Positions 1 through 64,000 of a stretch of 64,000 nt of DNA are shown here, piece by piece. Location of the stretch: contig LVAP01000007.1 in the NCBI GenBank assembly GCA_001603025.1, positions 1-64,000 of the forward strand. Direction: 5' to 3'. The number at the start of each line of letters is the position of its first letter. The stretch's first letter is position 1. The notes under the pieces are model-generated. The model saw nothing but the letters and a program-made list of their open reading frames with translations. It did not search any database and was not told the DNA's origin. The stretch comes from Clostridiales bacterium Firm_10 (lineage in GTDB: Bacteria > Bacillota > Clostridia > Christensenellales > Aristaeellaceae). A program made the translations under genes and the position numbers.

Positions 1-86
1 CCACTCCCGCGCCCACCGACACGCCCACTCCCGCGCCCACCGACGCGCCCACTCCCGCGCCCACCGACGCACCCACTCCCGCGCCC
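1..86. repeat. 24-bp tandem repeat encoding PTPAPTDA units
   Basis: About three and a half copies of a 24-bp unit (1-23 partial, 24-47, 48-71, 72-86) differ by only one or two bases. They encode the eight-residue unit PTPAPTD(A/T). The array runs off the left edge, so its full copy number is unknown. In-frame, near-identical units of this kind change copy number easily and alter the length of the surface linker. Confidence 0.9.
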
Positions 87-221
87 ATGAGCCTGCTGGG
101 TATATTGACCCGGATCAACGACGTAGGCGGGCTTGCGCTGGGCGTGCTGGCCATGCTGCTGGCCATTGCCGGCGTCGCGGCGTTAGCCGCCGCCCTCATG
201 AGGCGGGGAAAACGCCGCTAG
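1..221 (+). CDS. C-terminal end of a membrane-anchored surface protein (5' partial)
   Basis: The reading frame enters from the left edge and stops with TAG at 219-221. The visible part is a proline/threonine-rich linker built of PTPAPTD(T/A) units (about residues 1-28 of the visible part), then a hydrophobic stretch (LALGVLAMLLAIAGVAALAA) and a basic tail ending MRRGKRR. This layout, a stiff extracellular linker followed by one membrane span and a positive cytoplasmic tail, is typical of surface proteins held by a C-terminal membrane anchor. There is no LPXTG motif in the visible part, so a sortase substrate is not supported. The function of the missing extracellular part cannot be told. Confidence 0.75.
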   Translation, partial: TPAPTDTPTPAPTDAPTPAPTDAPTPAPMSLLGILTRINDVGGLALGVLAMLLAIAGVAALAAALMRRGKRR

Positions 222-268
222 GATAGCTCAACCGCATGCGTGCAGCCCGTGCCACCACGCGAAGGATA

Positions 269-991
269 TTAAACCATTTGAGGTTCTTTCCCCTCGATCC
301 ATCTTTCAAGCGCTTCGTCATCATATTCGACGCGGTCGGAAAAACTGCGCGCCCGCTCGATGAGCCCGGAAAGGCTGCCGTCTGTCCAGCCGCCGACGAT
401 TCCGGCGAACGCGCGTCTGATGAAGCTGATGCGTTTCTCCAGGCGGCCGTCGTAGAGTGCGTCGGGCAGATGGCGGAAGATCAGCGTTTCCAGCAGGCGG
501 GCCCGGGGGCCTTCATCCGGGATGGAGGCAATCCATTCTTCCCGCAGGGCAAGCAGATAGCGTTCATCCTCCGTCAGGATCTCGGCGTCGTCGCCCTCCA
601 GGCGGATCAGACGGAGCGGCCGCGGCCAGGAGAGTATCACGCGGGCAGCCTCCTCGCAGACCAGCCCGAGCCCCATCTCCACCCGGCCGGAAAAGTAGTT
701 CCGGAACCGCGGATGATCCCTGCAAATCTGGCAGAGCGCGCCTTCGCCTTCGCGCAGGATCAGCTCGCAGAGGTTATCCCGGTTGAGCAGCGGGCAGCGT
801 TCTTCTTCCGTGAGGATATAATGCGGCGTGCCTTCAAGCCCGATGGAATGCCGCACGCGCTCGCCAAACGCGCCCGGCAAGCACTCATAGCGGGCCAGGC
901 TTTCCTCATCGATATCAATCTCCCAGCCCGCGCAGCAGGTATTGCGGCATCGCGACGCAATGCAGTGAAAGGCCGGATAATATTCCGGCAC
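269..991 (-). CDS. FliB-family (flagellin lysine-N-methylase-like) protein, short form
   Basis: This 240-residue protein has the cysteine pattern of the FliB/YkgJ-type family: CRNTCCAGW near the N terminus, CPLLNRDNLC around residues 66-75 and CQICRDHPRFR around 88-98. In characterised FliB these cysteines are thought to bind a metal or Fe-S centre used for lysine methylation of flagellin. Family members are usually 350-400 residues, so this is a short form. No flagellar gene is in the window, so the flagellin role is only a family label. The start is GTG at 991 and is not backed by a close ribosome site. It reads in the same direction as the oxidoreductase upstream, 82 bp away. Confidence 0.65.
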   Translation of the reverse strand: MPEYYPAFHCIASRCRNTCCAGWEIDIDEESLARYECLPGAFGERVRHSIGLEGTPHYILTEEERCPLLNRDNLCELILREGEGALCQICRDHPRFRNYFSGRVEMGLGLVCEEAARVILSWPRPLRLIRLEGDDAEILTEDERYLLALREEWIASIPDEGPRARLLETLIFRHLPDALYDGRLEKRISFIRRAFAGIVGGWTDGSLSGLIERARSFSDRVEYDDEALERWIEGKEPQMV

Positions 992-1073
992 ATAGGTATT
1001 CGTGATAACACCCCCGCCGATACAGACTCCGTGCAGTTTGAGCGGAAAGGCCAGCGCCCTGTCTGGCTTCCTC

Positions 1074-2159
1074 TCACGCTCTGCCCGCTTTCCCTGCCGC
1101 TTCCTTCTCGCGCCAGGGCACGTCCCCCGTCGTGACGGCCGCCCAGGGATTCCTGACAGCCTCGTTCAGCTTCAGCCAGAACCAGGCGTCGTCCAGCGCT
1201 TCCTCGAGCGGATAGGGCGAGGGGCCGCCTTTCAGATAGGCATCCATATCCAGCAGGATCGAAGCGATGGCGAATTCATCCTGCTCCGTGTCGAGGAACA
1301 GCTCTGGCGCCCATGTCTTGCGAATATCCCGGAGCGCCTGCGTGTCCAGCCGGCGATACGCCGGGAAGATTTCAGGCATGAGGAAAATCCTTTCAGGCTC
1401 GTTGTCCGCGCCGACACAGGTGATGATGCGGTCGCTCCACTCCCCCTTCTCCCCGCGCACAGTCAGGTGCCTTGCGCGGATGAAAGAGCGGTATTGCGTT
1501 GAAGCGAAATCGTAAACGGCTGTCTTGCCGGAAGAGAAAGAGATGTGCACGACGTCCCTTTCCTCCTTCGCGACGGAGCCATCCAGAATCGCGCCGTACC
1601 GCGAGTCGGTGGCGGCGACCTCACCGGCCGTGCGCTCGCCCCGCAGGGTGCAGGCCTCGCCCTGCGTACCGAGCATCCGCCGGATCAGGCTGATGCCATG
1701 ATAGTCGTGCGCCAGTGACAGGTAGGCGGAGACGGGCCGTCCGATTCGGCCGGCCTGTACTTGGGCCAGTCCGTTCGCCAGGATCGGATAGCGGTGATAC
1801 TGTTCGCAGCAGACGATCTTTGCGCCCCTGTCGCGGCTCAGCGCCCACAGCGCCTCCAGCTCTTCACGGGAAGCGCCCACGGGCGTCTCCGTGACGACGG
1901 GATACCCGCGTTCTATCCATTCGATGGCGACATCCGCCATATGATCCCGGCTGACCGCAATGACCGCAAAGTCCGGCTGAAACGCCAGCGCCTCTTCCAG
2001 CGCCGTTGTCGCCCTGATGCCCGTGCGCGCCGACACCGCTTCGGCTTTTTCGCGCGAACGGCATAAAAACATCGCCCGGAACAGCTCGCCGTGCTTCGCC
2101 GCGATGCGGGCATAGTATTCCGATCTGTAGCCTGAGCCGACGATCAGATAGGATATCAT
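1074..2159 (-). CDS. Gfo/Idh/MocA-family NAD(P)-dependent oxidoreductase
   Basis: The 361-residue product begins with a Rossmann fold (VGSGYRSEYYARIA at residues 6-19, matching GxGxxx) and has the usual second alpha/beta domain of Gfo/Idh/MocA sugar dehydrogenases. These enzymes oxidise or epimerise sugars and sugar acids with NAD(P). The family's EKP signature, whose lysine takes part in catalysis, reads ETP here (VVTETPVGAS), so activity may be altered. AGGAGGAG sits just ahead of the ATG at 2159. The gene lies 39 bp downstream of the URO-D family gene and is probably cotranscribed with it. The substrate is unknown. Confidence 0.8.
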   Translation of the reverse strand: MISYLIVGSGYRSEYYARIAAKHGELFRAMFLCRSREKAEAVSARTGIRATTALEEALAFQPDFAVIAVSRDHMADVAIEWIERGYPVVTETPVGASREELEALWALSRDRGAKIVCCEQYHRYPILANGLAQVQAGRIGRPVSAYLSLAHDYHGISLIRRMLGTQGEACTLRGERTAGEVAATDSRYGAILDGSVAKEERDVVHISFSSGKTAVYDFASTQYRSFIRARHLTVRGEKGEWSDRIITCVGADNEPERIFLMPEIFPAYRRLDTQALRDIRKTWAPELFLDTEQDEFAIASILLDMDAYLKGGPSPYPLEEALDDAWFWLKLNEAVRNPWAAVTTGDVPWREKEAAGKAGRA

Positions 2160-2198
2160 AACGCTCCTCCTCTTTCCGCATGGTGATGGCGGCCAGAT

Positions 2199-3218
2199 TC
2201 ATCCGCGCGCGCCAGCCAGGGCGTCGCGCTTCCGCCGCGCCTCCTCATCCGACGAGGCGGAAGCAAACAGGACGACGTGGGCGTCCCGGGGAATGTGCCC
2301 GGCCCAGGCGGGAGAAGGATCGCCGTCGCCGCACCAGGCGTGCATCTGCGCGGCCACGGGCGCAAACCGCACGTACGCCTCCTTCAGCGATTCCTCCGGC
2401 CGGTTGAGATTGATGAGCCTCAGCCCGGGGATGCGCGCGAAATTGTCCCACTGCCGTTCCGAGTTGGCGCAGCAGTGGACGCATATGCCGCCGTAACGCG
2501 CCGACAGGCGCTGAAGCGCGGGCATGCAGAATTCGTTGAACATGGCCGGCGAAATGGCTCCCGCCTCATCCTCGGACAGGGTCAGGCCGCCCCGGGCAAA
2601 GAAATCCGGGTAATGCGCGATATATTCCGTGCCAAACTCCCGGAACCACGCGTCCAGGAACTTGACCAGCAGCGTTTCCACCTTGCGGCACAGGTCGAGA
2701 ACGGCCTCCGGCTCATCGATGCAGGCGGCGTAAAAGCTGCCCTTTTCCCAGATCAGCGCAGCAATGTCAAAGGGGCTCTGTATGTCGGGCAGCTGAAGCA
2801 GCGCTTCGGGATACCGGCCGCGCAGCCTCCGGGCAATCCGAAAAACCCTTTCCAACGGCGGCGCGAAGGCAGAAGGGACCCTCAACGAGCGAACCTCCTC
2901 TGCAGCGTGGATCTTCGGCAGGGCAAAGGGCATGTTGGTTCCCGAACAGTAGACCGGGCATCCGAAGGACTGCGCGAAGATTTCCGTCCCCGTGTAAGGC
3001 GACAGGAAGGGAATCTGATCGTCCTCCGCGACTTCGCGGGCCCTGAGCATGCTCTCATAGCGCTCCAGCGCCCATCTCACGCGCTCTTCCTCATGCTCCG
3101 CATAGGGCCAGGGCCGGGGGCCCAGGCCTGGCGTGTAGTAAACCTGGATCATCGTCTTCACGTCCGACCGCATGTCGAAAAAGCGCATCCATTTGTCCTT
3201 CAGCAGGGCATAGGTCAT
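2199..3218 (-). CDS. Uroporphyrinogen decarboxylase (URO-D) family protein
   Basis: The product is 339 residues and matches the URO-D/MtaA superfamily TIM barrel by its general layout, including the C-terminal ICVHCCANSERQWDNF segment at the place where the superfamily carries metal-binding His/Cys. Proteins of this kind are common beside Gfo/Idh dehydrogenases in glycan clusters of Bacillota and are not haem enzymes; most have no proven reaction. The start at 3218 is chosen because GGAGGTGACAGCG precedes the ATG; an upstream extension to 3407 would have no ribosome site and would run through the divergent promoter zone. It is the first gene of a two-gene minus-strand unit. Confidence 0.7.
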   Translation of the reverse strand: MTYALLKDKWMRFFDMRSDVKTMIQVYYTPGLGPRPWPYAEHEEERVRWALERYESMLRAREVAEDDQIPFLSPYTGTEIFAQSFGCPVYCSGTNMPFALPKIHAAEEVRSLRVPSAFAPPLERVFRIARRLRGRYPEALLQLPDIQSPFDIAALIWEKGSFYAACIDEPEAVLDLCRKVETLLVKFLDAWFREFGTEYIAHYPDFFARGGLTLSEDEAGAISPAMFNEFCMPALQRLSARYGGICVHCCANSERQWDNFARIPGLRLINLNRPEESLKEAYVRFAPVAAQMHAWCGDGDPSPAWAGHIPRDAHVVLFASASSDEEARRKRDALAGARG

Positions 3219-3371
3219 CGCTGTCACCTCCGGCGGGAAAGCCTGCCATCGACAGTGTATCACAAAGGAGAGCCAAAAACAACAATCCCGCCGGGATGGA
3301 CCGCGGCCGGCGAGAATTCTTTCCGCGCAGAAGCGGCCGCCGATTCGCGAAGTTTTTGTGCAGGCATAATC

Positions 3372-3420
3372 ATTCCGGCCGGAATCCGCTTTGACATCCG
3401 CCGTCAAAGCGTGTTATACT
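3372..3420 (+). promoter_or_regulatory. Promoter with two palindromes ahead of the PL22 gene
   Basis: A -35 TTGACA (3391-3396), an 18-bp spacer and a -10 TATACT (3415-3420, preceded by TGT) lie 37 bp upstream of the PL22 start. A perfect inverted repeat, CTTTGAC-N7-GTCAAAG (3389-3409), covers the -35. A second perfect palindrome, ATTCCGGCCGGAAT (3372-3385), lies directly upstream. A repressor on the first would block polymerase; the second may be an activator or second operator. The regulator is not identified. Confidence 0.75.
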
Positions 3421-3456
3421 ATCCACGAAAAAAGCTGAGGAGCGAGGTGTCTGGTC

Positions 3457-4650
3457 ATGAAGCCATACAGGATTTACCCGTCTGAGCGCATCACCTATGT
3501 CGACCGTGTCAGCGGCGTCACCGTGCACATGCTGACCCACTACAAGGGCCACAGCGTCCACCCCTATTTCACCGAAAACGCGTGGTTCGATGACAACCGC
3601 AAATTCATCTTCACTTCTGATCGCGAGAATGTGACCAACCTGTTTTCGTTTGACCTGGAAAGCGGTGAGATCGCCCAGCTGACCGATTTCTCCAACAGGC
3701 GCCTTGGGCCGGCGCGCATTGTCAAGCACGTCAACAAAGAGCGCAACGAGACCTACTACTGGCAAAACGGCTGCCTGTACGGCCTGAGCCTGGACGATCT
3801 GTCCGTGCGGCCGATCTTCATCGCACCCAAGGACGATCGCTTCTGTTCCGGCAACGGCGTTCTCAACGCGGGAGGCGGCATCACCGGCGCCGGCGGCAAA
3901 TACATCTATATCGGCCTGACCGAAGACCTGAGCCACCGCATCTTCACCCGCATGGGCGCCAACTATGTCGGCTTCCGGGAAACCTTCGAGGCCAAGCCGC
4001 TTTGCATCATTCTCCAGATCGACCTGGAAACCGGCGCGGCCCGCAAAGTGTGGGAAGAGCAGTGCTGGGTCGGCCACATCAATCCCTCGCCCACGCTGGA
4101 CGGCATCCTCACCTTCTGCCACGAGGGCCCGTGGGAACGCGTGGACAACCGCATGTGGGTGCTCAACGTCAACACCGGCGATGTGAGTCCGCTGCGTCCC
4201 CGCAAGCAGGACGGTGAAATGATCGGCCACGAATACTGGCTGCAGGACGGCGAAACCGTCGGCTACCAGGTGCATGTGCCCACGCCCGGCAATCCCGTGC
4301 GCACCACCTACACCGGGTTCATCCGTTACGACGGCACCGGGGAAATCGAGGCCCTCAACGGGCCCATGAAGTCCCCCGACCACGTGTTCTCGCTGGATAC
4401 CAACATGATCGTCACCGACGCCGGCAAGGCGATCAAGCTCATCCGGCGCGAAGGCGACCGCTTCGACGCGCCGCGGGTGCTGTGCATGCACGATTCCAGT
4501 TTCTATTTCCAGAATTCCCACCCGCATCCCTGCTTCACCCCGGACGGGAAACACGTGCTGTACGCCTCCGACATTGAGGGCTATGTCAATCTCTACTTCG
4601 CCGATATCCCGGACTATGACTCCCTGCCTTACCTGGAGCCGAAGAAGTAA
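3457..4650 (+). CDS. ogl: Oligogalacturonate lyase, PL22 family beta-propeller
   Basis: The 397-residue product matches polysaccharide lyase family 22, which splits unsaturated di- and oligogalacturonates from pectin in the cytoplasm, using Mn2+ and a seven-bladed beta-propeller. Visible family signatures are HPYFTENAWFDDNRKFIFTSD near residues 32-52, FCHEGPW (His 222), GHEYW (His 258) and QNSHPHP (Gln 352, His 355, His 357). The last set matches the metal-ligand pattern Q-x-x-H-x-H of characterised PL22 enzymes, so an active enzyme is likely. There is no signal peptide. The gene stands alone between its own promoter and a terminator. GAGGTG lies ahead of the ATG at 3457. Confidence 0.85.
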   Translation: MKPYRIYPSERITYVDRVSGVTVHMLTHYKGHSVHPYFTENAWFDDNRKFIFTSDRENVTNLFSFDLESGEIAQLTDFSNRRLGPARIVKHVNKERNETYYWQNGCLYGLSLDDLSVRPIFIAPKDDRFCSGNGVLNAGGGITGAGGKYIYIGLTEDLSHRIFTRMGANYVGFRETFEAKPLCIILQIDLETGAARKVWEEQCWVGHINPSPTLDGILTFCHEGPWERVDNRMWVLNVNTGDVSPLRPRKQDGEMIGHEYWLQDGETVGYQVHVPTPGNPVRTTYTGFIRYDGTGEIEALNGPMKSPDHVFSLDTNMIVTDAGKAIKLIRREGDRFDAPRVLCMHDSSFYFQNSHPHPCFTPDGKHVLYASDIEGYVNLYFADIPDYDSLPYLEPKK

Positions 4651-4688
4651 CATTGCGGGACTAATAATCGATAAGAACGGAATAGTAT

Positions 4689-4715
4689 GGGGAGGCCCTC
4701 GAGCCTCCCCCTTTT
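4689..4715 (+). terminator. Rho-independent terminator after the PL22 gene
   Basis: An 8-bp perfect stem, GGGGAGGC / GCCTCCCC (4689-4696 with 4703-4710), is closed by a six-base loop and followed by CTTTT. It sits 38 bp after the PL22 stop codon and ahead of the convergent GH38 gene. Confidence 0.85.
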
Positions 4716-4745
4716 CAATTATCCAATGTGGGCGCGTTCACTTTG

Positions 4746-7634
4746 TCACAATGTAATCTTCACGCTCCAGACGCCGCTCCCCTTCATCGGGACGACGACG
4801 TCGCTGCCTTCGAGACGGGCTTCGCCGATGGCGCCGCGCTCGGAAAGATCCACGAGGCAGGCAGCTTTCGCAGGCGCGCCAAGCCTGATGCGCGCTTCGC
4901 CGTCCCTGCCGGCCGTTTCATAGCCGCGGACCAGCAGCGCTCCATCCTGCATGCGCACGGAAGTCACCACCGCAGAACCGCCGGCCAGCTCCAGCAGGCC
5001 CCCTCTGGGCGGCAGCGCGCCGCCGTGCACGTTGGCTGGCTGATAGAACAGGCCATGGTTCAGCTCGTCGGTGAAGGTCTGCAAGTCCTGTGCGGTGTCA
5101 AGGCCCGGTCCCAGCCACACCGTAATGAAATGTATGCCGCGCTCCGGATAGGGATCGGGACTCACGGCGCTGTTGATGAGCGTCAGCGACAGGGCGTCCG
5201 CCTCGCCGCGATAGCCGTATTTGGAGTCGCTCACCAGCGCTATGGCGCGGCCGTCCGCCCGCAGCGCCGCGCCGCCGCCGATGCCGGGCACGTCGTTGTT
5301 CAGAGCGGGCCGCAGCTTGCTGCCGGCGGGAATGAGGTAGCGGAACCGGCCGCAGGGCTGCGCCACCGGCGTCCGCCACGTGAGCACGGGAATCGTCTCG
5401 CCGCCCTGTTCCTGCCAGTCCGCGCGGATGCCGACGCGCAGCGCACGGCTGCCCGCTTCCAGCGCATAATCCACTTCGATCACGGACGGTTCACGGCAGC
5501 CGCCCGGCACGCGGTAGGTCGCCTTCACGCTCTGCCTCAGCGGGCCCTTCTCCGTCTTCACCAGTTCGACGCAGCGATCCACCGGCGTGTCTTTCAGCGT
5601 GCGGCCGATATTCCAGGCGCTGGAGGTGCGGCGTTCGGTGTCAAGAACCTGAAGTCCCGCGGTCTCTCCCTCCGGCAGCAGCTGCACGCCGTCCCTGAGA
5701 TCCATGAAGGATCTGACGCGTCCGGTGGCCGCGTCGATCACCGCCCGGACCACGCCGTTGTCCAGCGTCACGTCGTCATAGAAGCGGGCGGTCTGCTCGC
5801 TGTCCTGCAGGAATACGGGATACGTCGCGGCTTCCCGCTGGCGCAGCACAACGGTGGCATAGCCCACGGCGGGAACACTCACCTGCGTCAGGACGCGGAA
5901 ATAGCGATGATCCCAGTATTTCTGCAAGCGCTTGTCCAGCAGCTGGCAGGGCAGCTCGTTGCCCTGCCCATCCTGAATGCGCACACGGGCCATATCTCCC
6001 GTATAATCCCACACCGTCAGCTCCACCACGCCCGTGCGCGCCTCTGTCAGCGTGTTGAACACATGGAACACACGCACCAGGCCGCTGCCGCGCTCGGCTG
6101 CGGGAACGCCCGTGAAATGCTCGATGCCGTAGCCCGCGCCCGCGCCTTCGGACTGGCTGTCGTAACGCGCGGCCTGCGCCTTTTCCCATGGCTGGACGTT
6201 CTGCAGGACCGGCATATCCGCTGTGTTCACGGCCCGGGCCAGCGACGCCATGGCCTTTTCCATCTGCGTGTTGGTCACCGCCGCCACGCCCTGATAGAGG
6301 CCCATGGCGTGTTCGCGGGAATCCTGCACGCAGGAGCCGGTGAGGATGTCGTGAAAATGCGTGAAGAGCACGTCGCGCCAGGCTTCCTCCACCTGCCGCT
6401 GCGGCAGGCGATAGGCAGTGTGGCGCTCTGCCAGCGCCGCCAGCGCTTCGGCGTCGTAAAAGGCGGCTTCAGCCCTGCGATTGCCGCGCTTGATGCGGCT
6501 CTGGGTGGTGTAGCAGCCCGGCGCGAAGAAATTCATTTCCTCCGCCACCACGGGCAGCGCATCCCGAACCGCCTCCGCCTCGCGGAAGTAGTCCCGCAGG
6601 CCGCCAAAGCGGATGGTGGGATAAATGGGCCAGGTCATCATATCCATGGCCCGCTCGACATCGCGCCGGGTAGGCCCGCCGCCGTGGTCGCCCACGCCGT
6701 AGAGCACCATGCCTGCCTTCAGGCCCGACGAGCGCTTCACCACTTCCATCAGGCCGGACGCAATCTGCGGCGTGATCGCCGCGTTATACCAGTTCGCTTC
6801 GCGCAGCACCATGATCTCCCGGCCGGAAGGCGCGCGGTAGCGATAGAGCAGTTCCTCCCGCGCGTTGCCGCGGCAGTGATACATGTATTTGACGCCGCCG
6901 AAGGCGTCGATTTCCGGAATGGTCTGCGCATGGCCGAAGGTGTCCGGCACAAAGTCAATGTCAAAGTCCTTCACGCCCCAGGCTTCCCGCAGGTAGCGGC
7001 GGGTATACTCGATGTGCCGCAGCAGCGACTCGCCGGAGGGCATGTTCTTGTCCGGCTCCACCCAGTTGGTCGCGGCTACCTCCCAGCGTCCCTCGCCGAT
7101 ATACCGCTTCATGCGCTCCATCAGCTCGGGGTCGTACTGCTCCACGATCCGGTATACCGAGCCCTGTGACTGAGTAAAGGTAAAACCGGGATATTCGTCC
7201 ATGATGTCGCACATGGTGCGGAAGGTGGCCAGCGTGGCCGCCACGGTCTCCTGATAGCTCCACATCCAGTTCATGTCGATGTGGGCGTGCCCTGTGAGGA
7301 ACAGCTTGTAGGATTTCGCCAGCTCCGCCATAGGCGCAAGCAGTTCCTCCGCCTGCGCGCAGGCAGAGTCGCTCAGCACGCCTTCCGCCTCCAGCGCCTT
7401 CAAAAGGAACTCCAGCGCCCGGCCCAGGTCACCTTCAAAGGCTCCGCCGTTGGCTTCACTCACATGCAGCGCGTATTCCAGCTCGGCCAGAATGCGCCTG
7501 TTCATGCGGCTGGGCGGGGCAATGCGGTTGACTTCCTCCTCCGGCATGCCAAAAGTATACTCAAAGCCGGTTTTTTCACGGCTGCCGCCGATGGACGTTT
7601 TCAGTTTGGTGAATTGTTCCGCCAGTTTGCTCAT
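4746..7634 (-). CDS. Alpha-mannosidase, glycoside hydrolase family 38
   Basis: The 962-residue product is a GH38 retaining alpha-mannosidase, which removes alpha-linked mannose with a zinc-dependent double displacement. The N-terminal catalytic (alpha/beta)7 domain holds HAHIDMNW (His 116, His 118 and Asp 120 region, including zinc ligands) and FVPDTFGHAQTIPEI (nucleophile Asp about 231). The rest is the usual helical and beta-sandwich domains. It has no signal peptide and so acts in the cytoplasm. Start 7634 follows GGAGAAG; an earlier ATG nine codons upstream has no ribosome site. It is transcribed away from the ABC transporter operon from its own promoter and is convergent with PL22. Confidence 0.93.
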   Translation of the reverse strand: MSKLAEQFTKLKTSIGGSREKTGFEYTFGMPEEEVNRIAPPSRMNRRILAELEYALHVSEANGGAFEGDLGRALEFLLKALEAEGVLSDSACAQAEELLAPMAELAKSYKLFLTGHAHIDMNWMWSYQETVAATLATFRTMCDIMDEYPGFTFTQSQGSVYRIVEQYDPELMERMKRYIGEGRWEVAATNWVEPDKNMPSGESLLRHIEYTRRYLREAWGVKDFDIDFVPDTFGHAQTIPEIDAFGGVKYMYHCRGNAREELLYRYRAPSGREIMVLREANWYNAAITPQIASGLMEVVKRSSGLKAGMVLYGVGDHGGGPTRRDVERAMDMMTWPIYPTIRFGGLRDYFREAEAVRDALPVVAEEMNFFAPGCYTTQSRIKRGNRRAEAAFYDAEALAALAERHTAYRLPQRQVEEAWRDVLFTHFHDILTGSCVQDSREHAMGLYQGVAAVTNTQMEKAMASLARAVNTADMPVLQNVQPWEKAQAARYDSQSEGAGAGYGIEHFTGVPAAERGSGLVRVFHVFNTLTEARTGVVELTVWDYTGDMARVRIQDGQGNELPCQLLDKRLQKYWDHRYFRVLTQVSVPAVGYATVVLRQREAATYPVFLQDSEQTARFYDDVTLDNGVVRAVIDAATGRVRSFMDLRDGVQLLPEGETAGLQVLDTERRTSSAWNIGRTLKDTPVDRCVELVKTEKGPLRQSVKATYRVPGGCREPSVIEVDYALEAGSRALRVGIRADWQEQGGETIPVLTWRTPVAQPCGRFRYLIPAGSKLRPALNNDVPGIGGGAALRADGRAIALVSDSKYGYRGEADALSLTLINSAVSPDPYPERGIHFITVWLGPGLDTAQDLQTFTDELNHGLFYQPANVHGGALPPRGGLLELAGGSAVVTSVRMQDGALLVRGYETAGRDGEARIRLGAPAKAACLVDLSERGAIGEARLEGSDVVVPMKGSGVWSVKITL

Positions 7635-7715
7635 GATACACTTCTCCGTTCTGCGGCGCACGCCACCGCGTTTCCCGCTGTTTCAGCCCGAAAGTTTCCC
7701 GTATTCCCACCCGAC

Positions 7716-7744
7716 ATTATACATGCCTTCCGGCATTTATTCAA
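7716..7744 (-). promoter_or_regulatory. Promoter of the GH38 mannosidase gene with operator-like spacer
   Basis: On the minus strand the -35 is TTGAAT (7739-7744) and the -10 is TATAAT (7716-7721), 17 bp apart. The spacer contains the perfect inverted repeat ATGCC-TTCC-GGCAT, a plausible repressor site between the two promoter boxes. Confidence 0.75.
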
Positions 7745-7847
7745 CTGCTTTTCGGAGAAACCCGCGCCGCCGGCCGGTTACGGTTATTGAGCGCATTCGC
7801 CGGTTTGTCGCGCAGGCCGTGTATCTGCAGTGTTAAAAACTCTTTCC

Positions 7848-7877
7848 TTGACACAATTAATGACCGAGTAGTATAAT
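7848..7877 (+). promoter_or_regulatory. Strong sigma-A promoter of the ABC transporter operon
   Basis: A full-consensus -35 TTGACA (7848-7853) and full-consensus -10 TATAAT (7872-7877) are 18 bp apart, 151 bp upstream of the first permease gene. A promoter this close to consensus is expected to be strong unless repressed. Confidence 0.88.
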
Positions 7878-8028
7878 AAACAGGAAGTAATGTGTCAACG
7901 CACTTATCATTTGGTTAAAAACTGACGCTTTTCAGGAAGACCGTCCGGCGTAAAGGCAGTCAGGAACAGCACCCGGTGGCGCGGTCCGTCCGGCAGCGCC
8001 CCCTGTAACCGGTTGGGAGGAATGTGGA

Positions 8029-8973
8029 ATGAGTTCGGCAGCGAGCCGCGCGACTCGTCACCTGGATCAGCACGGCGCATGGTACCATATCAAGAAAAGC
8101 AAATACCTGTATCTGCTTTTTCTGCCGGTCGTAATATACTATATCATGTTCGCTTACGCGCCGATGTTCGGCCTGGTCATCGCCTTTAAGGACTACAATG
8201 TGTTCAAGGGCATCTGGGCGAGCAAATGGGTCGGATTCAAGTACTTCCTTCAGTTTTTTCAATCCCGTTTCTTTTTCCGGCTGATCCGCAACACCTTCCT
8301 GATCAGTTTTTACGGTTTGATTTTCGGCTTTCCCGCCCCGATCATCCTGGCACTGCTTCTGAACGAACAGAAGGACGGCCCGTTCAAGCGAGTGGTGCAG
8401 ACCATCAGCTACCTGCCGCACTTTATTTCCACCGTCATCCTGGTGTCCATGTTCGTGCAGTTCCTCTCGGTCAGCAACGGCCTGATCAACAACCTCGTGG
8501 AGTTCTTCGGCGGAACGCGCACCTACTTCCTGGGCGATCCGAAGTATTTCAGAACGCTCTATACATGTCTGGGCATATGGCGCGGCATCGGCTGGGGCTC
8601 CATCATTTACCTCGCCGCTCTGACCAACGTCAGCCCCGAGCTGTATGAAGCCTGCCTAATCGACGGCGGCGGCCGCCTCCGTCAAACCTGGCACGTCACG
8701 CTGCCGGGCATTTCCAACACCATCATCATCATGCTGATCTTCCGCGTGGGCGAGCTGCTCTCTGTGGGCAGCGAGACCATCCTGCTGATGTACAACGAGG
8801 CGATCTATGAGACGGCCGACGTCATTTCAACGTATGTCTATCGCCGCGGCCTGATCAACGCGGAATACTCCTTCGGCGCTGCGGTCGGCCTGTTCAATTC
8901 CCTCATCGGGTTGACTCTGGTAGCCACGACCAACGCGCTGGCCAAGCGGTTCTCTGAAACCAGCTTGTGGTAA
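8029..8973 (+). CDS. ABC transporter permease, LplB family
   Basis: The 314-residue membrane protein is the first permease of a carbohydrate uptake ABC system (CUT1, LplB type). It starts with a short cytoplasmic tail and YLYLLFLPVVIYYIMF as the first membrane helix, and has six predicted spans. The cytoplasmic EAA loop that docks the ATPase is seen as EACLIDGGGRLRQTWHVTLP (about residues 206-225). GGGAGGAATGTGGA precedes the ATG. It pairs with the permease 13 bp downstream. No ATPase gene is present in the window, as is normal for CUT1 systems served by a shared MsmX-type ATPase. The likely cargo is an oligo-uronide, inferred from the PL22-like gene in the operon. Confidence 0.9.
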   Translation: MSSAASRATRHLDQHGAWYHIKKSKYLYLLFLPVVIYYIMFAYAPMFGLVIAFKDYNVFKGIWASKWVGFKYFLQFFQSRFFFRLIRNTFLISFYGLIFGFPAPIILALLLNEQKDGPFKRVVQTISYLPHFISTVILVSMFVQFLSVSNGLINNLVEFFGGTRTYFLGDPKYFRTLYTCLGIWRGIGWGSIIYLAALTNVSPELYEACLIDGGGRLRQTWHVTLPGISNTIIIMLIFRVGELLSVGSETILLMYNEAIYETADVISTYVYRRGLINAEYSFGAAVGLFNSLIGLTLVATTNALAKRFSETSLW

Positions 8974-8986
8974 GGGAGGGAATGAC

Positions 8987-9868
8987 ATGAAAAAGAGCAA
9001 TTCCCGCGTCGCGTTTGAATGGTTCAACGTCGTTTTCATGATCGTACTGTGCATCGTCATGCTCTATCCGTTCCTGAACGTGGTGGCTTCCTCCGTGAGC
9101 GATAACTCCGCCGTGTCCCGCGGCCGGGTGAGCTTCTACCCCATCGGCTTCAACCTGGAAGCCTACAAGGCGGTCGTGCGGTATAAGCACATCTGGACCG
9201 GCTACAAGAACACCATCCTTTACACCGTGATCGGCACCGGCATCAACCTGCTCATGACGATCTGCGGCGCATATCCCCTCTCGCGGAGGCAGTTTTACGG
9301 GCGCGGTGTCTTCACGTTCTTCGTGGCCTTCACCATGTTCTTCAGCGGCGGCCTGATTCCGACCTACCTGATCATCAGCTCCTACGGAATGCTGGATACG
9401 TTCTGGGTCATGGTCATTCCAGGCGCGATCAGCACCTATAACATGATCATCATGCGCACCTTCTTCCAGGGCATCCCGGTCGAGCTGGAGGAAGCGGCCA
9501 CCATCGACGGCTGCACCGACATCCAGACGCTTTGGAAGGTGATCCTCCCCCTGTCCACCGCGTCGCTGATGACCATCGGCATGTTCTATGCGGTGGGCCA
9601 CTGGAACGCCTGGTTCAACGCCGTCATTTACCTGCGCGACAGCGGCCGGTTCCCCGTGCAGCTGTGGCTGCGCACCATCGTCCTCCAGAACCAGGTGCGC
9701 GACCTGGTCGAAGGCTCCGGCGCCGTGGATACGGAAGCCGAAAACCTCGTGGCCGACACCATCAAGTTCGCGGTCATCGTGGTGGCCGTCCTGCCCATTC
9801 TGTGCGTATACCCCTTCGTTCAGAAGTATTTCGTGAAGGGCGTCATGGTCGGCTCGGTGAAGGGCTGA
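8987..9868 (+). CDS. ABC transporter permease, YtcP/AraQ family
   Basis: The 293-residue second permease of the CUT1 system has a first helix FNVVFMIVLCIVMLYPFLNV, six predicted spans and an EAA loop ELEEAATIDGCTDIQTLWKV (about residues 166-185). It forms the channel with the LplB-type partner. GGGAGGGAATGAC precedes the ATG and the gap to the upstream gene is only 13 bp, so the two are cotranscribed. The solute-binding protein follows 74 bp later. Confidence 0.9.
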   Translation: MKKSNSRVAFEWFNVVFMIVLCIVMLYPFLNVVASSVSDNSAVSRGRVSFYPIGFNLEAYKAVVRYKHIWTGYKNTILYTVIGTGINLLMTICGAYPLSRRQFYGRGVFTFFVAFTMFFSGGLIPTYLIISSYGMLDTFWVMVIPGAISTYNMIIMRTFFQGIPVELEEAATIDGCTDIQTLWKVILPLSTASLMTIGMFYAVGHWNAWFNAVIYLRDSGRFPVQLWLRTIVLQNQVRDLVEGSGAVDTEAENLVADTIKFAVIVVAVLPILCVYPFVQKYFVKGVMVGSVKG

Positions 9869-9942
9869 CGACGCCTGCTGTCACATCACGGAATTTAAGC
9901 GGCGCTTGTCGCTTGAAGAATAAATCAAGGAGGGACTTTTCT

Positions 9943-11472
9943 ATGAGGAAAATCCGCAACCTGCTTGTGCTGGCCCTTGTGGTCGCCATGGCGCTGTCCG
10001 TTGTGTCATTCACTGCGGCCGATGACACCCGGGAAGAAGTCACCGTCAAGTACTGGTATCCCATGCATCCCAATCACATCGAAGAGGACTTCGATCATGA
10101 CCCGCTGCATGAGTTCCTGGCCGAGAAGACCGGCGTCCACATCGAGTACGAGCTGGTTCCCCAGGATAACTCCCAGGAGCGCTACAACCTGATGATGGCC
10201 TCCGGCAACCTGCCCGACATCGTCTGCATCAGGCCCGCTTCCCTGAAGAAGTATCCCGATGCGTGGGCCCCCCTCGATGACTACATCATCGACAATCCCC
10301 GCTATGAGAACCTGTACAACACCATCTACACCGACGAGTACCTGATGAGCTACCTGCCTTCCGACGACGGCAAGAACCGCATCGTTCCGATGCTGGCCAC
10401 CCGCCTGATCGGCGACATCCTGATCGTCCGCAAGGACCTGATGGAAGCCTGGGGCCTGGGCTATGACGATCTCGTGACCGCTGACCAGTGGCACGATGTG
10501 CTGACCAAGGCCAAGGATGAGGGCTACATTCCCTACATGACCCGCTATAAGAGGGCCGGCATCCTCTATCGCCTGCTGGGCGGCTATTCCGACTGCATGC
10601 AGGAGGAGTACTATGTTGACCTCGATGGCAAGACCGTGAAGTACGGCGTTCTGGAGCCCCGCTTCAAGGAAGTCGTCGAGCTGGCCCGCCAGTGGTACGC
10701 CGAAGGCCTGATCGACCAGGAGTATCCGACCACCGACGCCACCATCTGGTCTGAGAAGGTTCTGGCCGGCGAAGTGTTCGCCACCCACGACAACATGACC
10801 CGCTGCAACTGGGCTGACAAGGACTTCATGACCGTGCAGAACAACGACTGCCGCGTGATGGCCGTTGGCCCCATGCAGAGCCCTGAGACCGGCCTGCGCA
10901 ACACCACCATCCATTATCCGCGCGTCCGCGACAGGAGCTGCGCCATTGCTGCCAGCAGCCAATACATCGAGCGCATCCTGGACTACTTCGACTACTGCTT
11001 CTCCCTGGAAGGCTTCTACGCCATGAACTGGGGCATTGAAGGCTACTCCTACGAGATGGTGGACGGCATGCCCGTTTCCATCGATGAGTACGTTGAGAAG
11101 TCCTCCACCCGTGAGATTCAGCCGGTCGGCACCCGCGACGAGCCGAAGGACGGCGCTGACGAGCTGGTTTACAACTTCAACCAGTACGACTATCAGGAGA
11201 GCACCCGCGTCGGCACCAAGCTGTACGCGGACAACGACTTCATCCGCCGCAACTGGATCGAGGCCATCAGCTTCACCGACGCCGAGAACGAGGCTATGAC
11301 CGCCCGCGAGGCCGAGCTGGACACCTATCGCGGTGAAATGCTCGACAAGTTCATCATGGGCATCGAGCCCATGGAGAACTGGGACGCTTTCGTCGATGAG
11401 ATCAAGGCGATGGGCGTTGAGGAAAACATCAAGATCTATCAGCAGGGTCTTGACAGAGCGCTGGGCAACTAA
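9943..11472 (+). CDS. Extracellular solute-binding protein (family 1-like), no lipobox
   Basis: The 509-residue product is the substrate-binding protein of the preceding permeases, in the long form usual with LplB/YtcP partners. It has a clear signal peptide (MRKIRNLLVLALVVAMALSV) ending around SFTAADD. Binding proteins of Gram-positive bacteria normally carry a cysteine after the signal so they can be lipid-anchored; here no cysteine is present near the cleavage site. The start at 9943 follows AAGGAGGGACTTTTCT; earlier in-frame starts would overlap the permease. A stem-loop follows the gene and separates it from the PL22-like gene. The ligand is unknown; an oligo-uronide is inferred from the neighbour. 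Confidence 0.88.
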   Translation: MRKIRNLLVLALVVAMALSVVSFTAADDTREEVTVKYWYPMHPNHIEEDFDHDPLHEFLAEKTGVHIEYELVPQDNSQERYNLMMASGNLPDIVCIRPASLKKYPDAWAPLDDYIIDNPRYENLYNTIYTDEYLMSYLPSDDGKNRIVPMLATRLIGDILIVRKDLMEAWGLGYDDLVTADQWHDVLTKAKDEGYIPYMTRYKRAGILYRLLGGYSDCMQEEYYVDLDGKTVKYGVLEPRFKEVVELARQWYAEGLIDQEYPTTDATIWSEKVLAGEVFATHDNMTRCNWADKDFMTVQNNDCRVMAVGPMQSPETGLRNTTIHYPRVRDRSCAIAASSQYIERILDYFDYCFSLEGFYAMNWGIEGYSYEMVDGMPVSIDEYVEKSSTREIQPVGTRDEPKDGADELVYNFNQYDYQESTRVGTKLYADNDFIRRNWIEAISFTDAENEAMTAREAELDTYRGEMLDKFIMGIEPMENWDAFVDEIKAMGVEENIKIYQQGLDRALGN

Positions 11473-11491
11473 TCCAATACCGGCCTGAGAA

Positions 11492-11535
11492 GGGACTGCC
11501 GCGGGAGGAAAAACCTGCGGCGGTCCCCTATTCTT
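11492..11535 (+). terminator. Stem-loop between binding-protein gene and PL22-like gene
   Basis: GGGACTGCCGC (11492-11502) pairs with GCGGCGGTCCC (11517-11527), an 11-bp stem with one G-U pair and a 14-base loop, followed by CTATTCTT. It lies within the operon. Such a stem commonly causes partial termination or protects the upstream message, which would make more binding protein than downstream enzyme. Confidence 0.65.
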
Positions 11536-11568
11536 ATGAAAACAATCCGCCAAACGGGAGGAATCATC

Positions 11569-12714
11569 ATGTATACGCCGGAAACATCAAAACACTTTGA
11601 CCTGTTTGTCGATCCCGTCAGCGGCGTGAAGAGCTACGTGCTGAAAACCAAAGTTGCCCTCCAGCAGCAGAGCTTTTATTTTGTCAACCGCGCGATGGAC
11701 GATGCCGGCCGTTTCCTGTGGTTCTACTGCTCCAATCCGCCGGCCATGTACAGGACGCTGGGCGTGGTCGACTTCGAGGACGACGAGGTGCGCTGCTTCC
11801 CTGAAACGGAATTCATTGGCGGCCCGCTGGTGGATACCGACACGGGCGATGCCATCTATGGCGGGCATCAGGGCATATTCAGGAGAAGCCCGAAGCCGGA
11901 TCAGCCGCTCGTAAAACTCTGCCCCGTGCCGGAAGCGCTCAAAAAATATGGGAAGCCCACCAGCCTTGCCACGCACATGACCTATACGCCCGACAAGGCC
12001 GAGCTTTTCCTTGACGCCCGCAGCGGCGATCATTTCATTCTGGGCACGCTTTCGCTGAAGGACGGCAGTTTCCGCGTCTGGCGTGAATATGACTTCTGCC
12101 GCAACCACGCGCAGCTGAATCCGGTCAACGGCGATCTCGTGCTGTACGCCGAGGATCATTGGACGGACAACGCCACGAACACCATGAACCGCATCCGTTA
12201 CGATGAGAAGGGCGATTTCATGCGCCTGTGGACCATGATGCGGGACGGCACTGAAACGATGTATCCGCCATTGGATGGGCAGCGCGCCACGCATGAATGG
12301 TGGAGCCGGGACGGAAAAATCCTCTATTACTGCAAGTACACGTCCGGAGAGGGGAACAACGGCGTCACCGGCATCAACCTGGAAACCGGTGAGCACAAGG
12401 TATACGCGCCGGTGCGGGCCTGGCACGCCTTCTCCTCGATCCACGACGACTTCTACGTGTATGACGAGAACGACGTGTTCTACCGGGGCACGCCCTCCCG
12501 CGTGGGTTTTTACAACGCCGCGACGGGCAGGCAGGTCTACATCGTAACGCAGAATCCGGCGATTGCCCCCAGGGACAATCCCTCGCCCTATCACCTGGAT
12601 CCGCATCCGCAGCTGGTGTTCGGCGACAAGTATGTAAGCTACACCATCGCGCAGAAGGGCTATACGGAGGTCGCCCTGACGCCCGTGGATCAGCTGCTTG
12701 AAGCCACCAGATGA
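11569..12714 (+). CDS. Divergent PL22-like (oligogalacturonate lyase-like) beta-propeller
   Basis: The 381-residue product is recognisable as a relative of the PL22 lyase at 3457 (same opening DPVSGVKSYVL and blade repeats) but has lost catalytic features. The metal motif QNSHPHP reads YHLDPHP here, so Gln becomes Tyr 341 and one His becomes Asp 344, with His 346 kept. The FCHEGPW segment reads YAEDHWTDN. The THEWW histidine is kept. It may act on a different uronide, bind rather than cut, or use another metal set. It follows the binding-protein gene in the operon. The start at 11569 follows GGGAGGAATCATC. There is no signal peptide. Confidence 0.75.
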   Translation: MYTPETSKHFDLFVDPVSGVKSYVLKTKVALQQQSFYFVNRAMDDAGRFLWFYCSNPPAMYRTLGVVDFEDDEVRCFPETEFIGGPLVDTDTGDAIYGGHQGIFRRSPKPDQPLVKLCPVPEALKKYGKPTSLATHMTYTPDKAELFLDARSGDHFILGTLSLKDGSFRVWREYDFCRNHAQLNPVNGDLVLYAEDHWTDNATNTMNRIRYDEKGDFMRLWTMMRDGTETMYPPLDGQRATHEWWSRDGKILYYCKYTSGEGNNGVTGINLETGEHKVYAPVRAWHAFSSIHDDFYVYDENDVFYRGTPSRVGFYNAATGRQVYIVTQNPAIAPRDNPSPYHLDPHPQLVFGDKYVSYTIAQKGYTEVALTPVDQLLEATR

Positions 12715-12739
12715 CGCTGCGGCAAAGCACGGGCAGGAC

Positions 12740-12790
12740 AAAGGCGTTGGCAGGAAGCAAGCCATTCTTCCTGCCAACGCCTTTTATTTC
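12740..12790 (+). terminator. Strong terminator ending the ABC/PL22-like operon
   Basis: AAAGGCGTTGGCAGGAAG (12740-12757) pairs perfectly with CTTCCTGCCAACGCCTTT (12767-12784) around a nine-base loop, followed by TATTTCTTT. The 18-bp stem sits 25 bp after the operon's last stop codon and faces the convergent sulfatase gene; it could also help stop minus-strand transcripts. Confidence 0.93.
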
Positions 12791-12819
12791 TTTCCGGTTT
12801 CATGTGTTCCTGTGAACGC

Positions 12820-14148
12820 TCATCCCTCCGCCGGGAGAATCTGCGGCCGGGCCTCGCCCGCCTCTTCCATTTTGCGCAGCAGCAGCGCCCGCATGTCCGC
12901 GCGCACCGCGGCGTATTCGGGATCCGCGACGAGGTTTGCCTGCTCGTGCGGATCCCGCGCCAGGTCGTACAGGAAGTCCTCCGTATAAACGGCGGCGTCC
13001 ATATCTTTCACACCGTTCTTGTCCCGCGCGCGCACGGAGTATTTCCACTCCGGCGTGCGTACGGCGCGGCCCACCTGGCTTTCGCTGATCTGCATGAACA
13101 CCGCGTTTTCCCAGTTCTCCACCTCACCCGCCGCCAGCGGAGCGATGGAACGCCCGTGGAAGCCCGCTGGGATCGGCGCGCCGGCGCAGTCCAGGATCGT
13201 GGCGGGCATATCCATCAGGCTCACCAGTTCCTTGATGACCGCGCGGCGGTTGAAGCCGGGGCCGTGGACGATGAGCGGGATGTGGGTACAGGCGTCGTGG
13301 CAGGAGCGCTTGTATTCCTGGTTGCGCGTGCGGAAATGCGAGCCGTGATCGGCGGTATAAATGAAAACCGTGTTCTCCCACAGGCCCTGGTCGATCAGCG
13401 CGTCGACCAGCCGGCCCACATTTTCGTCAATGCGCTGGCACTGGCCGAGATAGTCCGGGAAGTTCTCGCGCCAGTCGCCGTCGTGGCCTGCCAGGTCGCC
13501 CGGCACGTCGTACTGCGCGAAGCGACGCTTGCTGCCGTCCGGCCCCTCGTAACGGTTGTGGTCGTTCTGGTGATGCGGATCCAGCTGCGACACGAACAGG
13601 AAGAAGGGCTGTTCGCCATCCTGCCGGTGGATGTAGTCTACGGCGAAGCTGTTGATGCAGTCCACCCGGTAGCCGGTGAAATCCACGCGGCGGTTTTCCT
13701 TGTCGAACACATAGCCGTTGTAGCCGTGAGAGGTGTACTCCAGCGCGTCCGCGGCCATCCAGTAATCGGAATAGCCGCCCCGCAGCGCCTCCGGGATGGG
13801 CCCGGTGCGGTTGAGCAGGCCTTTGTCGCGATTGGAGGCCAGATGCCACTTGCCCACATAAGCCGTCCGGTAACCAGCGTCGTTCAGCGCGCCCGCCAGC
13901 GTGGGGACGTCCTGCGGCAGCTCAATGTCGTTGCGGAAGCAGCCCGTTTCCGTGGGCCAGCGTCCGGTCTGCAGGCAGGCGCGGGCGGGGCCGCACACCG
14001 GCTGGCAGGTAAACGCGCCGTCGAAGCGGCAACCCTCGGCGGCGATCCTGTCCAGGTTTGGCGTAATGTCCAGCCTCTGCCCATAGCAGCCCATGGTATC
14101 CCAGCGCTGCTGATCGGTAAAATAAAAAACAATGTTGGGTTTCTTCAT
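12820..14148 (-). CDS. Sulfatase, formylglycine-dependent (S1 family)
   Basis: The 442-residue product removes sulfate esters from carbohydrates. The sulfatase signature C-x-P-x-R appears as CGPARACLQTG, with Cys 52 the residue changed to formylglycine. Metal-site segments are FTDQQRWD (Asp 12, Gln 13) and TADHGSHF. The enzyme that makes formylglycine (anSME or FGE) is not in the window. There is no signal peptide, so it acts in the cytoplasm on imported sugars, which is uncommon for bacterial sulfatases. It has its own promoter carrying the same upstream element as the esterase operon. The start ATG at 14148 has only a modest ribosome site (AAAGGCGG). The sulfated substrate is not known. Confidence 0.93.
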   Translation of the reverse strand: MKKPNIVFYFTDQQRWDTMGCYGQRLDITPNLDRIAAEGCRFDGAFTCQPVCGPARACLQTGRWPTETGCFRNDIELPQDVPTLAGALNDAGYRTAYVGKWHLASNRDKGLLNRTGPIPEALRGGYSDYWMAADALEYTSHGYNGYVFDKENRRVDFTGYRVDCINSFAVDYIHRQDGEQPFFLFVSQLDPHHQNDHNRYEGPDGSKRRFAQYDVPGDLAGHDGDWRENFPDYLGQCQRIDENVGRLVDALIDQGLWENTVFIYTADHGSHFRTRNQEYKRSCHDACTHIPLIVHGPGFNRRAVIKELVSLMDMPATILDCAGAPIPAGFHGRSIAPLAAGEVENWENAVFMQISESQVGRAVRTPEWKYSVRARDKNGVKDMDAAVYTEDFLYDLARDPHEQANLVADPEYAAVRADMRALLLRKMEEAGEARPQILPAEG

Positions 14149-14197
14149 GCGTTCAATCCGCCTTTCAGCCCGGTGTTCCGGCTATCGCTACAAGCCC

Positions 14198-14206
14198 ATT
14201 ATAGCA
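14198..14206 (-). promoter_or_regulatory. Extended -10 of the sulfatase gene
   Basis: On the minus strand TGCTATAAT (14206 down to 14198) is a perfect extended -10, 50 bp upstream of the sulfatase start. There is no convincing -35 at 17 bp, which suggests dependence on an activator; the conserved 27-bp element lies 32 bp further upstream. Confidence 0.8.
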
Positions 14207-14238
14207 TGGACGCGCAGGACCCGCCAGACAAACCGGTG

Positions 14239-14265
14239 AAGACAAAATGATGAATTATATATTAC
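14239..14265 (-). promoter_or_regulatory. Conserved 27-bp promoter-upstream element, copy 1 (sulfatase)
   Basis: This element matches the copy at 19949-19975 at 25 of 27 positions. Its core reads GACAAAATGATGAATT on the plus strand. In both places exactly 32 bp separate it from a TGnTATAATGG extended -10 on the minus strand, which puts it at about -48 to -74 from the transcription start. The same sequence, the same orientation and the same spacing suggest an activator site shared by the two units. Confidence 0.7.
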
Positions 14266-14348
14266 AGGGATGTAACGCTGTCTCGCCGGGCCCGAAAGCC
14301 CCTGTTTTTGAAGGGAAGCAGCGGCTTTTCAATGGCTGTGCCGCAGCC

Positions 14349-15260
14349 TCACAGCTGTGGTATGACAATCTCCCACAGGCCTTCCAGGAGCGACTGCATG
14401 TCCGGCGTGCGCGCGTTATAGGTGATGACGGCATCCTTGTGGGGAATGACGAAACAGCCCTGCCCGTGCGCGCCGCTCGCGCGATAGGCGCCCATCCGGG
14501 CCATCCAGAATTGGTAGCCATAGCCCAGAGACTTGTCGTAAAAGAAGCCGCAGCCGTCGGTGGCGATCTGGAAGGAGGTCGCCTCCCTGACCCAGTCCGC
14601 AGAGACGATGCGCCTGTTTTCCCACTCGCCGCCCTGCAGGAGCATCTGCCCGAAGGGCAAGCTCTGCGCGGTCCTCAGGCGCAGGCCGGAGCCACCCAGC
14701 GAGTAGCCCAGCGGACACTTATCCCATTCCGGGTTTTCAATGCCGAGGGGATCAAACAGGCGGGGCTTCAGGTAGTCCAGCAGATCCTGTCCCGTTGTTT
14801 TCGCAATGATGCGTGAAAGCATGTAGGTGCAGCCGGAATCATAGACGAACGTTTTGCCGGGCTGCGTATCCGGCACGACGGCCAGAAAGGCTTTCGCCCA
14901 GTCCGTCTCCCCGGGCCTGTTTTCTTCGCCGTTCATGAGCGCCGGCCGGCTGACGCCGCTGGCCATGATCAGCAGATCCCGAACGGTCATTTCGGCGGCA
15001 TACCCGCTGACCTGTTCCGGCAGCAGCTCCGGAAAAAAGGAAACGACCGTGTCGTTCAGGGCAAAGCGTCCCTCGTCGATCGCGATGCCGACACCGATGC
15101 TCACATAACTCTTGCTCATGGAATAGAGCGGATGGGGCTCGTCCGCCGTCCAGCGGAACTCGTCCAGCAACTCGCCATGCTGCTGGACGCAGATGCCGAA
15201 CATGTTGATACCGCTCTCACCGATATATCGGACGTACTCTTTGAGTATCCTGCCTTTCAT
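14349..15260 (-). CDS. Serine hydrolase of the beta-lactamase (class C/esterase) fold
   Basis: The 303-residue product has the S-x-x-K catalytic motif as SMSK (Ser 47, Lys 50) and the overall order of class C beta-lactamase-like serine hydrolases (PF00144), including a DLLIMASGV segment that follows the usual first catalytic motif. Family members are peptidases, esterases or lactamases; with no signal peptide and with esterase neighbours, a cytoplasmic esterase is the best guess. It is the last gene of the minus-strand operon that starts at 19817, 55 bp after the TIR gene. An ATG at 15260 is used; the ribosome site (AAAGGAAC) is at a long distance. Confidence 0.8.
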   Translation of the reverse strand: MKGRILKEYVRYIGESGINMFGICVQQHGELLDEFRWTADEPHPLYSMSKSYVSIGVGIAIDEGRFALNDTVVSFFPELLPEQVSGYAAEMTVRDLLIMASGVSRPALMNGEENRPGETDWAKAFLAVVPDTQPGKTFVYDSGCTYMLSRIIAKTTGQDLLDYLKPRLFDPLGIENPEWDKCPLGYSLGGSGLRLRTAQSLPFGQMLLQGGEWENRRIVSADWVREATSFQIATDGCGFFYDKSLGYGYQFWMARMGAYRASGAHGQGCFVIPHKDAVITYNARTPDMQSLLEGLWEIVIPQL

Positions 15261-15315
15261 CTTCCTGCCCGTTCCTTTCTGTTTCGGCGCTTATCGGGAA
15301 TAATGCGCCGATGCT

Positions 15316-18075
15316 TCATGTCAGGAAATGGTTTTTCACATAAGCGGCGTTCTTTCCGTATTCCCTGTCAGGATATGCCTCTGCCAGTTTGCGATACAGC
15401 TCATACGCGATACCGGCTGCATGCCGGTCGCCCTGTTCCGCTTGCCTGTAATACCGCATAGCCACCTGCGCTCTGGTGATGCGAAGGTTCTCCGCGTATC
15501 CCGGCGTGTTCGGGCGGCGTGCCGCAAGATCCTCAAAAAGCACGCACGCCGTCTCTTTGCTCTCGAGATCATCTCGCACGCTGAGGAGATAGGCATAGTC
15601 GGATTCGGCCCGATCGCGCAGCCATAACGCGCCGGCCCGGTCGGGGTGCGCATCAGCCAGTGTCTTCAGGCGGTCAAAAACCTCTTTTAACGTCCCGGCG
15701 TTCTTCTCATTTCGGAGCGCGATGAGCGCTTCGTTCACCTGCTTTCCCGCGCTGTCCAGGCTCGCGCATGCCGTTTTGTTTTTCGGGTTCAGATCTATCG
15801 CCCGGCACCAGCATTCGTATCCCCTGAGGAGACTTCCAATGTCTTTCCGCATGCAGCAGGCAGTGCCCAGCCAGGTGAAAAGCTGCCCGTCGTTCGGATA
15901 ATACGCCATGGCGACCTGTTCCAGTCTTTCAGTGCAAACACCGTGTTCTTCCCATTTTCCCAGATCGGCCGCGATCTCCGCGAGTCTCCTGTAGTAGGTT
16001 TTCAGCTGCAGCGCCACATGCTGTACGCCGATCATCTTCCCTATCTTTTCTTCCGATTCCAGCGAAATGCGCAGATGTTCAGCCTCAGCGTTCAAATCGC
16101 CCTTTTTCTGTTCCACGGTGGATATCAGCGCATGGGCGCTGGAAAGATGGCGCATCGCAAAAATGGATTCTTCTTCCCGGCAGCGCTCTTCCGCCATTTC
16201 AAGCAGATTGACAGCCGTTTTTTCCGCCTCATCCAGCTCTCCCAGGGCGGCATAAACCTGCATGAGCGTGGTTTGGGCGAGTATGGTATACTCTTCCTTC
16301 CCGAGGGAAATGTTTTCTGCAATCAACCGATCTGCCAAATCAATCCCGGCAAGGCTGTATTCCTTGGCTTCATTCAGGCTCTCCGCCGATTTTTTGTCCG
16401 CTTCAAAAATGCAGAAAGCCAGTTCCCCATAAAGGTATATCAACCGCTTCGACATGGGCTTTTGGGCGTTTGTTTCCTGCTCGACCGCCTCGAGAAAGAG
16501 CGGAAGCGCCTCTTTGTAAAACGCAATGGCCTCCGTCCATTTCTTTTCCCTTTGCCTGATGCTGCCGCGCATGTGCATGATTTCTGCCCGGTACATCAGC
16601 AGGACGAAATCGGATTGGTCGGCGGAGCCTCTCTTCTTCTCCTCCACCTCCTTCATCGAAGCATGAACGGCTTCGCTGAGCGCTTCGGCCTGTGGGAGGA
16701 AGGATTCAGCCACCGGAAAATCCTTCTGCCTGACGGCGATACTCGCCGCAAACAGGCAGGTTTCCAGCAATGCGATCCGTTCTTTGGATGTCATTTCTTC
16801 CGTATCCACGGCCAGAGCTCTGCGGAACATAATCCAGGCTTTATCGTATTGGTAAAGACTGGCCCACTTCGCGCCGGATTTATTGGCCGCCCTGAAAAAG
16901 GCGTATCGCAGATTCTTATCCGCCGTCCCGGATGAAAGGCGCTTCTCCAACGCGTCTGCATACCTCTGCTGCCAAAAAGCGCTCTTCTCATAATCCCTTT
17001 CGACGCCCTGGCCGGTCTCATACATCGAGACCAGTTTCAGCAGGGCCTCATCCACGCCGGCTTCGGCCGCTTCAGTGATGAGACGCCTGGCTTTCTCGTG
17101 GTCCGTCTCCAAATCGATGCCGGACAGATAGGCCAGGCCCATAAAAAACTTGTGCTCCGGCGCGTCATTCCGGCGGATCGAAAGGGCCTCCCGAATCAGC
17201 CCCTCGATGAGGTCGGCATGCCTTTCGTCCGATGGAATCGAATCCGGAAGGCCGGGATAGCAGGCCTGAAGCGCCTCGCCGTCCGTGGGTACAGCCATAA
17301 CGGGAAGAATCCTTTTCCCGGCTTCCCTCGCCATGGGATACTCTGTCGTCATCACATAATTAGGTTTTTCCAGAAGATTCGGCGTAACCACCATGGAGAA
17401 CAGCCCGCTCTTTTCAAAGGCCGCGCGTATGGACTCATTAAAATCCTCCCCGGGCGTCAGGAACTCGTCATACCAGATGGCTATGTCACGGGCAAAGGGG
17501 TTTTTGTGGATCAGCCGCATCACTTCCTGGGCATGTTTCCTGTCTTTCTTCCGATAGCTCAGAAAGATATAGGCGGCAAAGGCCTGGCGAATCTTCGCAA
17601 TGGTTTCATCCTTCAGGAGAACGGTGTCGAGAAACAGCTTCAGCTTCTCTTCATAAGGAAGCGCCGTGGGATCCGGATCATCTTTGTTCAGGATCTGCAG
17701 GTTTCCACACACCGCGTTGAACCGCGCCTCCAGCCCCTGCTCCTGCATGATTGGCAGGATCGGAATGTGCCGCTCCACCGCGAAAGCAAATTCCATGATC
17801 CGCGCGCGGTTTTCCGTCGCCAGAAACTCCCCGGTTACGGGCACCGCGAACAGATTCATCTCAGAAAGATCGGAAAGATATGCTTCCTCCTCTTCCGGCG
17901 TTGTGATATCACCTTCCGGATACCACACGGAGATATTTGACTGGGCGCGGAAAAGATCCTCCGAAATGCTGTCGAAGTATCTCTCCCTGTCGCGCTCCGA
18001 CGCGCAGAAGAAGACCTTTTGCAGGTCCTTCAGAGCGGCCGCGCTTTTCGTCCTGTATGCCAGTTTGATCGCCAT
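15316..18075 (-). CDS. Large protein with tandem TIR-like domains and Sel1/TPR repeats
   Basis: The 919-residue product starts with a TIR-like fold (about 18-115: VFFCASERDRERY, then LSEMNLFAVPVTGEF), followed by a clearer TIR domain (about 166-265: AAYIFLSYRKKDRK, IWYDEFLTPGEDF, then LLEKPNYVMTTEYPMA). Glu 245 lies where TIR NADases have their catalytic glutamate. A Sel1-type repeat follows (about 345-385, MYETGQGVERDYEKSAFWQQ), and the rest to the C terminus is TPR-like helical repeats. Bacterial TIR domains consume NAD or make signal molecules, often in phage defence. Here the gene sits in an esterase operon, 24 bp after the SGNH gene, with GAGGAAAGG before its ATG. No signal peptide or membrane segment is seen. 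Its true role is unknown. Confidence 0.8.
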   Translation of the reverse strand: MAIKLAYRTKSAAALKDLQKVFFCASERDRERYFDSISEDLFRAQSNISVWYPEGDITTPEEEEAYLSDLSEMNLFAVPVTGEFLATENRARIMEFAFAVERHIPILPIMQEQGLEARFNAVCGNLQILNKDDPDPTALPYEEKLKLFLDTVLLKDETIAKIRQAFAAYIFLSYRKKDRKHAQEVMRLIHKNPFARDIAIWYDEFLTPGEDFNESIRAAFEKSGLFSMVVTPNLLEKPNYVMTTEYPMAREAGKRILPVMAVPTDGEALQACYPGLPDSIPSDERHADLIEGLIREALSIRRNDAPEHKFFMGLAYLSGIDLETDHEKARRLITEAAEAGVDEALLKLVSMYETGQGVERDYEKSAFWQQRYADALEKRLSSGTADKNLRYAFFRAANKSGAKWASLYQYDKAWIMFRRALAVDTEEMTSKERIALLETCLFAASIAVRQKDFPVAESFLPQAEALSEAVHASMKEVEEKKRGSADQSDFVLLMYRAEIMHMRGSIRQREKKWTEAIAFYKEALPLFLEAVEQETNAQKPMSKRLIYLYGELAFCIFEADKKSAESLNEAKEYSLAGIDLADRLIAENISLGKEEYTILAQTTLMQVYAALGELDEAEKTAVNLLEMAEERCREEESIFAMRHLSSAHALISTVEQKKGDLNAEAEHLRISLESEEKIGKMIGVQHVALQLKTYYRRLAEIAADLGKWEEHGVCTERLEQVAMAYYPNDGQLFTWLGTACCMRKDIGSLLRGYECWCRAIDLNPKNKTACASLDSAGKQVNEALIALRNEKNAGTLKEVFDRLKTLADAHPDRAGALWLRDRAESDYAYLLSVRDDLESKETACVLFEDLAARRPNTPGYAENLRITRAQVAMRYYRQAEQGDRHAAGIAYELYRKLAEAYPDREYGKNAAYVKNHFLT

Positions 18076-18098
18076 CGAATCAGCCTTTCCTCGTCATG

Positions 18099-18755
18099 TC
18101 ACAGCGCCTGCAGAAAGCCGATAAGCCGCTCCGCAATGAGGGCGTTCCCTTCGTCGCTGGGATGCAGGCCATCCGGCATGTAGACCGCCCGCACAGCGGG
18201 AACGGCGGGCTGCATCCCGCCCGCGGCGTAAAGATCCAGCGCGGGAATGCTATAGTACTCCAGGATCTGGCGCATGGCGTCCACGTAATCCCTGAGCACG
18301 CCGACGGGAGCGGGCTTGTTGTCCCCGCAGGGGTCGTCTTCGTTGTGCCGGTGAAGCGGCAGGATGAAGGCGATCTCGCTGTGCGGATAGCGCGTCAGCA
18401 GCGTCTGGCAAAGCACGTGCATGGCTCCGCAGAAGGTGTCCCGCGTGCGGTCCGTCAGGGTGCCGAAGGGCGCGTCTCCGTGGCCGAAGTCGTTCGTTCC
18501 GCCGAACACGACCACCGCGTCCGCATCTGGGTCCATCTCCTCCGCGCGCATGCAGAAATCGAGGTCAAAACGCGGATTGTCCGTGGTCGGGCGCTGCTGA
18601 CGGGCAATCCGCGTGCCGCTGATGCCATAATTGCGGCAAAGGGCGCCCGTCTTCGCGGCGATGATGTCGACGTATCTCTTTTCAGGGGCGCTCGTCCCCA
18701 CGCCCTCGGTGATGCTGTCTCCGAGAAAATTCAGTTTTTTGTCCTTGAGCTGCAT
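18099..18755 (-). CDS. SGNH/GDSL-family esterase
   Basis: The 218-residue product carries all SGNH blocks: GDSIT (nucleophile Ser 14), the oxyanion block GGTND, and DGLHPSD with the catalytic Asp and His near the C terminus. This family removes acetyl and other acyl groups from sugars and glycans. It has no signal peptide. AGGAGGCCATT precedes the ATG at 18755. It lies between the alpha/beta hydrolase (39 bp upstream) and the TIR gene (24 bp downstream) in one operon, suggesting stepwise deacylation of an imported oligosaccharide. Confidence 0.9.
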   Translation of the reverse strand: MQLKDKKLNFLGDSITEGVGTSAPEKRYVDIIAAKTGALCRNYGISGTRIARQQRPTTDNPRFDLDFCMRAEEMDPDADAVVVFGGTNDFGHGDAPFGTLTDRTRDTFCGAMHVLCQTLLTRYPHSEIAFILPLHRHNEDDPCGDNKPAPVGVLRDYVDAMRQILEYYSIPALDLYAAGGMQPAVPAVRAVYMPDGLHPSDEGNALIAERLIGFLQAL

Positions 18756-18794
18756 AATGGCCTCCTGATTGTATCGGCGCTCCGCGGCGCCGTA

Positions 18795-19817
18795 TTATTT
18801 TCCCATTGCCTGCCGCAGGAATTCGCGCATGCCGTCGCCCCGCCATTCGTGGCCGCCGTCGTGCACGGAATGCCTCACCCTGTCCTCCGCGCCGAACAGC
18901 CGGTAAGCGGCCCGAGTCACATCCAGCTGCTCCGTGACGTTGGCGACGCGGCGTTTGCCGGAGAGCGGATCATCCGCGCCGCTCTCCACAAAGAACGGAC
19001 GCGGGGCGATCAGGGCGCCGAGTTCGCCCATATCGGCCGTCTCAAAGAAATGCGGCACATAGTTGCAGGCGCAGTTCTGCGGCAGTTCCATGAGGGCATC
19101 CCGCACGCCGTAGAAATATCCGCTGGTGACAGCAGCGCTGACCCGATCGTCCATGGCGGAGAACCACAGTGTCTGCTGTCCGCCGCCCGACATGCCCGCG
19201 CAAGCCAGAAACCCGCTGGCCTCCGGCTCGTCCAGCAGCCGGTCGGCAAGGCGCATCAGGTCCCAGACAGCCCCGCCTATGACCGTCCGCCCGAAGTTAA
19301 GCCCGAGCTGGGACAGCTCCCTGTGCGAATTGCTCCGCGCCTGCGCCGCCTCGTCTCCCTGTTCCGGGAATTCGCGGCGCTCCCCGCTGCCGCGCTCGTC
19401 CGGGCAGGCCACGATGAAACCGTCCTCCAGCGCCTCGCGGATAAACCGGCTCTGATGGATCAGAACCTGGCGCTTTGCACCGCCGTGGCCGTGGGGCACG
19501 ATCAGCGCCGGCCGCTTTCCTGCCGGAACCATGCCGGCATTGTCCTCGGGGCGAAGCAGATAATACGGCATGACGACGCCGGGCTCCGTCTGCAGCGTAT
19601 GGTATTCCGCCGTAAAGCCCTCAACTGTTTCAGTGCTCACATGCTGATGGAGAGGCTCGCAGGGGATGCAGCGGTCCAGGCCGGAAATATCCGCCAGACG
19701 TTCCCTCAGGGCCTTCTTCCAGACGGCGTATTCTGCCAGATTCTCTGCATGGAAGGCAAATTCTCTCTTCCCCGAGTCAAACAGCTTCAGGTAGTAGTCC
19801 AGCATCGTATAATACAT
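18795..19817 (-). CDS. Alpha/beta hydrolase, acetyl-xylan-esterase/dienelactone-hydrolase-like
   Basis: The 340-residue product shows an alpha/beta hydrolase fold with the oxyanion segment PHGHGGAKR (about 109-117), the nucleophile elbow GMSGGG (Ser 210) and a C-terminal HDGGHEWRGDG that supplies the catalytic histidine. Such proteins (PF12715-like) are esterases of carbohydrate clusters. No signal peptide is seen. AAAGGAGCGCAGAGC precedes the ATG at 19817. It is the first gene of the operon that continues with the SGNH esterase, the TIR protein and the serine hydrolase, driven by an extended -10 promoter. Confidence 0.85.
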   Translation of the reverse strand: MYYTMLDYYLKLFDSGKREFAFHAENLAEYAVWKKALRERLADISGLDRCIPCEPLHQHVSTETVEGFTAEYHTLQTEPGVVMPYYLLRPEDNAGMVPAGKRPALIVPHGHGGAKRQVLIHQSRFIREALEDGFIVACPDERGSGERREFPEQGDEAAQARSNSHRELSQLGLNFGRTVIGGAVWDLMRLADRLLDEPEASGFLACAGMSGGGQQTLWFSAMDDRVSAAVTSGYFYGVRDALMELPQNCACNYVPHFFETADMGELGALIAPRPFFVESGADDPLSGKRRVANVTEQLDVTRAAYRLFGAEDRVRHSVHDGGHEWRGDGMREFLRQAMGK

Positions 19818-19907
19818 GCTCTGCGCTCCTTTCAGCAGTCAAGTCCGGCGGGCGAGCGTTGGCCATGGGAAACGTTTCCGCATCTCCCCCGCTCCGTTTC
19901 CGCGTCC

Positions 19908-19916
19908 ATTATACCA
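19908..19916 (-). promoter_or_regulatory. Extended -10 of the esterase/TIR operon
   Basis: TGGTATAAT on the minus strand (19916 down to 19908) is a perfect extended -10, 91 bp upstream of the first gene. As with the sulfatase promoter, no good -35 is present, and the conserved element is 32 bp upstream. Confidence 0.8.
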
Positions 19917-19948
19917 CGCGGGAGAGAACCCTATCAGCCGAAAGGCCA

Positions 19949-19975
19949 AAGACAAAATGATGAATTGTGTATTAC
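19949..19975 (-). promoter_or_regulatory. Conserved 27-bp promoter-upstream element, copy 2 (esterase/TIR operon)
   Basis: Second copy of the element at 14239-14265, differing at two positions (GTGT for ATAT in the middle). The flanking DNA on both sides is unrelated, so this is not a simple recent duplication of the whole region. The copy nearest the start of the esterase operon keeps exactly the same 32-bp distance to the extended -10. Confidence 0.7.
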
Positions 19976-20060
19976 GGAGGTATGACAGGGCGATGCGAAA
20001 CGAACTGGTCGAACCCCTGCCGGCGAAATAAATGTTTTTCCAAAAACTTCGTGTTAACAC

Positions 20061-20089
20061 TTGATGTACAGCAACATTTCCGATATAAT
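20061..20089 (+). promoter_or_regulatory. Promoter of the coiled-coil/OmpA-domain gene
   Basis: A -35 TTGATG (20061-20066) and a -10 TATAAT (20084-20089) are 17 bp apart, with transcription expected to start near 20096, about 67 bp before the start codon. Confidence 0.8.
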
Positions 20090-20162
20090 ATATTATAAAG
20101 GTGTAATCGTAAAAAGCAGAAAAGCCTGCCAACATGCGACAGTTGCAATCGGAGGGTGTTTT

Positions 20163-22490
20163 ATGAATGGCAAAGTGAAGGCCTGCGGCGCCGCGCTGAT
20201 CGCGGCCGTGCTCGGACTCGGCGGAGGACTGGGGTATACCATTCATCAGAAACAGGCTGACCAGGAGGCCGCGCGGGCAACCATTGCGGAAGCCGAATCG
20301 CGCATCACCGCGCTTGAAGCGCAGTCTCAGGCGGATGCGGCAACCATTCTGGAGCTCAGCGGACAGGCCGAAGCCGATAAGGCTGCCATCGAGGAGCTGA
20401 CCGGACAGGCTGAAGCCGACAAGGCAACGATTGACGGCCTTTCTGCTCAGTCGAAGACCGATTCGGACACGATCGCAGCGCTGACGGCCCAAACGGAAGC
20501 CGATGGAGCGACCATCGCCAGCCTCACCGAACAGTCTGAAGAGGACGCGGAGGCCATCGCTCAGCTCAGCGCGAAGGCCGAGGAAGACGCGGAGGCCATC
20601 GCTCAGCTCAGCGCGAAGGCTGAGGAAGACGCGGAGGCCATCGCTCAGCTCAACGCGAAGGCCGAGGAAGACGCGGAGGCCATCGCTCAGCTCAGCGCGA
20701 AGGCTGAGGAAGACGCCGCTGCCATTGCGGAGCTGACCGCCAGGACAGAAGAAGACGCCGACCGCATTGTCGAGCTGGAAAAGCTTGCCGAAAGCCTGAC
20801 GCAGGGCAAAATCACCGATGAGGAAACCGACGGCGTCATCAAGGCGTTGGAAGCCGACAACGACCGGCTCCGCGACGAGCTTGCAAAATCTCAGGATGGG
20901 ACTGCCGCGGCTTATGAACAGACCATTTCCGTCCTGCTGGACAACCTTCGCCTTGCCGAAGCCCAGGTTGCCCTGCTGGAGGAAGCCGCAAAGGATGAAA
21001 CGGACGAGGACGAAGCCGCCCGACTTAACGAGCAGCTTGCGGCAGCGCAGGAAGCGCTACAGGCCGCTCAGGAAAAACTCGCCGCGCTGGAAGAGGCGGA
21101 TCCCTCCTTTGCGGAAATCGTCGAACAGTACAAGAGCCTGAAAACCGCACAGAATGAGCTGACCAGGAATCACGACGAGATCGCCAAAGCCCGGGACGAC
21201 ATATCCAGCCGGGAGACGGAGCTGAACGAGGCCCAGGCGGAAATCGAAAAGCGCGAGGCCCAGCTGAAAGAAGCCGAGGAATTGTTCAAATCCGATCAGG
21301 AAGCTGTCGCCGAAGCGGAAAAAGCGCTGGCTGAGGCCCGGAAAGAATTGGAAAGCGCCCAGGCCGAGCTGGAGACGGGCCGCGAACAGATTGCCGCCCG
21401 GCAGGCGGAGGTTGAAGCCGCCCAGACGGAAATTGAAAAAGAACAGGCGGACATCACCGAGCGGCAGGCGGAGCTGGACGCCCGGCAGGCGGACATCGAC
21501 GCCGCCCAAGCGGAAGTATCCGCCAACCAGGAGGAACTTTCTGCGGAACGGGAGAAAATTGCCGCCGCCAAAGAGGACCTGGAAAAACAGCTGGCCGCCT
21601 TCTCTGAGCAGCAGGATGCCCTGACCGCCAGCCAGGAAGCGCTCGCGTCTTCCCTGGCCGACCTGGATGCCCGGCAGACGGAGATGGAAGCAGCCCGGGA
21701 ACAGATGGAAGCGGCCGAAGCCGACCTGACCGCCCGCCAGGAGGCCCTTTCCCAGTCCGAAAGCGCTCACGCCCTGGCGGAAGCGAATCTGGCCGAAGCG
21801 CAGGAGGCGCTGGAAGCCCAGAAGCAGGCGCTGGCGCTGGCGCAGGAACAGCTTGAAAACGCGCAGGCCGAGCTGGAGGCTTCCCAGGCCGTTCTGGAAA
21901 CCAAAATGGCCGCGGTCAAAAACACCAGGCAGGACATTGAAACCGTCACGGCCGTCAAGGGCAACATCGTCACCGAATTCGGCAGCCTGTTCCAGGATAT
22001 GGGTATCACGGACGCAGGCGTGGCTCCGGACGGTTCCATCGTGTTCGAGGGCAACGCGACCTTCGAATCCAACGAATTCCGTCTGAACGAGGCGAGCCGC
22101 AACTTCCTCAGAAACTTTATTCCCGCCTATGTGCGCACCATGATGAAGCAGGAGAACAGCGGATATCTCTCCAGCATTGTCATCGAAGGACACGCGGACG
22201 CCGCCGGCGACTTCACCCAGAACATGTACCTCTCGCAGAACCGCGCGTGGGCCGTCTTCCGCTACATCATGGACGACCGTTTCGCCGAGCAGACCGGCCT
22301 GACCGCGGAGGAACGGGATTGGCTGAAGCAGGTCGTCAGCGTCACCGGGCGCTCCAGCAACGATCTCGTGTACGATGAAAACGGCAACTACGACGCAAAC
22401 GCTTCCCGGCGCGTGGTGCTCCGCTTCCGTCTGGACACGGAGGCCCAGCTGAAAGACGTGGCCGACATGCTGGATACCCTCGGGGATTGA
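20163..22490 (+). CDS. Membrane-anchored long coiled-coil protein with C-terminal OmpA-like domain
   Basis: The 775-residue product starts with one hydrophobic segment (ALIAAVLGLGGGLGYTI), then about 560 residues of alanine/glutamate-rich coiled coil, with four near-identical 14-residue units early on. The last about 150 residues form an OmpA/MotB-like peptidoglycan-binding domain: IVIEGHADAAGD with the ligand Asp, and LSQNRAWAVFRYI with the ligand Arg. The likely role is to bridge the membrane and the cell wall. Such a design is known from MotB-like and envelope-spanning proteins but is unusual in a presumed single-membrane bacterium. The start at 20163 follows GGAGGGTGTTTT. It is a single-gene unit with its own promoter and terminator. 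Confidence 0.85.
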   Translation: MNGKVKACGAALIAAVLGLGGGLGYTIHQKQADQEAARATIAEAESRITALEAQSQADAATILELSGQAEADKAAIEELTGQAEADKATIDGLSAQSKTDSDTIAALTAQTEADGATIASLTEQSEEDAEAIAQLSAKAEEDAEAIAQLSAKAEEDAEAIAQLNAKAEEDAEAIAQLSAKAEEDAAAIAELTARTEEDADRIVELEKLAESLTQGKITDEETDGVIKALEADNDRLRDELAKSQDGTAAAYEQTISVLLDNLRLAEAQVALLEEAAKDETDEDEAARLNEQLAAAQEALQAAQEKLAALEEADPSFAEIVEQYKSLKTAQNELTRNHDEIAKARDDISSRETELNEAQAEIEKREAQLKEAEELFKSDQEAVAEAEKALAEARKELESAQAELETGREQIAARQAEVEAAQTEIEKEQADITERQAELDARQADIDAAQAEVSANQEELSAEREKIAAAKEDLEKQLAAFSEQQDALTASQEALASSLADLDARQTEMEAAREQMEAAEADLTARQEALSQSESAHALAEANLAEAQEALEAQKQALALAQEQLENAQAELEASQAVLETKMAAVKNTRQDIETVTAVKGNIVTEFGSLFQDMGITDAGVAPDGSIVFEGNATFESNEFRLNEASRNFLRNFIPAYVRTMMKQENSGYLSSIVIEGHADAAGDFTQNMYLSQNRAWAVFRYIMDDRFAEQTGLTAEERDWLKQVVSVTGRSSNDLVYDENGNYDANASRRVVLRFRLDTEAQLKDVADMLDTLGD
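20538..20705 (+). repeat. 42-bp tandem repeat (four units) inside the coiled-coil gene
   Basis: Four consecutive 42-bp units (20538, 20580, 20622, 20664) differ by only a few bases and encode EEDAEAIAQLSAKA-type 14-residue blocks. Fourteen residues is two heptads, so gain or loss of a unit keeps the coiled-coil register. Near-identity at DNA level indicates recent expansion. Confidence 0.92.
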
Positions 22491-22537
22491 TGGAAACCCT
22501 CCTGGGCCGGGCAGGCAAAGCCGAACCCACAGATAAA

Positions 22538-22573
22538 GAAAAGGCATCCTCTGGTCTGAGGATGCTTTTTCTT
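22538..22573 (+). terminator. Terminator between the coiled-coil gene and the convergent URO-D gene
   Basis: GCATCCTC (22544-22551) pairs with GAGGATGC (22558-22565) around a six-base loop, followed by TTTTTCTT and preceded by AAAGAAAAG. The A-rich left flank makes it usable from both strands, which suits its place between convergent genes. Confidence 0.9.
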
Positions 22574-22612
22574 CCGGCGGCGCCGTTTCCGGAAGCCGCA
22601 TAACCCTCGTCT

Positions 22613-23632
22613 TTATTCAGCGGCGGCCTCCGCCATGGCCTGGAGGTTTTCCACGGAAACGCCGGGCAGGATGGACTCATGGCTGGGCGAAACCACATAG
22701 CTCTCCCCAAACAGGTCCCGCAGGCGCCGCACCTCGTCGCGCACCTCCTGCGGCGTGCCGAAGGGCAGCAGCCGCTGGGTGTCCAGGCCGCCCACGAACA
22801 CCAGATCGTTCTTATACTTGCGTGAGAGCGTCTCCGCGTCCATGTTGGCCGCCAGCGCCTGAATGGGATGCAGCGCGTCCACGCCCGCGTCGATGAGCCG
22901 GGGAATGATGCGCTCAATGGAGCCGCAGGAGTGCAGAAGCACCTTCATGCCGAAGCGGTGCGCCTGGTTGGTGAACTTCACGAAGGTGGGCATCACGAAC
23001 CGGTCGAACAGCTCCGGTGAAATCAGCATGTCGCGCTGGCTTCCGAAATCATTGCCGAAAAAGAACAGATCGATTTTATCCGCCGCCACGGAAAACAGCC
23101 GTTCGTTGACGCGCATGTAAAAATCCGCCACATGCTCCGTGACCGCCTCAACCACGTCCGGGTCGGTGTACATCTTGACGAAGTAGTTCTCCATGCCGAA
23201 GAAATCGCACACGTTGTGAAAAAAGCAGCTCCATGACCCGGAAAGCACTGCCTGGCCCGCCGCCCGCGTCTCCTCGATGGCCGCCAGCGTGCCCGTGAAA
23301 TCGACGTATTTCTCATCCGGCCAGTCAAAGGCCTCCACCTCGGCCACGTCCTCGCATTCCGCGAATACCCCGGGCTGTCCCAGGCTCACGCGGGGCTTCC
23401 CGCCGAGCACATCCATCATGGGCTTGCCCTCCGGGTGGTTCCACATGCCGTTGCCCTCCGGCATGACCCAGCGGCAGGTATCGCCCATCTTCAGGCCCAT
23501 TTCAAAATCGTTTTTCACCCCGAACGCCGCAAACAGCGCGTCTCTGCAGGCCGGGTTGGGATTGCCGTGCCAGAAGCCACAGTGTCCGCTGCGATGCGCC
23601 AGGATTTCCCTCATCCTCTGCTGTCCGTTCAT
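22613..23632 (-). CDS. Uroporphyrinogen decarboxylase (URO-D) family protein, second copy type
   Basis: The 339-residue product is the same length as the URO-D family protein at 2199-3218 but only distantly similar. It keeps the superfamily's metal-type motif VLLHSCGSIERIIPRLIDAG and SPELFDRFVMP ahead of it. In glycan-degrading Bacillota such proteins accompany sugar oxidoreductases, with no proven reaction. The start at 23632 (MNGQQRMREIL) follows GGGGAGG; a longer in-frame start to 23701 would overlap its own promoter. It stands alone, divergent from the beta-propeller gene. Confidence 0.75.
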   Translation of the reverse strand: MNGQQRMREILAHRSGHCGFWHGNPNPACRDALFAAFGVKNDFEMGLKMGDTCRWVMPEGNGMWNHPEGKPMMDVLGGKPRVSLGQPGVFAECEDVAEVEAFDWPDEKYVDFTGTLAAIEETRAAGQAVLSGSWSCFFHNVCDFFGMENYFVKMYTDPDVVEAVTEHVADFYMRVNERLFSVAADKIDLFFFGNDFGSQRDMLISPELFDRFVMPTFVKFTNQAHRFGMKVLLHSCGSIERIIPRLIDAGVDALHPIQALAANMDAETLSRKYKNDLVFVGGLDTQRLLPFGTPQEVRDEVRRLRDLFGESYVVSPSHESILPGVSVENLQAMAEAAAE

Positions 23633-23691
23633 GCGTTTCCTGCCTCCCCATGCCGCCGTGCCGTCCGCTGCGCACATTTGCGGCTGAGTGA

Positions 23692-23720
23692 ATGTTACCA
23701 TAGACGCGCGAAAAAGGCAA
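23692..23720 (-). promoter_or_regulatory. Promoter of the second URO-D family gene
   Basis: Minus strand -35 TTGCCT (23715-23720) and -10 TAACAT (23692-23697) are 17 bp apart, with TGG just ahead of the -10. It is back to back with the promoter of the beta-propeller gene. Confidence 0.6.
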
Positions 23721-23735
23721 GATTCTTTTCCGGGA

Positions 23736-23773
23736 TTGACAGGCGCGAAAGGACTGGTTTATCATATAAACCA
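23736..23773 (+). promoter_or_regulatory. Promoter with an inverted-repeat operator over the -10
   Basis: A -35 TTGACA (23736-23741) and a -10 TATCAT (23760-23765) are 18 bp apart. A perfect inverted repeat with 8-bp arms, TGGTTTAT-CAT-ATAAACCA (23755-23773), covers the -10, a typical repressor position. Confidence 0.75.
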
Positions 23774-23800
23774 TAAAGGATCGGCAAAGGAGTGAAAGCC

Positions 23801-25396
23801 ATGTATACCATCGAGGAAATGACCTTCAGGCGGCGCTTTTCAATCAATCCCTACAAGACGCTGCGCCTGCCGCTTGGTGAAATGAGCTGTTATAAGGACT
23901 GGATCGGAGACAGGCGCGGCGCGCCGTATCCCGTCGTTTTCTCAAACGAGAACGGAAGCGCGCTGACCGAAAGCCTGCCCGACGCGCGCTACCGCGTTGA
24001 AAACAGGACGGACAAACCGCTCTGCAAGGCGCGGCTGCTGGGGCAGCACTTCCCCTACGCCACATACGATTTTGAACTGGACGAGGCGGATCTGCGGGGC
24101 GTGGAAAGCGGCGTCGGCCTGTGCGTCAGCCCGGAAAGCCTGCCCCGGCTGCTGATCACCCTGCGGGAAGACCCGGAGGGCCTGGCGGTGCGCTGCTCGA
24201 TGGAAGGCGACGGCGAGGAGCGCCTGCTGAAGAGCGGCAAAGCCTTCGCGCCGGGAACGCGCCTCATCGTCACCTGCCGGGGACGCAGCTTCGACATCTA
24301 CCTTGCCCAGGGCAGGAAGCCCGAATACCTGGGCACATTCCAGCTGCCTGCTTATGGAAAGATCATCTCCTACGACGTGTTCACCCGCACGACGGCAGCC
24401 CTTTATGTGTCCCTCGCGCCGGGCGAGCGCGTTCAGTGCGCGGCGTCGTTCTACCTCGAGGGCGGCATCAGCCACGCGGACATGAAGTGCATGCGCTATG
24501 AAAACGGCCAGCCCTGCATGGAAAACGGACGGCTTTTCATGACGCTTTCATCCCGCCTGCAGGCCGCGGGCTTCCAGAGCGTGGTCTCCTGGAACCCATC
24601 TACCGACGATCTCCGCATGGAAGGCGCCATTTTCTTCGACGCCGGGGACGGCATGTGGTGTTCCGACGTGGCCACCAGCGCGGTGTTTGACCGGAAGACG
24701 GGCCAGTGGTATGTGTGGGCGTGCTCCTTCTCCCACGGGCATGTCCTGTGCCGCGGCAGGAGCCTCGCCGACCTGCGCCACGGCGTCAACGTGCTGGACG
24801 TCGAGCTGATGCCTTTTGAGCAGAGCGTGAAGGGCACGGCGGATTCGCTGGGCGCCGAGGATGTCGACGGGGCGATCGACCGGGCGGTGGTCAGCGACGA
24901 CCGGCTCTTCTATGCCAAGTTCGGCGACGAGGACCCGGACCTCACCTACGACGAGGCGCGGGGCAAATGGCTCCTGGGCATATGCCGCCTGGTTGACTGC
25001 GGCGAAAAGCGACCGAAATACCGCTATTTCCTGTATGAGTCCGACAATCCATTCGACGGCTTCACGCACGTGGATCACGTCATTGAGGGGGACAACACCG
25101 GCGGTTCCTTCGTCCGCGCCGCCGGGCGGATGTATCTGCTCTGCGGATCCGATTTTGACAAAAGGGCACAGTATCACCTGCACCCCATCGAAGACCTTTC
25201 GAAGTATACCTGCCTGAAATTTGACTATGACGACGGCGGTTTCCGGGGCTGGGGCACGCTGATTCCCGTGCCCTGCGGCAGCCGCGTGAAATACGTGATG
25301 ATGACCTTCGACCGCCACAACGGCAGCGATTACAACTGGAGCTACGGAAACATCTACGTGTTCGAGGCGGACCGCATGAATCCGGCCGGCGGCTGA
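23801..25396 (+). CDS. Predicted glycosidase-like protein with five-bladed beta-propeller (GH43/GH32-like)
   Basis: The 531-residue product has a beta-rich N-terminal half (about 1-230, jelly-roll-like) and a C-terminal half with blade-like segments such as DVATSAVFDRKTGQWYVWAC, DEDPDLTYDEARGKWLLGIC and GSFVRAAGRMYLLCG. These resemble the five-bladed propellers of GH43, GH32, GH117 and similar families, but I cannot place it in a named family. There is no signal peptide. Start 23801 is chosen because AAGGAG ends eight bases before it; a GTG three codons earlier would overlap the ribosome site. It ends 12 bp from the convergent dehydrogenase gene. Confidence 0.55.
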   Translation: MYTIEEMTFRRRFSINPYKTLRLPLGEMSCYKDWIGDRRGAPYPVVFSNENGSALTESLPDARYRVENRTDKPLCKARLLGQHFPYATYDFELDEADLRGVESGVGLCVSPESLPRLLITLREDPEGLAVRCSMEGDGEERLLKSGKAFAPGTRLIVTCRGRSFDIYLAQGRKPEYLGTFQLPAYGKIISYDVFTRTTAALYVSLAPGERVQCAASFYLEGGISHADMKCMRYENGQPCMENGRLFMTLSSRLQAAGFQSVVSWNPSTDDLRMEGAIFFDAGDGMWCSDVATSAVFDRKTGQWYVWACSFSHGHVLCRGRSLADLRHGVNVLDVELMPFEQSVKGTADSLGAEDVDGAIDRAVVSDDRLFYAKFGDEDPDLTYDEARGKWLLGICRLVDCGEKRPKYRYFLYESDNPFDGFTHVDHVIEGDNTGGSFVRAAGRMYLLCGSDFDKRAQYHLHPIEDLSKYTCLKFDYDDGGFRGWGTLIPVPCGSRVKYVMMTFDRHNGSDYNWSYGNIYVFEADRMNPAGG

Positions 25397-25408
25397 CGCC
25401 GGCGTCCG

Positions 25409-26404
25409 TCAGCGCGTCATGCGGCGCATAGCCTCGCGGCTGATGTCGAGACGGGTCTCCTCTCCCCGCAGCGCTGCCGGCAGTACATCCAGCAGCGCCC
25501 TGGTGACGAAGGGCCGCCGGTCCATCGTCGGCCCGCCCATGTGCGGAATGAGCAGCGCGTTCTCCAGCCCCCGCAGCGGGCTGGAGAGCGGCAGCGGTTC
25601 CTGCTCGTAGACATCCAGCACGGCGCGAAAGCGCCCTTCGCGCAGCATGCGCGCCATGGCCGCTTCATCCACAATGGCGCCGCGCGCCGTGTTGACCAGC
25701 AGGCTGTCCGGCCGGAGCAGGCCCAGCAGCCGCTCGTCGATGATGTGATAGGTCTCCGGCGTGCGCGCCAGGTGCAGGGAGACCACCTTGCAGGTCTCAA
25801 AGATTTCCTCAAGCGATGCCTTGACGGCGCCGTAGGGTGCCGCCTCCTCCGGCGTCACGTGATCGGCCCATATCATGATCCGCGCGTCAAAGGCGCGCAG
25901 CAGCTTCGCGGTGTACCGCGCCACTGCCCCAAACCCCACCAGCCCGACGCGCTGGCCGATCAGTCCTTCGTTTGTCCAGCCAGGCTGAGACCAGCCCTCC
26001 CGCTGCACCTGCGCGGCAAACTGGGGAATGCGCCGCAGCGAGGCGAGGATATAGGCAATCGTGCCCTCCGCCACAGACTGGGCGTACAGCTCGTTGCCGC
26101 TCAGCACGCGGACGCCCCTGTCGTAAGCCGCGTCGTCGACCAGCGTGGCCACGGTGCCGCCCGTATGGGCGATGACGCGCAGAGCCGGCGCGGCGGCGAG
26201 CACCTTCCGCGTAAATGGGGCGCTGCCCCATCCGGTGACGCACACCTCGGCGTCGCCCAGCGCGCCGGCCAGCTCATCCTCCGTCAGGTTTCTCTCCAGC
26301 CCGTTCCAGCGAACCGCGCCCAGGTTCTCAACCTGCTCGCGCACTTCTTTGGGAATGAAGCTGTCCCGAACCTCTCCCCCGGGCATCGCCACATAGATTT
26401 TCAT
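25409..26404 (-). CDS. D-2-hydroxyacid dehydrogenase, NAD-dependent
   Basis: The 331-residue product matches D-isomer-specific 2-hydroxyacid dehydrogenases. The NAD-binding motif is GQRVGLVGFGAVARYTAK, the catalytic arginine region is LVNTARGAIVDE, and a histidine is present in IPHMGGPT near the end of the catalytic domain. These enzymes reduce 2-keto acids or oxidise 2-hydroxy acids, fitting a sugar-acid pathway with the neighbouring oxidoreductase genes. The start at 26404 (MKIYVAMPGG) matches the family start; AAAGGCAGG is upstream. It has its own promoter. Confidence 0.87.
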   Translation of the reverse strand: MKIYVAMPGGEVRDSFIPKEVREQVENLGAVRWNGLERNLTEDELAGALGDAEVCVTGWGSAPFTRKVLAAAPALRVIAHTGGTVATLVDDAAYDRGVRVLSGNELYAQSVAEGTIAYILASLRRIPQFAAQVQREGWSQPGWTNEGLIGQRVGLVGFGAVARYTAKLLRAFDARIMIWADHVTPEEAAPYGAVKASLEEIFETCKVVSLHLARTPETYHIIDERLLGLLRPDSLLVNTARGAIVDEAAMARMLREGRFRAVLDVYEQEPLPLSSPLRGLENALLIPHMGGPTMDRRPFVTRALLDVLPAALRGEETRLDISREAMRRMTR

Positions 26405-26478
26405 AACGCCTGTCCTGCCTTTCAGCCAACCCATTGCGCCGCACTGCATTTTGGACGCCGCCGCGCTTTCCTGCCGCT

Positions 26479-26507
26479 ATTATGGCACAGGCGGCGCGCA
26501 AATGCAA
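26479..26507 (-). promoter_or_regulatory. Promoter of the 2-hydroxyacid dehydrogenase gene
   Basis: Minus-strand -35 TTGCAT (26502-26507) and -10 CATAAT (26479-26484) are 17 bp apart, about 75 bp upstream of the start codon. It lies after the stop codon of the AraC-family gene. Confidence 0.6.
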
Positions 26508-26530
26508 GGGCGGAAAAGTATACTCACGGG

Positions 26531-27427
26531 TCAGTACTCAAGGTCGGCCGGCTCATCCCGAACGCAGGCGGACGTCTTGCGCGTGTGGACGGGCGGCACG
26601 AGGAATCTCTTTCTGTATGCCCGGTAGAACGTGGAATAATCCTTGAAGCAGGAGGCTTCGCAGGCTTCTGAGGCCGGACGCCCGGCCTCGATGATGAGCT
26701 TGGCCTGGATGAGCCGCTTCGCCATCACGTATTCGCGGACGGTGGCGCCGGTCAGCCGGTTGAAGCTGCGGTTCAGCTGGGAAACGCTCAGGTAAAACTT
26801 ATCCTTGAGCATGTTCACCGAAAGCTCCCGGTCGAACAGATGCTCATTTACGTAATCCAAAAGCTCTGAACGGCCGGCGGCAGCGCCGCCCTGGGCGGCT
26901 TGGCCGAGGGAGGAGAACTCGTGATTCAGCTCCTTCAAAAAGGCCAGGAGCCCGATGAGCAGCGACAGGCGCATCTCGTAATCCCGGTGTGGCTGGAAGG
27001 TCTCGTCGCCCCGGGGCGCGTTGCGGAGCGGGGCAAACTGCGCCTCCATGATGGAGCGGATCCGAGGGGAAGAATGCAGGTTGAGGCTGCCCTGGCTGCG
27101 GCTCCAAAACGGCTTCAGCAGCAATTTCTGCGGATCGATGCCTTCGATCAGCGAATCGGGAAAATTGATGACGATGCGCTCGTAGGCGGCGTTGCTGTTG
27201 ATCTTCACGCGATGCGCTTCCGCGGGCCGCATGATCATTGCGCTGCCGGGCAGCAGCGGATACTCCCTCCCTTCGACAATGAAGGAGCAGTCGCCCGAAA
27301 TGCAGTAGAGCACCTCGTGGTATTCGTGCACATGCATGTCCGGCAGGGCGGAAACCGCAAGCGGGTTCTCGCTGACGCTGTGGTGAATGAGAAGATCGCC
27401 GCCGCGATAATGAAAAAGATTTGCCAT
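26531..27427 (-). CDS. AraC-family transcriptional regulator
   Basis: The 298-residue product has an N-terminal cupin sensor domain (HVHEYHEVLYCISGDCSF, then REYPLLPGSAMIMRP) and a C-terminal pair of AraC helix-turn-helix motifs (about 190-285, LSVSQLNRSFNRLTGATVRE and CFKDYSTFYRAYRKRF). Regulators of this type sense sugars or sugar acids and usually activate a neighbouring operon. It is divergent from the oxidoreductase-isomerase operon at 27577. The start at 27427 is preferred because GGAGGAG precedes it by 12 bases; the ATG seven codons upstream overlaps that site. It may control the operon through the inverted repeat at 27485-27499. Confidence 0.9.
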   Translation of the reverse strand: MANLFHYRGGDLLIHHSVSENPLAVSALPDMHVHEYHEVLYCISGDCSFIVEGREYPLLPGSAMIMRPAEAHRVKINSNAAYERIVINFPDSLIEGIDPQKLLLKPFWSRSQGSLNLHSSPRIRSIMEAQFAPLRNAPRGDETFQPHRDYEMRLSLLIGLLAFLKELNHEFSSLGQAAQGGAAAGRSELLDYVNEHLFDRELSVNMLKDKFYLSVSQLNRSFNRLTGATVREYVMAKRLIQAKLIIEAGRPASEACEASCFKDYSTFYRAYRKRFLVPPVHTRKTSACVRDEPADLEY

Positions 27428-27484
27428 GATTCCGAACGTCTCCTCCATAGAAATGCGCAGAATCGCAATCTATTTGCTCATTTT

Positions 27485-27518
27485 TGCAATTCAATTGCAG
27501 TTAAAAACATGATATACT
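27485..27518 (+). promoter_or_regulatory. Activator-type promoter of the oxidoreductase operon with inverted repeat
   Basis: An extended -10 (TGA then TATACT, 27513-27518) has no good -35 at 17 bp. Instead, the perfect inverted repeat TGCAATT-C-AATTGCA (27485-27499) lies across the -35 zone. Related GCAAT sequences occur just upstream (AATCGCAATC near 27463). An AraC-type protein encoded divergently next door is the natural candidate to bind here. Confidence 0.65.
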
Positions 27519-27576
27519 ATTCATGTTAAGATTATTGGTGGCATTGTTGAACGACTATGGCAATGGAGGTATCTCT

Positions 27577-28773
27577 ATGGACAAGGTTCGCCTCGGTATC
27601 ATCGGCCTGGGGCAGCAGGGTGGTCTCTACACGCGCCTGCTGACAGGCACGCAGCCCAGCTTCCCCGGCAGGCCGCCGCAGTACGTCCCGGACAACGTCG
27701 TTGTGGGCGCCATCTGCGACTGGGACCCCAAGAAGGAGCAGGAATTCAGGGAGAAGTATCCCGACATTCCCTTCTTCAGCGACTGGAAGGAGCTGGTTTG
27801 CTCCGACAAGGTGGACGCCGTGATCACCACGGTACCCCACTACCTGCATCATGAAGTGGCCATCTACGCGCTGGAGCACGGCAAGCACGTGCTGGTTGAA
27901 AAGCCTGCGGGCGTGGCCGCCAGCGACGTGCGCAAGATGATCGCCTGCGCGCAGGCGCATCCCGAGCTCACCTTCGGCATCATGTTCAACCAGCGGACGA
28001 ATCCGCTGTACATCAAGGTGCGCGAACTGGTCCGATCCGGCGAGCTGGGCGAGATCCGCCGCTCCAACTGGATCATCAACAGCTGGTGGCGCACGGACTC
28101 CTACTATCGCAGCAGCGACTGGCGCGCCACCTGGGGCGGCGAAGGCGGCGGCGTGCTGGTCAACCAGGCCCCGCACCAGCTGGACCTGTGGCAGTGGATC
28201 TGCGGCATTCCCACCAAGGTGACCGCCAAGTGCATCAACGGCGCGCATCGCGACATCGCGGTCGAGAATGACGTGACCATCCTCACGGAGTACGCCAACG
28301 GCTCCACCGGCGTGTTCGTCACCTGCACCCACGACATGATGGGCACCAACCGCCTGGAGATCGACCTGAGCAAGGGCAAGATCGTGGTGGAGAACAACAA
28401 GGCGACCATCATCCGCTTCGCCTACGACGAAGACTACGTGAACAAGAACATGGACATGCGCGAGGCCATGATGCTGATGCGCGGCAACAGCGCCGGCGGC
28501 AAGGCGAACGAGACCGAAGTCATCGAGGGCGTGCCCGGCGAAGGCCCGCAGCACGGCGGCGTGATGGAGAACTTCGCGAACCACATCCTGCGCGGCACAC
28601 CGCTGCTGGCGCCCGGCGAAGAAGGCATCAACGGCGTGCGTCTTGCCAACGCCACCCAGCTCTCCGCCTGGCTGGACAAGACCATCGACATGCCCGCCGA
28701 CGAGGCGCTGTATATGTCCGAACTGAACAGGCGCATCGCCGCCGAAGGCAAATTCCCCCTGCGCGAGCTGTAA
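27577..28773 (+). CDS. Gfo/Idh/MocA-family oxidoreductase
   Basis: The 398-residue product has the N-terminal Rossmann motif LGIIGLGQQGGLYTRLL and the intact family signature EKPAG (VLVEKPAGVAASDV), whose lysine is catalytic. It oxidises or epimerises a sugar or sugar acid with NAD(P). The start at 27577 follows AATGGAGGTATCTCT; an upstream in-frame ATG at 27523 is only five bases past the -10 and is ruled out. It is the first gene of an operon with a TIM-barrel isomerase and a metallo-beta-lactamase-fold hydrolase. Confidence 0.9.
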   Translation: MDKVRLGIIGLGQQGGLYTRLLTGTQPSFPGRPPQYVPDNVVVGAICDWDPKKEQEFREKYPDIPFFSDWKELVCSDKVDAVITTVPHYLHHEVAIYALEHGKHVLVEKPAGVAASDVRKMIACAQAHPELTFGIMFNQRTNPLYIKVRELVRSGELGEIRRSNWIINSWWRTDSYYRSSDWRATWGGEGGGVLVNQAPHQLDLWQWICGIPTKVTAKCINGAHRDIAVENDVTILTEYANGSTGVFVTCTHDMMGTNRLEIDLSKGKIVVENNKATIIRFAYDEDYVNKNMDMREAMMLMRGNSAGGKANETEVIEGVPGEGPQHGGVMENFANHILRGTPLLAPGEEGINGVRLANATQLSAWLDKTIDMPADEALYMSELNRRIAAEGKFPLREL

Positions 28774-28801
28774 AGGCACAAACTGAAAGGAGCGTCGTAC
28801 C

Positions 28802-29692
28802 ATGGAAAAGAAGGGACTTATCGGCATTCAGCTGAGCACCATCCGCTCTGTCATCGAGAAGAACGGCATCTATGAGACCATGAAGCGCTGCCACGAACTG
28901 GGATATCGCTGCATCGAAATCAGCCAGATCCCCATGACACCGGAAAACGTGGCCGAATTCAAGCGCGCCCAGAAGGATTTCGGCATCAAGGTTGCGGCCA
29001 TCAACACCGGCATCACGCCCATGCGCCCCGGCATGGCATGCCTGCAGAACGATTATGACAAGATCCTGAATGACCTGCATGAGCTGGACTGCAACATGCT
29101 GCGCATGGGCATGGGCCCCATCGCCCAGATGGCCACCAAGGAAGGCATGATCCGCTTCTGCGAAGAGACGAACCAGTATGTCGACAAGCTCAAGAAAGAC
29201 GGCATCGACTACTATTACCACAACCATTCCGTGGAGTTCCAGAAGGTGGACGGCAAGTACATCCTGGACCACATCAAGGATAGCACCAACATGGGCTTTG
29301 AGCTGGATATCCACTGGATCCACGCCGGCGGCGAGGACCCGATCCGCATCATCAACCGCTATGCCGGCCGCATCCGCCTGCTGCACCTGAAGGACTACCG
29401 CATCGTGGTGAACGGAGACGACTTCGATTTCGGCAAATCCATGCAGCTGGGCAAGAAGCTGAAGGAACTGGGCATCGAAGTGAAGATGGTCAGCCCCATG
29501 TACGGTGCGATCCAGTTCGCCGAGGTCGGCGAGGGCACGCTGCCCATCAAAGAGTGCATCGACGCCGGCCTGGCGGGCGGCAGCGAGTACTTCCTGATCG
29601 AGCAGGATTCCACCTACGACCGCGATCCGCTGGACAGCCTGAAGATCAGCCGTGACAATCTGATCAACATGGGCTACGGCGACTGGTTCTGA
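28802..29692 (+). CDS. Sugar phosphate isomerase/epimerase (xylose-isomerase-like TIM barrel)
   Basis: The 296-residue product fits the AP-endonuclease-2/xylose-isomerase-like TIM barrel family (PF01261). Candidate metal-site segments are YYYHNHSVEFQ, GFELDIHWIHAGG, RLLHLKDY and EVGEGTLPI, in the order expected for divalent-metal ligands of this fold. Partners of Gfo/Idh oxidoreductases in this family act as keto-sugar isomerases, epimerases or inosose dehydratase-like enzymes. GAAAGGAGCGTCGTACC precedes the ATG, 28 bp after the oxidoreductase gene. Confidence 0.88.
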   Translation: MEKKGLIGIQLSTIRSVIEKNGIYETMKRCHELGYRCIEISQIPMTPENVAEFKRAQKDFGIKVAAINTGITPMRPGMACLQNDYDKILNDLHELDCNMLRMGMGPIAQMATKEGMIRFCEETNQYVDKLKKDGIDYYYHNHSVEFQKVDGKYILDHIKDSTNMGFELDIHWIHAGGEDPIRIINRYAGRIRLLHLKDYRIVVNGDDFDFGKSMQLGKKLKELGIEVKMVSPMYGAIQFAEVGEGTLPIKECIDAGLAGGSEYFLIEQDSTYDRDPLDSLKISRDNLINMGYGDWF

Positions 29693-29716
29693 TCGGCAGC
29701 CGGGGAGGAACAGGCC

Positions 29717-30640
29717 ATGGAACGTCTCCCGAAAGCCCCGAAACCCGACGTTCAGAGCAAATTCTACAGGGCGTACCGCGTCATGGCCGGCGTGACCCGC
29801 ATCATGGGCTATGGCGGGGAGAACTGCTATCTCATTGAAGGCAGCGAGCGCGCGCTGCTCGTCGACGGGCTGGCGGGCGTGGGCTCCCTGAAGGCCTTTG
29901 TGCGTGAGCTGACCGATCTGCCTGTGAGCCTGGCGTTGACCCACGGCCACATCGACCATGCCGGCATGGCGTGGGAGACCGGCGAATGCTACATCAATCC
30001 CGACGATATCGCCCTGCTGTACACCCGCATGCACACAGATCGCCAGGCCCGGCTGGACTATGAAATGGGCCGGCGTTCGCCCGGTGATCCGGGCAACGGC
30101 TGCCCTGCCACGCTGGCAGACGTGCCGCCGGCCTGCGCCGTGCGCACCTATCCCATCTACACCGGCGACGTCTTCGACCTGGGCGGCGCACGTCTGGAAG
30201 TCATCCAGGTGCCCGGCCACACCTGCGGCACCGTGGTGTTTCTGGATCGCGCCCGGCGCATCGTGTTCAGCGGCGACGCCTGCAATCCCAACACGCTGCT
30301 GAACCTCAGCGGTTCAACCAGCATCGAGGAGTACCTGCAGAGCCTGAAATTTTTCAAGACCTGCCAGGACGCCTTCGACGTCATGTACGGCGGGCACGGC
30401 GCCTCACCCATGCCGAACAGCATCATCGACGACGGCATCCGGCTGTGCGAGGACATCCTGGCAGGCCGGGACGACGCCATTGAAACGCCTTCGCGGGGCG
30501 GCATGGCGCTGCTGGCGCTGAAGCGCGGGGCAAACTACATGCCCGAGCGCGGCGGCTTCTGCAACATCGTCTATCTGAGAGAAACACTTCGCCGGCGGCC
30601 CCACCCGGTCATCGCCGGAGGGCCCAATGTGTACCGCTGA
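29717..30640 (+). CDS. Metallo-beta-lactamase-fold hydrolase
   Basis: The 307-residue product carries the binuclear zinc motif H-x-H-x-D-H as THGHIDHAG (His 76, His 78, Asp 80, His 81), then a zinc-ligand histidine in VPGHTCGT, an aspartate in FSGDACN and a last histidine in MYGGHG. It is a hydrolase of the glyoxalase II-like group; a lactone or thioester of the sugar-acid pathway is a reasonable but unproven substrate. GGGGAGGAACAGGCC precedes the ATG. It is the last gene of the operon begun at 27577 and is followed by a terminator. Confidence 0.88.
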   Translation: MERLPKAPKPDVQSKFYRAYRVMAGVTRIMGYGGENCYLIEGSERALLVDGLAGVGSLKAFVRELTDLPVSLALTHGHIDHAGMAWETGECYINPDDIALLYTRMHTDRQARLDYEMGRRSPGDPGNGCPATLADVPPACAVRTYPIYTGDVFDLGGARLEVIQVPGHTCGTVVFLDRARRIVFSGDACNPNTLLNLSGSTSIEEYLQSLKFFKTCQDAFDVMYGGHGASPMPNSIIDDGIRLCEDILAGRDDAIETPSRGGMALLALKRGANYMPERGGFCNIVYLRETLRRRPHPVIAGGPNVYR

Positions 30641-30658
30641 AGCCAGTCAATGACGCAT

Positions 30659-30700
30659 CGAGCCGGGACAGCGCAAATGCTGTCCCGGCTCGCGTATTTG
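30659..30700 (+). terminator. Terminator after the oxidoreductase-isomerase operon
   Basis: CGAGCCGGGACAGC (30659-30672) pairs perfectly with GCTGTCCCGGCTCG (30679-30692) around a six-base loop, followed by the weak T-rich CGTATTTGC. It lies between the operon and the convergent PHP gene. Confidence 0.75.
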
Positions 30701-30729
30701 CAGGGCGATACAGGCCGCTGTTTTCCCTG

Positions 30730-31524
30730 TCAGCCGTGCCTGAGCATATCCATCACATCCGCGCCGGTATCGCGGCCGTTTTCGTCCAGCCACCTGCCGG
30801 GCAGGTCCGGCGTCATATCTTCCGTCCATTCCGGCACCGGGCCGGGCAGCTGCAGGCCGAAGGCCCGCCGCTCCAGGAGGGCGGATACATAGTCGCCTAT
30901 GCCGGCAAGCGGCCTGTCAAACACCACGCCGGCCAGCCTTTCCGGCTGCATCGTATCGGCGCAGTGGTTGTCTGAGCCGGCGGTGACGGGCAGGCCGACA
31001 ATGGCGGCATAGCGCATGGCCAGGCTGTTCCACCGCGGTTCGTTGCCGGCGTTGAACGCTTCCACCGCGTCGCAAAGCGCGGGGGAAAGGTAAATCGTAT
31101 GGTTGTAACTCCTGGCGCGGAAGGGATGCGCCTGCACGACGCAGCCGCCGGCTGCCCGCACGATATCATACTGCTGTTTGCGCGTCCAGGCAGGCATCTC
31201 CGGATGCGCCGCCATCCAGGTTTTGTCCAGGCCGTAGATCAGGTATTCGTCGCCGTCGAAATTCTCTTCCCAGCCGAAAAACACGGAAAATCCGAGCCGC
31301 TCGCCTTCGTTGCGCGCATCCTCATAGCCTGCGCAAAAGCGATTGACAAACTCCCGCCAGGGCAGGGTCCTGTCCACGCCGCAGTTGCCCCGGTAGAAGT
31401 GGTCGGTGATGATGATGCCGGCGTAGCCCGCGTCGATGTATTTCTGAATGTAATCCCTGCCGGGCGACCTCCCGCAGGCGCTCGCCTGGCAGGTGTGCAT
31501 ATGCGTCTCATAAACGTAAGCCAT
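30730..31524 (-). CDS. PHP-domain phosphoesterase
   Basis: The 264-residue product has the four PHP-domain metal motifs in order: ETHMHTCQ (His 8, His 10), ITDHFYRGNC, QAHPFRAR and GSDNHC. PHP enzymes cleave phosphate esters with a trinuclear metal site. The glutamate in FFGWEENFDGDEYL is also at a position expected for metal binding. GAGAGGAAAAGACGGAC precedes the ATG at 31524. It is a single-gene unit with its own extended -10. The substrate is unknown. Confidence 0.85.
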   Translation of the reverse strand: MAYVYETHMHTCQASACGRSPGRDYIQKYIDAGYAGIIITDHFYRGNCGVDRTLPWREFVNRFCAGYEDARNEGERLGFSVFFGWEENFDGDEYLIYGLDKTWMAAHPEMPAWTRKQQYDIVRAAGGCVVQAHPFRARSYNHTIYLSPALCDAVEAFNAGNEPRWNSLAMRYAAIVGLPVTAGSDNHCADTMQPERLAGVVFDRPLAGIGDYVSALLERRAFGLQLPGPVPEWTEDMTPDLPGRWLDENGRDTGADVMDMLRHG

Positions 31525-31570
31525 GTCCGTCTTTTCCTCTCTGCGCTGCCGTTCCCGCCTGATTGGATTA

Positions 31571-31579
31571 AGTATACCA
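31571..31579 (-). promoter_or_regulatory. Extended -10 of the PHP gene
   Basis: TGGTATACT on the minus strand (31579 down to 31571) is an extended -10, 47 bp upstream of the PHP start. It is back to back with the promoter of the C11 protease gene. Confidence 0.6.
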
Positions 31580-31633
31580 TTGATCCCGGCAATTATCCAG
31601 CCCCCTTTTTTCTCTTGCCCGGGATCGTGGCGG

Positions 31634-31662
31634 TTGAACAGCGCCCGCGTTTCTGGTATAAT
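31634..31662 (+). promoter_or_regulatory. Promoter of the C11 protease gene
   Basis: A -35 TTGAAC (31634-31639) and a -10 TATAAT (31657-31662, preceded by TGG) are 17 bp apart, about 100 bp upstream of the protease start codon. Confidence 0.85.
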
Positions 31663-31765
31663 GCCCTTGGCAGAGAAGAAAACCCGGTTGGTTCGCGGAA
31701 TCCGGCCCGAGGCGGCGCCATTCCGCAGCCATTCCAGCGTTTTCCCTGAAAGGCAGTGTGTGAAG

Positions 31766-34700
31766 ATGAAACTACTGCGCCGCGCGCTTCCCCTCCTGCT
31801 CCTCTTTGTCCTGCTGTTGGCGCAGCATGCCGGCGCGTCGGGGAAAAAGCGCCTCACGCTCATGGTTTATATGTGCGGGAGCAACCTCGAAAGCGGTTAT
31901 GGCTCGGCGACAGCGGACATTCAGGAGATCCTGTCCTCTGGCTTCGACGTGGATTCGGTGTCCGTGCTCATCATGACGGGCGGCTCAAACCACTGGAGCA
32001 TGGGCTATGATCCCGCGCAGATTTACATCAGCGAGGTGGGCAAACGCGGCATGCGGGCCGTGTGGCATTCCGACTCCATGAGCATGGGAGAACCCGAAAC
32101 GCTTACGCAACTGCTCTCTTACGGCATGGAAAACCACCCCGCGGAGGAATACGCGCTCATCCTGTGGGATCATGGCGGCGGACCCCTGGAGGGCGTATGC
32201 TGGGATGAAATCTTCTCGATGGACTGTCTGTCGCTCAACGAGCTGGTCAGGGCTCTTGATGACGCGGCGCTGCCCCGCAAGCTGAGCTGGATCGGATTCG
32301 ACGCCTGCCTGATGAGTTCGGCTGAGGTGGCAGCAGCGCTCTCTCCTTACGCGTCATATATGATCGCCTCCCAGGAAACGGAGCCCGCCAAGGGATGGAA
32401 TTATTCCTTCCTGGAAGGCATCGGATCGGATGAAAGCGGCGCGGAGACCGGCCGCCGGATTGTGGACGCGTACTTCGAGGGGCTGGAGGATTCCGGGGAT
32501 ATCCTGACGCTGGCCTGCCTGGACCTGTCGAAGACCGACGCCATGATCGAGGCCATGGATAAGGTATTCGCCCCGATCAGCGAATCCATGGACGCGGAGA
32601 GCTTCATCCGCCTGTCCGGGATGCGCATGAGTTCAACCGGATTCGGCAAGGCGGTGCGCGCCGTCGGGGAAGACGGCTACGACCTGGTGGACCTGGGCGA
32701 CCTGGTCAGCCGGTACGGACAGGACGCGCAGGCCCTGAAGGCGGCCATAGACGAGGCGGTCGTTTACAGCCGTTCAAGCGAAGAAGGCGCCGGAGGGCTC
32801 TCGGTCTACCACCCCTTCGTCAACAAGCGGAAATATGAGGAGTCATGGCGAGAGGATTACGCCGCCCTGCCCTTCAGTAAAGGATATGCGGCTTACCTGA
32901 ACGCCTTTGGCTCGCTGCTCACAGGCGCGGAGCTGGCCGAATGGACATCGCTCACCGCCTCGGACGCCGGCCTGGACGAGCAGGACAACAACCTCTTCTC
33001 GCTGCAGCTGACGCCGGAACAGGCGAACAGCTTCGCCTCCGCCCAGCTCATCGTGCTGGCCAATCCGTTCGCGGACAGCAGCGACATACCCTGCGCGCCG
33101 GTGGCGATCAGCCCCGCGGTCCTGGATGAAAACGGCCTGCTCACGGCCTCCTACGCCGGGCAGACGCTTTACATGACGAACGATGCCGGCCAGGTGCTCT
33201 GCGGCCCCATCAGCTATCAGCTTGCGGACGACGGCACGTGCCTTATTCTCGCGCATTATTGGAATGGGGATATCTTCAGCGCGCTTCTGGACGATATGAG
33301 CGCCCACAGCGCAGTGCTTTACAACTGCGCGCCGTCCGAAAGCGACCCCGACGAGCTGGTGGTCGTGAGGACGCGCGTGTGGGACGAAGCGACCGAGACC
33401 TACACCAACCGCATTGCCTTTGCGGAGGAAAACTACCAGACGATGGGCGTTTCATACCTCCTGCGCAAGCTGCCCCAGGCGGAAGGCGTGCTGCCGGCCT
33501 TTTCGGAATGGGAGGATTATGGCGCCGACGGCTTCGCCATGGAAACCATCACGCTGCCATGCCGCTGGCATCTCCGTTTTTTTGACACGCAGCAGTCCGG
33601 CGCGCAGTTCCGGGCCATCTTCGAAGTGACCGACGTGCAGCAGAACAGCTACTGCAGCCCGCCGGTGCCCGTCGAAAATCATAACCTGACGGACGTGGCC
33701 GTTGAGCCCCGCGTCATCACGGACGACCTGGAAGCGACGCTCAGCGTTTCCATTGATGAATCCCTGCTGAGCCCCTGTGTCAGGATGCGGCTGAATGTCG
33801 TCAATCGATCCGGCGGGGAACTCCGCGTTTCCTGTTCGCGCCTGGTGCTCAACGGCACGCGCAGCGTCAACGATAGCTGGCGGATGGATCCGATTGAACC
33901 CGGGGAATCCGGCGAGGCCCTCATCGTCGTTCCCACGATTGACCTGACTGACTTCGAGGCAATCACTACCGCTGACTGCATGATGACCGCCAGATGGCCT
34001 GACGGCAGCGACGAAGACATTCCCCTGCACTTTTCGCTGCGGGATGCGGACGTGCGGGCCATCGCCCCGCGTTCCGGCACGGTGCTGGCCGAAGCGGAAT
34101 CGCCGAACATCCTCTGCCGGCTGTATGCCCTGTCTGCCGTGGAGGACGGCTCCCTGGAGGGCAGCCTGCTCATCCGAAACAAAACAGAGCAGGAGCTGAG
34201 TCTCGGCTCCGCCGTGCTGATGGCCGACGGCGTGGCCACGCACACTTCCTGGAACGTCTCCACCATCACGCCTTCCATCGCTGCGCAGACGGAAGCCTGG
34301 ATGCCCTTCACCTACCACAACAAAATAGAGATCATGCCTCTCGACGTCTCGCCCGGCGGTTATATGAACCCGTTCTCCGTGCTCACTGGCGAGGATCACC
34401 TGGCGGAACACGCCGGACGCGAAGCGGTGCATTCCCTCGACCTGGCTCTTATGTATGATTCCGGAGCAGGCGTCTATCGGGACCGCGTGAGTTTGCCGCT
34501 CAGCACGCCCCTGGCGCTGAATCCGGTGCGGGACCGCTGGCCGCTGCTGGCGGAAGGCGACGTTTCGGTGCGTATAAACAGCCTCGCCGTAGGTTCGCAT
34601 GGCATAAGCCTGATTGCGGAGATACGCAACGACACGGACGATGACCTTTCCCTCACACTGCCGGATTCCACGCTCAACGGCTCTCCCGACGCCGCCCACA

Positions 34701-36226
34701 CATACTGGACATGCAGCCTGCCGGCGCGCGCCGTAGTGTTCTCTGAGATCAAGCTGACCTACAGCGAATCCTTCCAGCCCGACGAAGGCGTTTCGGAATT
34801 GGGCCTTCTCTTCAAGTACGGCGACGCATCGTGCGGCCCATGCCTGATCCGCATGCGTGAGCCCGCCAAGCCCGCATCCGGCGAAGCGGTCTGTCTTCAG
34901 GCCCTGGCAGGTGATTTTGGCATTGCGCCCGCCGCCTTCCGCACGCTTGCTCAGCCGATTCCGATTGATCCCGCCACCGTTACGGAAGAAGCCTTCACGG
35001 CCGACATGGCGGTCGATCTGGTCGAAAGCGAGGACGGAAACCCGAAGCTGCGCCTGACGATGAAGATTACAAACCTGACCGACGGCGATTTCGCCCTCAC
35101 GACCGATCAGTACGTCGGCGTCGCCGTCAAGGATATCATGCTGAATGACACGCGCTGCACCAATGCTGTCATGAACTGCTTCATGCTGGAACACGGCGCG
35201 CAGGAGAATCTTTCCGTCTGCATTGAGCCGCATGATCTGATGGGGCTGGAACGGATCGACAGCCTGAGCTGCCTGGTCTCCATCGCCATCAGCGAAGGGA
35301 ATATCGTTCAGTACCCCTTGCGCTTTACACTGGCAGACGCCGGTATTCCCACGCCGGCGCTGCCCGAGCCGATGACCCAGGCGGAAGGAGCCGGCGGCGT
35401 CTGGCAGCTGCTCGGTCTGTCTCAGGATGAGAGCGGCGACTTCCATGCCCTGCTGAGGGTAGAAAACCGCGGCGAGGCGATGGAATTTGCAAACAGCGCC
35501 GTCCTGCTCAACGGGATCGGCATCGGCGACGCCTTCAGCCTCTCCGTGCCGTCTGAATCGGACCGCATTTTCCCCATGACCATAAACGACGACATTCTTG
35601 TGAGCAGCTATCTCCTGCCCGTCAGCGGAAACGACAGCCTTGACGTGACCCTCGCGGACCGCGTGCTCGAACGTCAGGGCACGGATTCCATCTCCGAACT
35701 CCGCCTGCTGCTGGGCTACAACCTGGACGAGCTGGCCTATGACCACGTCCTCAGCCTGACGCTGAAGGAACCCGCTGCGCTGAACGGCGCAATTCCGCCT
35801 CATGAAGGCAATGAAGGCAGCGCGGCGTTGGTGGAAGGCGCCGTGTCCGCCGACGTGAAAGCCCTGTTGCTGGGCGACGACCGCATCGGCGTCGTCCTCG
35901 AGCTGCGCAATGACACGGACGAGGACAACCTGCTGGTCCTGTGGGACGTCCTCGCGGACGGGTGGAGCGCCAGGCCCTACGGAACATGGAACAGGTACAA
36001 CATCATCCCGGCCCGCTCCGTCATTGAGAAGGGCATCGTCCTCAGCACGGAAGAATCCCTCTCTCCCGGCGACACGGTACGCAGAATTGTCTTCTCGCTG
36101 CAGGTGCTGGGTATGGACCGCGCCGACGTGACGCTGCTGCTGCCTGAAGGCGCGCGGCTCGGCGTGGAGCATGGGCTGCTGCTGGACGGCGCGCAGCTGG
36201 AAAGCCAGCCTGCCGCGTTCAAATGA
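31766..36226 (+). CDS. Secreted clostripain-family (C11) cysteine protease with six C-terminal repeats
   Basis: The 1486-residue product begins with a signal peptide (LLRRALPLLLLFVLLLAQHA). The C11 protease domain (about 30-390) shows RLTLMVYMCGSNLES, the catalytic His in ILWDHGGG (His 136) and Cys in GFDACLMSS (Cys 181). C11 enzymes cut after arginine or lysine and self-activate. The C-terminal half carries about six degenerate beta-sandwich repeats, about 127-149 residues apart, each with a motif like EIRNDTDDDLSLTL (about residues 670, 797, 946, 1095, 1227, 1373). The start may be GTG six bases earlier (31760), with AAAGGCAG upstream. It is unusually long for the family, which mostly has 400-600 residues. 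It is probably exported and acts on surface or host proteins. Confidence 0.85.
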   Translation: MKLLRRALPLLLLFVLLLAQHAGASGKKRLTLMVYMCGSNLESGYGSATADIQEILSSGFDVDSVSVLIMTGGSNHWSMGYDPAQIYISEVGKRGMRAVWHSDSMSMGEPETLTQLLSYGMENHPAEEYALILWDHGGGPLEGVCWDEIFSMDCLSLNELVRALDDAALPRKLSWIGFDACLMSSAEVAAALSPYASYMIASQETEPAKGWNYSFLEGIGSDESGAETGRRIVDAYFEGLEDSGDILTLACLDLSKTDAMIEAMDKVFAPISESMDAESFIRLSGMRMSSTGFGKAVRAVGEDGYDLVDLGDLVSRYGQDAQALKAAIDEAVVYSRSSEEGAGGLSVYHPFVNKRKYEESWREDYAALPFSKGYAAYLNAFGSLLTGAELAEWTSLTASDAGLDEQDNNLFSLQLTPEQANSFASAQLIVLANPFADSSDIPCAPVAISPAVLDENGLLTASYAGQTLYMTNDAGQVLCGPISYQLADDGTCLILAHYWNGDIFSALLDDMSAHSAVLYNCAPSESDPDELVVVRTRVWDEATETYTNRIAFAEENYQTMGVSYLLRKLPQAEGVLPAFSEWEDYGADGFAMETITLPCRWHLRFFDTQQSGAQFRAIFEVTDVQQNSYCSPPVPVENHNLTDVAVEPRVITDDLEATLSVSIDESLLSPCVRMRLNVVNRSGGELRVSCSRLVLNGTRSVNDSWRMDPIEPGESGEALIVVPTIDLTDFEAITTADCMMTARWPDGSDEDIPLHFSLRDADVRAIAPRSGTVLAEAESPNILCRLYALSAVEDGSLEGSLLIRNKTEQELSLGSAVLMADGVATHTSWNVSTITPSIAAQTEAWMPFTYHNKIEIMPLDVSPGGYMNPFSVLTGEDHLAEHAGREAVHSLDLALMYDSGAGVYRDRVSLPLSTPLALNPVRDRWPLLAEGDVSVRINSLAVGSHGISLIAEIRNDTDDDLSLTLPDSTLNGSPDAAHTYWTCSLPARAVVFSEIKLTYSESFQPDEGVSELGLLFKYGDASCGPCLIRMREPAKPASGEAVCLQALAGDFGIAPAAFRTLAQPIPIDPATVTEEAFTADMAVDLVESEDGNPKLRLTMKITNLTDGDFALTTDQYVGVAVKDIMLNDTRCTNAVMNCFMLEHGAQENLSVCIEPHDLMGLERIDSLSCLVSIAISEGNIVQYPLRFTLADAGIPTPALPEPMTQAEGAGGVWQLLGLSQDESGDFHALLRVENRGEAMEFANSAVLLNGIGIGDAFSLSVPSESDRIFPMTINDDILVSSYLLPVSGNDSLDVTLADRVLERQGTDSISELRLLLGYNLDELAYDHVLSLTLKEPAALNGAIPPHEGNEGSAALVEGAVSADVKALLLGDDRIGVVLELRNDTDEDNLLVLWDVLADGWSARPYGTWNRYNIIPARSVIEKGIVLSTEESLSPGDTVRRIVFSLQVLGMDRADVTLLLPEGARLGVEHGLLLDGAQLESQPAAFK

Positions 36227-36301
36227 CCGACATGGCGCCATTGAGAAAATGGGCCGGCACAGAAGCAGAAATACGGATCGGGCAGCATGCCCGGAGGGAT
36301 T

Positions 36302-36988
36302 ATGAGAATCATTTTTGTGCGTCACGGCGAGCCCAATTACGCGCTCGACTGCCTGACCGATGAAGGAAAAATCCAGGCGGCCGCCGCCGCGGAACGGCTG
36401 AGCGGAGAAGACATCTCCGAGATCTATGCCTCCCCCTGCGGCCGGGCGGCTGAGACCGCCTCCTACACCGCGCGGCGCCTGGAATTGCCGATAACCACTC
36501 TTGAGTATATGCGCGAAATCTCCTGGGGCGGAGCCGACATTCCCGACAAGGGCCACCCCTGGAAGCTCGGCAGCCGGATGCTGGCGGAGGGTTTCGATTT
36601 CTATAGCCGGGACTGGCGGGAGCACCCCTACTTCAAAGAGAACGCCTCAACGGAATGCTATGGGATAATTGCCGCCCGCATCGATGAATTCCTGGCGGAG
36701 CATGGTTACAGGCACGAGGGCGGACGTTTCCTCTGCCATGGCGGCACGGCGAAGACCATCGCCCTGTTCAGCCACGGCGGATCGGGCGCATGCGTTCTCT
36801 CCCACCTGCTGGGCCTGCCGTTCCCATACGTCTCTTCCGTATTGCCTTATGGTTTCACATCCATTATCATCCTGAACTTCCCGGTGGACGAAGGCGCATA
36901 TGTCTTTCCCCGGCTGGAGCTGTTTAATGACTGCGCCCATATCCGGCGCGCCGCCGATGGGCCGAAGCTCCAGCAGGAATCGGAGTGA
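36302..36988 (+). CDS. Histidine phosphatase superfamily protein
   Basis: The 228-residue product opens with the catalytic motif MRIIFVRHGEPNY (RHGE) and has SPCGRAAETASY and FLCHGGT with the second active-site histidine. These are the phosphoglycerate-mutase-like histidine phosphatases, which remove phosphate from sugars, nucleotides or proteins. The start at 36302 follows GGAGGG at a short distance; the ATG five codons earlier has no ribosome site. It follows the protease gene by 75 bp and no terminator is seen between them, so they may be cotranscribed. Confidence 0.87.
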   Translation: MRIIFVRHGEPNYALDCLTDEGKIQAAAAAERLSGEDISEIYASPCGRAAETASYTARRLELPITTLEYMREISWGGADIPDKGHPWKLGSRMLAEGFDFYSRDWREHPYFKENASTECYGIIAARIDEFLAEHGYRHEGGRFLCHGGTAKTIALFSHGGSGACVLSHLLGLPFPYVSSVLPYGFTSIIILNFPVDEGAYVFPRLELFNDCAHIRRAADGPKLQQESE

Positions 36989-37001
36989 CTGCGGAAACGC
37001 T

Positions 37002-37030
37002 TTGTTTCCATCGTGCCGCTGTGGTATAAT
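37002..37030 (+). promoter_or_regulatory. Promoter of the MATE-GHKL fusion gene
   Basis: A -35 TTGTTT (37002-37007) and a -10 TATAAT (37025-37030, preceded by TGG) are 17 bp apart, about 60 bp upstream of the start codon. Confidence 0.75.
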
Positions 37031-37090
37031 TCCTCTGAGATACAGTAAAAAGACGCCCCGGTCCGGGCTGTCAGGTTAAGGAGATTTGAC

Positions 37091-38884
37091 ATGAAGACCG
37101 GCAAAGGAAAAACAGAATATACCTTCCCGGAAAGCGGACGGGAAATGATCGGGATGCTGGTGCGCCGGATGCTGGCTGCACAGGTGCTGTCGGCGCTCAC
37201 GGTGTCGCTGTGCCTGCTGATCGACAACATCATGATCGGTCGCTTTCTCGGCGTCGCGGCCCTTGCTGCATACGGCCTTGCCAACCCGATACTGCTCGTG
37301 ATCGGCGCGGTGGGCAGCCTGCTGTCCGCCGGCGTGCAGGTGGCCTGCAGCCGGTCGCTGGGCAAGGGCATGCAGGAAGAAACGAACGCGGGCTATTCCA
37401 CCGCCGTCGTCGCGGCGGCGGTGTTCTCCGCGGCGTTTGTGGCGCTGGTCGCGCTCCTGCGCGTGCCGCTGGCCCGGCTGATGGGCGCCAGCGAGCCCGG
37501 CCTCCTCAGCGATACCAGCAGCTATATGGCCGGTTTCATCATCGGGGCTCCGGCGACGATGAGCGCGCTGATCCTGGTGCCCTTCCTCCAGATTGCCGGA
37601 CAGAGCAGCCTGCTGATCGCGGCCGTGCTGGGCATGACCGCGGCTGACGTGGCCTTCGATCTGCTCAGCGTGTTCGTGTTCAACGGCGGCATGTTCGGCA
37701 TGGGCCTGGCGTCTTCGCTGAGCTATTATGTCGCCATGGTCATAGGCGGGGGTTATTTCCTCTCGAAAAAATGCGTGTTCAAATTCTCGTTCGCGGGCGT
37801 AAGGCGCGAAAAGCTCCGGGAGCTCCTGGCGGGCGGCGCGCCGACCATGGTCGGCATGGCCTCCTCCGTGGCGCTGGTTTTCGCCATGAACAAAATCCTG
37901 ATGGGAACCGGCGGCGATGCGATGGTCGCGGCGTTCTCCGTCATCAGCACGATCGGCAACGCCAGCAACTGCATCAGCACCGGCACAGGCGGCGTCGCGC
38001 TGACGCTCTCCAGCATGTTCTATAACGAAGAGGATCGCACCAGTCTGCGCAGCCTGCTGGGTGAGATCGCCCGCGCCGCGGCAGTGCTGGGCGCAGCGGC
38101 CATGGCGCTGCTGCTCATCTTCGCGCCGGCCTGCGTGCGGCTTTTCATTCCCGAAGCGGGAGCGAGCCAACGCGCGGCTGTCTTCGGCCTGCGGGCCTTC
38201 TCGCTGGGGCTCATCCCCTGCTGTCTGAATAATGCTCTCAAAAGCAGCTATCAGGGCACAGGTCGGGTCGGACTCATGGAAATCCTGTCCCTGCTGGAAA
38301 ACGTGACGCTGCCGGTGGCGGCTGCCCTGGCCGCCCGCTGCGTGGCAGGTGTTCCCGGCGTGTGGTTCTACTTCTTTGCAGGCGAAGCGCTGACGCTCGC
38401 CGGCGTCATGGGCTGGGTCTGGATACAAAAGAGGGCTGTCACCTGGCAGGCGGACGACGTGCTGCTGCTGCGCAGCGGCTTTGGCGTGCCGCCGGAGGAT
38501 CTGCTCGAAACGGATATTCACAGCATAAACGACGTCATGACCGCGTCCCGCGCGGCGGAGGCTTTCTGCCGCGCGCATGGCGGCGACGACCGCCTGAGCA
38601 CCCACATGGCCCTGTGCGTGGAGGAGATGGGCACGAACATCGTCACGCACGGCTTTGCTCCGAACGGGAAGAACCGCCTTTCCATCCGCCTGCAGCGCAA
38701 GGACAATCGCTGGACGCTGCGCTTCCGCGACGACTGCATGGCCTTCGATCCGGTGAGCCACGTATCGCAGCACACCAGTTCTGATAGCATCGGCATCCGA
38801 CTGGCGATGCGCGTCGCCGACGAGGCGCGCTACACCTATTCCATGAACCTGAACAACCTCACGCTGATCCTGCGGCAGGAATGA
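37091..38884 (+). CDS. MATE-family transporter fused to a C-terminal GHKL/RsbW-like ATPase domain
   Basis: The 597-residue product has a MATE transporter of about 450 residues with twelve predicted membrane spans (first LSALTVSLCLLIDNIMIGRF) and then about 135 residues that look like an anti-sigma/histidine-kinase type ATPase. The N-box is CVEEMGTNIVTHGF, followed by LRFRDDCMAFDP (G1-like) and SIGIRLAMRVAD (G2-like). MATE proteins export cationic compounds with Na+ or H+. The fused domain is of the RsbW/SpoIIAB kind, so the pump may be linked to nucleotide binding or signalling. AAGGAGATTTGAC precedes the ATG and the gene has its own promoter. Confidence 0.85.
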   Translation: MKTGKGKTEYTFPESGREMIGMLVRRMLAAQVLSALTVSLCLLIDNIMIGRFLGVAALAAYGLANPILLVIGAVGSLLSAGVQVACSRSLGKGMQEETNAGYSTAVVAAAVFSAAFVALVALLRVPLARLMGASEPGLLSDTSSYMAGFIIGAPATMSALILVPFLQIAGQSSLLIAAVLGMTAADVAFDLLSVFVFNGGMFGMGLASSLSYYVAMVIGGGYFLSKKCVFKFSFAGVRREKLRELLAGGAPTMVGMASSVALVFAMNKILMGTGGDAMVAAFSVISTIGNASNCISTGTGGVALTLSSMFYNEEDRTSLRSLLGEIARAAAVLGAAAMALLLIFAPACVRLFIPEAGASQRAAVFGLRAFSLGLIPCCLNNALKSSYQGTGRVGLMEILSLLENVTLPVAAALAARCVAGVPGVWFYFFAGEALTLAGVMGWVWIQKRAVTWQADDVLLLRSGFGVPPEDLLETDIHSINDVMTASRAAEAFCRAHGGDDRLSTHMALCVEEMGTNIVTHGFAPNGKNRLSIRLQRKDNRWTLRFRDDCMAFDPVSHVSQHTSSDSIGIRLAMRVADEARYTYSMNLNNLTLILRQE

Positions 38885-38940
38885 TCTGCGGCCGATCGGC
38901 GGCGACGAAGGAGGGCCGGCGCGGAAAAAGCGCGAAAAAC

Positions 38941-39135
38941 ATGAACGCAAACACCGATAAAGACGAATGGGATTCCATGACCTACGAGGAGAAAAACCGG
39001 CAGCTGTATCTGCGCCAGAAGCGCTTGCTGGCATCGTTTCTGGCGCGGGGCGCCATCACAAAGGCGCAGTATGAAAAGAGCCTGCGCGACCTGACCGCCA
39101 AGATGATCGGAGCAAGGGATCCCGACGGTCAGTAG
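38941..39135 (+). CDS. Small hypothetical protein of Clostridia
   Basis: This 64-residue product reads MTYEEKNRQLYLRQKRLLAS, then ITKAQYEKSLRDLT near its end, a short helical pattern I recognise from small uncharacterised proteins common in Clostridia genomes, some beside mobile elements. No recombinase or mobility gene is present here. The start is uncertain: GAAGGAGGG lies about 25 bases upstream of the ATG at 38941, and an in-frame ATG at 38881 overlaps the MATE stop codon. It has no predicted membrane span. Confidence 0.55.
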   Translation: MNANTDKDEWDSMTYEEKNRQLYLRQKRLLASFLARGAITKAQYEKSLRDLTAKMIGARDPDGQ

Positions 39136-39203
39136 CGCGCTCAGCTTTCTTCACGACAGCGGCAGTCTGCGGCAAACCAGGAGGAAAAAACACGGAAAGG
39201 AAA

Positions 39204-39582
39204 ATGGCGGAACTGTACGCGCTGTACAGGGAGCCGCAGAAGGGCATCAGGTATGACTCTCCGGAGGTCCTGCTGATAAAGCATATCTCCGAAGGCGATT
39301 ATGAAAGCGCGTCGGCGCTGTTCCGCGAAAAAAAAAGCAGTTTACGCAAAACCCGCCCGTCGTGGACGCGCCTTACGGCCGGTTTGAGGGAAAAGCCCAG
39401 GTCCATTCCTCCGCCGCTTCGGGGCGGATGCGATGACCGTTCTTCCCATGTTCCAGACGCGCAGCGGCGGCCGTTCCGTCACGGAAATGGTGCTCAATTT
39501 CGAAGTCGGCGGGATGATCGACCCAGCATCCCGCGGCAGAAAAAAGAAGCCTTTGAAAGAGCGGCCGCCTGGCGTGCAGTGA
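39204..39582 (+). pseudogene. NTF2/SnoaL-like protein gene broken by two frameshifts
   Basis: The reading frame starts at 39204 with MAELYALYREPQKGIRYDS and continues to REKK at about 39335. A nine-A run then shifts the frame by one base, and the coding signal continues as QFTQNPPVVDAPYGRFEGKA to about 39405. A second shift leads to FLRRFGADAMTVLPMFQTRS and EMVLNFEVGGMIDPA, stopping at 39580-39582. The joined protein would be about 120 residues and looks like an NTF2/SnoaL fold, though no catalytic residue is clear. AAAGGAAA precedes the ATG. Either the gene is decayed or the assembly has two single-base errors. Confidence 0.65.
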
Positions 39583-39645
39583 GCGCCGGCGGCGCTTTTC
39601 TTTGGCGAAATCCCATTTCTTCAGGCCAGTTCGGCGACCCGCGTC

Positions 39646-39692
39646 TTGACAAAAGGCCGCCGATGGAATATAATAACACTTGTTATAATATT
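39646..39692 (+). promoter_or_regulatory. Promoter with operator-like inverted repeat for the TetR/CPBP unit
   Basis: A full-consensus -35 TTGACA (39646-39651) and -10 TATAAT (39669-39674) are 17 bp apart. An 11-bp inverted repeat with one mismatch, AATATAATAAC-N4-GTTATAATATT (39667-39692), overlaps the -10. Its place and symmetry fit a TetR-type operator, so autoregulation by the next gene is likely. Confidence 0.85.
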
Positions 39693-39709
39693 CTTCAGCG
39701 GAGGGATCC

Positions 39710-40255
39710 ATGCCCAGAAAACCAACCGCGACAAAGGAGCAGATCATCGACGGCGCATTCCGGCTGATCCGAAAGGAGGGGCCGGAAGCCCTGACCGCCA
39801 GGAACCTCGCCGCCGAGCTCGGGTGCTCCACGCAGCCGGTCATGTATCAGTTTCCGAATCTATCGGAGCTGAAGGAGCTGGCTTACCAGAGAGCGGATCA
39901 GTTTCATACGGAGTACATCATGTCCACGGAAAGCCTGCTGGAAACTGGGCTGCGGTACATCCGTTTCGCCTCGGAAGAAACGCACCTGTTCCGCTTTCTC
40001 TTCCAGTCCGGCCATTTTGACGGAGCAAACTTCCTTGACATGATCCGGGACGAGGAGCCGGGAGGCCTGCTTTCCATCGTCGCCGCCGAAATGAAGCTGC
40101 CCGCGAAAGATGCCGCACCCGCCTTTGAGGCTCTGTTCATCGCGGTGCATGGCTATGCGTCCCTTATCGCAAACAACGCCATCAAATACGACCCCGCCGC
40201 CATAGAGAACACGCTGACCTCCATCGCCGCGGGATTATTGGGAGAGGATGATTGA
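39710..40255 (+). CDS. TetR/AcrR-family transcriptional repressor
   Basis: The 181-residue product has an N-terminal TetR helix-turn-helix (ATKEQIIDGAFRLIRKEGPE, then LTARNLAAELGCSTQPVMYQ, about 7-48) and a C-terminal ligand-binding helical domain. TetR repressors usually control their own gene and a neighbour. The overlapping palindrome in the promoter supports this. The stop codon overlaps the TTG start of the next gene by two bases, so the two are coupled. GGAGGGATCC precedes the ATG. The inducing ligand is unknown. Confidence 0.92.
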   Translation: MPRKPTATKEQIIDGAFRLIRKEGPEALTARNLAAELGCSTQPVMYQFPNLSELKELAYQRADQFHTEYIMSTESLLETGLRYIRFASEETHLFRFLFQSGHFDGANFLDMIRDEEPGGLLSIVAAEMKLPAKDAAPAFEALFIAVHGYASLIANNAIKYDPAAIENTLTSIAAGLLGEDD

Positions 40256-40998
40256 TTACGCTTAAGCTCTATCGCAGAAATGAAATACTGTTTGCCATTG
40301 CCGTCATCGTCGCGTATGTGCTTGTGTGCGGCAACCTGCGGGCCTTGGGAGACGACAGCCCGTATATGACGCTCGGCCTTCTGGCTTTTTCCGGGCTGCT
40401 GTTCGCTTTTGTCAGGAAGAATGGTCTGATGGAGAAATACGGCTTAAGCGGATGGGCGCGCAACTCAAGGCAGATGCTGTATTTCATTCCGCTGTGGATC
40501 GTCACCACGGGAAACCTCTGGGGCGGAGTCATGCCCAAATATGAAGGGATCGGCCTGTTGTGCGCGGTGGCCTCTTTCGCGCTGGTCGGTTTCGCAGAAG
40601 AACTGGTGTTCCGCGGCATCCTGTTCAAAGCCATGCTGAAGGACGGCAGCGCCAAGACGGCGGTCATCGTGTCCTCCGTCACCTTCGGCATCGGCCACAT
40701 CGTCAACCTGTTGACAGGCCAGGCCAGTTTTGAAACCGTCCTTCAGATCATCTTCGCGATCTCGATGGGCTTCATCTTCACGTTCGTGTTTTACAAAAGC
40801 GGCAGCATGCTGCCGGGCATCATTTCCCACAGCCTGATCGATGTGTTTTCCGTGTTTTCAGGCAGATCCGAAACAGCCGACTGGATTTCCATGGGCGTCG
40901 TCCTCGTGGTCGCCATTGCCTACAGCATCTGCCTCAGCCGCGTTGAAACGCCCCCTGTCAACAGGGCAGGACATTCGGAAAATGCGGGCAGGGCCTGA
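40252..40998 (+). CDS. CPBP (CAAX/type II) intramembrane metalloprotease
   Basis: The 248-residue membrane protein has the CPBP motifs EELVFRG (Glu 116, Glu 117, Arg 121) and FGIGHIVN plus a later SHSLID, the three blocks that form the glutamate/histidine metal site. Family members process prenylated proteins or bacteriocin-related peptides, or give self-immunity. The start is TTG at 40252, overlapping the TetR stop (TTGA) with GGGAGAGG just before it. The pair is regulated together by the upstream operator. The target is unknown. Confidence 0.87.
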   Translation: MITLKLYRRNEILFAIAVIVAYVLVCGNLRALGDDSPYMTLGLLAFSGLLFAFVRKNGLMEKYGLSGWARNSRQMLYFIPLWIVTTGNLWGGVMPKYEGIGLLCAVASFALVGFAEELVFRGILFKAMLKDGSAKTAVIVSSVTFGIGHIVNLLTGQASFETVLQIIFAISMGFIFTFVFYKSGSMLPGIISHSLIDVFSVFSGRSETADWISMGVVLVVAIAYSICLSRVETPPVNRAGHSENAGRA

Positions 40999-41124
40999 TG
41001 GGCAGAAAACTTTTGTCCGGCGGCTCTGCGCTGCAGGAAAAGGCGCGAGGCGTGTGCAATTAATAGGGGTGGAAAGCTTTTTCATTTTACCCTGCCGAAT
41101 GACGCCGGCAAGAAGGAGAAGAAC

Positions 41125-41706
41125 ATGGAAAAGACAGACGCCATCCTCGTTCTCGGTCACAGGCTCAACCCGGACAACACGCCCTCGGACGACCTCATCA
41201 GCCGCATCGATACCGCTGTGGCGCTCTGGAAGGAGACCGGCGCGCCCCTCATCATGCCCTGCGGCGGCATAACGCATGACCGCACCCGGAGCGAAGCGGA
41301 GGTCATGCGCGACATGCTGACCGAGCGCGGCGTGCCCGATGGCATCATCCGCATGGAGGACAAATCCCGCACCACGACGGAGAACATCATCAATGCCGTG
41401 AAGCTGCTGGAAAAAGGCGCGCGCGTCGCGCTCGTCACCAGCGATTACCATCTGGAGCATTCGCTCTTCGAGTGCGAGCGATTCGGCATCAACGCATACG
41501 GCGTACCCGCCCCCACGCATGATCCCGCGCACCGCGAGCAGGGCTTTGAGATGTGCCGCCAGATTATGCAGTTCGAAAAGGATGCCATCGCCCGGGGCCT
41601 CGATCCCGAAGCGTGCAAGCGCGAGTTCTTCATGAAAATGCGGGAGAAGGCCATCGCCGAAGGGCGGGGCGACGAGTTTCCACCCTTCCCGCCCGCCGGA
41701 AAGTGA
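41125..41706 (+). CDS. YdcF/SanA/ElyC-family (DUF218) protein
   Basis: The 193-residue product shows the DUF218 pattern: DAILVLGHRLN at the start, then MPCGGITHDRTRSEAEVMRDMLTERG in two parts, SRTTTENIINA and VTSDYHLEHS. Family members such as ElyC and SanA act in envelope integrity; some may be S-adenosylmethionine-binding. No membrane anchor is seen, so this is the soluble YdcF type. AAGAAGGAGAAGAAC precedes the ATG. It has no clear operon partner. Confidence 0.85.
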   Translation: MEKTDAILVLGHRLNPDNTPSDDLISRIDTAVALWKETGAPLIMPCGGITHDRTRSEAEVMRDMLTERGVPDGIIRMEDKSRTTTENIINAVKLLEKGARVALVTSDYHLEHSLFECERFGINAYGVPAPTHDPAHREQGFEMCRQIMQFEKDAIARGLDPEACKREFFMKMREKAIAEGRGDEFPPFPPAGK

Positions 41707-41760
41707 GCCCGGCGCGGATATTCCACATGCCTCTGCGACGGCACATACATCCGTCAGAAA

Positions 41761-41802
41761 GCGCCTGCCATTGAGCGTTCAACGGCAGGCGCGTGTTGTT
41801 AT
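41761..41802 (+). terminator. Terminator between YdcF gene and the convergent PlsC gene
   Basis: GCGCCTGCC (41761-41769) pairs perfectly with GGCAGGCGC (41784-41792) around a 14-base loop and is followed by GTGTTGTTAT. The T-tract is weak. It can serve the plus-strand gene; the minus-strand partner ends within it. Confidence 0.65.
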
Positions 41803-43073
41803 GCCAGTCCGGGGGGATTGGGACGTCCTTCGTCGCGGCACCACTTCTGATACAATTCTTCCGTGGCGAGCGCCATTTTGGTCACGGCAAAGTCGCAGTC
41901 GTGCGGATAGATATACCATGTATCCTCGAGGGTGTTCAGGTCCACGCAATCGCCGAATTTGCCCAGGTACTCATATTCGATATGGCAGGAATACAGCGAC
42001 GGGACCGGCTTGGTCATCTCGAACGGATCGCCGTCCCCGTCCGAACCGCGCACCGTAAAGCCGCTCATATCGTGGCGCAGCGTGCCCTCGCCCAACAGGA
42101 TGAAGCGCTTTGCGTTCGGAAGCGAGCGCACCGTGACCGGCAGCTCTCCCGAATCGTAGGTTCCCGCTGCCACCTCGGCGCGCACGTTGGCCCGCTCCCA
42201 CTCATACCAGTCCGGGATGTGCGCATATTCCGTTTCTCCGGCTTCCGCGCGCAGCTCGCCGAGCTCCGAATACTGCCAGCGTTTGCCGCACTCGCGGCAG
42301 AACAGCGCCGTGCCTTCGGACGCCATGCGGTATTCCGCCCGGCAGTGCGGGCACTGGTAAAGCACCTTTTCCAATCCCTCGGCCCGCTTTTCATAGGTCA
42401 CGCGGATGCCGCGCTCCTTCTGCCACGCGTATTCGTCATACTGGAACGCTGAAACAAGCCGCGCGTTGATCTCCTCGGGTGTGGCGGACTTCAGCTCTTC
42501 CGCCGTGAACTGCAGCGTCAGCTCCGCCTCGGTCGGGCGAACGCCCCGGGGATGCAGGTTCCAGAACGGGCTGTCGATGTGGTGCCCATGGCAGATCAGC
42601 GTAGCGACAGGCACGCCGAGGTGCTTGCACAGCGTGCCCAGCGACGCGGGCAGCACCGCCGTCGTGCCGCACAGGGAATAGCGTGCCTCCGGATAGATCA
42701 TGCAGATATCGCCGTTTTTCAGCACGCGCCTGATCTGCCGGATCAGCAGGAGGTCCTGGGTGAATTTGCGCTTGCAGATGCAGCCGACGCGCCGCAGAAG
42801 CCCCTCGCGGCCGATAAAGCCGTCGATGGCCACGATGTAATTCGCGCGATGCGGAAAGATCGCCATCGTCGCGACCTTGAAATCGAGAAACGCGTTGTGG
42901 TTGCACAGCAGGATATACGGCGGCTTGAGTTCCTCCGTGCGTTTTTTTGTGATCATTGCCCGATGCCTCAGCACATCCGGCGCGCTCAGGAGCAGCGTCA
43001 GCGGACGCAGATACCAGGCCGTGCGCATCGGCGGGCGCTTCATGTCGAACCGCTCCAGATCACCTTGATTCAT
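41799..43073 (-). CDS. PlsC-family acyltransferase with C-terminal zinc ribbon
   Basis: The 424-residue product has the PlsC acyltransferase motifs NHNAFLD (the HX4D box, His 59 and Asp 64) and IYPEARYS, as in 1-acyl-glycerol-3-phosphate acyltransferases that make phosphatidate at the membrane. After the acyltransferase domain a treble-clef zinc ribbon CPHCRAEYRMASEGTALFCRE (about 252-272) is followed by a region of about 120 residues with a WD40-less beta-rich pattern. The zinc ribbon fusion is unusual for PlsC and might bind an RNA, protein or metal partner. A GGGGAG lies 14 bases before the ATG at 43073. Confidence 0.8.
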   Translation of the reverse strand: MNQGDLERFDMKRPPMRTAWYLRPLTLLLSAPDVLRHRAMITKKRTEELKPPYILLCNHNAFLDFKVATMAIFPHRANYIVAIDGFIGREGLLRRVGCICKRKFTQDLLLIRQIRRVLKNGDICMIYPEARYSLCGTTAVLPASLGTLCKHLGVPVATLICHGHHIDSPFWNLHPRGVRPTEAELTLQFTAEELKSATPEEINARLVSAFQYDEYAWQKERGIRVTYEKRAEGLEKVLYQCPHCRAEYRMASEGTALFCRECGKRWQYSELGELRAEAGETEYAHIPDWYEWERANVRAEVAAGTYDSGELPVTVRSLPNAKRFILLGEGTLRHDMSGFTVRGSDGDGDPFEMTKPVPSLYSCHIEYEYLGKFGDCVDLNTLEDTWYIYPHDCDFAVTKMALATEELYQKWCRDEGRPNPPGLA

Positions 43074-43184
43074 ATTGACTTGTTGCTCCCCTCTTTGAAC
43101 GGCCTGAGGCGCGTCCATCCGACGGATGCGCCTCCGCTCCGTCTTTCTCCCCGGTGCCATGCAAAACGGCCGGAATTGGCGGCT

Positions 43185-43553
43185 TCACCCCTCCGCCTCG
43201 AAACCGGCTTTGCGGAGCGCGTCCATAGCGCGCTCAAAATGCTCTCTTTTCACGAGGATATAGTCCGTATTATAGGTGGAAATGGCGAACAGGCCAATCC
43301 GGGCTTCGGCAAGAGCCGTTGAAATGGCGGACAGGATGCCAATCAGTGAAAAGTCCAGTTCACCTTCAACGCGGAAAGCCCTCCATCCGTCGTCACGCCT
43401 GGCGGCCTCTTTGGGCGCGTCCTCTTCGCGGCAGACCAGCGAGAGTTCTTCATCCGTCTTCCCGACGAAACAGAAATCGGCGGAAAGATCAATATGGGAA
43501 ATATCCGTCACTTTGCAGATGGAGAAATCGTATGGAAGTTTCTTCAGTTTCAC
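43185..43553 (-). CDS. ACT-domain protein (CASTOR-like ACT pair)
   Basis: The 122-residue product starts LKKLPYDFSICKVTDIS and ends with EARIGLFAISTYNTDYILVK, the pattern of small proteins with two ACT-like folds (PF13840 type) that bind amino acids. The GTG start at 43553 follows AAGGGAATG by 12 bases. It has its own promoter and may sense an amino acid, but no target is evident. It lies downstream of the NAD operon and could be an independent unit. Confidence 0.8.
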   Translation of the reverse strand: MKLKKLPYDFSICKVTDISHIDLSADFCFVGKTDEELSLVCREEDAPKEAARRDDGWRAFRVEGELDFSLIGILSAISTALAEARIGLFAISTYNTDYILVKREHFERAMDALRKAGFEAEG

Positions 43554-43598
43554 GCTGTGTTCATTCCCTTGCGTTATGTGTCGGAAACCGATACGCCT

Positions 43599-43627
43599 AC
43601 AATAAACCGAAACCACGGTTTCGTCAA
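43599..43627 (-). promoter_or_regulatory. Promoter of the ACT-domain gene
   Basis: Minus-strand -35 TTGACG (43622-43627) and -10 TATTGT (43599-43604) are 17 bp apart. The spacer contains the inverted repeat GAAACC-GT-GGTTTC, a plausible small operator. Confidence 0.65.
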
Positions 43628-43728
43628 TACCATTCGTCCATATTGCCCCGGATGCTTTTTGCTGTCCCGCGCTCATTCCCTATAATGCGGCGGCTCCACA
43701 GTTCAAGGAAAAAAGCATAGCCCTCTCC

Positions 43729-44922
43729 TCACTTTTCCCTGTTCAGCCGGAAGGCCACGGAACGCTTCAGATATTCCAGATAGTCCGCGTCGCGGCACAT
43801 GGCCTTGCCTGGCGCGTCGCTGAGCTTGGCAACGGCGCGGCCGTTGACGGTCTGCAGCTTGATCACGATATTCAGCGCGTGTTCGCAGGTGTCGTTCGAG
43901 CAGAAGGTGCCGATACCGAAGGACACCTTCGTCCTGTCCCTGAAATGCTCGTAAAGCGCCTGGGCCCGGTCAAAATCCAGGCTGTCGCTGAAGAGGAGCT
44001 GCTTCGAGCGGGGGTCCGCGCCATACTTCTTGTAGTGCGCGATCATCTTTTCGCCCCATTCGTAGGGATCGCCGCTGTCATGGCGCACGCCGGTGAAGTT
44101 ATTCACCATGGCCCTGTTGAAATCCAGCAGGAACAGGTCTGTGGTGACGGTGTCCGTCAGCGCAGTGCCGTTGTCGCCGCGGTATTCATCATACCAGTCC
44201 TCCAGCGCGTAGTGGTTGGTGTAGGCCAGGGGGATGGAATCGATGCCCTGGTACATCTGCACGAACTCATGGGCGTAGGTGCCGATGGGCGTCAGGTTGT
44301 ACTTCCTGGCCAGGTACACGTTGGACGTGCCCACGCAGTTCTCCGTTTCAGACGTGAGGCGGCGGACCACCACATCCTCCCACTCCCGGGAGAGCCTGCG
44401 GCGGCAGCCGAATTCGGCGAACCTGAAGGTGTATTTCCCGCTCCGGAAATCATCGATCTTCTGGTCCAGCCGCGCCTTGGCGGAAGCCAGAAGCGCGTCG
44501 TAATCGTACTGCATGCGGAAATACACTTCGTTGACGATCTCCAGCAGGTAGATTTCAAACTGCATGGCGGAGAACAGAGGCCCCCGCACCACGATGCTCA
44601 TCTGACCATCCGGGTCCAGCGCTGTTTCCACATAGTCCCGGATGGGGTGCCACAGGCGCAGGAACTCCACATAGTCCCCTTTGATGAAGCGGATGGCGCG
44701 CAGGTAGTCCAGCTCGTCCTGGCTGAAGGTGAGGGTGCACAGGTGATCGATCTGGGCGTTGATCTCGTCAAACATCTCTTGCGTGAACCTGACGCCCTCG
44801 TTGCGGCATTTGAAATAGTATTCACCGCTCAGGTCGGTGTGCTTGTGAAAAATCACCTGATCCATGTTGAATTTATACAGGTCAGTATCCAGCAGCGAAA
44901 CAACGATGGGCTCCAGCCTCAT
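43729..44922 (-). CDS. pncB: Nicotinate phosphoribosyltransferase
   Basis: The 397-residue product converts nicotinate, PRPP and ATP to nicotinate mononucleotide, the first step of the Preiss-Handler route to NAD. Family segments are LLDTDLYKFNMDQ at the start, ENCVGTSNVYLARKY, TNHYALEDWYDEYRGDNGT, with the histidine that is phosphorylated, and GVRHDSGDPYEWG. AAGGAGGCAATTGTC precedes the ATG. It is the last gene of the nrtR-pncA-nadE-nadD-pncB operon, 66 bp after nadD. Confidence 0.95.
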   Translation of the reverse strand: MRLEPIVVSLLDTDLYKFNMDQVIFHKHTDLSGEYYFKCRNEGVRFTQEMFDEINAQIDHLCTLTFSQDELDYLRAIRFIKGDYVEFLRLWHPIRDYVETALDPDGQMSIVVRGPLFSAMQFEIYLLEIVNEVYFRMQYDYDALLASAKARLDQKIDDFRSGKYTFRFAEFGCRRRLSREWEDVVVRRLTSETENCVGTSNVYLARKYNLTPIGTYAHEFVQMYQGIDSIPLAYTNHYALEDWYDEYRGDNGTALTDTVTTDLFLLDFNRAMVNNFTGVRHDSGDPYEWGEKMIAHYKKYGADPRSKQLLFSDSLDFDRAQALYEHFRDRTKVSFGIGTFCSNDTCEHALNIVIKLQTVNGRAVAKLSDAPGKAMCRDADYLEYLKRSVAFRLNREK

Positions 44923-44988
44923 GACAATTGCCTCCTTATGGCATTCCAGTATTGAATTGCCCCACGGGCTTCTTCTGCCGCCTGCCTT

Positions 44989-45591
44989 TCACAGCAGGGG
45001 CATGATTTCCGGCGGCACCAGCGTGCTGATCTCATCCGTCAGCCTCCTGATTTCAGAGACGCGCCGGCGTATCGCCGAGGAGGACACCCCGCGCGTCTGC
45101 CGCGGCGTATCAAGCACGGTGATCCAGGGCGACAGCGCGCGCAGGTAGCTGTCTTCCAGGATCATTTGCCTGCACTCATCCGTGCCCCGGCTCATGCATA
45201 CAATGCCGAATTCCCGGGCGATTTCTTCCACATGGCGCCAGCCGTGCTCGAGCTCCGGAAGCTTGTCCGATCCCATGAGCAGCGCAGCCTGGATGCCTTC
45301 TCCGCGCAGGTGACACAGGGTTTCGTAGGTTCTCGGTTGGCGCGGTTGCTCCATCTCCCACCCCGTCACCGCCATCCACGGGCGCCTTTCCGCGGCGCGG
45401 TGCAGCATTTCCAACCGCTGCCCGTCGCCGTATGCAAAGTCCTTGCCCTGTTCCCTCCGGATGTATACCGATTTGGAGGGAACGAAGACCACCTTCTCCC
45501 GTCCCGTTTCCCGGAGGGCGAACTCAGCCAGCCGCAGATGGGCTACTGAAGGTGGGTTGAAAGCCCCGAAAAAAGCCAGCGCCTGAACCAT
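44989..45591 (-). CDS. nadD: Nicotinate-nucleotide adenylyltransferase (NadD-type)
   Basis: The 200-residue product belongs to the nucleotidyltransferase fold that adenylates nicotinate mononucleotide. The start motif FFGAFNPPSVAHLRLAE has the second His of the HxGH pattern but Ser in place of the first, a variant seen in some Clostridia nadD-like genes. The C-terminal nucleotide motif is GVSSSAIRRRV (ISSTxIR type). It starts one base after the nadE stop, so the two are tightly coupled, and leads into pncB. Confidence 0.85.
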   Translation of the reverse strand: MVQALAFFGAFNPPSVAHLRLAEFALRETGREKVVFVPSKSVYIRREQGKDFAYGDGQRLEMLHRAAERRPWMAVTGWEMEQPRQPRTYETLCHLRGEGIQAALLMGSDKLPELEHGWRHVEEIAREFGIVCMSRGTDECRQMILEDSYLRALSPWITVLDTPRQTRGVSSSAIRRRVSEIRRLTDEISTLVPPEIMPLL

Positions 45592-45592
45592 A

Positions 45593-46375
45593 TCAATCCT
45601 CTTCTTTCAGCGGGTTCAGCACCAGCGGCATGCGGCGCTTGTGCATGTTGGCGTTTTCCTTCCGCCGGATTTTTTCGTCCGTATCCGCATCGCCGCAGGA
45701 GCCTAGGCGAATGTAGCTGTGAATGTCCCAATAGGAAATGCCCATCTTCTCTTCATCGCTCTTGCCGGACAGGCCGTCCGTCGGCGTCTTTTCAACCAGG
45801 TCATGGGGAAGTTCTTCCATCGTCAGGCCCACCTTAACCACTTCCACGCTGGTCAGCGCGCCAAGCACGGAAAAATCGCAGGAGGTATCGCCGTCTTTCG
45901 TGCAATAACCCACGGTGATTTCGCTCAGGTTGCCCGTGCCAGCCAGGCGCGCGCCCAGAGCCTGGGCGATATAACGCAGGGTGGTCATCCGCAGGCGCGG
46001 GCCCACGTTGATGTCACTTTCGCGGTTAAAGGGAACGCTGAACTCACCGTCCCCGGCCACGCTTCCAGCCTGATCGGTCGCGGCCTTCAGCGCCGCGTGC
46101 ATGGGGCCGATGTTGATGATCCGCCTGCGGATGCCCAGCGATTCACAAACCCGGACGCTGTCCGACAGGTCCTTCTGCTCCCCGTCCGGCAGCATCACGC
46201 CATACACGTTTTCCGGGCCCAGCGCCCGGGCGCACAGCGCGGCGGTGACGGTGGAATCCTTGCCGCCTGAAATGCCGATCACGACGCTGGAAAAGCCCTG
46301 CGCCGACGAATGTTCCCGAATGAGACTGACCAGCCGGTCACGAACGGCTTCCGCGTTAAACGAGCTGTGATTCAT
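45593..46375 (-). CDS. nadE: NAD(+) synthase
   Basis: The 260-residue product amidates deamido-NAD to NAD with ATP. The pyrophosphatase P-loop is GISGGKDSTVTAAL, and GTGNLSEITVGYCTKDGDTS is the conserved deamido-NAD-binding segment. It is the short, ammonia-using type, without a glutaminase domain. AAAGGAGGCACATT precedes the ATG at 46375. It lies 145 bp after pncA in the operon; that gap has no clear promoter. Confidence 0.95.
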   Translation of the reverse strand: MNHSSFNAEAVRDRLVSLIREHSSAQGFSSVVIGISGGKDSTVTAALCARALGPENVYGVMLPDGEQKDLSDSVRVCESLGIRRRIINIGPMHAALKAATDQAGSVAGDGEFSVPFNRESDINVGPRLRMTTLRYIAQALGARLAGTGNLSEITVGYCTKDGDTSCDFSVLGALTSVEVVKVGLTMEELPHDLVEKTPTDGLSGKSDEEKMGISYWDIHSYIRLGSCGDADTDEKIRRKENANMHKRRMPLVLNPLKEED

Positions 46376-46520
46376 AATGTGCCTCCTTTGTCGATGGAAA
46401 CCAGGGCCCTTTCCGGAGCCCCCGGACAGGATCATTGCAAAAAGAAGTCTTCTTCCGGGTCAATGCCGTTTTGCGCATCGGTTGAACGGGATGCGCCGTC
46501 AACGCCCCTCCGGAAACGCC

Positions 46521-47060
46521 CTATTCGATTGCGATCTGGCAGCTGCGCATGGTCTCCAGGGCGGCCAGGTGCTTTTCGGGCGTCACGCCGGCGCAGCAGT
46601 CCGCGCGAACCGCGAACTCCGCTTCCGGAAAATGCGCCTTCAGCAGCAGCGCGTTGGAAACCACGCAGATGTCCGTGCACAGGCCAATCAGCTCGACCGC
46701 CACGGAATCGCCCGACGCCACCCGTTCCCGGATGATCTGCGGCAGGCGCACGCTGCCGAAGGTGGGCTTTTCCACCAGCACGGCGCTTTCACCCGCGGCT
46801 TCCAGAACCTCGGGGCGGATCTGCCAGCCCACCGTGCCTCGGATGCAGTGCCGCACGGGAAGATACTTTCCTTCCCTGGTTTCCAGATAGTTTTCTTCAT
46901 GGGTGTCCATGGTGAGGATCACGTTGCAGCCCGCCGCCCGGCAGGCGCGGATGCGTTCGACCGCCGCAGACACGATGGCCTGGGCTTCCTTCGTGCCCAG
47001 GGAACCGTCGATGAAGTCGTTCTGCATGTCTACCACGATCAGGAATCTCTTTTCGCTCAT
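46521..47060 (-). CDS. pncA: Nicotinamidase-type isochorismatase-fold hydrolase
   Basis: The 179-residue product has the catalytic triad of nicotinamidase: Asp 11 in VDMQNDF, Lys 98 in VEKPTFG, and Cys 132 in LCTDICVVSNA. Metal ligands are Asp 52 and His 54 in TMDTHEENY and His 71. It converts nicotinamide to nicotinate, which feeds pncB. GGGAGGCAGAAAG precedes the ATG at 47060, 26 bp after nrtR. Place in the operon makes nicotinamidase more likely than another isochorismatase-fold activity. Confidence 0.88.
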   Translation of the reverse strand: MSEKRFLIVVDMQNDFIDGSLGTKEAQAIVSAAVERIRACRAAGCNVILTMDTHEENYLETREGKYLPVRHCIRGTVGWQIRPEVLEAAGESAVLVEKPTFGSVRLPQIIRERVASGDSVAVELIGLCTDICVVSNALLLKAHFPEAEFAVRADCCAGVTPEKHLAALETMRSCQIAIE

Positions 47061-47086
47061 CTTTCTGCCTCCCTTCCACTTTCCGT

Positions 47087-47806
47087 TCAGGATCGCCAGC
47101 CGTTGAAGCGATACAGCGCCGCGGGACGGCCCCGGCCGCGCTTTTCCATCTGGTCTGTCTGGCTCAGCCTTCCGTCCTTTTCATAGCGGTTCAGGATAAA
47201 ACGCCGGAAGTTGCTGCTGTCCAGCATGGTCCCCTGCACCGCCTCATAAATGATTTGCAGTTCTCCCAGAGAAAACTCGTCCGGATTCTCCAGAAAACGA
47301 AAACCGATATCCGTATAATCGATTTTCCCGCGCAGGCGCCGGATGCCCGTCTCCACGATGCGGCCATGGTCAAACGCAAGGTCCTCGCCGCTCAGTGCCA
47401 GGCCCGTTTCGTCCGCCAGGCGCAGCCCTTCCTCGTCCAGCGCCACCTCAAAGCAGCGAAGCGGCGTTTTGCCTTCCGCCAGGAGGGTTCGCAGTTTCCG
47501 GCCGGACACAATCAGCAGATATGCCACCGAAATCACCCGTCCCCGGGGATCCCGATCCGCCCGGGTGAAGGTATAGAGTTGCTCCAGGAACGCGTTCCGC
47601 ACGGGAAGCATTTCCTCCAGCAGCCTGCCCGCCGCTTCCTCCGCCGATTCATTCAACCCGATAAAACGGCCTGGCAGCGCCCACTGCCCCGTGAAGGGGG
47701 GATTCACGCGCTGCGACAGAAGCAAGCGCAGCCGCTCGCCGCTGACCGTCATGATCAGCAGATCGACAGTCACTTGCGGCTGATCATTCGTCAAACCAGT
47801 TCGCAT
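47087..47806 (-). CDS. nrtR: NrtR-type Nudix-related regulator of NAD metabolism
   Basis: The 239-residue product joins an N-terminal Nudix-like domain (GRFIGLNESAEEAAGRLLEE, about 44-63, a degenerate Nudix box) to a C-terminal winged helix (FSLGELQIIYEAVQGTMLDS, then NFRRFILNRYEKDG). NrtR repressors bind ADP-ribose or related NAD metabolites to control NAD synthesis genes. AGGAGG lies ten bases ahead of the ATG at 47806. It is the first gene of the pncA-nadE-nadD-pncB operon. An inverted repeat between its promoter and start codon (47826-47842) is a plausible operator for self-control. Confidence 0.9.
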   Translation of the reverse strand: MRTGLTNDQPQVTVDLLIMTVSGERLRLLLSQRVNPPFTGQWALPGRFIGLNESAEEAAGRLLEEMLPVRNAFLEQLYTFTRADRDPRGRVISVAYLLIVSGRKLRTLLAEGKTPLRCFEVALDEEGLRLADETGLALSGEDLAFDHGRIVETGIRRLRGKIDYTDIGFRFLENPDEFSLGELQIIYEAVQGTMLDSSNFRRFILNRYEKDGRLSQTDQMEKRGRGRPAALYRFNGWRS

Positions 47807-47825
47807 CGTCGGCTCGCCTCCTTTC

Positions 47826-47875
47826 ATAGTCGCTTTGACCATAATTAATATAGCACAGTTTCCCTCCTCTGTCAA
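47826..47875 (-). promoter_or_regulatory. Promoter of the NAD operon with candidate NrtR operator
   Basis: Minus-strand -35 TTGACA (47870-47875) and -10 TATATT (47847-47852) are 17 bp apart. Directly downstream, ATAGTC-N5-GACCAT (47826-47842) is an inverted repeat with one mismatch in six-base arms, covering the expected transcription start. A repressor there would block the operon. NrtR is the natural candidate because its gene is first. Confidence 0.75.
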
Positions 47876-47911
47876 TCCTTTTTTGTTAAGTTGACTAAAA
47901 ATATTTTCAAC

Positions 47912-47951
47912 GAAACCGGGCTGCCTCCGCCGGGGAGGACAGCCCGGTTTC
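47912..47951 (-). terminator. Terminator after the LURP-one gene
   Basis: On the minus strand GAAACCGGGCTG pairs with CAGCCCGGTTTC (12 bp, outer arms 47951-47940 and 47923-47912) with an inner stem, followed by GTTGAAAATATTTTT. It separates the LURP-one gene from the NAD operon. Confidence 0.85.
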
Positions 47952-47982
47952 ATTATGCTGCGGTTGCCAGGCGGCATGCGTT

Positions 47983-48588
47983 TCAATTGCTGGTGGAGGA
48001 AGAGGAGGAACTGGCAGAGGAAGCCGCCTCCCGATCCTTAATCATGTGCTGAAGCGTAACCAGGATCGCCACGACGATCTTTTCGTGCTCGGGGCGGTAG
48101 ATGTCAACGCAGTATTTGTCGTGGATGGAGAGCATTTTCTGGCCGATCACGGCGACAACGCCGCCCCTTTCATCGTACAGCTCGAAATTCAGCCCGAGGA
48201 TGTTGCCCTGGAGCTGCCAGCCCAGGCCCTCGATGTTGGTAATGTCTTTGATGATGTGGAACAGCTCGTTGGAAAGCTCGAAGTGCAGCCCGTCCGCCAT
48301 GGTGATGAAATGCCGCTGGTGGAGGGTCAGGAGCTTCCGCTCAATATGCGCCACCTGCTGGCCTGAAGCGTCTGTGACGTCGGTTTTGTCGTGCAGTGAG
48401 GGGAACTTCGTCGTTGCCTGATACACCACGCGCTCGCTCTCATCCACGATGTCAATGTGGCGATGCAGAGAGAAAATCTTCGTGGTGGTAAACAGGGAAT
48501 GATCCGGCTCGCCGAAGCGCGCCACGTTGTTGACGTTCGCCTGCTGCCCCGCCTCGCGGAAGCGATGATACTTGGAAAGAATGCCCAT
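47983..48588 (-). CDS. LURP-one-related (DUF567) protein
   Basis: The 201-residue product matches the LURP-one/Tubby-like family, by segments such as KIFSLHRHIDIVDESERVVY, KFPSLHDKTDVTD and QKMLSIHDKYCVDI, beta-strand rich repeats around a 12-strand barrel. Bacterial members have no proven function; scramblase-like lipid binding has been proposed for related proteins. The serine-rich end (ASSASSSSSSTSN) is a low-complexity tail. AAAGGAGACGACGTT precedes the ATG at 48588. It is a single-gene unit with its own promoter and terminator. Confidence 0.85.
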   Translation of the reverse strand: MGILSKYHRFREAGQQANVNNVARFGEPDHSLFTTTKIFSLHRHIDIVDESERVVYQATTKFPSLHDKTDVTDASGQQVAHIERKLLTLHQRHFITMADGLHFELSNELFHIIKDITNIEGLGWQLQGNILGLNFELYDERGGVVAVIGQKMLSIHDKYCVDIYRPEHEKIVVAILVTLQHMIKDREAASSASSSSSSTSN

Positions 48589-48678
48589 AACGTCGTCTCC
48601 TTTTCCGTCTGTCGAAAAACGCCGCGCTTCTGCGGCGCGGGGGCCGCGGCGGATTCGCCGTTCCCTGGTCTGATACAT

Positions 48679-48706
48679 ATTATATCTGCTTTGCCGGCGC
48701 TGTCAA
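48679..48706 (-). promoter_or_regulatory. Promoter of the LURP-one gene
   Basis: Minus-strand -35 TTGACA (48701-48706) and -10 TATAAT (48679-48684) are 16 bp apart, about 90 bp upstream of the start codon. Both boxes match consensus. Confidence 0.85.
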
Positions 48707-48814
48707 TATCCCCCACGCCAGCGTCTTGAAGCCGCCCTTCCCCCTTCCTTCTTTCGCGCCGCTCAGAAAAACGAGAAAATGTCTTGGCGGCCTCTGGCGT
48801 TTGCAGGCCGGTTA

Positions 48815-48823
48815 TGCTATACT
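48815..48823 (+). promoter_or_regulatory. Extended -10 for the DUF4298 gene
   Basis: TGCTATACT (48815-48823) is an extended -10, 64 bp upstream of the DUF4298 start codon. A -35 at 17 bp is poor. Confidence 0.55.
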
Positions 48824-48886
48824 GGCATTGGAAACTGACCCATCCGTTCGGAAGAAGAGCCGAATACATCCCTGGAGGAATGGAAA

Positions 48887-49213
48887 ATGAAACAGAATCG
48901 TGCGGAAGAAACAATCCGGCGGATCCGGGAGATGGAGCCGCTGTTGGACGAGTGCGCCGAAGCCACCCGCGACCTGGCCACGCAGCTGGATCGGATGGAG
49001 GCGCTACACGACAAAATGGCCGCGCTGTTCGGATACTACGGAAGTGCCGACTGGCATGAGGACCGCGAGGCGCGGGCGCGTGGTGAACTGCCGGCCGACC
49101 TGAAGTGCGGCGTCCTGTCGGAAGACCTCGTTTACGACGTGATCACCGACGTCCGCGACGCGGCGTTCCAGATGCTGGAACTGGCGACCGATGTGCTGAA
49201 GAACAGGATCTGA
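48887..49213 (+). CDS. DUF4298 family protein
   Basis: The 108-residue product is mainly helical. The first about 50 residues are a likely coiled coil (ETIRRIREMEPLLDECAEAT), and the rest holds YYGSADWHEDREARARGELP and LKCGVLSEDLVYDVI, which is the DUF4298 signature as I recall it. Its role is unknown. GGAGGAATGGAAA precedes the ATG. It is followed 32 bp later by the clan-A glycosidase gene, in the same direction. Confidence 0.75.
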   Translation: MKQNRAEETIRRIREMEPLLDECAEATRDLATQLDRMEALHDKMAALFGYYGSADWHEDREARARGELPADLKCGVLSEDLVYDVITDVRDAAFQMLELATDVLKNRI

Positions 49214-49245
49214 CCCGCTTCCGGTCATGAAGGAGGAATGGCGGC

Positions 49246-51231
49246 ATGGTTTCTTCCATCATTCGCCACAACGGTCAGTTGATGGTCTCGATAGACGGAA
49301 AAAAGTATCCGGCGCTGGCCTTCAAGTCCTTCCGGCCGAATCCCCGGAACATCAGCGAGTTCTACAGAGCGGGCGTCCGCCTGTTCACCGTGCTCTCCAG
49401 CGGCGTCATTTCCGGGCTGGGCATCCCCTATTCGCTTTTCGGCGAAAGCTGGATCGGTCCGGGACAATACGATTTCGGGCCTGTCGACAGGCAGATGGAC
49501 ATGTTCATCCGCAACGCGCCGGAGGGCTTCTTCGCGCCAATGTTCCAGATAGACACACGGCCCTGGTATCTCGGCGGCGATACGCCCAATTCCTTCACCC
49601 ACCTTTCACAGATCGCGGGCGACCCGCGCTTCATGCGGGATGCCTGCGACTACCTGCGCGCGGTCATCGCACACTGCGAGGAAAAATACGGTTCCAGGAT
49701 ATGGGGCTATTTCATGCTGGGCGGCACCACGACGGAATGGTTTTCCGATTTCGACTATGAAGCCCCGCACCCCATCAAGGAAGCCGCCTACAGGCGGTAT
49801 TTGGGCGACGACAGGGCAACCCTGCCGGATCCGGCGCTGCTGAACCGCACGGGCGGCAATTTCCTCCTGCCGGATGAGGCGGAGGTCAAACGCTTCCGAA
49901 GGTTCCACGCCCGCCTCATTTCCGATTTCATACTCGCCTGCGCGTCCGAGGCGCAGAAGGTCATCCGCCACGAAAAACTGCTCGGTCTCTACTTTGGCTA
50001 CCTGTTCGAGCTTGGTTCGCCGCGCCTGCACAATGCCGGGCACCTGGATTACGAGCGCGTCTTCGACTCACCCGATATCGACATGATTTCCTCTCCTTCT
50101 TCCTACGGCTACCGGGGCTTGCGGGATCCCAGCGCCTTCATGGTGCCCCAGAAGTCGCTCGACCTGCGCGGCAAGCTCTATTTCCTCGAATTCGACCACC
50201 GCACGCACACCACGCCGAAGGTGATCCACGAGCCCGTATACGCCGGCGGCAACCAGATTTACAGCGCGCTGAATTTCCCTGGTTCCGACACCGCGTGTAA
50301 GACAGAAACCGAGTCGCTCAATCTCATGTACCGCGACTTTGTGTTCTGCGAGGCGAACGGCGCGGCGCTGTGGTGGTTCGACATGCTGGACGGCTGGTTC
50401 CGCTCCGAAGGCATGATGGACGCGATCTCCCGCATGGTGCAAATCGACCGCCAGCTGGCGGACAGGCCTCGCCGCGGCGCCGCCCGGGTGGCTGTCATTG
50501 CGGAGGGAGAGGCCATGTACAGCGTGAGAAAAACCTCGCCCATCGCCTCCGACTGCCTGGGCGGATTCCGCCGTACGCTCGCCGAAACGGGCGCGCCTTA
50601 CGACCTGTATTCCATCGGCGACCTGGACAGGCTGGAGGATTACGACTTCTATATTTTCCTGAACCAGTACACGATGACGCCTGACCGGCTCCCGCCGTCA
50701 TGCCGGCGGAAAGGCAAGACGCTCCTGTGGCTGTACGCGCCGGGATATGCGGCGGGCGAAGCCATGACTTCACTCACCGGCATTCATGTTTCCGAGGTGC
50801 CGGAGGACCCCGGCCGCCTCCTGTGGGACGGTGTTCCCACCTTCGCGGCGCAGGCCCCCCATTTCATCGTCGATGACCCGCAGGCCCGGGTGATCGCGCG
50901 GTTCGAGAACGGCTCTGCGGCCGTGGCCGAAAGGGATGTATGCGGCTGTCTGAACATATACGCCGCGTTGTATCAGCTTCCCTCCTCTCTCCTGAGGACA
51001 CTGCTGGAGGAAAGCGGCATTGCCCCGGCCAGCCGGAGCCCCCATGTATATGCCTACTGCAGCCAGGCGTTCCTGGGTGTTTACAACGCCACGGATGAAG
51101 CGGCTGAAGTGTTCGTGGCGGAAGACGGGCGCTATCGCGACCTGATCGAAGGCGGGATATACCGCGCCGAGGGCGGCAAACTGACGCTTCCCCTGAAGGA
51201 TATACGGGCCTACATGCTGGTAAGGGACTGA
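49246..51231 (+). CDS. Clan GH-A type glycosidase (GH42-like)
   Basis: The 661-residue product begins with a TIM-barrel-like catalytic domain (ALAFKSFRPNPRNISEFYRA, then GYFMLGGTTTEWFSDFDY, with a glutamate in the acid/base position, and YFLEFDHRTHT with a candidate nucleophile glutamate). A GATase-like domain (YDFYIFLNQYTMTPDRLPPS, ERPGYAAGE-type region at about 455-570) and a beta-sandwich end follow, as in GH42 beta-galactosidases. It has no signal peptide. AAGGAGGAATGGCGGC precedes the ATG. The exact family is not clear; it could be one of the unnamed clan-A groups. Confidence 0.65.
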   Translation: MVSSIIRHNGQLMVSIDGKKYPALAFKSFRPNPRNISEFYRAGVRLFTVLSSGVISGLGIPYSLFGESWIGPGQYDFGPVDRQMDMFIRNAPEGFFAPMFQIDTRPWYLGGDTPNSFTHLSQIAGDPRFMRDACDYLRAVIAHCEEKYGSRIWGYFMLGGTTTEWFSDFDYEAPHPIKEAAYRRYLGDDRATLPDPALLNRTGGNFLLPDEAEVKRFRRFHARLISDFILACASEAQKVIRHEKLLGLYFGYLFELGSPRLHNAGHLDYERVFDSPDIDMISSPSSYGYRGLRDPSAFMVPQKSLDLRGKLYFLEFDHRTHTTPKVIHEPVYAGGNQIYSALNFPGSDTACKTETESLNLMYRDFVFCEANGAALWWFDMLDGWFRSEGMMDAISRMVQIDRQLADRPRRGAARVAVIAEGEAMYSVRKTSPIASDCLGGFRRTLAETGAPYDLYSIGDLDRLEDYDFYIFLNQYTMTPDRLPPSCRRKGKTLLWLYAPGYAAGEAMTSLTGIHVSEVPEDPGRLLWDGVPTFAAQAPHFIVDDPQARVIARFENGSAAVAERDVCGCLNIYAALYQLPSSLLRTLLEESGIAPASRSPHVYAYCSQAFLGVYNATDEAAEVFVAEDGRYRDLIEGGIYRAEGGKLTLPLKDIRAYMLVRD

Positions 51232-51262
51232 ACGGGCCTGGCCATGAAAGGAATGAAACAAA

Positions 51263-52648
51263 ATGTCCATCCTCGCGTCATACATGGTTCCCCATCCCCC
51301 GATGATCATTCCCGAGGTGGGAGGCGGCAGCGAGCGCCAGATCGAGGCCACGCGGGCCGCGTATGAGCGGGTCGCGGCGTCGATCGCGGCGCTGAAACCG
51401 GAAACTGTCATCATCTCCAGCCCCCACGCCACGATGTATTCCGACTATTTTCACATCTCTCCCGGCAGGCGCGCCGAGGGCAGCTTCGCGCGGTTCCGCG
51501 CGGACGGCGTGCGCTTCAGCGAGGCGTACGACACGGAGCTGGTCGCGGCCATCGAGCGTCTGGCGGCCGCGGACGGCTTCCCCGCCGGCACGCGCGGCGA
51601 GCGGGAGCCGGCGCTGGATCACGGCACGATGGTACCGCTGTATTTCATCCGTCGGGCTTATTCCGGCTTCCGGCTGGTGCGCATCGGCCTGTCCGGCCTG
51701 CCGCTGGAGGATCATTACCGGCTGGGGCAGCTGATCCAGCGGGCCGTGGAGGAGACCGGCCGCCGGGCGGTCTATGTGGCCAGCGGCGACCTTTCCCACA
51801 AACTGCAGGCCCACGGCCCCTACGGCTACGCGCCGGAAGGCCCGCAGTATGACGGGCGCGTCATGAATGTGTGCGGACGGGCGGCCTTCGGCGAGCTGTT
51901 CGATTTCGACGAGGCGTTCTGCGAGCGCGCCGCCGAGTGCGGCCACCGCTCCTTCGTCATCATGGCCGGCGCCCTGGACGGCCTCGCTGTGGCGGCTGAG
52001 CCGCTCGCCCACGAGGACGTGACCGGCGTGGGCTACGGCGTCTGCACCTTCCGGCCCGGCGCAGCGGACGAGAACCGCCGTTTTCTGGACATCCGCCTGC
52101 AGAAACAGGCTCAAAAATACGCACAGATCCGGGCAAAGTGCGACCCCTGGGTTCAGCTGGCATGGCAATCGGTGGAGGACTATGTGCTCCGCCGCCGGGT
52201 AACGGAAGTCCCCTCCGGCCTGCCACAGGGGCTGACGGACCGCCGGGCCGGCGCGTTCGTGTCCATCCACAAGCATGGCCGGCTGAGGGGCTGCATCGGC
52301 ACCATCGCCCCCACGCGGGACAGCCTGGCGGAGGAAATCATCCACAATGCGATCAGCGCCGCCTCAAGCGATCCCCGCTTCGATCCCATCCGGCCCGAGG
52401 AACTCGGCTGGCTGGAAATCAGCGTGGATGTGCTGGGCGAGCCGGAGGCCATCGCCTCCGAGGCCGAGCTGGACGTGAAGCGCTACGGCGTCATCGTCAG
52501 CCGGGGCCATCGGCGCGGCCTGCTGCTGCCGGACCTGGAGGGTGTGGACACGCCGGCGCAGCAGATCGCCATCGCCCGGCAGAAGGCAGGCATCAGGCCG
52601 GAGGAAAAAGTCGACCTGCAGCGCTTTGAAGTGGTGCGGCACACCTAG
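51263..52648 (+). CDS. AmmeMemoRadiSam system B-A fusion: LigB-like dioxygenase plus AMMECR1
   Basis: The 461-residue product joins an N-terminal extradiol dioxygenase class III-like (LigB/Memo) domain (MVPHPPMIIPEVGGG, VIISSPHATMYSD, SGDLSHKL) to a C-terminal AMMECR1 domain (GAFVSIHKHGRLRGCIGTIA, with LRGCIG). The AmmeMemoRadiSam system links these with a radical SAM enzyme, present here as the next gene. Fusion of the first two parts is common in Clostridia. The chemistry and substrate of the system are not known to me. AAAGGAATGAAACAAA precedes the ATG. Confidence 0.92.
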   Translation: MSILASYMVPHPPMIIPEVGGGSERQIEATRAAYERVAASIAALKPETVIISSPHATMYSDYFHISPGRRAEGSFARFRADGVRFSEAYDTELVAAIERLAAADGFPAGTRGEREPALDHGTMVPLYFIRRAYSGFRLVRIGLSGLPLEDHYRLGQLIQRAVEETGRRAVYVASGDLSHKLQAHGPYGYAPEGPQYDGRVMNVCGRAAFGELFDFDEAFCERAAECGHRSFVIMAGALDGLAVAAEPLAHEDVTGVGYGVCTFRPGAADENRRFLDIRLQKQAQKYAQIRAKCDPWVQLAWQSVEDYVLRRRVTEVPSGLPQGLTDRRAGAFVSIHKHGRLRGCIGTIAPTRDSLAEEIIHNAISAASSDPRFDPIRPEELGWLEISVDVLGEPEAIASEAELDVKRYGVIVSRGHRRGLLLPDLEGVDTPAQQIAIARQKAGIRPEEKVDLQRFEVVRHT

Positions 52649-52734
52649 CGTGTGTTTTTGAACCCCAGGGCGCCGTTTCACGCGGGTTTGCCTGCGGTTT
52701 ACAGATACACACTCCTATACAGGAGGATAACGAC

Positions 52735-53595
52735 ATGGCGCGGTGCGATGTGTGCTTTCATCACTGCAATATCCCGGAGGGCGGCAGGGGCTTCTGCGGC
52801 GCGAGGCGGTGCGTCAACGGCGCAGTGATTGCGGAGAACTACGGAAAAATCACCGCGCTGGCGCTGGATCCCATCGAAAAAAAGCCGCTCAGGCGCTTTC
52901 ATCCCGGCGGCATGATCCTGTCCGCAGGCAGTTACGGCTGCAACCTGCGCTGCCCATTCTGCCAGAACCACGATATTACCTGGTCGGCCGGGGCGATGAG
53001 TCTCGCAGACAAGGCGGAAACCGTCACGCCCGGGGCGCTGGTCGAAACGGCGCTGCGGCTGAAGGCGCGCGGAAACATCGGCCTGGCGTTCACCTACAAC
53101 GAGCCGCTGATCGGCTGGGAATTCGTTCGCGACACGGCAAAACTGGCCCACGAGGCAGGCCTTGTAAACGTGCTGGTCACGAACGGCACGGCGGAGCTGC
53201 CCGTCCTGGAAGAACTCGGGCCCCATATCGACGCCATGAACATCGACCTCAAGGGCTTTACCGGACGGTATTACGACCAGGTGCTGGGCGGCAGCCTGGA
53301 AGCGGTGAAAGCCTTCATTGTCCGCGCGGCGCAGCTGTGCCATGTGGAGCTGACCACGCTGATCGTTCCGGGCGAAAACGATTCTGAGGATGAAATCCGC
53401 GCGCTGGCCGCGTGGACGGCGGCGCTGAAGGCCGCAGACGGCAGGCTCATCGGTCCCGGGATCCCACTGCATGTCACGCGCTTTTTCCCACGCTTCCGCA
53501 TGACCGACCGTCCGCCGACAGAGGTGCGCCTCGTGCATCGCCTGGCGGATGCGGCACGGGAACAGCTGGCATATGTGTACACGGGCAATTGCTGA
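52735..53595 (+). CDS. amrS: AmmeMemoRadiSam system radical SAM enzyme
   Basis: The 286-residue product has the radical SAM cluster motif C-x3-C-x2-C as GCNLRCPFCQN (Cys 69, Cys 73, Cys 76) and an extra N-terminal cysteine motif CDVCFHHCNIPEGGRGFC, both expected for AmrS. It resembles pyruvate formate-lyase activases. It pairs with the upstream Memo/AMMECR1 fusion gene, 86 bp away, and CAGGAGGATAACGAC precedes the ATG. A strong terminator follows the pair. Confidence 0.95.
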   Translation: MARCDVCFHHCNIPEGGRGFCGARRCVNGAVIAENYGKITALALDPIEKKPLRRFHPGGMILSAGSYGCNLRCPFCQNHDITWSAGAMSLADKAETVTPGALVETALRLKARGNIGLAFTYNEPLIGWEFVRDTAKLAHEAGLVNVLVTNGTAELPVLEELGPHIDAMNIDLKGFTGRYYDQVLGGSLEAVKAFIVRAAQLCHVELTTLIVPGENDSEDEIRALAAWTAALKAADGRLIGPGIPLHVTRFFPRFRMTDRPPTEVRLVHRLADAAREQLAYVYTGNC

Positions 53596-53605
53596 CATGG
53601 ATCGC

Positions 53606-53655
53606 AACAAACGGACCGGCCGGAGCGTTTTTCCGGCCGGTCCGTTTGTTTCCCT
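53606..53655 (+). terminator. Very strong bidirectional terminator
   Basis: AACAAACGGACCGGCCGGA (53606-53624) and TCCGGCCGGTCCGTTTGTT (53632-53650) form a perfect 19-bp inverted repeat with a seven-base loop, followed by TCCCT. T-rich ends on both strands let it stop the AmrS transcript and the convergent cupin transcript. Confidence 0.9.
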
Positions 53656-53992
53656 ATTCCCCGATGGGCCGCCACCAGAACGCCGCCCAGAGGAGTTCTT
53701 CCTGCGATTCGTTTACAACGCTGTGCCGGGCATCCGGCGGGATATGGGCCACATCACCCGGCCCCACGGGATAGCGCACGCCGTCCACCACCACGTATCC
53801 CCGGCCTTTCGCGAACAGGTATACCTCCTCCGTGGGATGCGAATGGGGTTCCATCTCGCCGGGGCCGCCGAGATAGCCCCAGGCGTGGTCAAAAGGCGCC
53901 CTCAGGCCCTCGGGCAGCACACCGGAGGCCAGAATGGTATCGCCGTGCGCTTTGCTCGCAAGCGCCGGATCAAAACGACTGATAATCTTCAT
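53654..53992 (-). CDS. Cupin-fold protein
   Basis: The 112-residue product is a single cupin barrel with motif 1 HSHPTEEVYLFAKGRG and motif 2 GDVAHIPPDARHSVVN, giving metal-binding His residues. Small cupins of this kind in glycan loci include sugar mutarotase- or isomerase-like enzymes and sensors. The start at 53992 (MKIISRFDPAL) follows AAGGAAATGCA. It lies 42 bp after the large glycosidase gene and is cotranscribed with it. Confidence 0.85.
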   Translation of the reverse strand: MKIISRFDPALASKAHGDTILASGVLPEGLRAPFDHAWGYLGGPGEMEPHSHPTEEVYLFAKGRGYVVVDGVRYPVGPGDVAHIPPDARHSVVNESQEELLWAAFWWRPIGE

Positions 53993-54034
53993 TGCATTTC
54001 CTTCTTTCTCCGGCATTCCGGCGCAGAGTGTCCG

Positions 54035-56881
54035 TCACGCCAGCAGCGCGATCCACTTGTCCTTGAGTTCTTCCGTCACAGTCACGCGAACCTCTCCGTC
54101 CCTGAAGGACCATTCCACCGGCAACTCCGCCTGGTAGAAATCTCGCAGGCAGGCCGCGGCGCGTCTGGGTTTAAAGGGACAGGGCAGCGTCAGCTCGGCA
54201 GCCCTGTCGCAGCGGATCAGCAGCGCCGCCTCCACGCCCTCCGCCAGACGGGTTTTGTCCGCCACGGCGAACGCCAGCCCCACGGGCTCGTCGGCAAAGC
54301 GCCACGCCCGGCCGTCAATGGATATCCCGTCGGCCCCGTGTCCGGCGTAGCCGAGCAGCGCGCCGTCCCGGAATCGCCAGGTCAGCGAATCCTCGCCATG
54401 GAAGGTGATCCTGTGCCCGTCGATCGGCGCGTCCTGAAGATCGATTTCAACGGGCGGCAGCATCCTTCCCTGCAGGGCGCGCGCGTCCTCTTCTTCGTCC
54501 CGATAGAACTGGCCGGACCAGCCCTGCTCGCGGAAGGTGCGATAGTGATTGGCCAGGGACACGGCGCCATTGGGGAAGCGGTTGGCAATGAAGCGCGCGC
54601 CCGCCGGTCGGGACAGCGCCTCCAGGCTGTCCGGCACGTAGGCTTCCACGGCGCACAGCGCGTCGAACAGCGTGGAAACATCCTCTCCCGTCGACCGGCT
54701 CTGGTCGTCGCGAGGCCGGAACGCCAGGTAGAGGCACTGGCCCGCGCCGCGTCGCACCCAGCTGGCCAGCACATGGCCGTCGCAGCGGGCCGCCGCCTGC
54801 GCGTCGTCCGTCTCAACGGGATAGGCATAGTCCGGCAGGTAGTCGGTGAGCACCTTCATGGGGGCGAGGGCGGCGAGCTTGCCCTCGAACGCAATTTCCC
54901 GGTCGCGCAGCGTCAGGGGCCGGTCGGGCGTGGCCACGGATTTCAGCCCGAACAGCCGCAGGAATCGATTTGAGCAATCGCTGCCGTCCTCATAGCGCAG
55001 CGCAGGCACGCTGGTCCAGATCAGGCGGCCGCCGCCCTGCACAAAGCGCTCCAGCATGTCCATGGTGGCCGGGGATATGAACATCTCGAACTGGCTGACC
55101 AGCGCGCGATAGCTGCGGCCATTCACGATCAGGTGCCCTTCATCGTCCGCATGGCCGTATTTCAGCAGCATTTCCTCCGTGATGTAGTTGCAGTAGCCAT
55201 ACTGCACCATCCACGTTCCGAAGCGCTCCTGGCTGTAGTTGAGCTCGGTAGGATAAAGCATGAGCACATCGCTGCTGCGATGCTGCATGTTCTGCACAAT
55301 GGCATCGCCCATATCGTTTGCGCCGTAGGTCACGCCCACGTCGCAGAAGCGGCGCATCACCTCTCTGGGCGAACCCCAGCCGGCGCAGTATGCCTTTTCA
55401 AAACGGTTCAGCGAGCCGAATGAGGCCGCGATCGCCTGGGCGTAGTAGTTGCGGTCCGTAAAGCCGCCCTCAGGATGGTCTGTGCCCGCGCCGGACAGGA
55501 ACTCATTCCAGCGGAAGTAATCGCAGCAGGCCGAGATGTTCTCGCGGATGGACGAACCCCACACGTACGGCTTGTCGTAATCATAGCGGGTGATCATCCG
55601 GTTGCTGTCGTTGATCTGGAAGCCCGCGTCTTCGGCGAAGTGGTCGCAGGTGGGCGATTCCTGCCATGTGGCGTGGGCCCGGCACATGATAGGCCCGCCG
55701 AACAGGCTCTCGGCGTAAGCCCGCGAATCGATTGCCAGGCTGACCACGCGGCCGCTCAGCAGCTCGAAATAGCGTTTGCGGAACAGCCATGTCTCATAGG
55801 CGCCGTCCGCGCCGCGGCCCATCACATGCTGGCTGCCTTCAGCCGGATCCCCGCCGGGCAGGAAGCGGTGCTGTCCATAGGCAAAATACACCATGTAGCG
55901 CAGGAAATCGCGGTATTTGTCCCCATAGAGCCGGGCAAAAGTATCGATCAAAGCGGGCGTGACATAGCGAGTGGTGATTTCGGTCTCCGGCCCGAAATGG
56001 GTGTTCAGATCCCAGTCGAACTGGATGTGCATTTCATCGGAATAGAACCCGCCGTAGCGGATACCCAGCGCGTTGTGCTGGTCGATGACGCCCTTGATAT
56101 ACGACAGCGCGCCGCTGTCAAAATAGTCCTGTTCAGGCGTGCGGTACTCGATGACCGCCAGCACGCGGCTTGCCTTGACGTCTGTCCGGCCGGAGATGAC
56201 GATTTCATCATACGCATAGCCGGCGCCCGAAAGGTGATACGTGTCCGGGATCAGCTCGTAGCGCACTGTATCGGAAATGTCGGTGATGGCGTTCTCGTCC
56301 ACATAATAAAGCCCGTCGCCGCCGGTCTTCTCCTCGTTGAACGCCACGGCCATGACGCGGTTGATCTTCAGCTGGATCGGGCCCTTGTTGTTGTACCACT
56401 GAATCTGCCGGCGCATCCGCACGCTGTAAGCGCCGTCCACAATCGCGCCTTCCCGGAAATGCCACTGGAAGCCGGTGTTGTCGTGCTTCTGCGCGTAACC
56501 GCCGCCCAGGTCCAGGGGGGAAATGAGCGACGCGCCAAAGCTCATGCCGTAACGGGCCGCGCAGTCGTGGATCTGCTTGAACGCCGCCAGGGTCGCGGGG
56601 CTGTCCGGATAATTCCTGCGGGTGGTGCCGCCGAAGAAAAAGTCATAGGACACCTCGATGCGCTCACAGCCGTTTTCCTTTGCCTGGCGCACAAAAGAAT
56701 CCAGCGTGGTACCTTCGGGATACATGCGCTTTTTCTCGCTGGAAAAGCCCCTCTCCTGGTCGTCAAACAGCGGCTTATCCGGATCCGTGGCCAGGCGCTC
56801 CAGCTGCTTCTCGTCGGTCAGAATCAGCGTCGCCACGCGGTCGTACAGGCGGAATACTCCTTCCTTGCGGATCACATTCAT
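54035..56881 (-). CDS. Large predicted glycosidase of clan GH-A type with GATase-like domain
   Basis: The 948-residue product has a TIM-barrel-like N-terminal half (about 100-560), with candidate acidic segments EVSYDFFFGG and FYSDEMHIQFDWD, then a flavodoxin/GATase-like domain near 600-700 (SQFEMFISPATMDMLERFVQ, GGGRLIWTSVPALRY) like the trimerisation domain of GH42 enzymes, and a beta-rich C terminus. I cannot place it in a named family. There is no signal peptide. The start at 56881 follows GAGGAG by nine bases and lies downstream of the promoter at 57016-57044; any start before 57015 would be outside the transcript. It shares an operon with the cupin gene. Confidence 0.6.
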   Translation of the reverse strand: MNVIRKEGVFRLYDRVATLILTDEKQLERLATDPDKPLFDDQERGFSSEKKRMYPEGTTLDSFVRQAKENGCERIEVSYDFFFGGTTRRNYPDSPATLAAFKQIHDCAARYGMSFGASLISPLDLGGGYAQKHDNTGFQWHFREGAIVDGAYSVRMRRQIQWYNNKGPIQLKINRVMAVAFNEEKTGGDGLYYVDENAITDISDTVRYELIPDTYHLSGAGYAYDEIVISGRTDVKASRVLAVIEYRTPEQDYFDSGALSYIKGVIDQHNALGIRYGGFYSDEMHIQFDWDLNTHFGPETEITTRYVTPALIDTFARLYGDKYRDFLRYMVYFAYGQHRFLPGGDPAEGSQHVMGRGADGAYETWLFRKRYFELLSGRVVSLAIDSRAYAESLFGGPIMCRAHATWQESPTCDHFAEDAGFQINDSNRMITRYDYDKPYVWGSSIRENISACCDYFRWNEFLSGAGTDHPEGGFTDRNYYAQAIAASFGSLNRFEKAYCAGWGSPREVMRRFCDVGVTYGANDMGDAIVQNMQHRSSDVLMLYPTELNYSQERFGTWMVQYGYCNYITEEMLLKYGHADDEGHLIVNGRSYRALVSQFEMFISPATMDMLERFVQGGGRLIWTSVPALRYEDGSDCSNRFLRLFGLKSVATPDRPLTLRDREIAFEGKLAALAPMKVLTDYLPDYAYPVETDDAQAAARCDGHVLASWVRRGAGQCLYLAFRPRDDQSRSTGEDVSTLFDALCAVEAYVPDSLEALSRPAGARFIANRFPNGAVSLANHYRTFREQGWSGQFYRDEEEDARALQGRMLPPVEIDLQDAPIDGHRITFHGEDSLTWRFRDGALLGYAGHGADGISIDGRAWRFADEPVGLAFAVADKTRLAEGVEAALLIRCDRAAELTLPCPFKPRRAAACLRDFYQAELPVEWSFRDGEVRVTVTEELKDKWIALLA

Positions 56882-57015
56882 GATGCCGGTCTCCTCTCTC
56901 GCGTCCAAAACCCGGGCCATGCCCGCCTGACTGAACAAGCCGGGCACATCCCCGTTCCCATGCTTTGTCAATGCCTCCCCGATCGGGATTCCCGCAGGGA
57001 CGTCCGTCCGTGGAA

Positions 57016-57044
57016 ACGATATCATAATCATGCCGCAAAGTCAA
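57016..57044 (-). promoter_or_regulatory. Promoter of the large glycosidase/cupin operon
   Basis: Minus-strand -35 TTGACT (57039-57044) and -10 TATCGT (57016-57021) are 17 bp apart. The resulting message has a leader of about 125 bases before the start codon at 56881. Confidence 0.65.
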
Positions 57045-57175
57045 TATTCCTTTATTCACTTCGGGCCTTTCGCCAAAATGCGTCGGAGCTTTCCCGCTGT
57101 TCTGTTTTCTCCATTGGTCAGCCGTCCCGTTTACACTGTTTCCGGCACCGCAGGGCTTATCGCGCGCAAAACGTA

Positions 57176-57204
57176 TTGCAAACCGGCTTGTTTTCGTGTA
57201 TGAT
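57176..57204 (+). promoter_or_regulatory. Promoter of the GH99-like/DUF5722/GH20 operon
   Basis: A -35 TTGCAA (57176-57181) and a -10 TATGAT (57199-57204) are 17 bp apart, with TG two bases before the -10. The start codon is 40 bp downstream. Confidence 0.75.
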
Positions 57205-57243
57205 GAGAGCGAAAAAATCACTGCGGAAGGAGCACACATCACG

Positions 57244-58923
57244 ATGGATAAAAACGCCTCTTTCGGCGCGCTGTACGCCGCGGATGATCTGAACAGGCTG
57301 CTGCCCTCCGAGGAACAGGCCGGGCCGCTGCGCGAAGGCCGCGCTGTGGGCTGCTTCTACTTTCTCACCCACGGGGCCGGCCGACGACCCACGCCGCCGC
57401 CATGCAACGTCTCGCAGGTCATGCGGGCGTGCCCCGACGCGCTGAAGGACATCAATCATCCCGCCTGGGGACACGGCGCCATGTACTGGGATGAGCCGCT
57501 CTTCGGCTACTATTTCCAGACCGACAAGTGGGTGCTGCGCCGCCATGTTAAGCTGCTGACCCACGCCGGGGTGGATTTTCTCATCTTTGATACCACCAAC
57601 CGCGTCACCTTCTGGCCCCACGTAAAAGCCCTGCTGGAGGTGCTGGAGGAATACCGCCGCGAAGGCTGGAATGTGCCCAGGGTCGCCTACTACACCAACA
57701 CCCGCTCCGGCGAAACGGTGGATGAAATCTGGCACGATCTCTATGAACCGGGCCTGTTCAGCGAGCTGTGGTTCCGCTGGGAAGGCAAGCCCTTTATCAT
57801 CGCCGATCCCGAACAGTGCACGGCGGAGCAGCGCGCCTTTTTCACCTTCCGGCTGCCCCAGTGGCCCACCGAGTCGAAGAAGCAGGGCGGCTGCCCGTGG
57901 ATCGACTTCGAGCGTCCCCAGCGCGTGTGGGTCAACGAGGCGGGTGAAAACGAAATCGTGCCCGTGAGCGTGGCGCAGCATCCAAACCTGAGTTTCGGCG
58001 ATGGCGCCTTCTACGGCGACCCGGTGCCCCGGGGGCGCGCTTTCCACGACGCCCGCAACGACAAGACGCCTGAAGCGCTGCTCTATGGCTACAACGTGGC
58101 GGAGCAATGGGAGCGCGCCATCGAGCTGGATCCGAAAATGGTGTTCTTCACCGGATGGAACGAGTGGACCGCCGGCCGCATCCAGGGTGACGAGCCGCGC
58201 CCCGTGCTGATGGTTGACCAGGCCGACCGGGAGTATTCCCGCGACGCCGAGCCCATGCGGGGCGGCTTCTTCGACAACTACTACATGCAGCTGTGCGACT
58301 GCATCCGCCGCTACAAAGGCGCACCGGCGCTGCCCGCGCGGCAGGCCCCCCGCGCCATCGACCTGAATGCCTCCTTTGAGCAGTGGCGCGACGTGCCCGC
58401 CTATTGGGCCATGCCCTTCGGAACCGTGCCCCGCCACGCGGAAGGCGCCGGCGGCGTGACCTACGAGGACAACACGGGCCGTAACGAATTCGAGTGCCTG
58501 AAAGTGGCGCACGATGAGAAGAACGTGTATTTCTATGCCCGTACCCGCCAGGATATCGTGTTCAACATGTTCACCAAGTGGATGACGCTGTTCATCGGCG
58601 TGGCAGGCCGTCCCTATGCGCCTCACTGGCACGGCTACCATTACATTGTGAACGACATCGTGCTGGATGGCTGCGCCACCTTCGCGCAGGAGTGCCTGGG
58701 CGGTTTCCGCTTCGGCAGGAACACCCGCATCAGCTATCGCCGCGAGGGACGCGAGCTGATGATCGCCGTGCCCCGGGCTTTCCTGAGGCTGGCGGATGAC
58801 GGCTTCGAGCTGCGCTTCAAATGGGCTGACCACACCGGCGGGAACGAGACCATCGCCGATTTCTACGAGCATGGAGACAGCGCGCCTTACGGCCGCTTCG
58901 CCTATATCTACCGTGCCGAATAA
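57244..58923 (+). CDS. GH99-like glycosidase with C-terminal carbohydrate-binding (CBM9-like) domain
   Basis: The 559-residue product has a TIM-barrel domain (about 25-375) with GCFYFLTHG, YYFQTDKWVLRRHVKLLTHA, VDFLIFDTTNRV, and FFTGWNEWTAG near the end. These resemble GH71/GH99-like proteins (WbsX-like) of gut bacteria, although the catalytic residues are not certain. A beta-sandwich end (about 380-559: ASFEQWRDVPAYWAMPF, FRFGRNTRISYRREGREL) looks like a CBM9-type binding domain. No signal peptide is present. GGAAGGAG lies 11 bases ahead of the ATG at 57244. First gene of a three-gene operon with the DUF5722-like protein and GH20. Confidence 0.65.
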   Translation: MDKNASFGALYAADDLNRLLPSEEQAGPLREGRAVGCFYFLTHGAGRRPTPPPCNVSQVMRACPDALKDINHPAWGHGAMYWDEPLFGYYFQTDKWVLRRHVKLLTHAGVDFLIFDTTNRVTFWPHVKALLEVLEEYRREGWNVPRVAYYTNTRSGETVDEIWHDLYEPGLFSELWFRWEGKPFIIADPEQCTAEQRAFFTFRLPQWPTESKKQGGCPWIDFERPQRVWVNEAGENEIVPVSVAQHPNLSFGDGAFYGDPVPRGRAFHDARNDKTPEALLYGYNVAEQWERAIELDPKMVFFTGWNEWTAGRIQGDEPRPVLMVDQADREYSRDAEPMRGGFFDNYYMQLCDCIRRYKGAPALPARQAPRAIDLNASFEQWRDVPAYWAMPFGTVPRHAEGAGGVTYEDNTGRNEFECLKVAHDEKNVYFYARTRQDIVFNMFTKWMTLFIGVAGRPYAPHWHGYHYIVNDIVLDGCATFAQECLGGFRFGRNTRISYRREGRELMIAVPRAFLRLADDGFELRFKWADHTGGNETIADFYEHGDSAPYGRFAYIYRAE

Positions 58924-58952
58924 CTGATCAGTCAGAAGGAGGAGCATTGACC

Positions 58953-60512
58953 ATGAAGGTACTTCGCATCGAAGCGGCGCGCGACCGCGTCCGCCTGCAT
59001 ACCGATTCTGACGGCCTTGCGCTGCTGCGCGAGAGCGTTCCCACCGTGGGAGGCAAGCCGGGCCGCACGCTGGCCATGCTGGAGGCGGCGGCGAAGGGCG
59101 GCGTCATCGAGCTGCCCCGCCTGGACGGCCAGCGCGACCGCATCTTCTCCCGCTACGACCTGTTTGAAGGCGGCGAGCCGGTCGATGGCATCCACTATGT
59201 GACCGACGTGGCGGACGATGTGCCCGCGGACGCCTCTCCCTATCCCCGGCCGGACATCATCAAAACGCTGGGCCTGCCCGGGGAACTGGCAAAGAAGCAC
59301 GGCATCCGGCAGGGCCTGATGAACATCAACCTGCCCGCGCTCATGGCCGCCGCGCCAGGCCCGGACACCATTGAGTATCCCTTCAACGGAAAGACATACC
59401 TTGTGCGCCGGAGCGCCGTTGAGGAGATCGACCGGCACATGGCTTCCGTGCCCATGATGACCATGATCCTGCTCAACGCGCCGCGGCTGTTCGGCTCCAC
59501 CGGCGAAAAGGCGCTGCTGGACGCCTGCATCCACCCGCGCTATGACTGGTCCTGCCCGAACGCCTACATCAGCGCCTTCGACATGGAGGCCGAAGAGGGT
59601 CAGGGCTACTACGCCGCCTTCGTGTCCTTCCTGGTCGAGCGCTATGCCAGGCCGGACCGGAAATACGGCCACGCGGTGGGTGCCATCATCTCCAACGAGG
59701 TGAACAGCCAGTACATCTGGGGCAACGCGGGCGAAATGCCCGTGGAGGCTTATGTGCAGGAATACGCCCAGGCGCTGCGGCTGGCGTGGCTCTGCGGACA
59801 GCGGGTCTGCCGCCATTTCCGCGTATACATCTCGCTGGATCAGTTCTGGTGCGGGACGAACTTCGACCCCTCCCAGAAAGGGCGCTATTACAGCGGGCGC
59901 CGCATGCTGGAGCTGCTGGCGGCTTACGGCCGCGAGGAAGGCGATTTCCCCTGGCATGTGGCCTACCACCCCTATCCGGAAGACCTGCGCTGGCCGGATT
60001 TCTGGCATGACCGCGCGCCGGACTTCACCTTCTCCACGCCCAAGATCACCTTCAAGAACATGGAGGTGCTGGAGGCGTTCCTGGCGCAGGAGGATTTCCT
60101 GTATCATGGCGAGCCGCGCCGCATCATCTTCAGCGAGCAGGGCTTCAACTCCCAGAACGGCCCCATGCAGGCCCTCACCGAGCGGATGGCCGCCGCGGGC
60201 TATGTGCTGGCTTACCTGAAAGCCCGGAAGATGAAGACCGTGGACCTGTTCACCCATCACGCCACGGTGGACAATCCCCACGAGTTCGGCCTCAACCTGG
60301 GCATGTTCCGCTACGATCCGGACGCCCCGAACCACATGGGCGAACCCAAGCCGATTTTTGAATCCTTCCTCGCCATGGAAACGGAGAAAGAGGCGGATGC
60401 CATCGCGAAGGCCCGCGCCTTCATCGGTGAAGAGCTGTTCGACTACCTGCTGAAGCCCCCGCTCGTCCGCGGCGAACGCGACACGTCACAGGACAGCGCC
60501 TTCGGCGCATGA
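58953..60512 (+). CDS. DUF5722-like predicted glycosidase
   Basis: The 519-residue product contains HVAYHPYPEDLRWPDFWHD, then FKNMEVLEAFLAQEDFLYHG and RRIIFSEQGFNSQNGP, which I recognise, from memory, as the DUF5722 pattern. The layout is a clan GH-A-like TIM barrel: IISNEVNSQY has a glutamate at the acid/base place and IIFSEQGF a second glutamate at the nucleophile place. AGAAGGAGGAGCATTGACC precedes the ATG at 58953. It is 29 bp after the GH99-like gene. No signal peptide. The substrate is unknown. Confidence 0.65.
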   Translation: MKVLRIEAARDRVRLHTDSDGLALLRESVPTVGGKPGRTLAMLEAAAKGGVIELPRLDGQRDRIFSRYDLFEGGEPVDGIHYVTDVADDVPADASPYPRPDIIKTLGLPGELAKKHGIRQGLMNINLPALMAAAPGPDTIEYPFNGKTYLVRRSAVEEIDRHMASVPMMTMILLNAPRLFGSTGEKALLDACIHPRYDWSCPNAYISAFDMEAEEGQGYYAAFVSFLVERYARPDRKYGHAVGAIISNEVNSQYIWGNAGEMPVEAYVQEYAQALRLAWLCGQRVCRHFRVYISLDQFWCGTNFDPSQKGRYYSGRRMLELLAAYGREEGDFPWHVAYHPYPEDLRWPDFWHDRAPDFTFSTPKITFKNMEVLEAFLAQEDFLYHGEPRRIIFSEQGFNSQNGPMQALTERMAAAGYVLAYLKARKMKTVDLFTHHATVDNPHEFGLNLGMFRYDPDAPNHMGEPKPIFESFLAMETEKEADAIAKARAFIGEELFDYLLKPPLVRGERDTSQDSAFGA

Positions 60513-60568
60513 GCCGGCGAACCCCACGGGAGCGGCCAAATTCTGAAAAAACTGAGGAGGAACCGAAA

Positions 60569-62362
60569 ATGACTATGACCCTGTTCCCGCAGCCGCGCAG
60601 CATGGCGCTTTCAGACGGCGTGTTCGTCCTGCCCGCCAAGGAAGAATACGGCGACCTCGCCGCGTTTTTCAGGGCGGTGAAGGCAGGCACGCCGCACATC
60701 AGCGTCGTTTCCGCGCCTCTGGCTGAGAAAGAAGCATACCGCCTCTGCGTCGACGAAAGGGGCATTGAGCTCTGCGCCGCCACAGACGAGGGGCTGTTCC
60801 GCGCCGTCACATCGCTGCAGCAGCTGATCCGCCGCACCGGCGGGCGGCTCCAGCATGCGCGCATTGAGGACTGGCCCGCGCTGCCGCGCCGCGGCTACAT
60901 GCTGGACATCAGCCGCGGCAGGATGCCCCGCGTCGACACCATCAAGACGATGATCGACTTCCTCGCCGCGCTGAAATACAACGAGCTCCAGTTGTACATG
61001 GAAGGCGACTGCTTCAAATACGCCGCCTACCCCGCGGAAACGGCGGACTTCGACTGCCTCACGCCCGAAGATATCCGGGAGCTCGCGGCATACTGCCGCG
61101 ACCGCTTCATAGACCTTGTTCCAAACCAGAACTCCTTCGGCCACATGTACACCTGGCTCAAAAAGCCGGCTTTCCGCCGCCTGGGCCTCTTTGAAGGCGA
61201 CGAGGTTCCCTCCACGCTCAATCCCCTGCTGCCCGAGAGCTTTGAGTTTGTCTGCAATTTATACGCCTCGCTGCTGCCCCATTTTTCCAGCGAATACGTC
61301 AATATCGGCCTGGATGAGGCCTACGGACTGGGCAAATACCAGATTGAGGAATACTGCCGGCAGAAGGGCAAAGATGTGGTCTTCATGGAATGGCTCAACA
61401 AGCTGAGCAGCCACATCCGGGATCATTACGGCAAAAAAGTGATGTTCTGGGCGGATATGATCTATAATTACCCGCAGAGCTACCACATGGTGCCCCGGGA
61501 TGCGATTGCCCTGGAATGGGGGTATGAGCTGATCCAGTCCCAGCGGATGACGGCGCACTGCATCGCCTATCGCGACGCAGGCGTCCGCTACTACGTATGT
61601 CCCTCGACCAACACCCACGGCAGCTTCGCCGGGCGCATGGACGTGACCACTTTCAACATCCGCACCTGCGCGGAACTGGCGGTGGAATACGGGGCGGAGG
61701 GCCTGCTGCTCACCGACTGGGGCGACGGCGGTCATCCCCAAAGCTGGGTGTGGAGCATGAGCCCCATCGCCCTGAGCGGCCAGTACGCCTGGAACACCGG
61801 TGCCCCGCAGGACGGCGAGACTTTCAAGGCGGACTTCATCCGCAACGCCGAAACCTTCGTGGACGAGTTCGCCTTCGGCGGCGCGCACCTGTCCCGCCTC
61901 CTTTACCGCATGGCGAACTACTACCTGCTGGAGCCGGAGCGGGTTCACGTATGCACGATGTGCGCCAAGGAGCTGACCCTTCCGCTGAACACAACGCGCT
62001 ACGCCCACCTGTTCGACCTGAAGGACAGCGGTGACGACTTCTATTTCGACAACGTGACGGACTATGTGCGCCGCGTGGCGGCCGACATTGAACGGCTCTC
62101 CTTCGACGAGCTGTTCAAGCGGGAGATCCGCCTGACCGCGCAGCTGATCGAGCTGGGCAGCGAGGTGTGCAAGGTCAAGCTGCACCCGATCGAATCCGCC
62201 TGCGGAGCCGGAGCGCTGGCCGACATGATCGACCGCATCCTGCCCGAATTCACCGACCTGTGGCGCCGGCGCAATTACGAAAAGGGCATTGAGCGGTTCA
62301 GCGGCTGCCTCCTGGCCCGCAGGGACGAACTGCGCGCGCTCGCCGCCCAGCGGCAGGGCTGA
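60569..62362 (+). CDS. Beta-N-acetylhexosaminidase, glycoside hydrolase family 20
   Basis: The 597-residue product removes N-acetylglucosamine or N-acetylgalactosamine from glycans. The N-terminal zincin-like GH20b domain ends near 110, and the TIM barrel follows: RRGYMLDISRGRMPRVDTIK, QNSFGHMYTW, and the catalytic Asp-Glu pair in VNIGLDEAYGLG (Asp 249, Glu 250). Family members often act with substrate-assisted catalysis via the N-acetyl group. No signal peptide is present. GAGGAGGAACCGAAA precedes the ATG at 60569. Last gene of the operon, followed by a terminator. Confidence 0.9.
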   Translation: MTMTLFPQPRSMALSDGVFVLPAKEEYGDLAAFFRAVKAGTPHISVVSAPLAEKEAYRLCVDERGIELCAATDEGLFRAVTSLQQLIRRTGGRLQHARIEDWPALPRRGYMLDISRGRMPRVDTIKTMIDFLAALKYNELQLYMEGDCFKYAAYPAETADFDCLTPEDIRELAAYCRDRFIDLVPNQNSFGHMYTWLKKPAFRRLGLFEGDEVPSTLNPLLPESFEFVCNLYASLLPHFSSEYVNIGLDEAYGLGKYQIEEYCRQKGKDVVFMEWLNKLSSHIRDHYGKKVMFWADMIYNYPQSYHMVPRDAIALEWGYELIQSQRMTAHCIAYRDAGVRYYVCPSTNTHGSFAGRMDVTTFNIRTCAELAVEYGAEGLLLTDWGDGGHPQSWVWSMSPIALSGQYAWNTGAPQDGETFKADFIRNAETFVDEFAFGGAHLSRLLYRMANYYLLEPERVHVCTMCAKELTLPLNTTRYAHLFDLKDSGDDFYFDNVTDYVRRVAADIERLSFDELFKREIRLTAQLIELGSEVCKVKLHPIESACGAGALADMIDRILPEFTDLWRRRNYEKGIERFSGCLLARRDELRALAAQRQG

Positions 62363-62390
62363 CCGGCCCGAAGCGGGCCCCTGCGCATAT

Positions 62391-62434
62391 AAAAAGCGTC
62401 CATGCCTCATTGCGCAGGAATGGGCGCTCCTTTT
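62391..62434 (+). terminator. Bidirectional terminator between GH20 and the HAD gene
   Basis: GCGTCCATGCCT (62396-62407) pairs with AGGAATGGGCGC (62416-62427), a 12-bp stem with one mismatch and one G-U pair, flanked by AAAAA on the left and TCCTTTT on the right. It can stop transcripts from both convergent sides. Confidence 0.85.
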
Positions 62435-62448
62435 GTGCATTGGCCAGT

Positions 62449-63330
62449 TTACGCCTGCCAGGAAGGCGTTTCGGCAAGCACGGTGTAAAACTCATCCAGG
62501 CGCTTCTCCATCGGCTCGCCCCGATAGGCGCCCGCGCGGAACTGCCCGGCCGCCGTCTCCCGGAGTTTGCGCCAGGAATCGCTTTCCCGACCCGGAATGA
62601 TCGGGTAGAACAGGCAGCCGTTGTCCAGCGCGGCCTGATGGTCGCCCGGCGCGTCGCCCACCTTCAGCACGTGATCCGGGTCATAGCCCTTCCGCATCGC
62701 CGTGCGGATGCAGATGGACTTCGTGCCGCTTTCCTGCCCGGCCACCGCGTCGAAGTCGTTCAGGATGCCGCAGTTGTCCAACTCCCGGATCAGCGCCTCC
62801 TGCGGCGTGGAAGACACCACCACCACGTCCGCGAACTCATGAAGCGCGGCGACGGCTTCCCGCACGCCGGGGAAGGGCCCGATGTTGCGCACGATATGGC
62901 GCACGTTGGCGTTGACCTCCTGCGACCAGCGCAGCGCGTTGCGCAGGTCGGGCGCGGCTGCATCTTTCTGCCGCTCTATGAAGGACGCCAGCGCGCTCTC
63001 GCTGAAATTATCCGTCTCCGCCGACCATTTTTTCAGCGCGGCGATGTCCCACTGGCTGATGTGCCGTTCCTGAACCTCCGGACGCGCGTAGATAAGCTCC
63101 AGCGCGCGCACCAGCGCGGGGAAGCGGTTGGTGCCGCGGGTGCGTGAATACAGGTTGACAAACTCCCACACTTCCCGCGCGTAACGCGAGACGCTCTGCA
63201 GGTCCCACACATTGACAACCGCCGGGCAGAAGCACTCCTTGTGCTTGAGTTCCATGTTGTCCAGCAGGCACCCGTCCGAATCGATGCAAACCAGGTAACT
63301 CTTCCGCTTCTCCATCTCTGCCAAGCGCAC
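62449..63330 (-). CDS. HAD-superfamily hydrolase
   Basis: The 293-residue product has the HAD phosphatase motif I CIDSDGCLLD (nucleophile Asp, then Asp two residues later), motif II VVVVSSTPQE, and motif IV KVGDAPGDHQAA. It probably dephosphorylates a sugar phosphate. The cap domain is large and helical (about 45-140). Start: GGGAGG precedes GTG at 63330 by eight bases and is preferred; the ATG five codons on has no close ribosome site. Follows the partial glycosidase gene by 57 bp on the same strand, so they are probably one operon. Confidence 0.87.
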   Translation of the reverse strand: MRLAEMEKRKSYLVCIDSDGCLLDNMELKHKECFCPAVVNVWDLQSVSRYAREVWEFVNLYSRTRGTNRFPALVRALELIYARPEVQERHISQWDIAALKKWSAETDNFSESALASFIERQKDAAAPDLRNALRWSQEVNANVRHIVRNIGPFPGVREAVAALHEFADVVVVSSTPQEALIRELDNCGILNDFDAVAGQESGTKSICIRTAMRKGYDPDHVLKVGDAPGDHQAALDNGCLFYPIIPGRESDSWRKLRETAAGQFRAGAYRGEPMEKRLDEFYTVLAETPSWQA

Positions 63331-63387
63331 GCTTCCATCCTCCCTTTTTCTTCCTGCATCTCTCATGTCAGCTTTGATGAAAACCGA

Positions 63388-64000
63388 TCAACGCCCCGTC
63401 CCGCGCCCCCGCTCAAAGTCCTCGTCCGCCCGGGCGCAGAGGCTGCGGATCAGCTCGATCTCCTTCGGGTCGTAGGGTCGGTGGCTGGGCCGGTACAGGT
63501 CGTGAAACCATTTGGTGAAGTCGAAATCCAGTGAGGGGTTCTCCTCATACGCTTCCCACAGTCCGTTCCAGGGTTCGTAGGTCTGGTATTTCCCGGCCAC
63601 AAACCCCCAGTTGTAGCAGCCGATTTTCTCCAGATAGAACAGCGGGAACATCTCCTGAACGGTGTTATGCAGGCCGCGGGCCAGCCACTCCGTGTTCACG
63701 ATCGGGCGGCCGAACTGCTCGCGCAGCCGCCTGATGAGCAGCACGTTGTGAAGGTATGTCCCGTAATTGTGATAGGATATGATGTCGGACAAATCGCAGG
63801 CAATCTGCTCGATGGGCCTGAGCGGGCTGGCCAAATCCTCCGGCACCCGCCATGCGGCCGCGGTGAGGGGCTGGACCGGATCCACCCCGCGTGCGATTTC
63901 AAAGAAACGGCGCAGGTGCTTTTCCGTCACCATTTCGCGACGGGCGTTGCCGGGCTCGTTGTACAGATCCCACATGACGATGCGTTCGTCGTCCCTGTGG
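63388..64000 (-). CDS. Glycosidase, clan GH-A (5' end outside window)
   Basis: The reading frame enters from the right edge. The visible 203 residues contain IVMWDLYNEPGNARREM, with the asparagine-glutamate pair of clan GH-A acid/base sites, and then IISYHNYGTY and PIVNTEWLARG, with a glutamate in the nucleophile position. This resembles GH2 or GH5-type catalytic barrels (1,4-beta-xylanase or related). Its N terminus and full family cannot be told. It leads into the HAD gene. Confidence 0.8.
   Translation of the reverse strand, partial: HRDDERIVMWDLYNEPGNARREMVTEKHLRRFFEIARGVDPVQPLTAAAWRVPEDLASPLRPIEQIACDLSDIISYHNYGTYLHNVLLIRRLREQFGRPIVNTEWLARGLHNTVQEMFPLFYLEKIGCYNWGFVAGKYQTYEPWNGLWEAYEENPSLDFDFTKWFHDLYRPSHRPYDPKEIELIRSLCARADEDFERGRGTGR

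What the first reader, a model, noticed from the sequence alone, without database searches (positions are those of the whole stretch)
15316..18075. TIR-TIR-Sel1/TPR protein embedded in a glycan-esterase operon
A 919-residue protein with two TIR-like domains and long helical repeats lies between an SGNH esterase (24 bp upstream) and a serine hydrolase (55 bp downstream), all transcribed from one extended -10 promoter. Bacterial TIR domains usually belong to phage-defence NADases or signalling enzymes and sit with defence genes; no defence gene is visible here. The second TIR has the WYDE..L..GEDF box and a glutamate (Glu 245) where NADases carry the catalytic glutamate; the first lacks a clear one. 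Possible meanings: a sensor that shuts down metabolism when a glycan is detected, an immune gene placed under nutrient control, or a TIR domain used for assembly only. The link to esterases is seen; the function is inference.
Basis: partly seen in the sequence, partly recalled or inferred. Interest (0 to 1): 0.85.

Follow-up and report, generated by a model that had tools for sequence, protein, structure and literature searches.

The report
Stand-alone TIR receptor with variable sensor
This gut bacterium carries one of a large, patchily inherited family of proteins that join a conserved NAD-cleaving-type immune domain to a fast-changing sensor region; its position among sugar-ester enzymes is a peculiarity of this one genome, not a conserved system.

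Summary
The ORF is real: 919 aa, minus strand, 15316-18075. Residues 168-298 are a confident TIR domain. Residues 4-165 are a degenerate TIR-superfamily domain most like nucleoside deoxyribosyltransferases. Sel1-type and TPR repeats follow. The gene is third of four in an esterase/hydrolase run behind one extended -10 promoter.

The proposed link to esterases does not hold beyond this genome. None of about 80 relatives keeps this gene order, and same-genus genomes carry the downstream gene without the TIR gene. The family is scattered and single-gene, in gut Clostridia and a few other lineages, with up to seven copies per genome. Its TIR-TIR-Sel1 core stays 45-77% identical to the window's, but the TPR tail only 21-43%, often with tandem 141-bp repeats. 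Glu245 is invariant (82/82) and probably matches the catalytic Glu of other TIRs.

Most likely it is a one-protein sensor-effector: the TPR solenoid binds a ligand and TIR2 then cleaves NAD+ or a related nucleotide. This is inferred; no activity is shown. Anti-phage use is plausible but unproven: rough counts show no defence-island or integrase enrichment. A real local extra is a promoter/operator shared with a sulfatase and one further locus, so here the gene may be under glycan-linked control.

The parts
15316..18075 (-). TIR-TIR-Sel1-TPR protein, 919 aa
17581..18066 (-). domain 1 (residues 4-165): degenerate TIR-superfamily / nucleoside-deoxyribosyltransferase-like fold
   Evidence: model; one search matches to 9emx (Z 9.7, 3.4 A, 124 aligned) and 8rps (Z 9.6, 3.9 A, 119 aligned); self-alignment with domain 2
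17182..17574 (-). domain 2 (residues 168-298): TIR domain with NADase-type motifs
   Evidence: TIR_2; SPARTA TIR 8spo Z 12.3, SARM1 7anw Z 12.1, AbTir 7uxu Z 10.7; AbTIR by sequence E 1.3e-4
17341..17343 (-). Glu245 codon, probable catalytic glutamate, invariant 82/82
17791..17793 (-). Glu95 codon, matching position in domain 1 (E 63, D 8 of 82)
16930..17160 (-). Sel1-type helical repeats (residues 306-382), part of the conserved core
15322..16911 (-). TPR solenoid (residues 389-918), fast-diverging presumed sensor
18099..18755 (-). SGNH/GDSL hydrolase, gene upstream in the cluster
18795..19817 (-). abhydrolase, first gene of the cluster
14349..15260 (-). beta-lactamase-fold serine hydrolase, gene downstream in the cluster
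19906..19966 (-). operator AATTCATCATTTTGTCTT plus extended -10 promoter of the abhydrolase-SGNH-TIR-hydrolase run
14196..14256 (-). second copy of the same operator and extended -10, in front of the sulfatase
12820..14148 (-). sulfatase with its own copy of the shared promoter

Best explanation
A stand-alone, horizontally spread sensor-effector protein. The C-terminal TPR solenoid binds a ligand, probably a peptide or an extended segment of a foreign or stress protein. Binding lets the TIR cores associate. The second TIR domain (Glu245) then cleaves NAD+ or a related nucleotide, either draining NAD+ or making a signal. The first, degenerate TIR/deoxyribosyltransferase-like domain and the Sel1 repeats are a fixed platform that positions TIR2. 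Shown: fold, invariant motifs, conserved core with variable tail, patchy multi-copy distribution, no conserved partner gene. Inferred: catalysis, ligand gating, oligomerisation and immune purpose. In this genome the gene landed in a glycan-ester gene run and by position is probably transcribed with it.
For: Core model at pLDDT 94, pTM 0.90. TIR2 is structurally closest to enzymatic TIRs: SPARTA Z 12.3, SARM1 Z 12.1, AbTir Z 10.7; its profile finds AbTIR by sequence. Glu245 is invariant in 82/82, together with most of FLSYRKKDR and of the BB-loop box WYDEFLTPGE. A profile of 20 other gut TIRs puts its catalytic Glu column on Glu245 in most of the alignments shown. The BB loop is the one low-confidence part of the core model, as fits a mobile active-site loop. 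Core 46-76% against tail 21-43% identity in 14 relatives compared with the window. In 10 of 13 closer pairs the tail is 5 to 41 points less conserved than the core. 19 of 88 genes carry 141-bp tandem TPR arrays of 2.5-14 copies. The solenoid resembles peptide- and protein-binding TPRs: LGN Z 23, bacterial and phage Rap receptors Z about 18. Up to 7 copies per genome, yet present in only 4 of 290 other genomes of the class and 1 of 59 nearer relatives.
Against: No activity has been measured. The register of Glu245 needs a family-specific 2-residue insertion before it: MAFFT alone puts Thr243 there, and only 131 of 304 pairwise alignments choose Glu245, against 80 for the residue two places earlier. 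The gapless AbTIR alignment puts Glu245 one helix turn after AbTIR's own YE motif. Conserved Glu does not always track activity in TIRs (PMC7075850). Loci were fetched partly with a pattern covering residues 197-204, so invariance of that stretch is biased; Glu245 lies outside all patterns. No enrichment near restriction genes or integrases was seen.
Confidence: 0.55

Rival explanations
1. Scaffold: both TIR domains serve only for assembly, and the protein recruits other factors through its TPRs.
For: Domain 1 is degenerate and has no invariant glutamate. TIRs with a conserved Glu can lack activity (PMC7075850).
Against: TIR2 motifs and Glu245 are the most conserved part of the whole protein. 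No conserved partner gene exists for a scaffold to recruit.
Confidence: 0.2
2. Glycan-linked sensor: the protein works with the neighbouring esterases and responds to an acetylated or sulfated glycan.
For: Four-gene run with 23-55 bp gaps and one promoter; the same operator precedes the sulfatase and one more carbohydrate-type locus. A few relatives lie beside a sulfatase-like gene (L019), a GDSL-like gene (L049, by eye) or a rhamnosidase-like gene (L023).
Against: No conserved gene order in about 80 relatives or in same-genus genomes. Many neighbours elsewhere are housekeeping genes such as GAPDH, DHFR and peptidyl-tRNA hydrolase. Atypical GC3.
Confidence: 0.08
3. A more specific form of the best explanation: an anti-phage abortive-infection gene whose TPR tail recognises phage proteins.
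For: Variable repeat arrays and patchy multi-copy distribution; one copy directly after Tn916-type Xis and integrase (L121), one copy 4.4 kb after McrC (L120). Known TIR defence precedents such as SpbK (PMC12847820).
Against: No enrichment near N6-methylase or integrase genes by rough count. PADLOC gives only weak partial TIR matches. No hit in phage genomes. Diversification could also reflect ligands from rivals or hosts.
Confidence: 0.4

Closest known systems
TIR-TPR proteins, 'group 6' TIRs of Toshchakov and Neuwald 2020 (PMC7075850)
   Same: N-terminal TIR followed by many TPRs, over 700 aa
   Different: Group 6 is over 95% actinobacterial with a different box consensus; here there are two TIR-superfamily domains and a Sel1 block, in gut Clostridia
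NADase TIRs: SARM1, AbTir, SPARTA TIR-APAZ, gut TIRs of PMC9092222
   Same: TIR fold, box 1 SYR, BB-loop box, glutamate before the next core strand
   Different: Two extra residues before the glutamate; tandem with a degenerate domain; activity not shown; whether the tested gut TIRs belong to this family could not be checked
TIR-STAND / TIR-NLR immune receptors
   Same: TIR effector plus C-terminal variable repeat sensor
   Different: No NTPase between TIR and repeats
Nucleoside 2'-deoxyribosyltransferase / DNPH1 fold
   Same: Fold of domain 1 (Z 9.6-9.7)
   Different: No invariant glutamate at the matching place in the family
Rap / NprR (RRNPPA) peptide receptors
   Same: TPR solenoid of similar shape
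   Different: Fold likeness only; the N-terminus is TIR-TIR, not HTH or Rap bundle

Membership tests
TIR domain (Pfam TIR_2) | profile score above the curated cut-off and TIR fold | tested here: met
   domain 2: 49.4 bits against 28; TIR structures top the match list. Domain 1 is not found by Pfam.
NADase-type TIR | catalytic glutamate in the helix before strand D | tested here: met
   Glu245 82/82; a profile of other gut TIRs aligns its Glu to it with a 2-residue insertion; competing register noted, so probable rather than certain
NADase-type TIR | hydrolysis of NAD+ | not testable with these tools
   needs an assay
Thoeris | ThsB TIR paired with an adjacent ThsA | tested here: not met
   only weak partial ThsB matches; no ThsA among window neighbours and no recurrent one in relatives
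TIR-STAND / TIR-NLR | STAND or NB-ARC NTPase between TIR and repeats | tested here: not met
   no NTPase family in the protein; model passes from TIR2 straight into helical repeats
Group 6 TIR-TPR | N-terminal TIR plus multiple C-terminal TPRs, over 700 aa | tested here: met
   definition from PMC7075850
Group 6 TIR-TPR | group-specific box consensus | tested here: inconclusive
   FLSYRKKDR and WYDEFLTPGE differ from the printed group 6 consensus, but no profile of that group was available
Conserved TIR-esterase system | gene order kept in relatives | tested here: not met
RRNPPA receptors | N-terminal HTH or Rap helical bundle with TPR | tested here: not met
   N-terminus is TIR-TIR

The most novel reading that the evidence does not exclude
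An undescribed family of bacterial hypervariable immune receptors: a fixed tandem TIR/deoxyribosyltransferase-like effector joined directly, without an NTPase switch, to TPR arrays that expand, shrink and diverge like the repeat sensors of plant TIR-NLRs, with several differently tailed copies per gut bacterium.
Probability: 0.35. Interest if true: 0.75.

Novelty: new variant of a known kind. Interest (0 to 1): 0.5.

Why it matters
If the reading is right, gut Clostridia keep private repertoires of TIR receptors whose sensor halves diversify by repeat recombination. That would be a simple bacterial parallel to repeat-based immune receptors, and a further source of NAD+-cleaving enzymes in the gut. 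The contrast between a near-fixed core and variable tails makes tail-swap experiments straightforward.

Tried and rejected
Conserved neighbourhood: all-against-all clustering of flanking genes found no shared partner beyond small groups of related loci. A roughly 700-aa partner next to the C75 and G019 copies, and RyR-domain proteins beside two or three others, are minority associations. Defence-island test with N6_Mtase and integrase families in 42 carrier genomes: few hits within 20 kb of family genes and no clear excess over a rough expectation done by hand; the integrase list was cut off and contigs are short, so this is weak. Phages: none; plasmids: one Sel1-only hit. Domain 1 by profile against PDB sequences: no hit. 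Foldseek on the core model returned mostly meaningless long matches; the VIA second look was informative. The careful tree did not finish, so only the quick one is used. Literature: no paper on this architecture found in seven completed searches of open-access papers; subscription journals and preprints are not covered.

Full report
OBSERVATION. The ORF 15316-18075 is on the minus strand and encodes 919 aa. Pfam finds TIR_2 at residues 170-262 (E 8e-13) and a weak Sel1. The surrounding minus-strand genes are an abhydrolase, an SGNH/GDSL hydrolase (23 bp upstream), a beta-lactamase-fold serine hydrolase (55 bp downstream) and a sulfatase 200 bp further on.

PROMOTER. An extended -10 site lies before the abhydrolase. 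In the whole 2.72-Mb genome the combined pattern occurs only three times, with zero for the reversed control. The third copy lies between a glycosidase-like gene and a carbon-nitrogen-hydrolase-like gene (the gene names are my reading of the sequence, not a profile result). So the run is probably under a small dedicated regulator. Co-transcription itself is inferred from spacing.

STRUCTURE. AlphaFold of residues 1-385 with 75 sequences gives pLDDT 94 and pTM 0.90. Domain 2 matches SPARTA TIR (Z 12.3, 4.6 A, 140 aligned), SARM1 (Z 12.1, 3.1 A, 130 aligned) and AbTir (Z 10.7, 3.4 A, 126 aligned); its profile finds AbTIR by sequence. Domain 1 matches nucleoside deoxyribosyltransferase and DNPH1 (Z 9.7 and 9.6), whose fold is related to TIR, and aligns with domain 2 in sequence, Glu95 opposite Glu245. 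The full-length model (pLDDT 88, pTM 0.66) shows a helical solenoid from residue 306 to the end, similar to LGN (Z 23) and to bacterial and phage Rap receptors (Z about 18).

FAMILY. 208 stretches in one genome collection encode relatives; the best 79 loci were fetched. They come from Clostridia, Erysipelotrichaceae, Coriobacteriaceae and a spirochaete, mostly from gut samples. The core (1-385) is 43-77% identical to the window's over the set and the tail 21-43% in the 14 relatives compared. TPR_12 is found in 64 of 69 tails. 19 of 88 genes hold 141-bp tandem arrays with 2.5 to 14 copies. Copies per genome reach seven. The window's genome has two more copies, which fall in distant parts of the quick, partly unresolved tree. 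Only 4 of 290 other genomes of the class and 1 of 59 closer relatives hold the core. With the low GC3 (z -2.2) this points to horizontal acquisition.

CATALYTIC GLUTAMATE. Glu245 is invariant in 82/82, outside the patterns used for fetching. In the other gut TIRs the Glu comes four residues after a W/N position; this family has two more residues there. A profile of 20 such TIRs aligns its Glu column with Glu245 in most alignments shown, and the residues after it (A at +4, then G-K and P) also match. Plain MAFFT prefers a different gap, so the assignment is probable, not certain.

ESTERASE LINK. Among about 80 loci the close same-strand neighbours are unrelated to one another and many are housekeeping genes; only isolated distant homologues of the window's hydrolases are found in the flanks. 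In the same genus, G001 has sulfatase and serine hydrolase 9 bp apart with no TIR gene between or upstream of the hydrolase, and G002 has the hydrolase beside a HAD-type gene. The association is local.

MOBILITY AND DEFENCE. Two viral-collection contigs carry copies. One lies directly after Tn916-type Xis and integrase in what looks like an integrative element; the other lies 4.4 kb after McrC. Rough counts show no general enrichment near methylases or integrases. Immune function is therefore plausible by architecture, not shown by context.

CONCLUSION. A member of an apparently undescribed TIR-TIR-Sel1-TPR family, best explained as a one-protein TPR-gated TIR enzyme. The esterase-operon idea falls as a general system; local co-regulation in this genome may still be real.

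Noticed in passing
window 14196-14256 and 19906-19966 (-); G000:C79:6497-6557: A shared operator (AATTCATCATTTTGTCTT) at fixed distance from TGNTATAATGG, found three times in the genome, each before carbohydrate-type genes; looks like a small regulon.
   Followed up: partly
window 20061-22490 (+): Divergent gene with a long coiled coil and a C-terminal OmpA/MotB-like domain that hits ZorB models (E 1.4e-40); whether a Zorya partner exists was not tested.
   Followed up: no
G000:C129:66755-68704 (L115 6756-8705), just past the window end: A second, canonical TIR protein (649 aa) on the same contig, with an 830-aa gene further on that by eye resembles membrane proteins found beside some family members.
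   Followed up: partly
L113 5704-7821 (-), L114 7329-9419 (-): Homologous proteins of about 700 aa without a clear Pfam family directly upstream of the C75 and G019 TIR copies; a protein kinase-TPR gene follows in L114.
   Followed up: partly
L066 4452-5999 (+), L078 9377-10810 (+): Membrane proteins of similar N-terminal sequence, with a RyR domain in the first, beside family members in two unrelated genomes.
   Followed up: no
L059 5998-14475, L052, L053, L065: Two or three TIR-TIR-Sel1-TPR genes close together with tails of different length.
   Followed up: no
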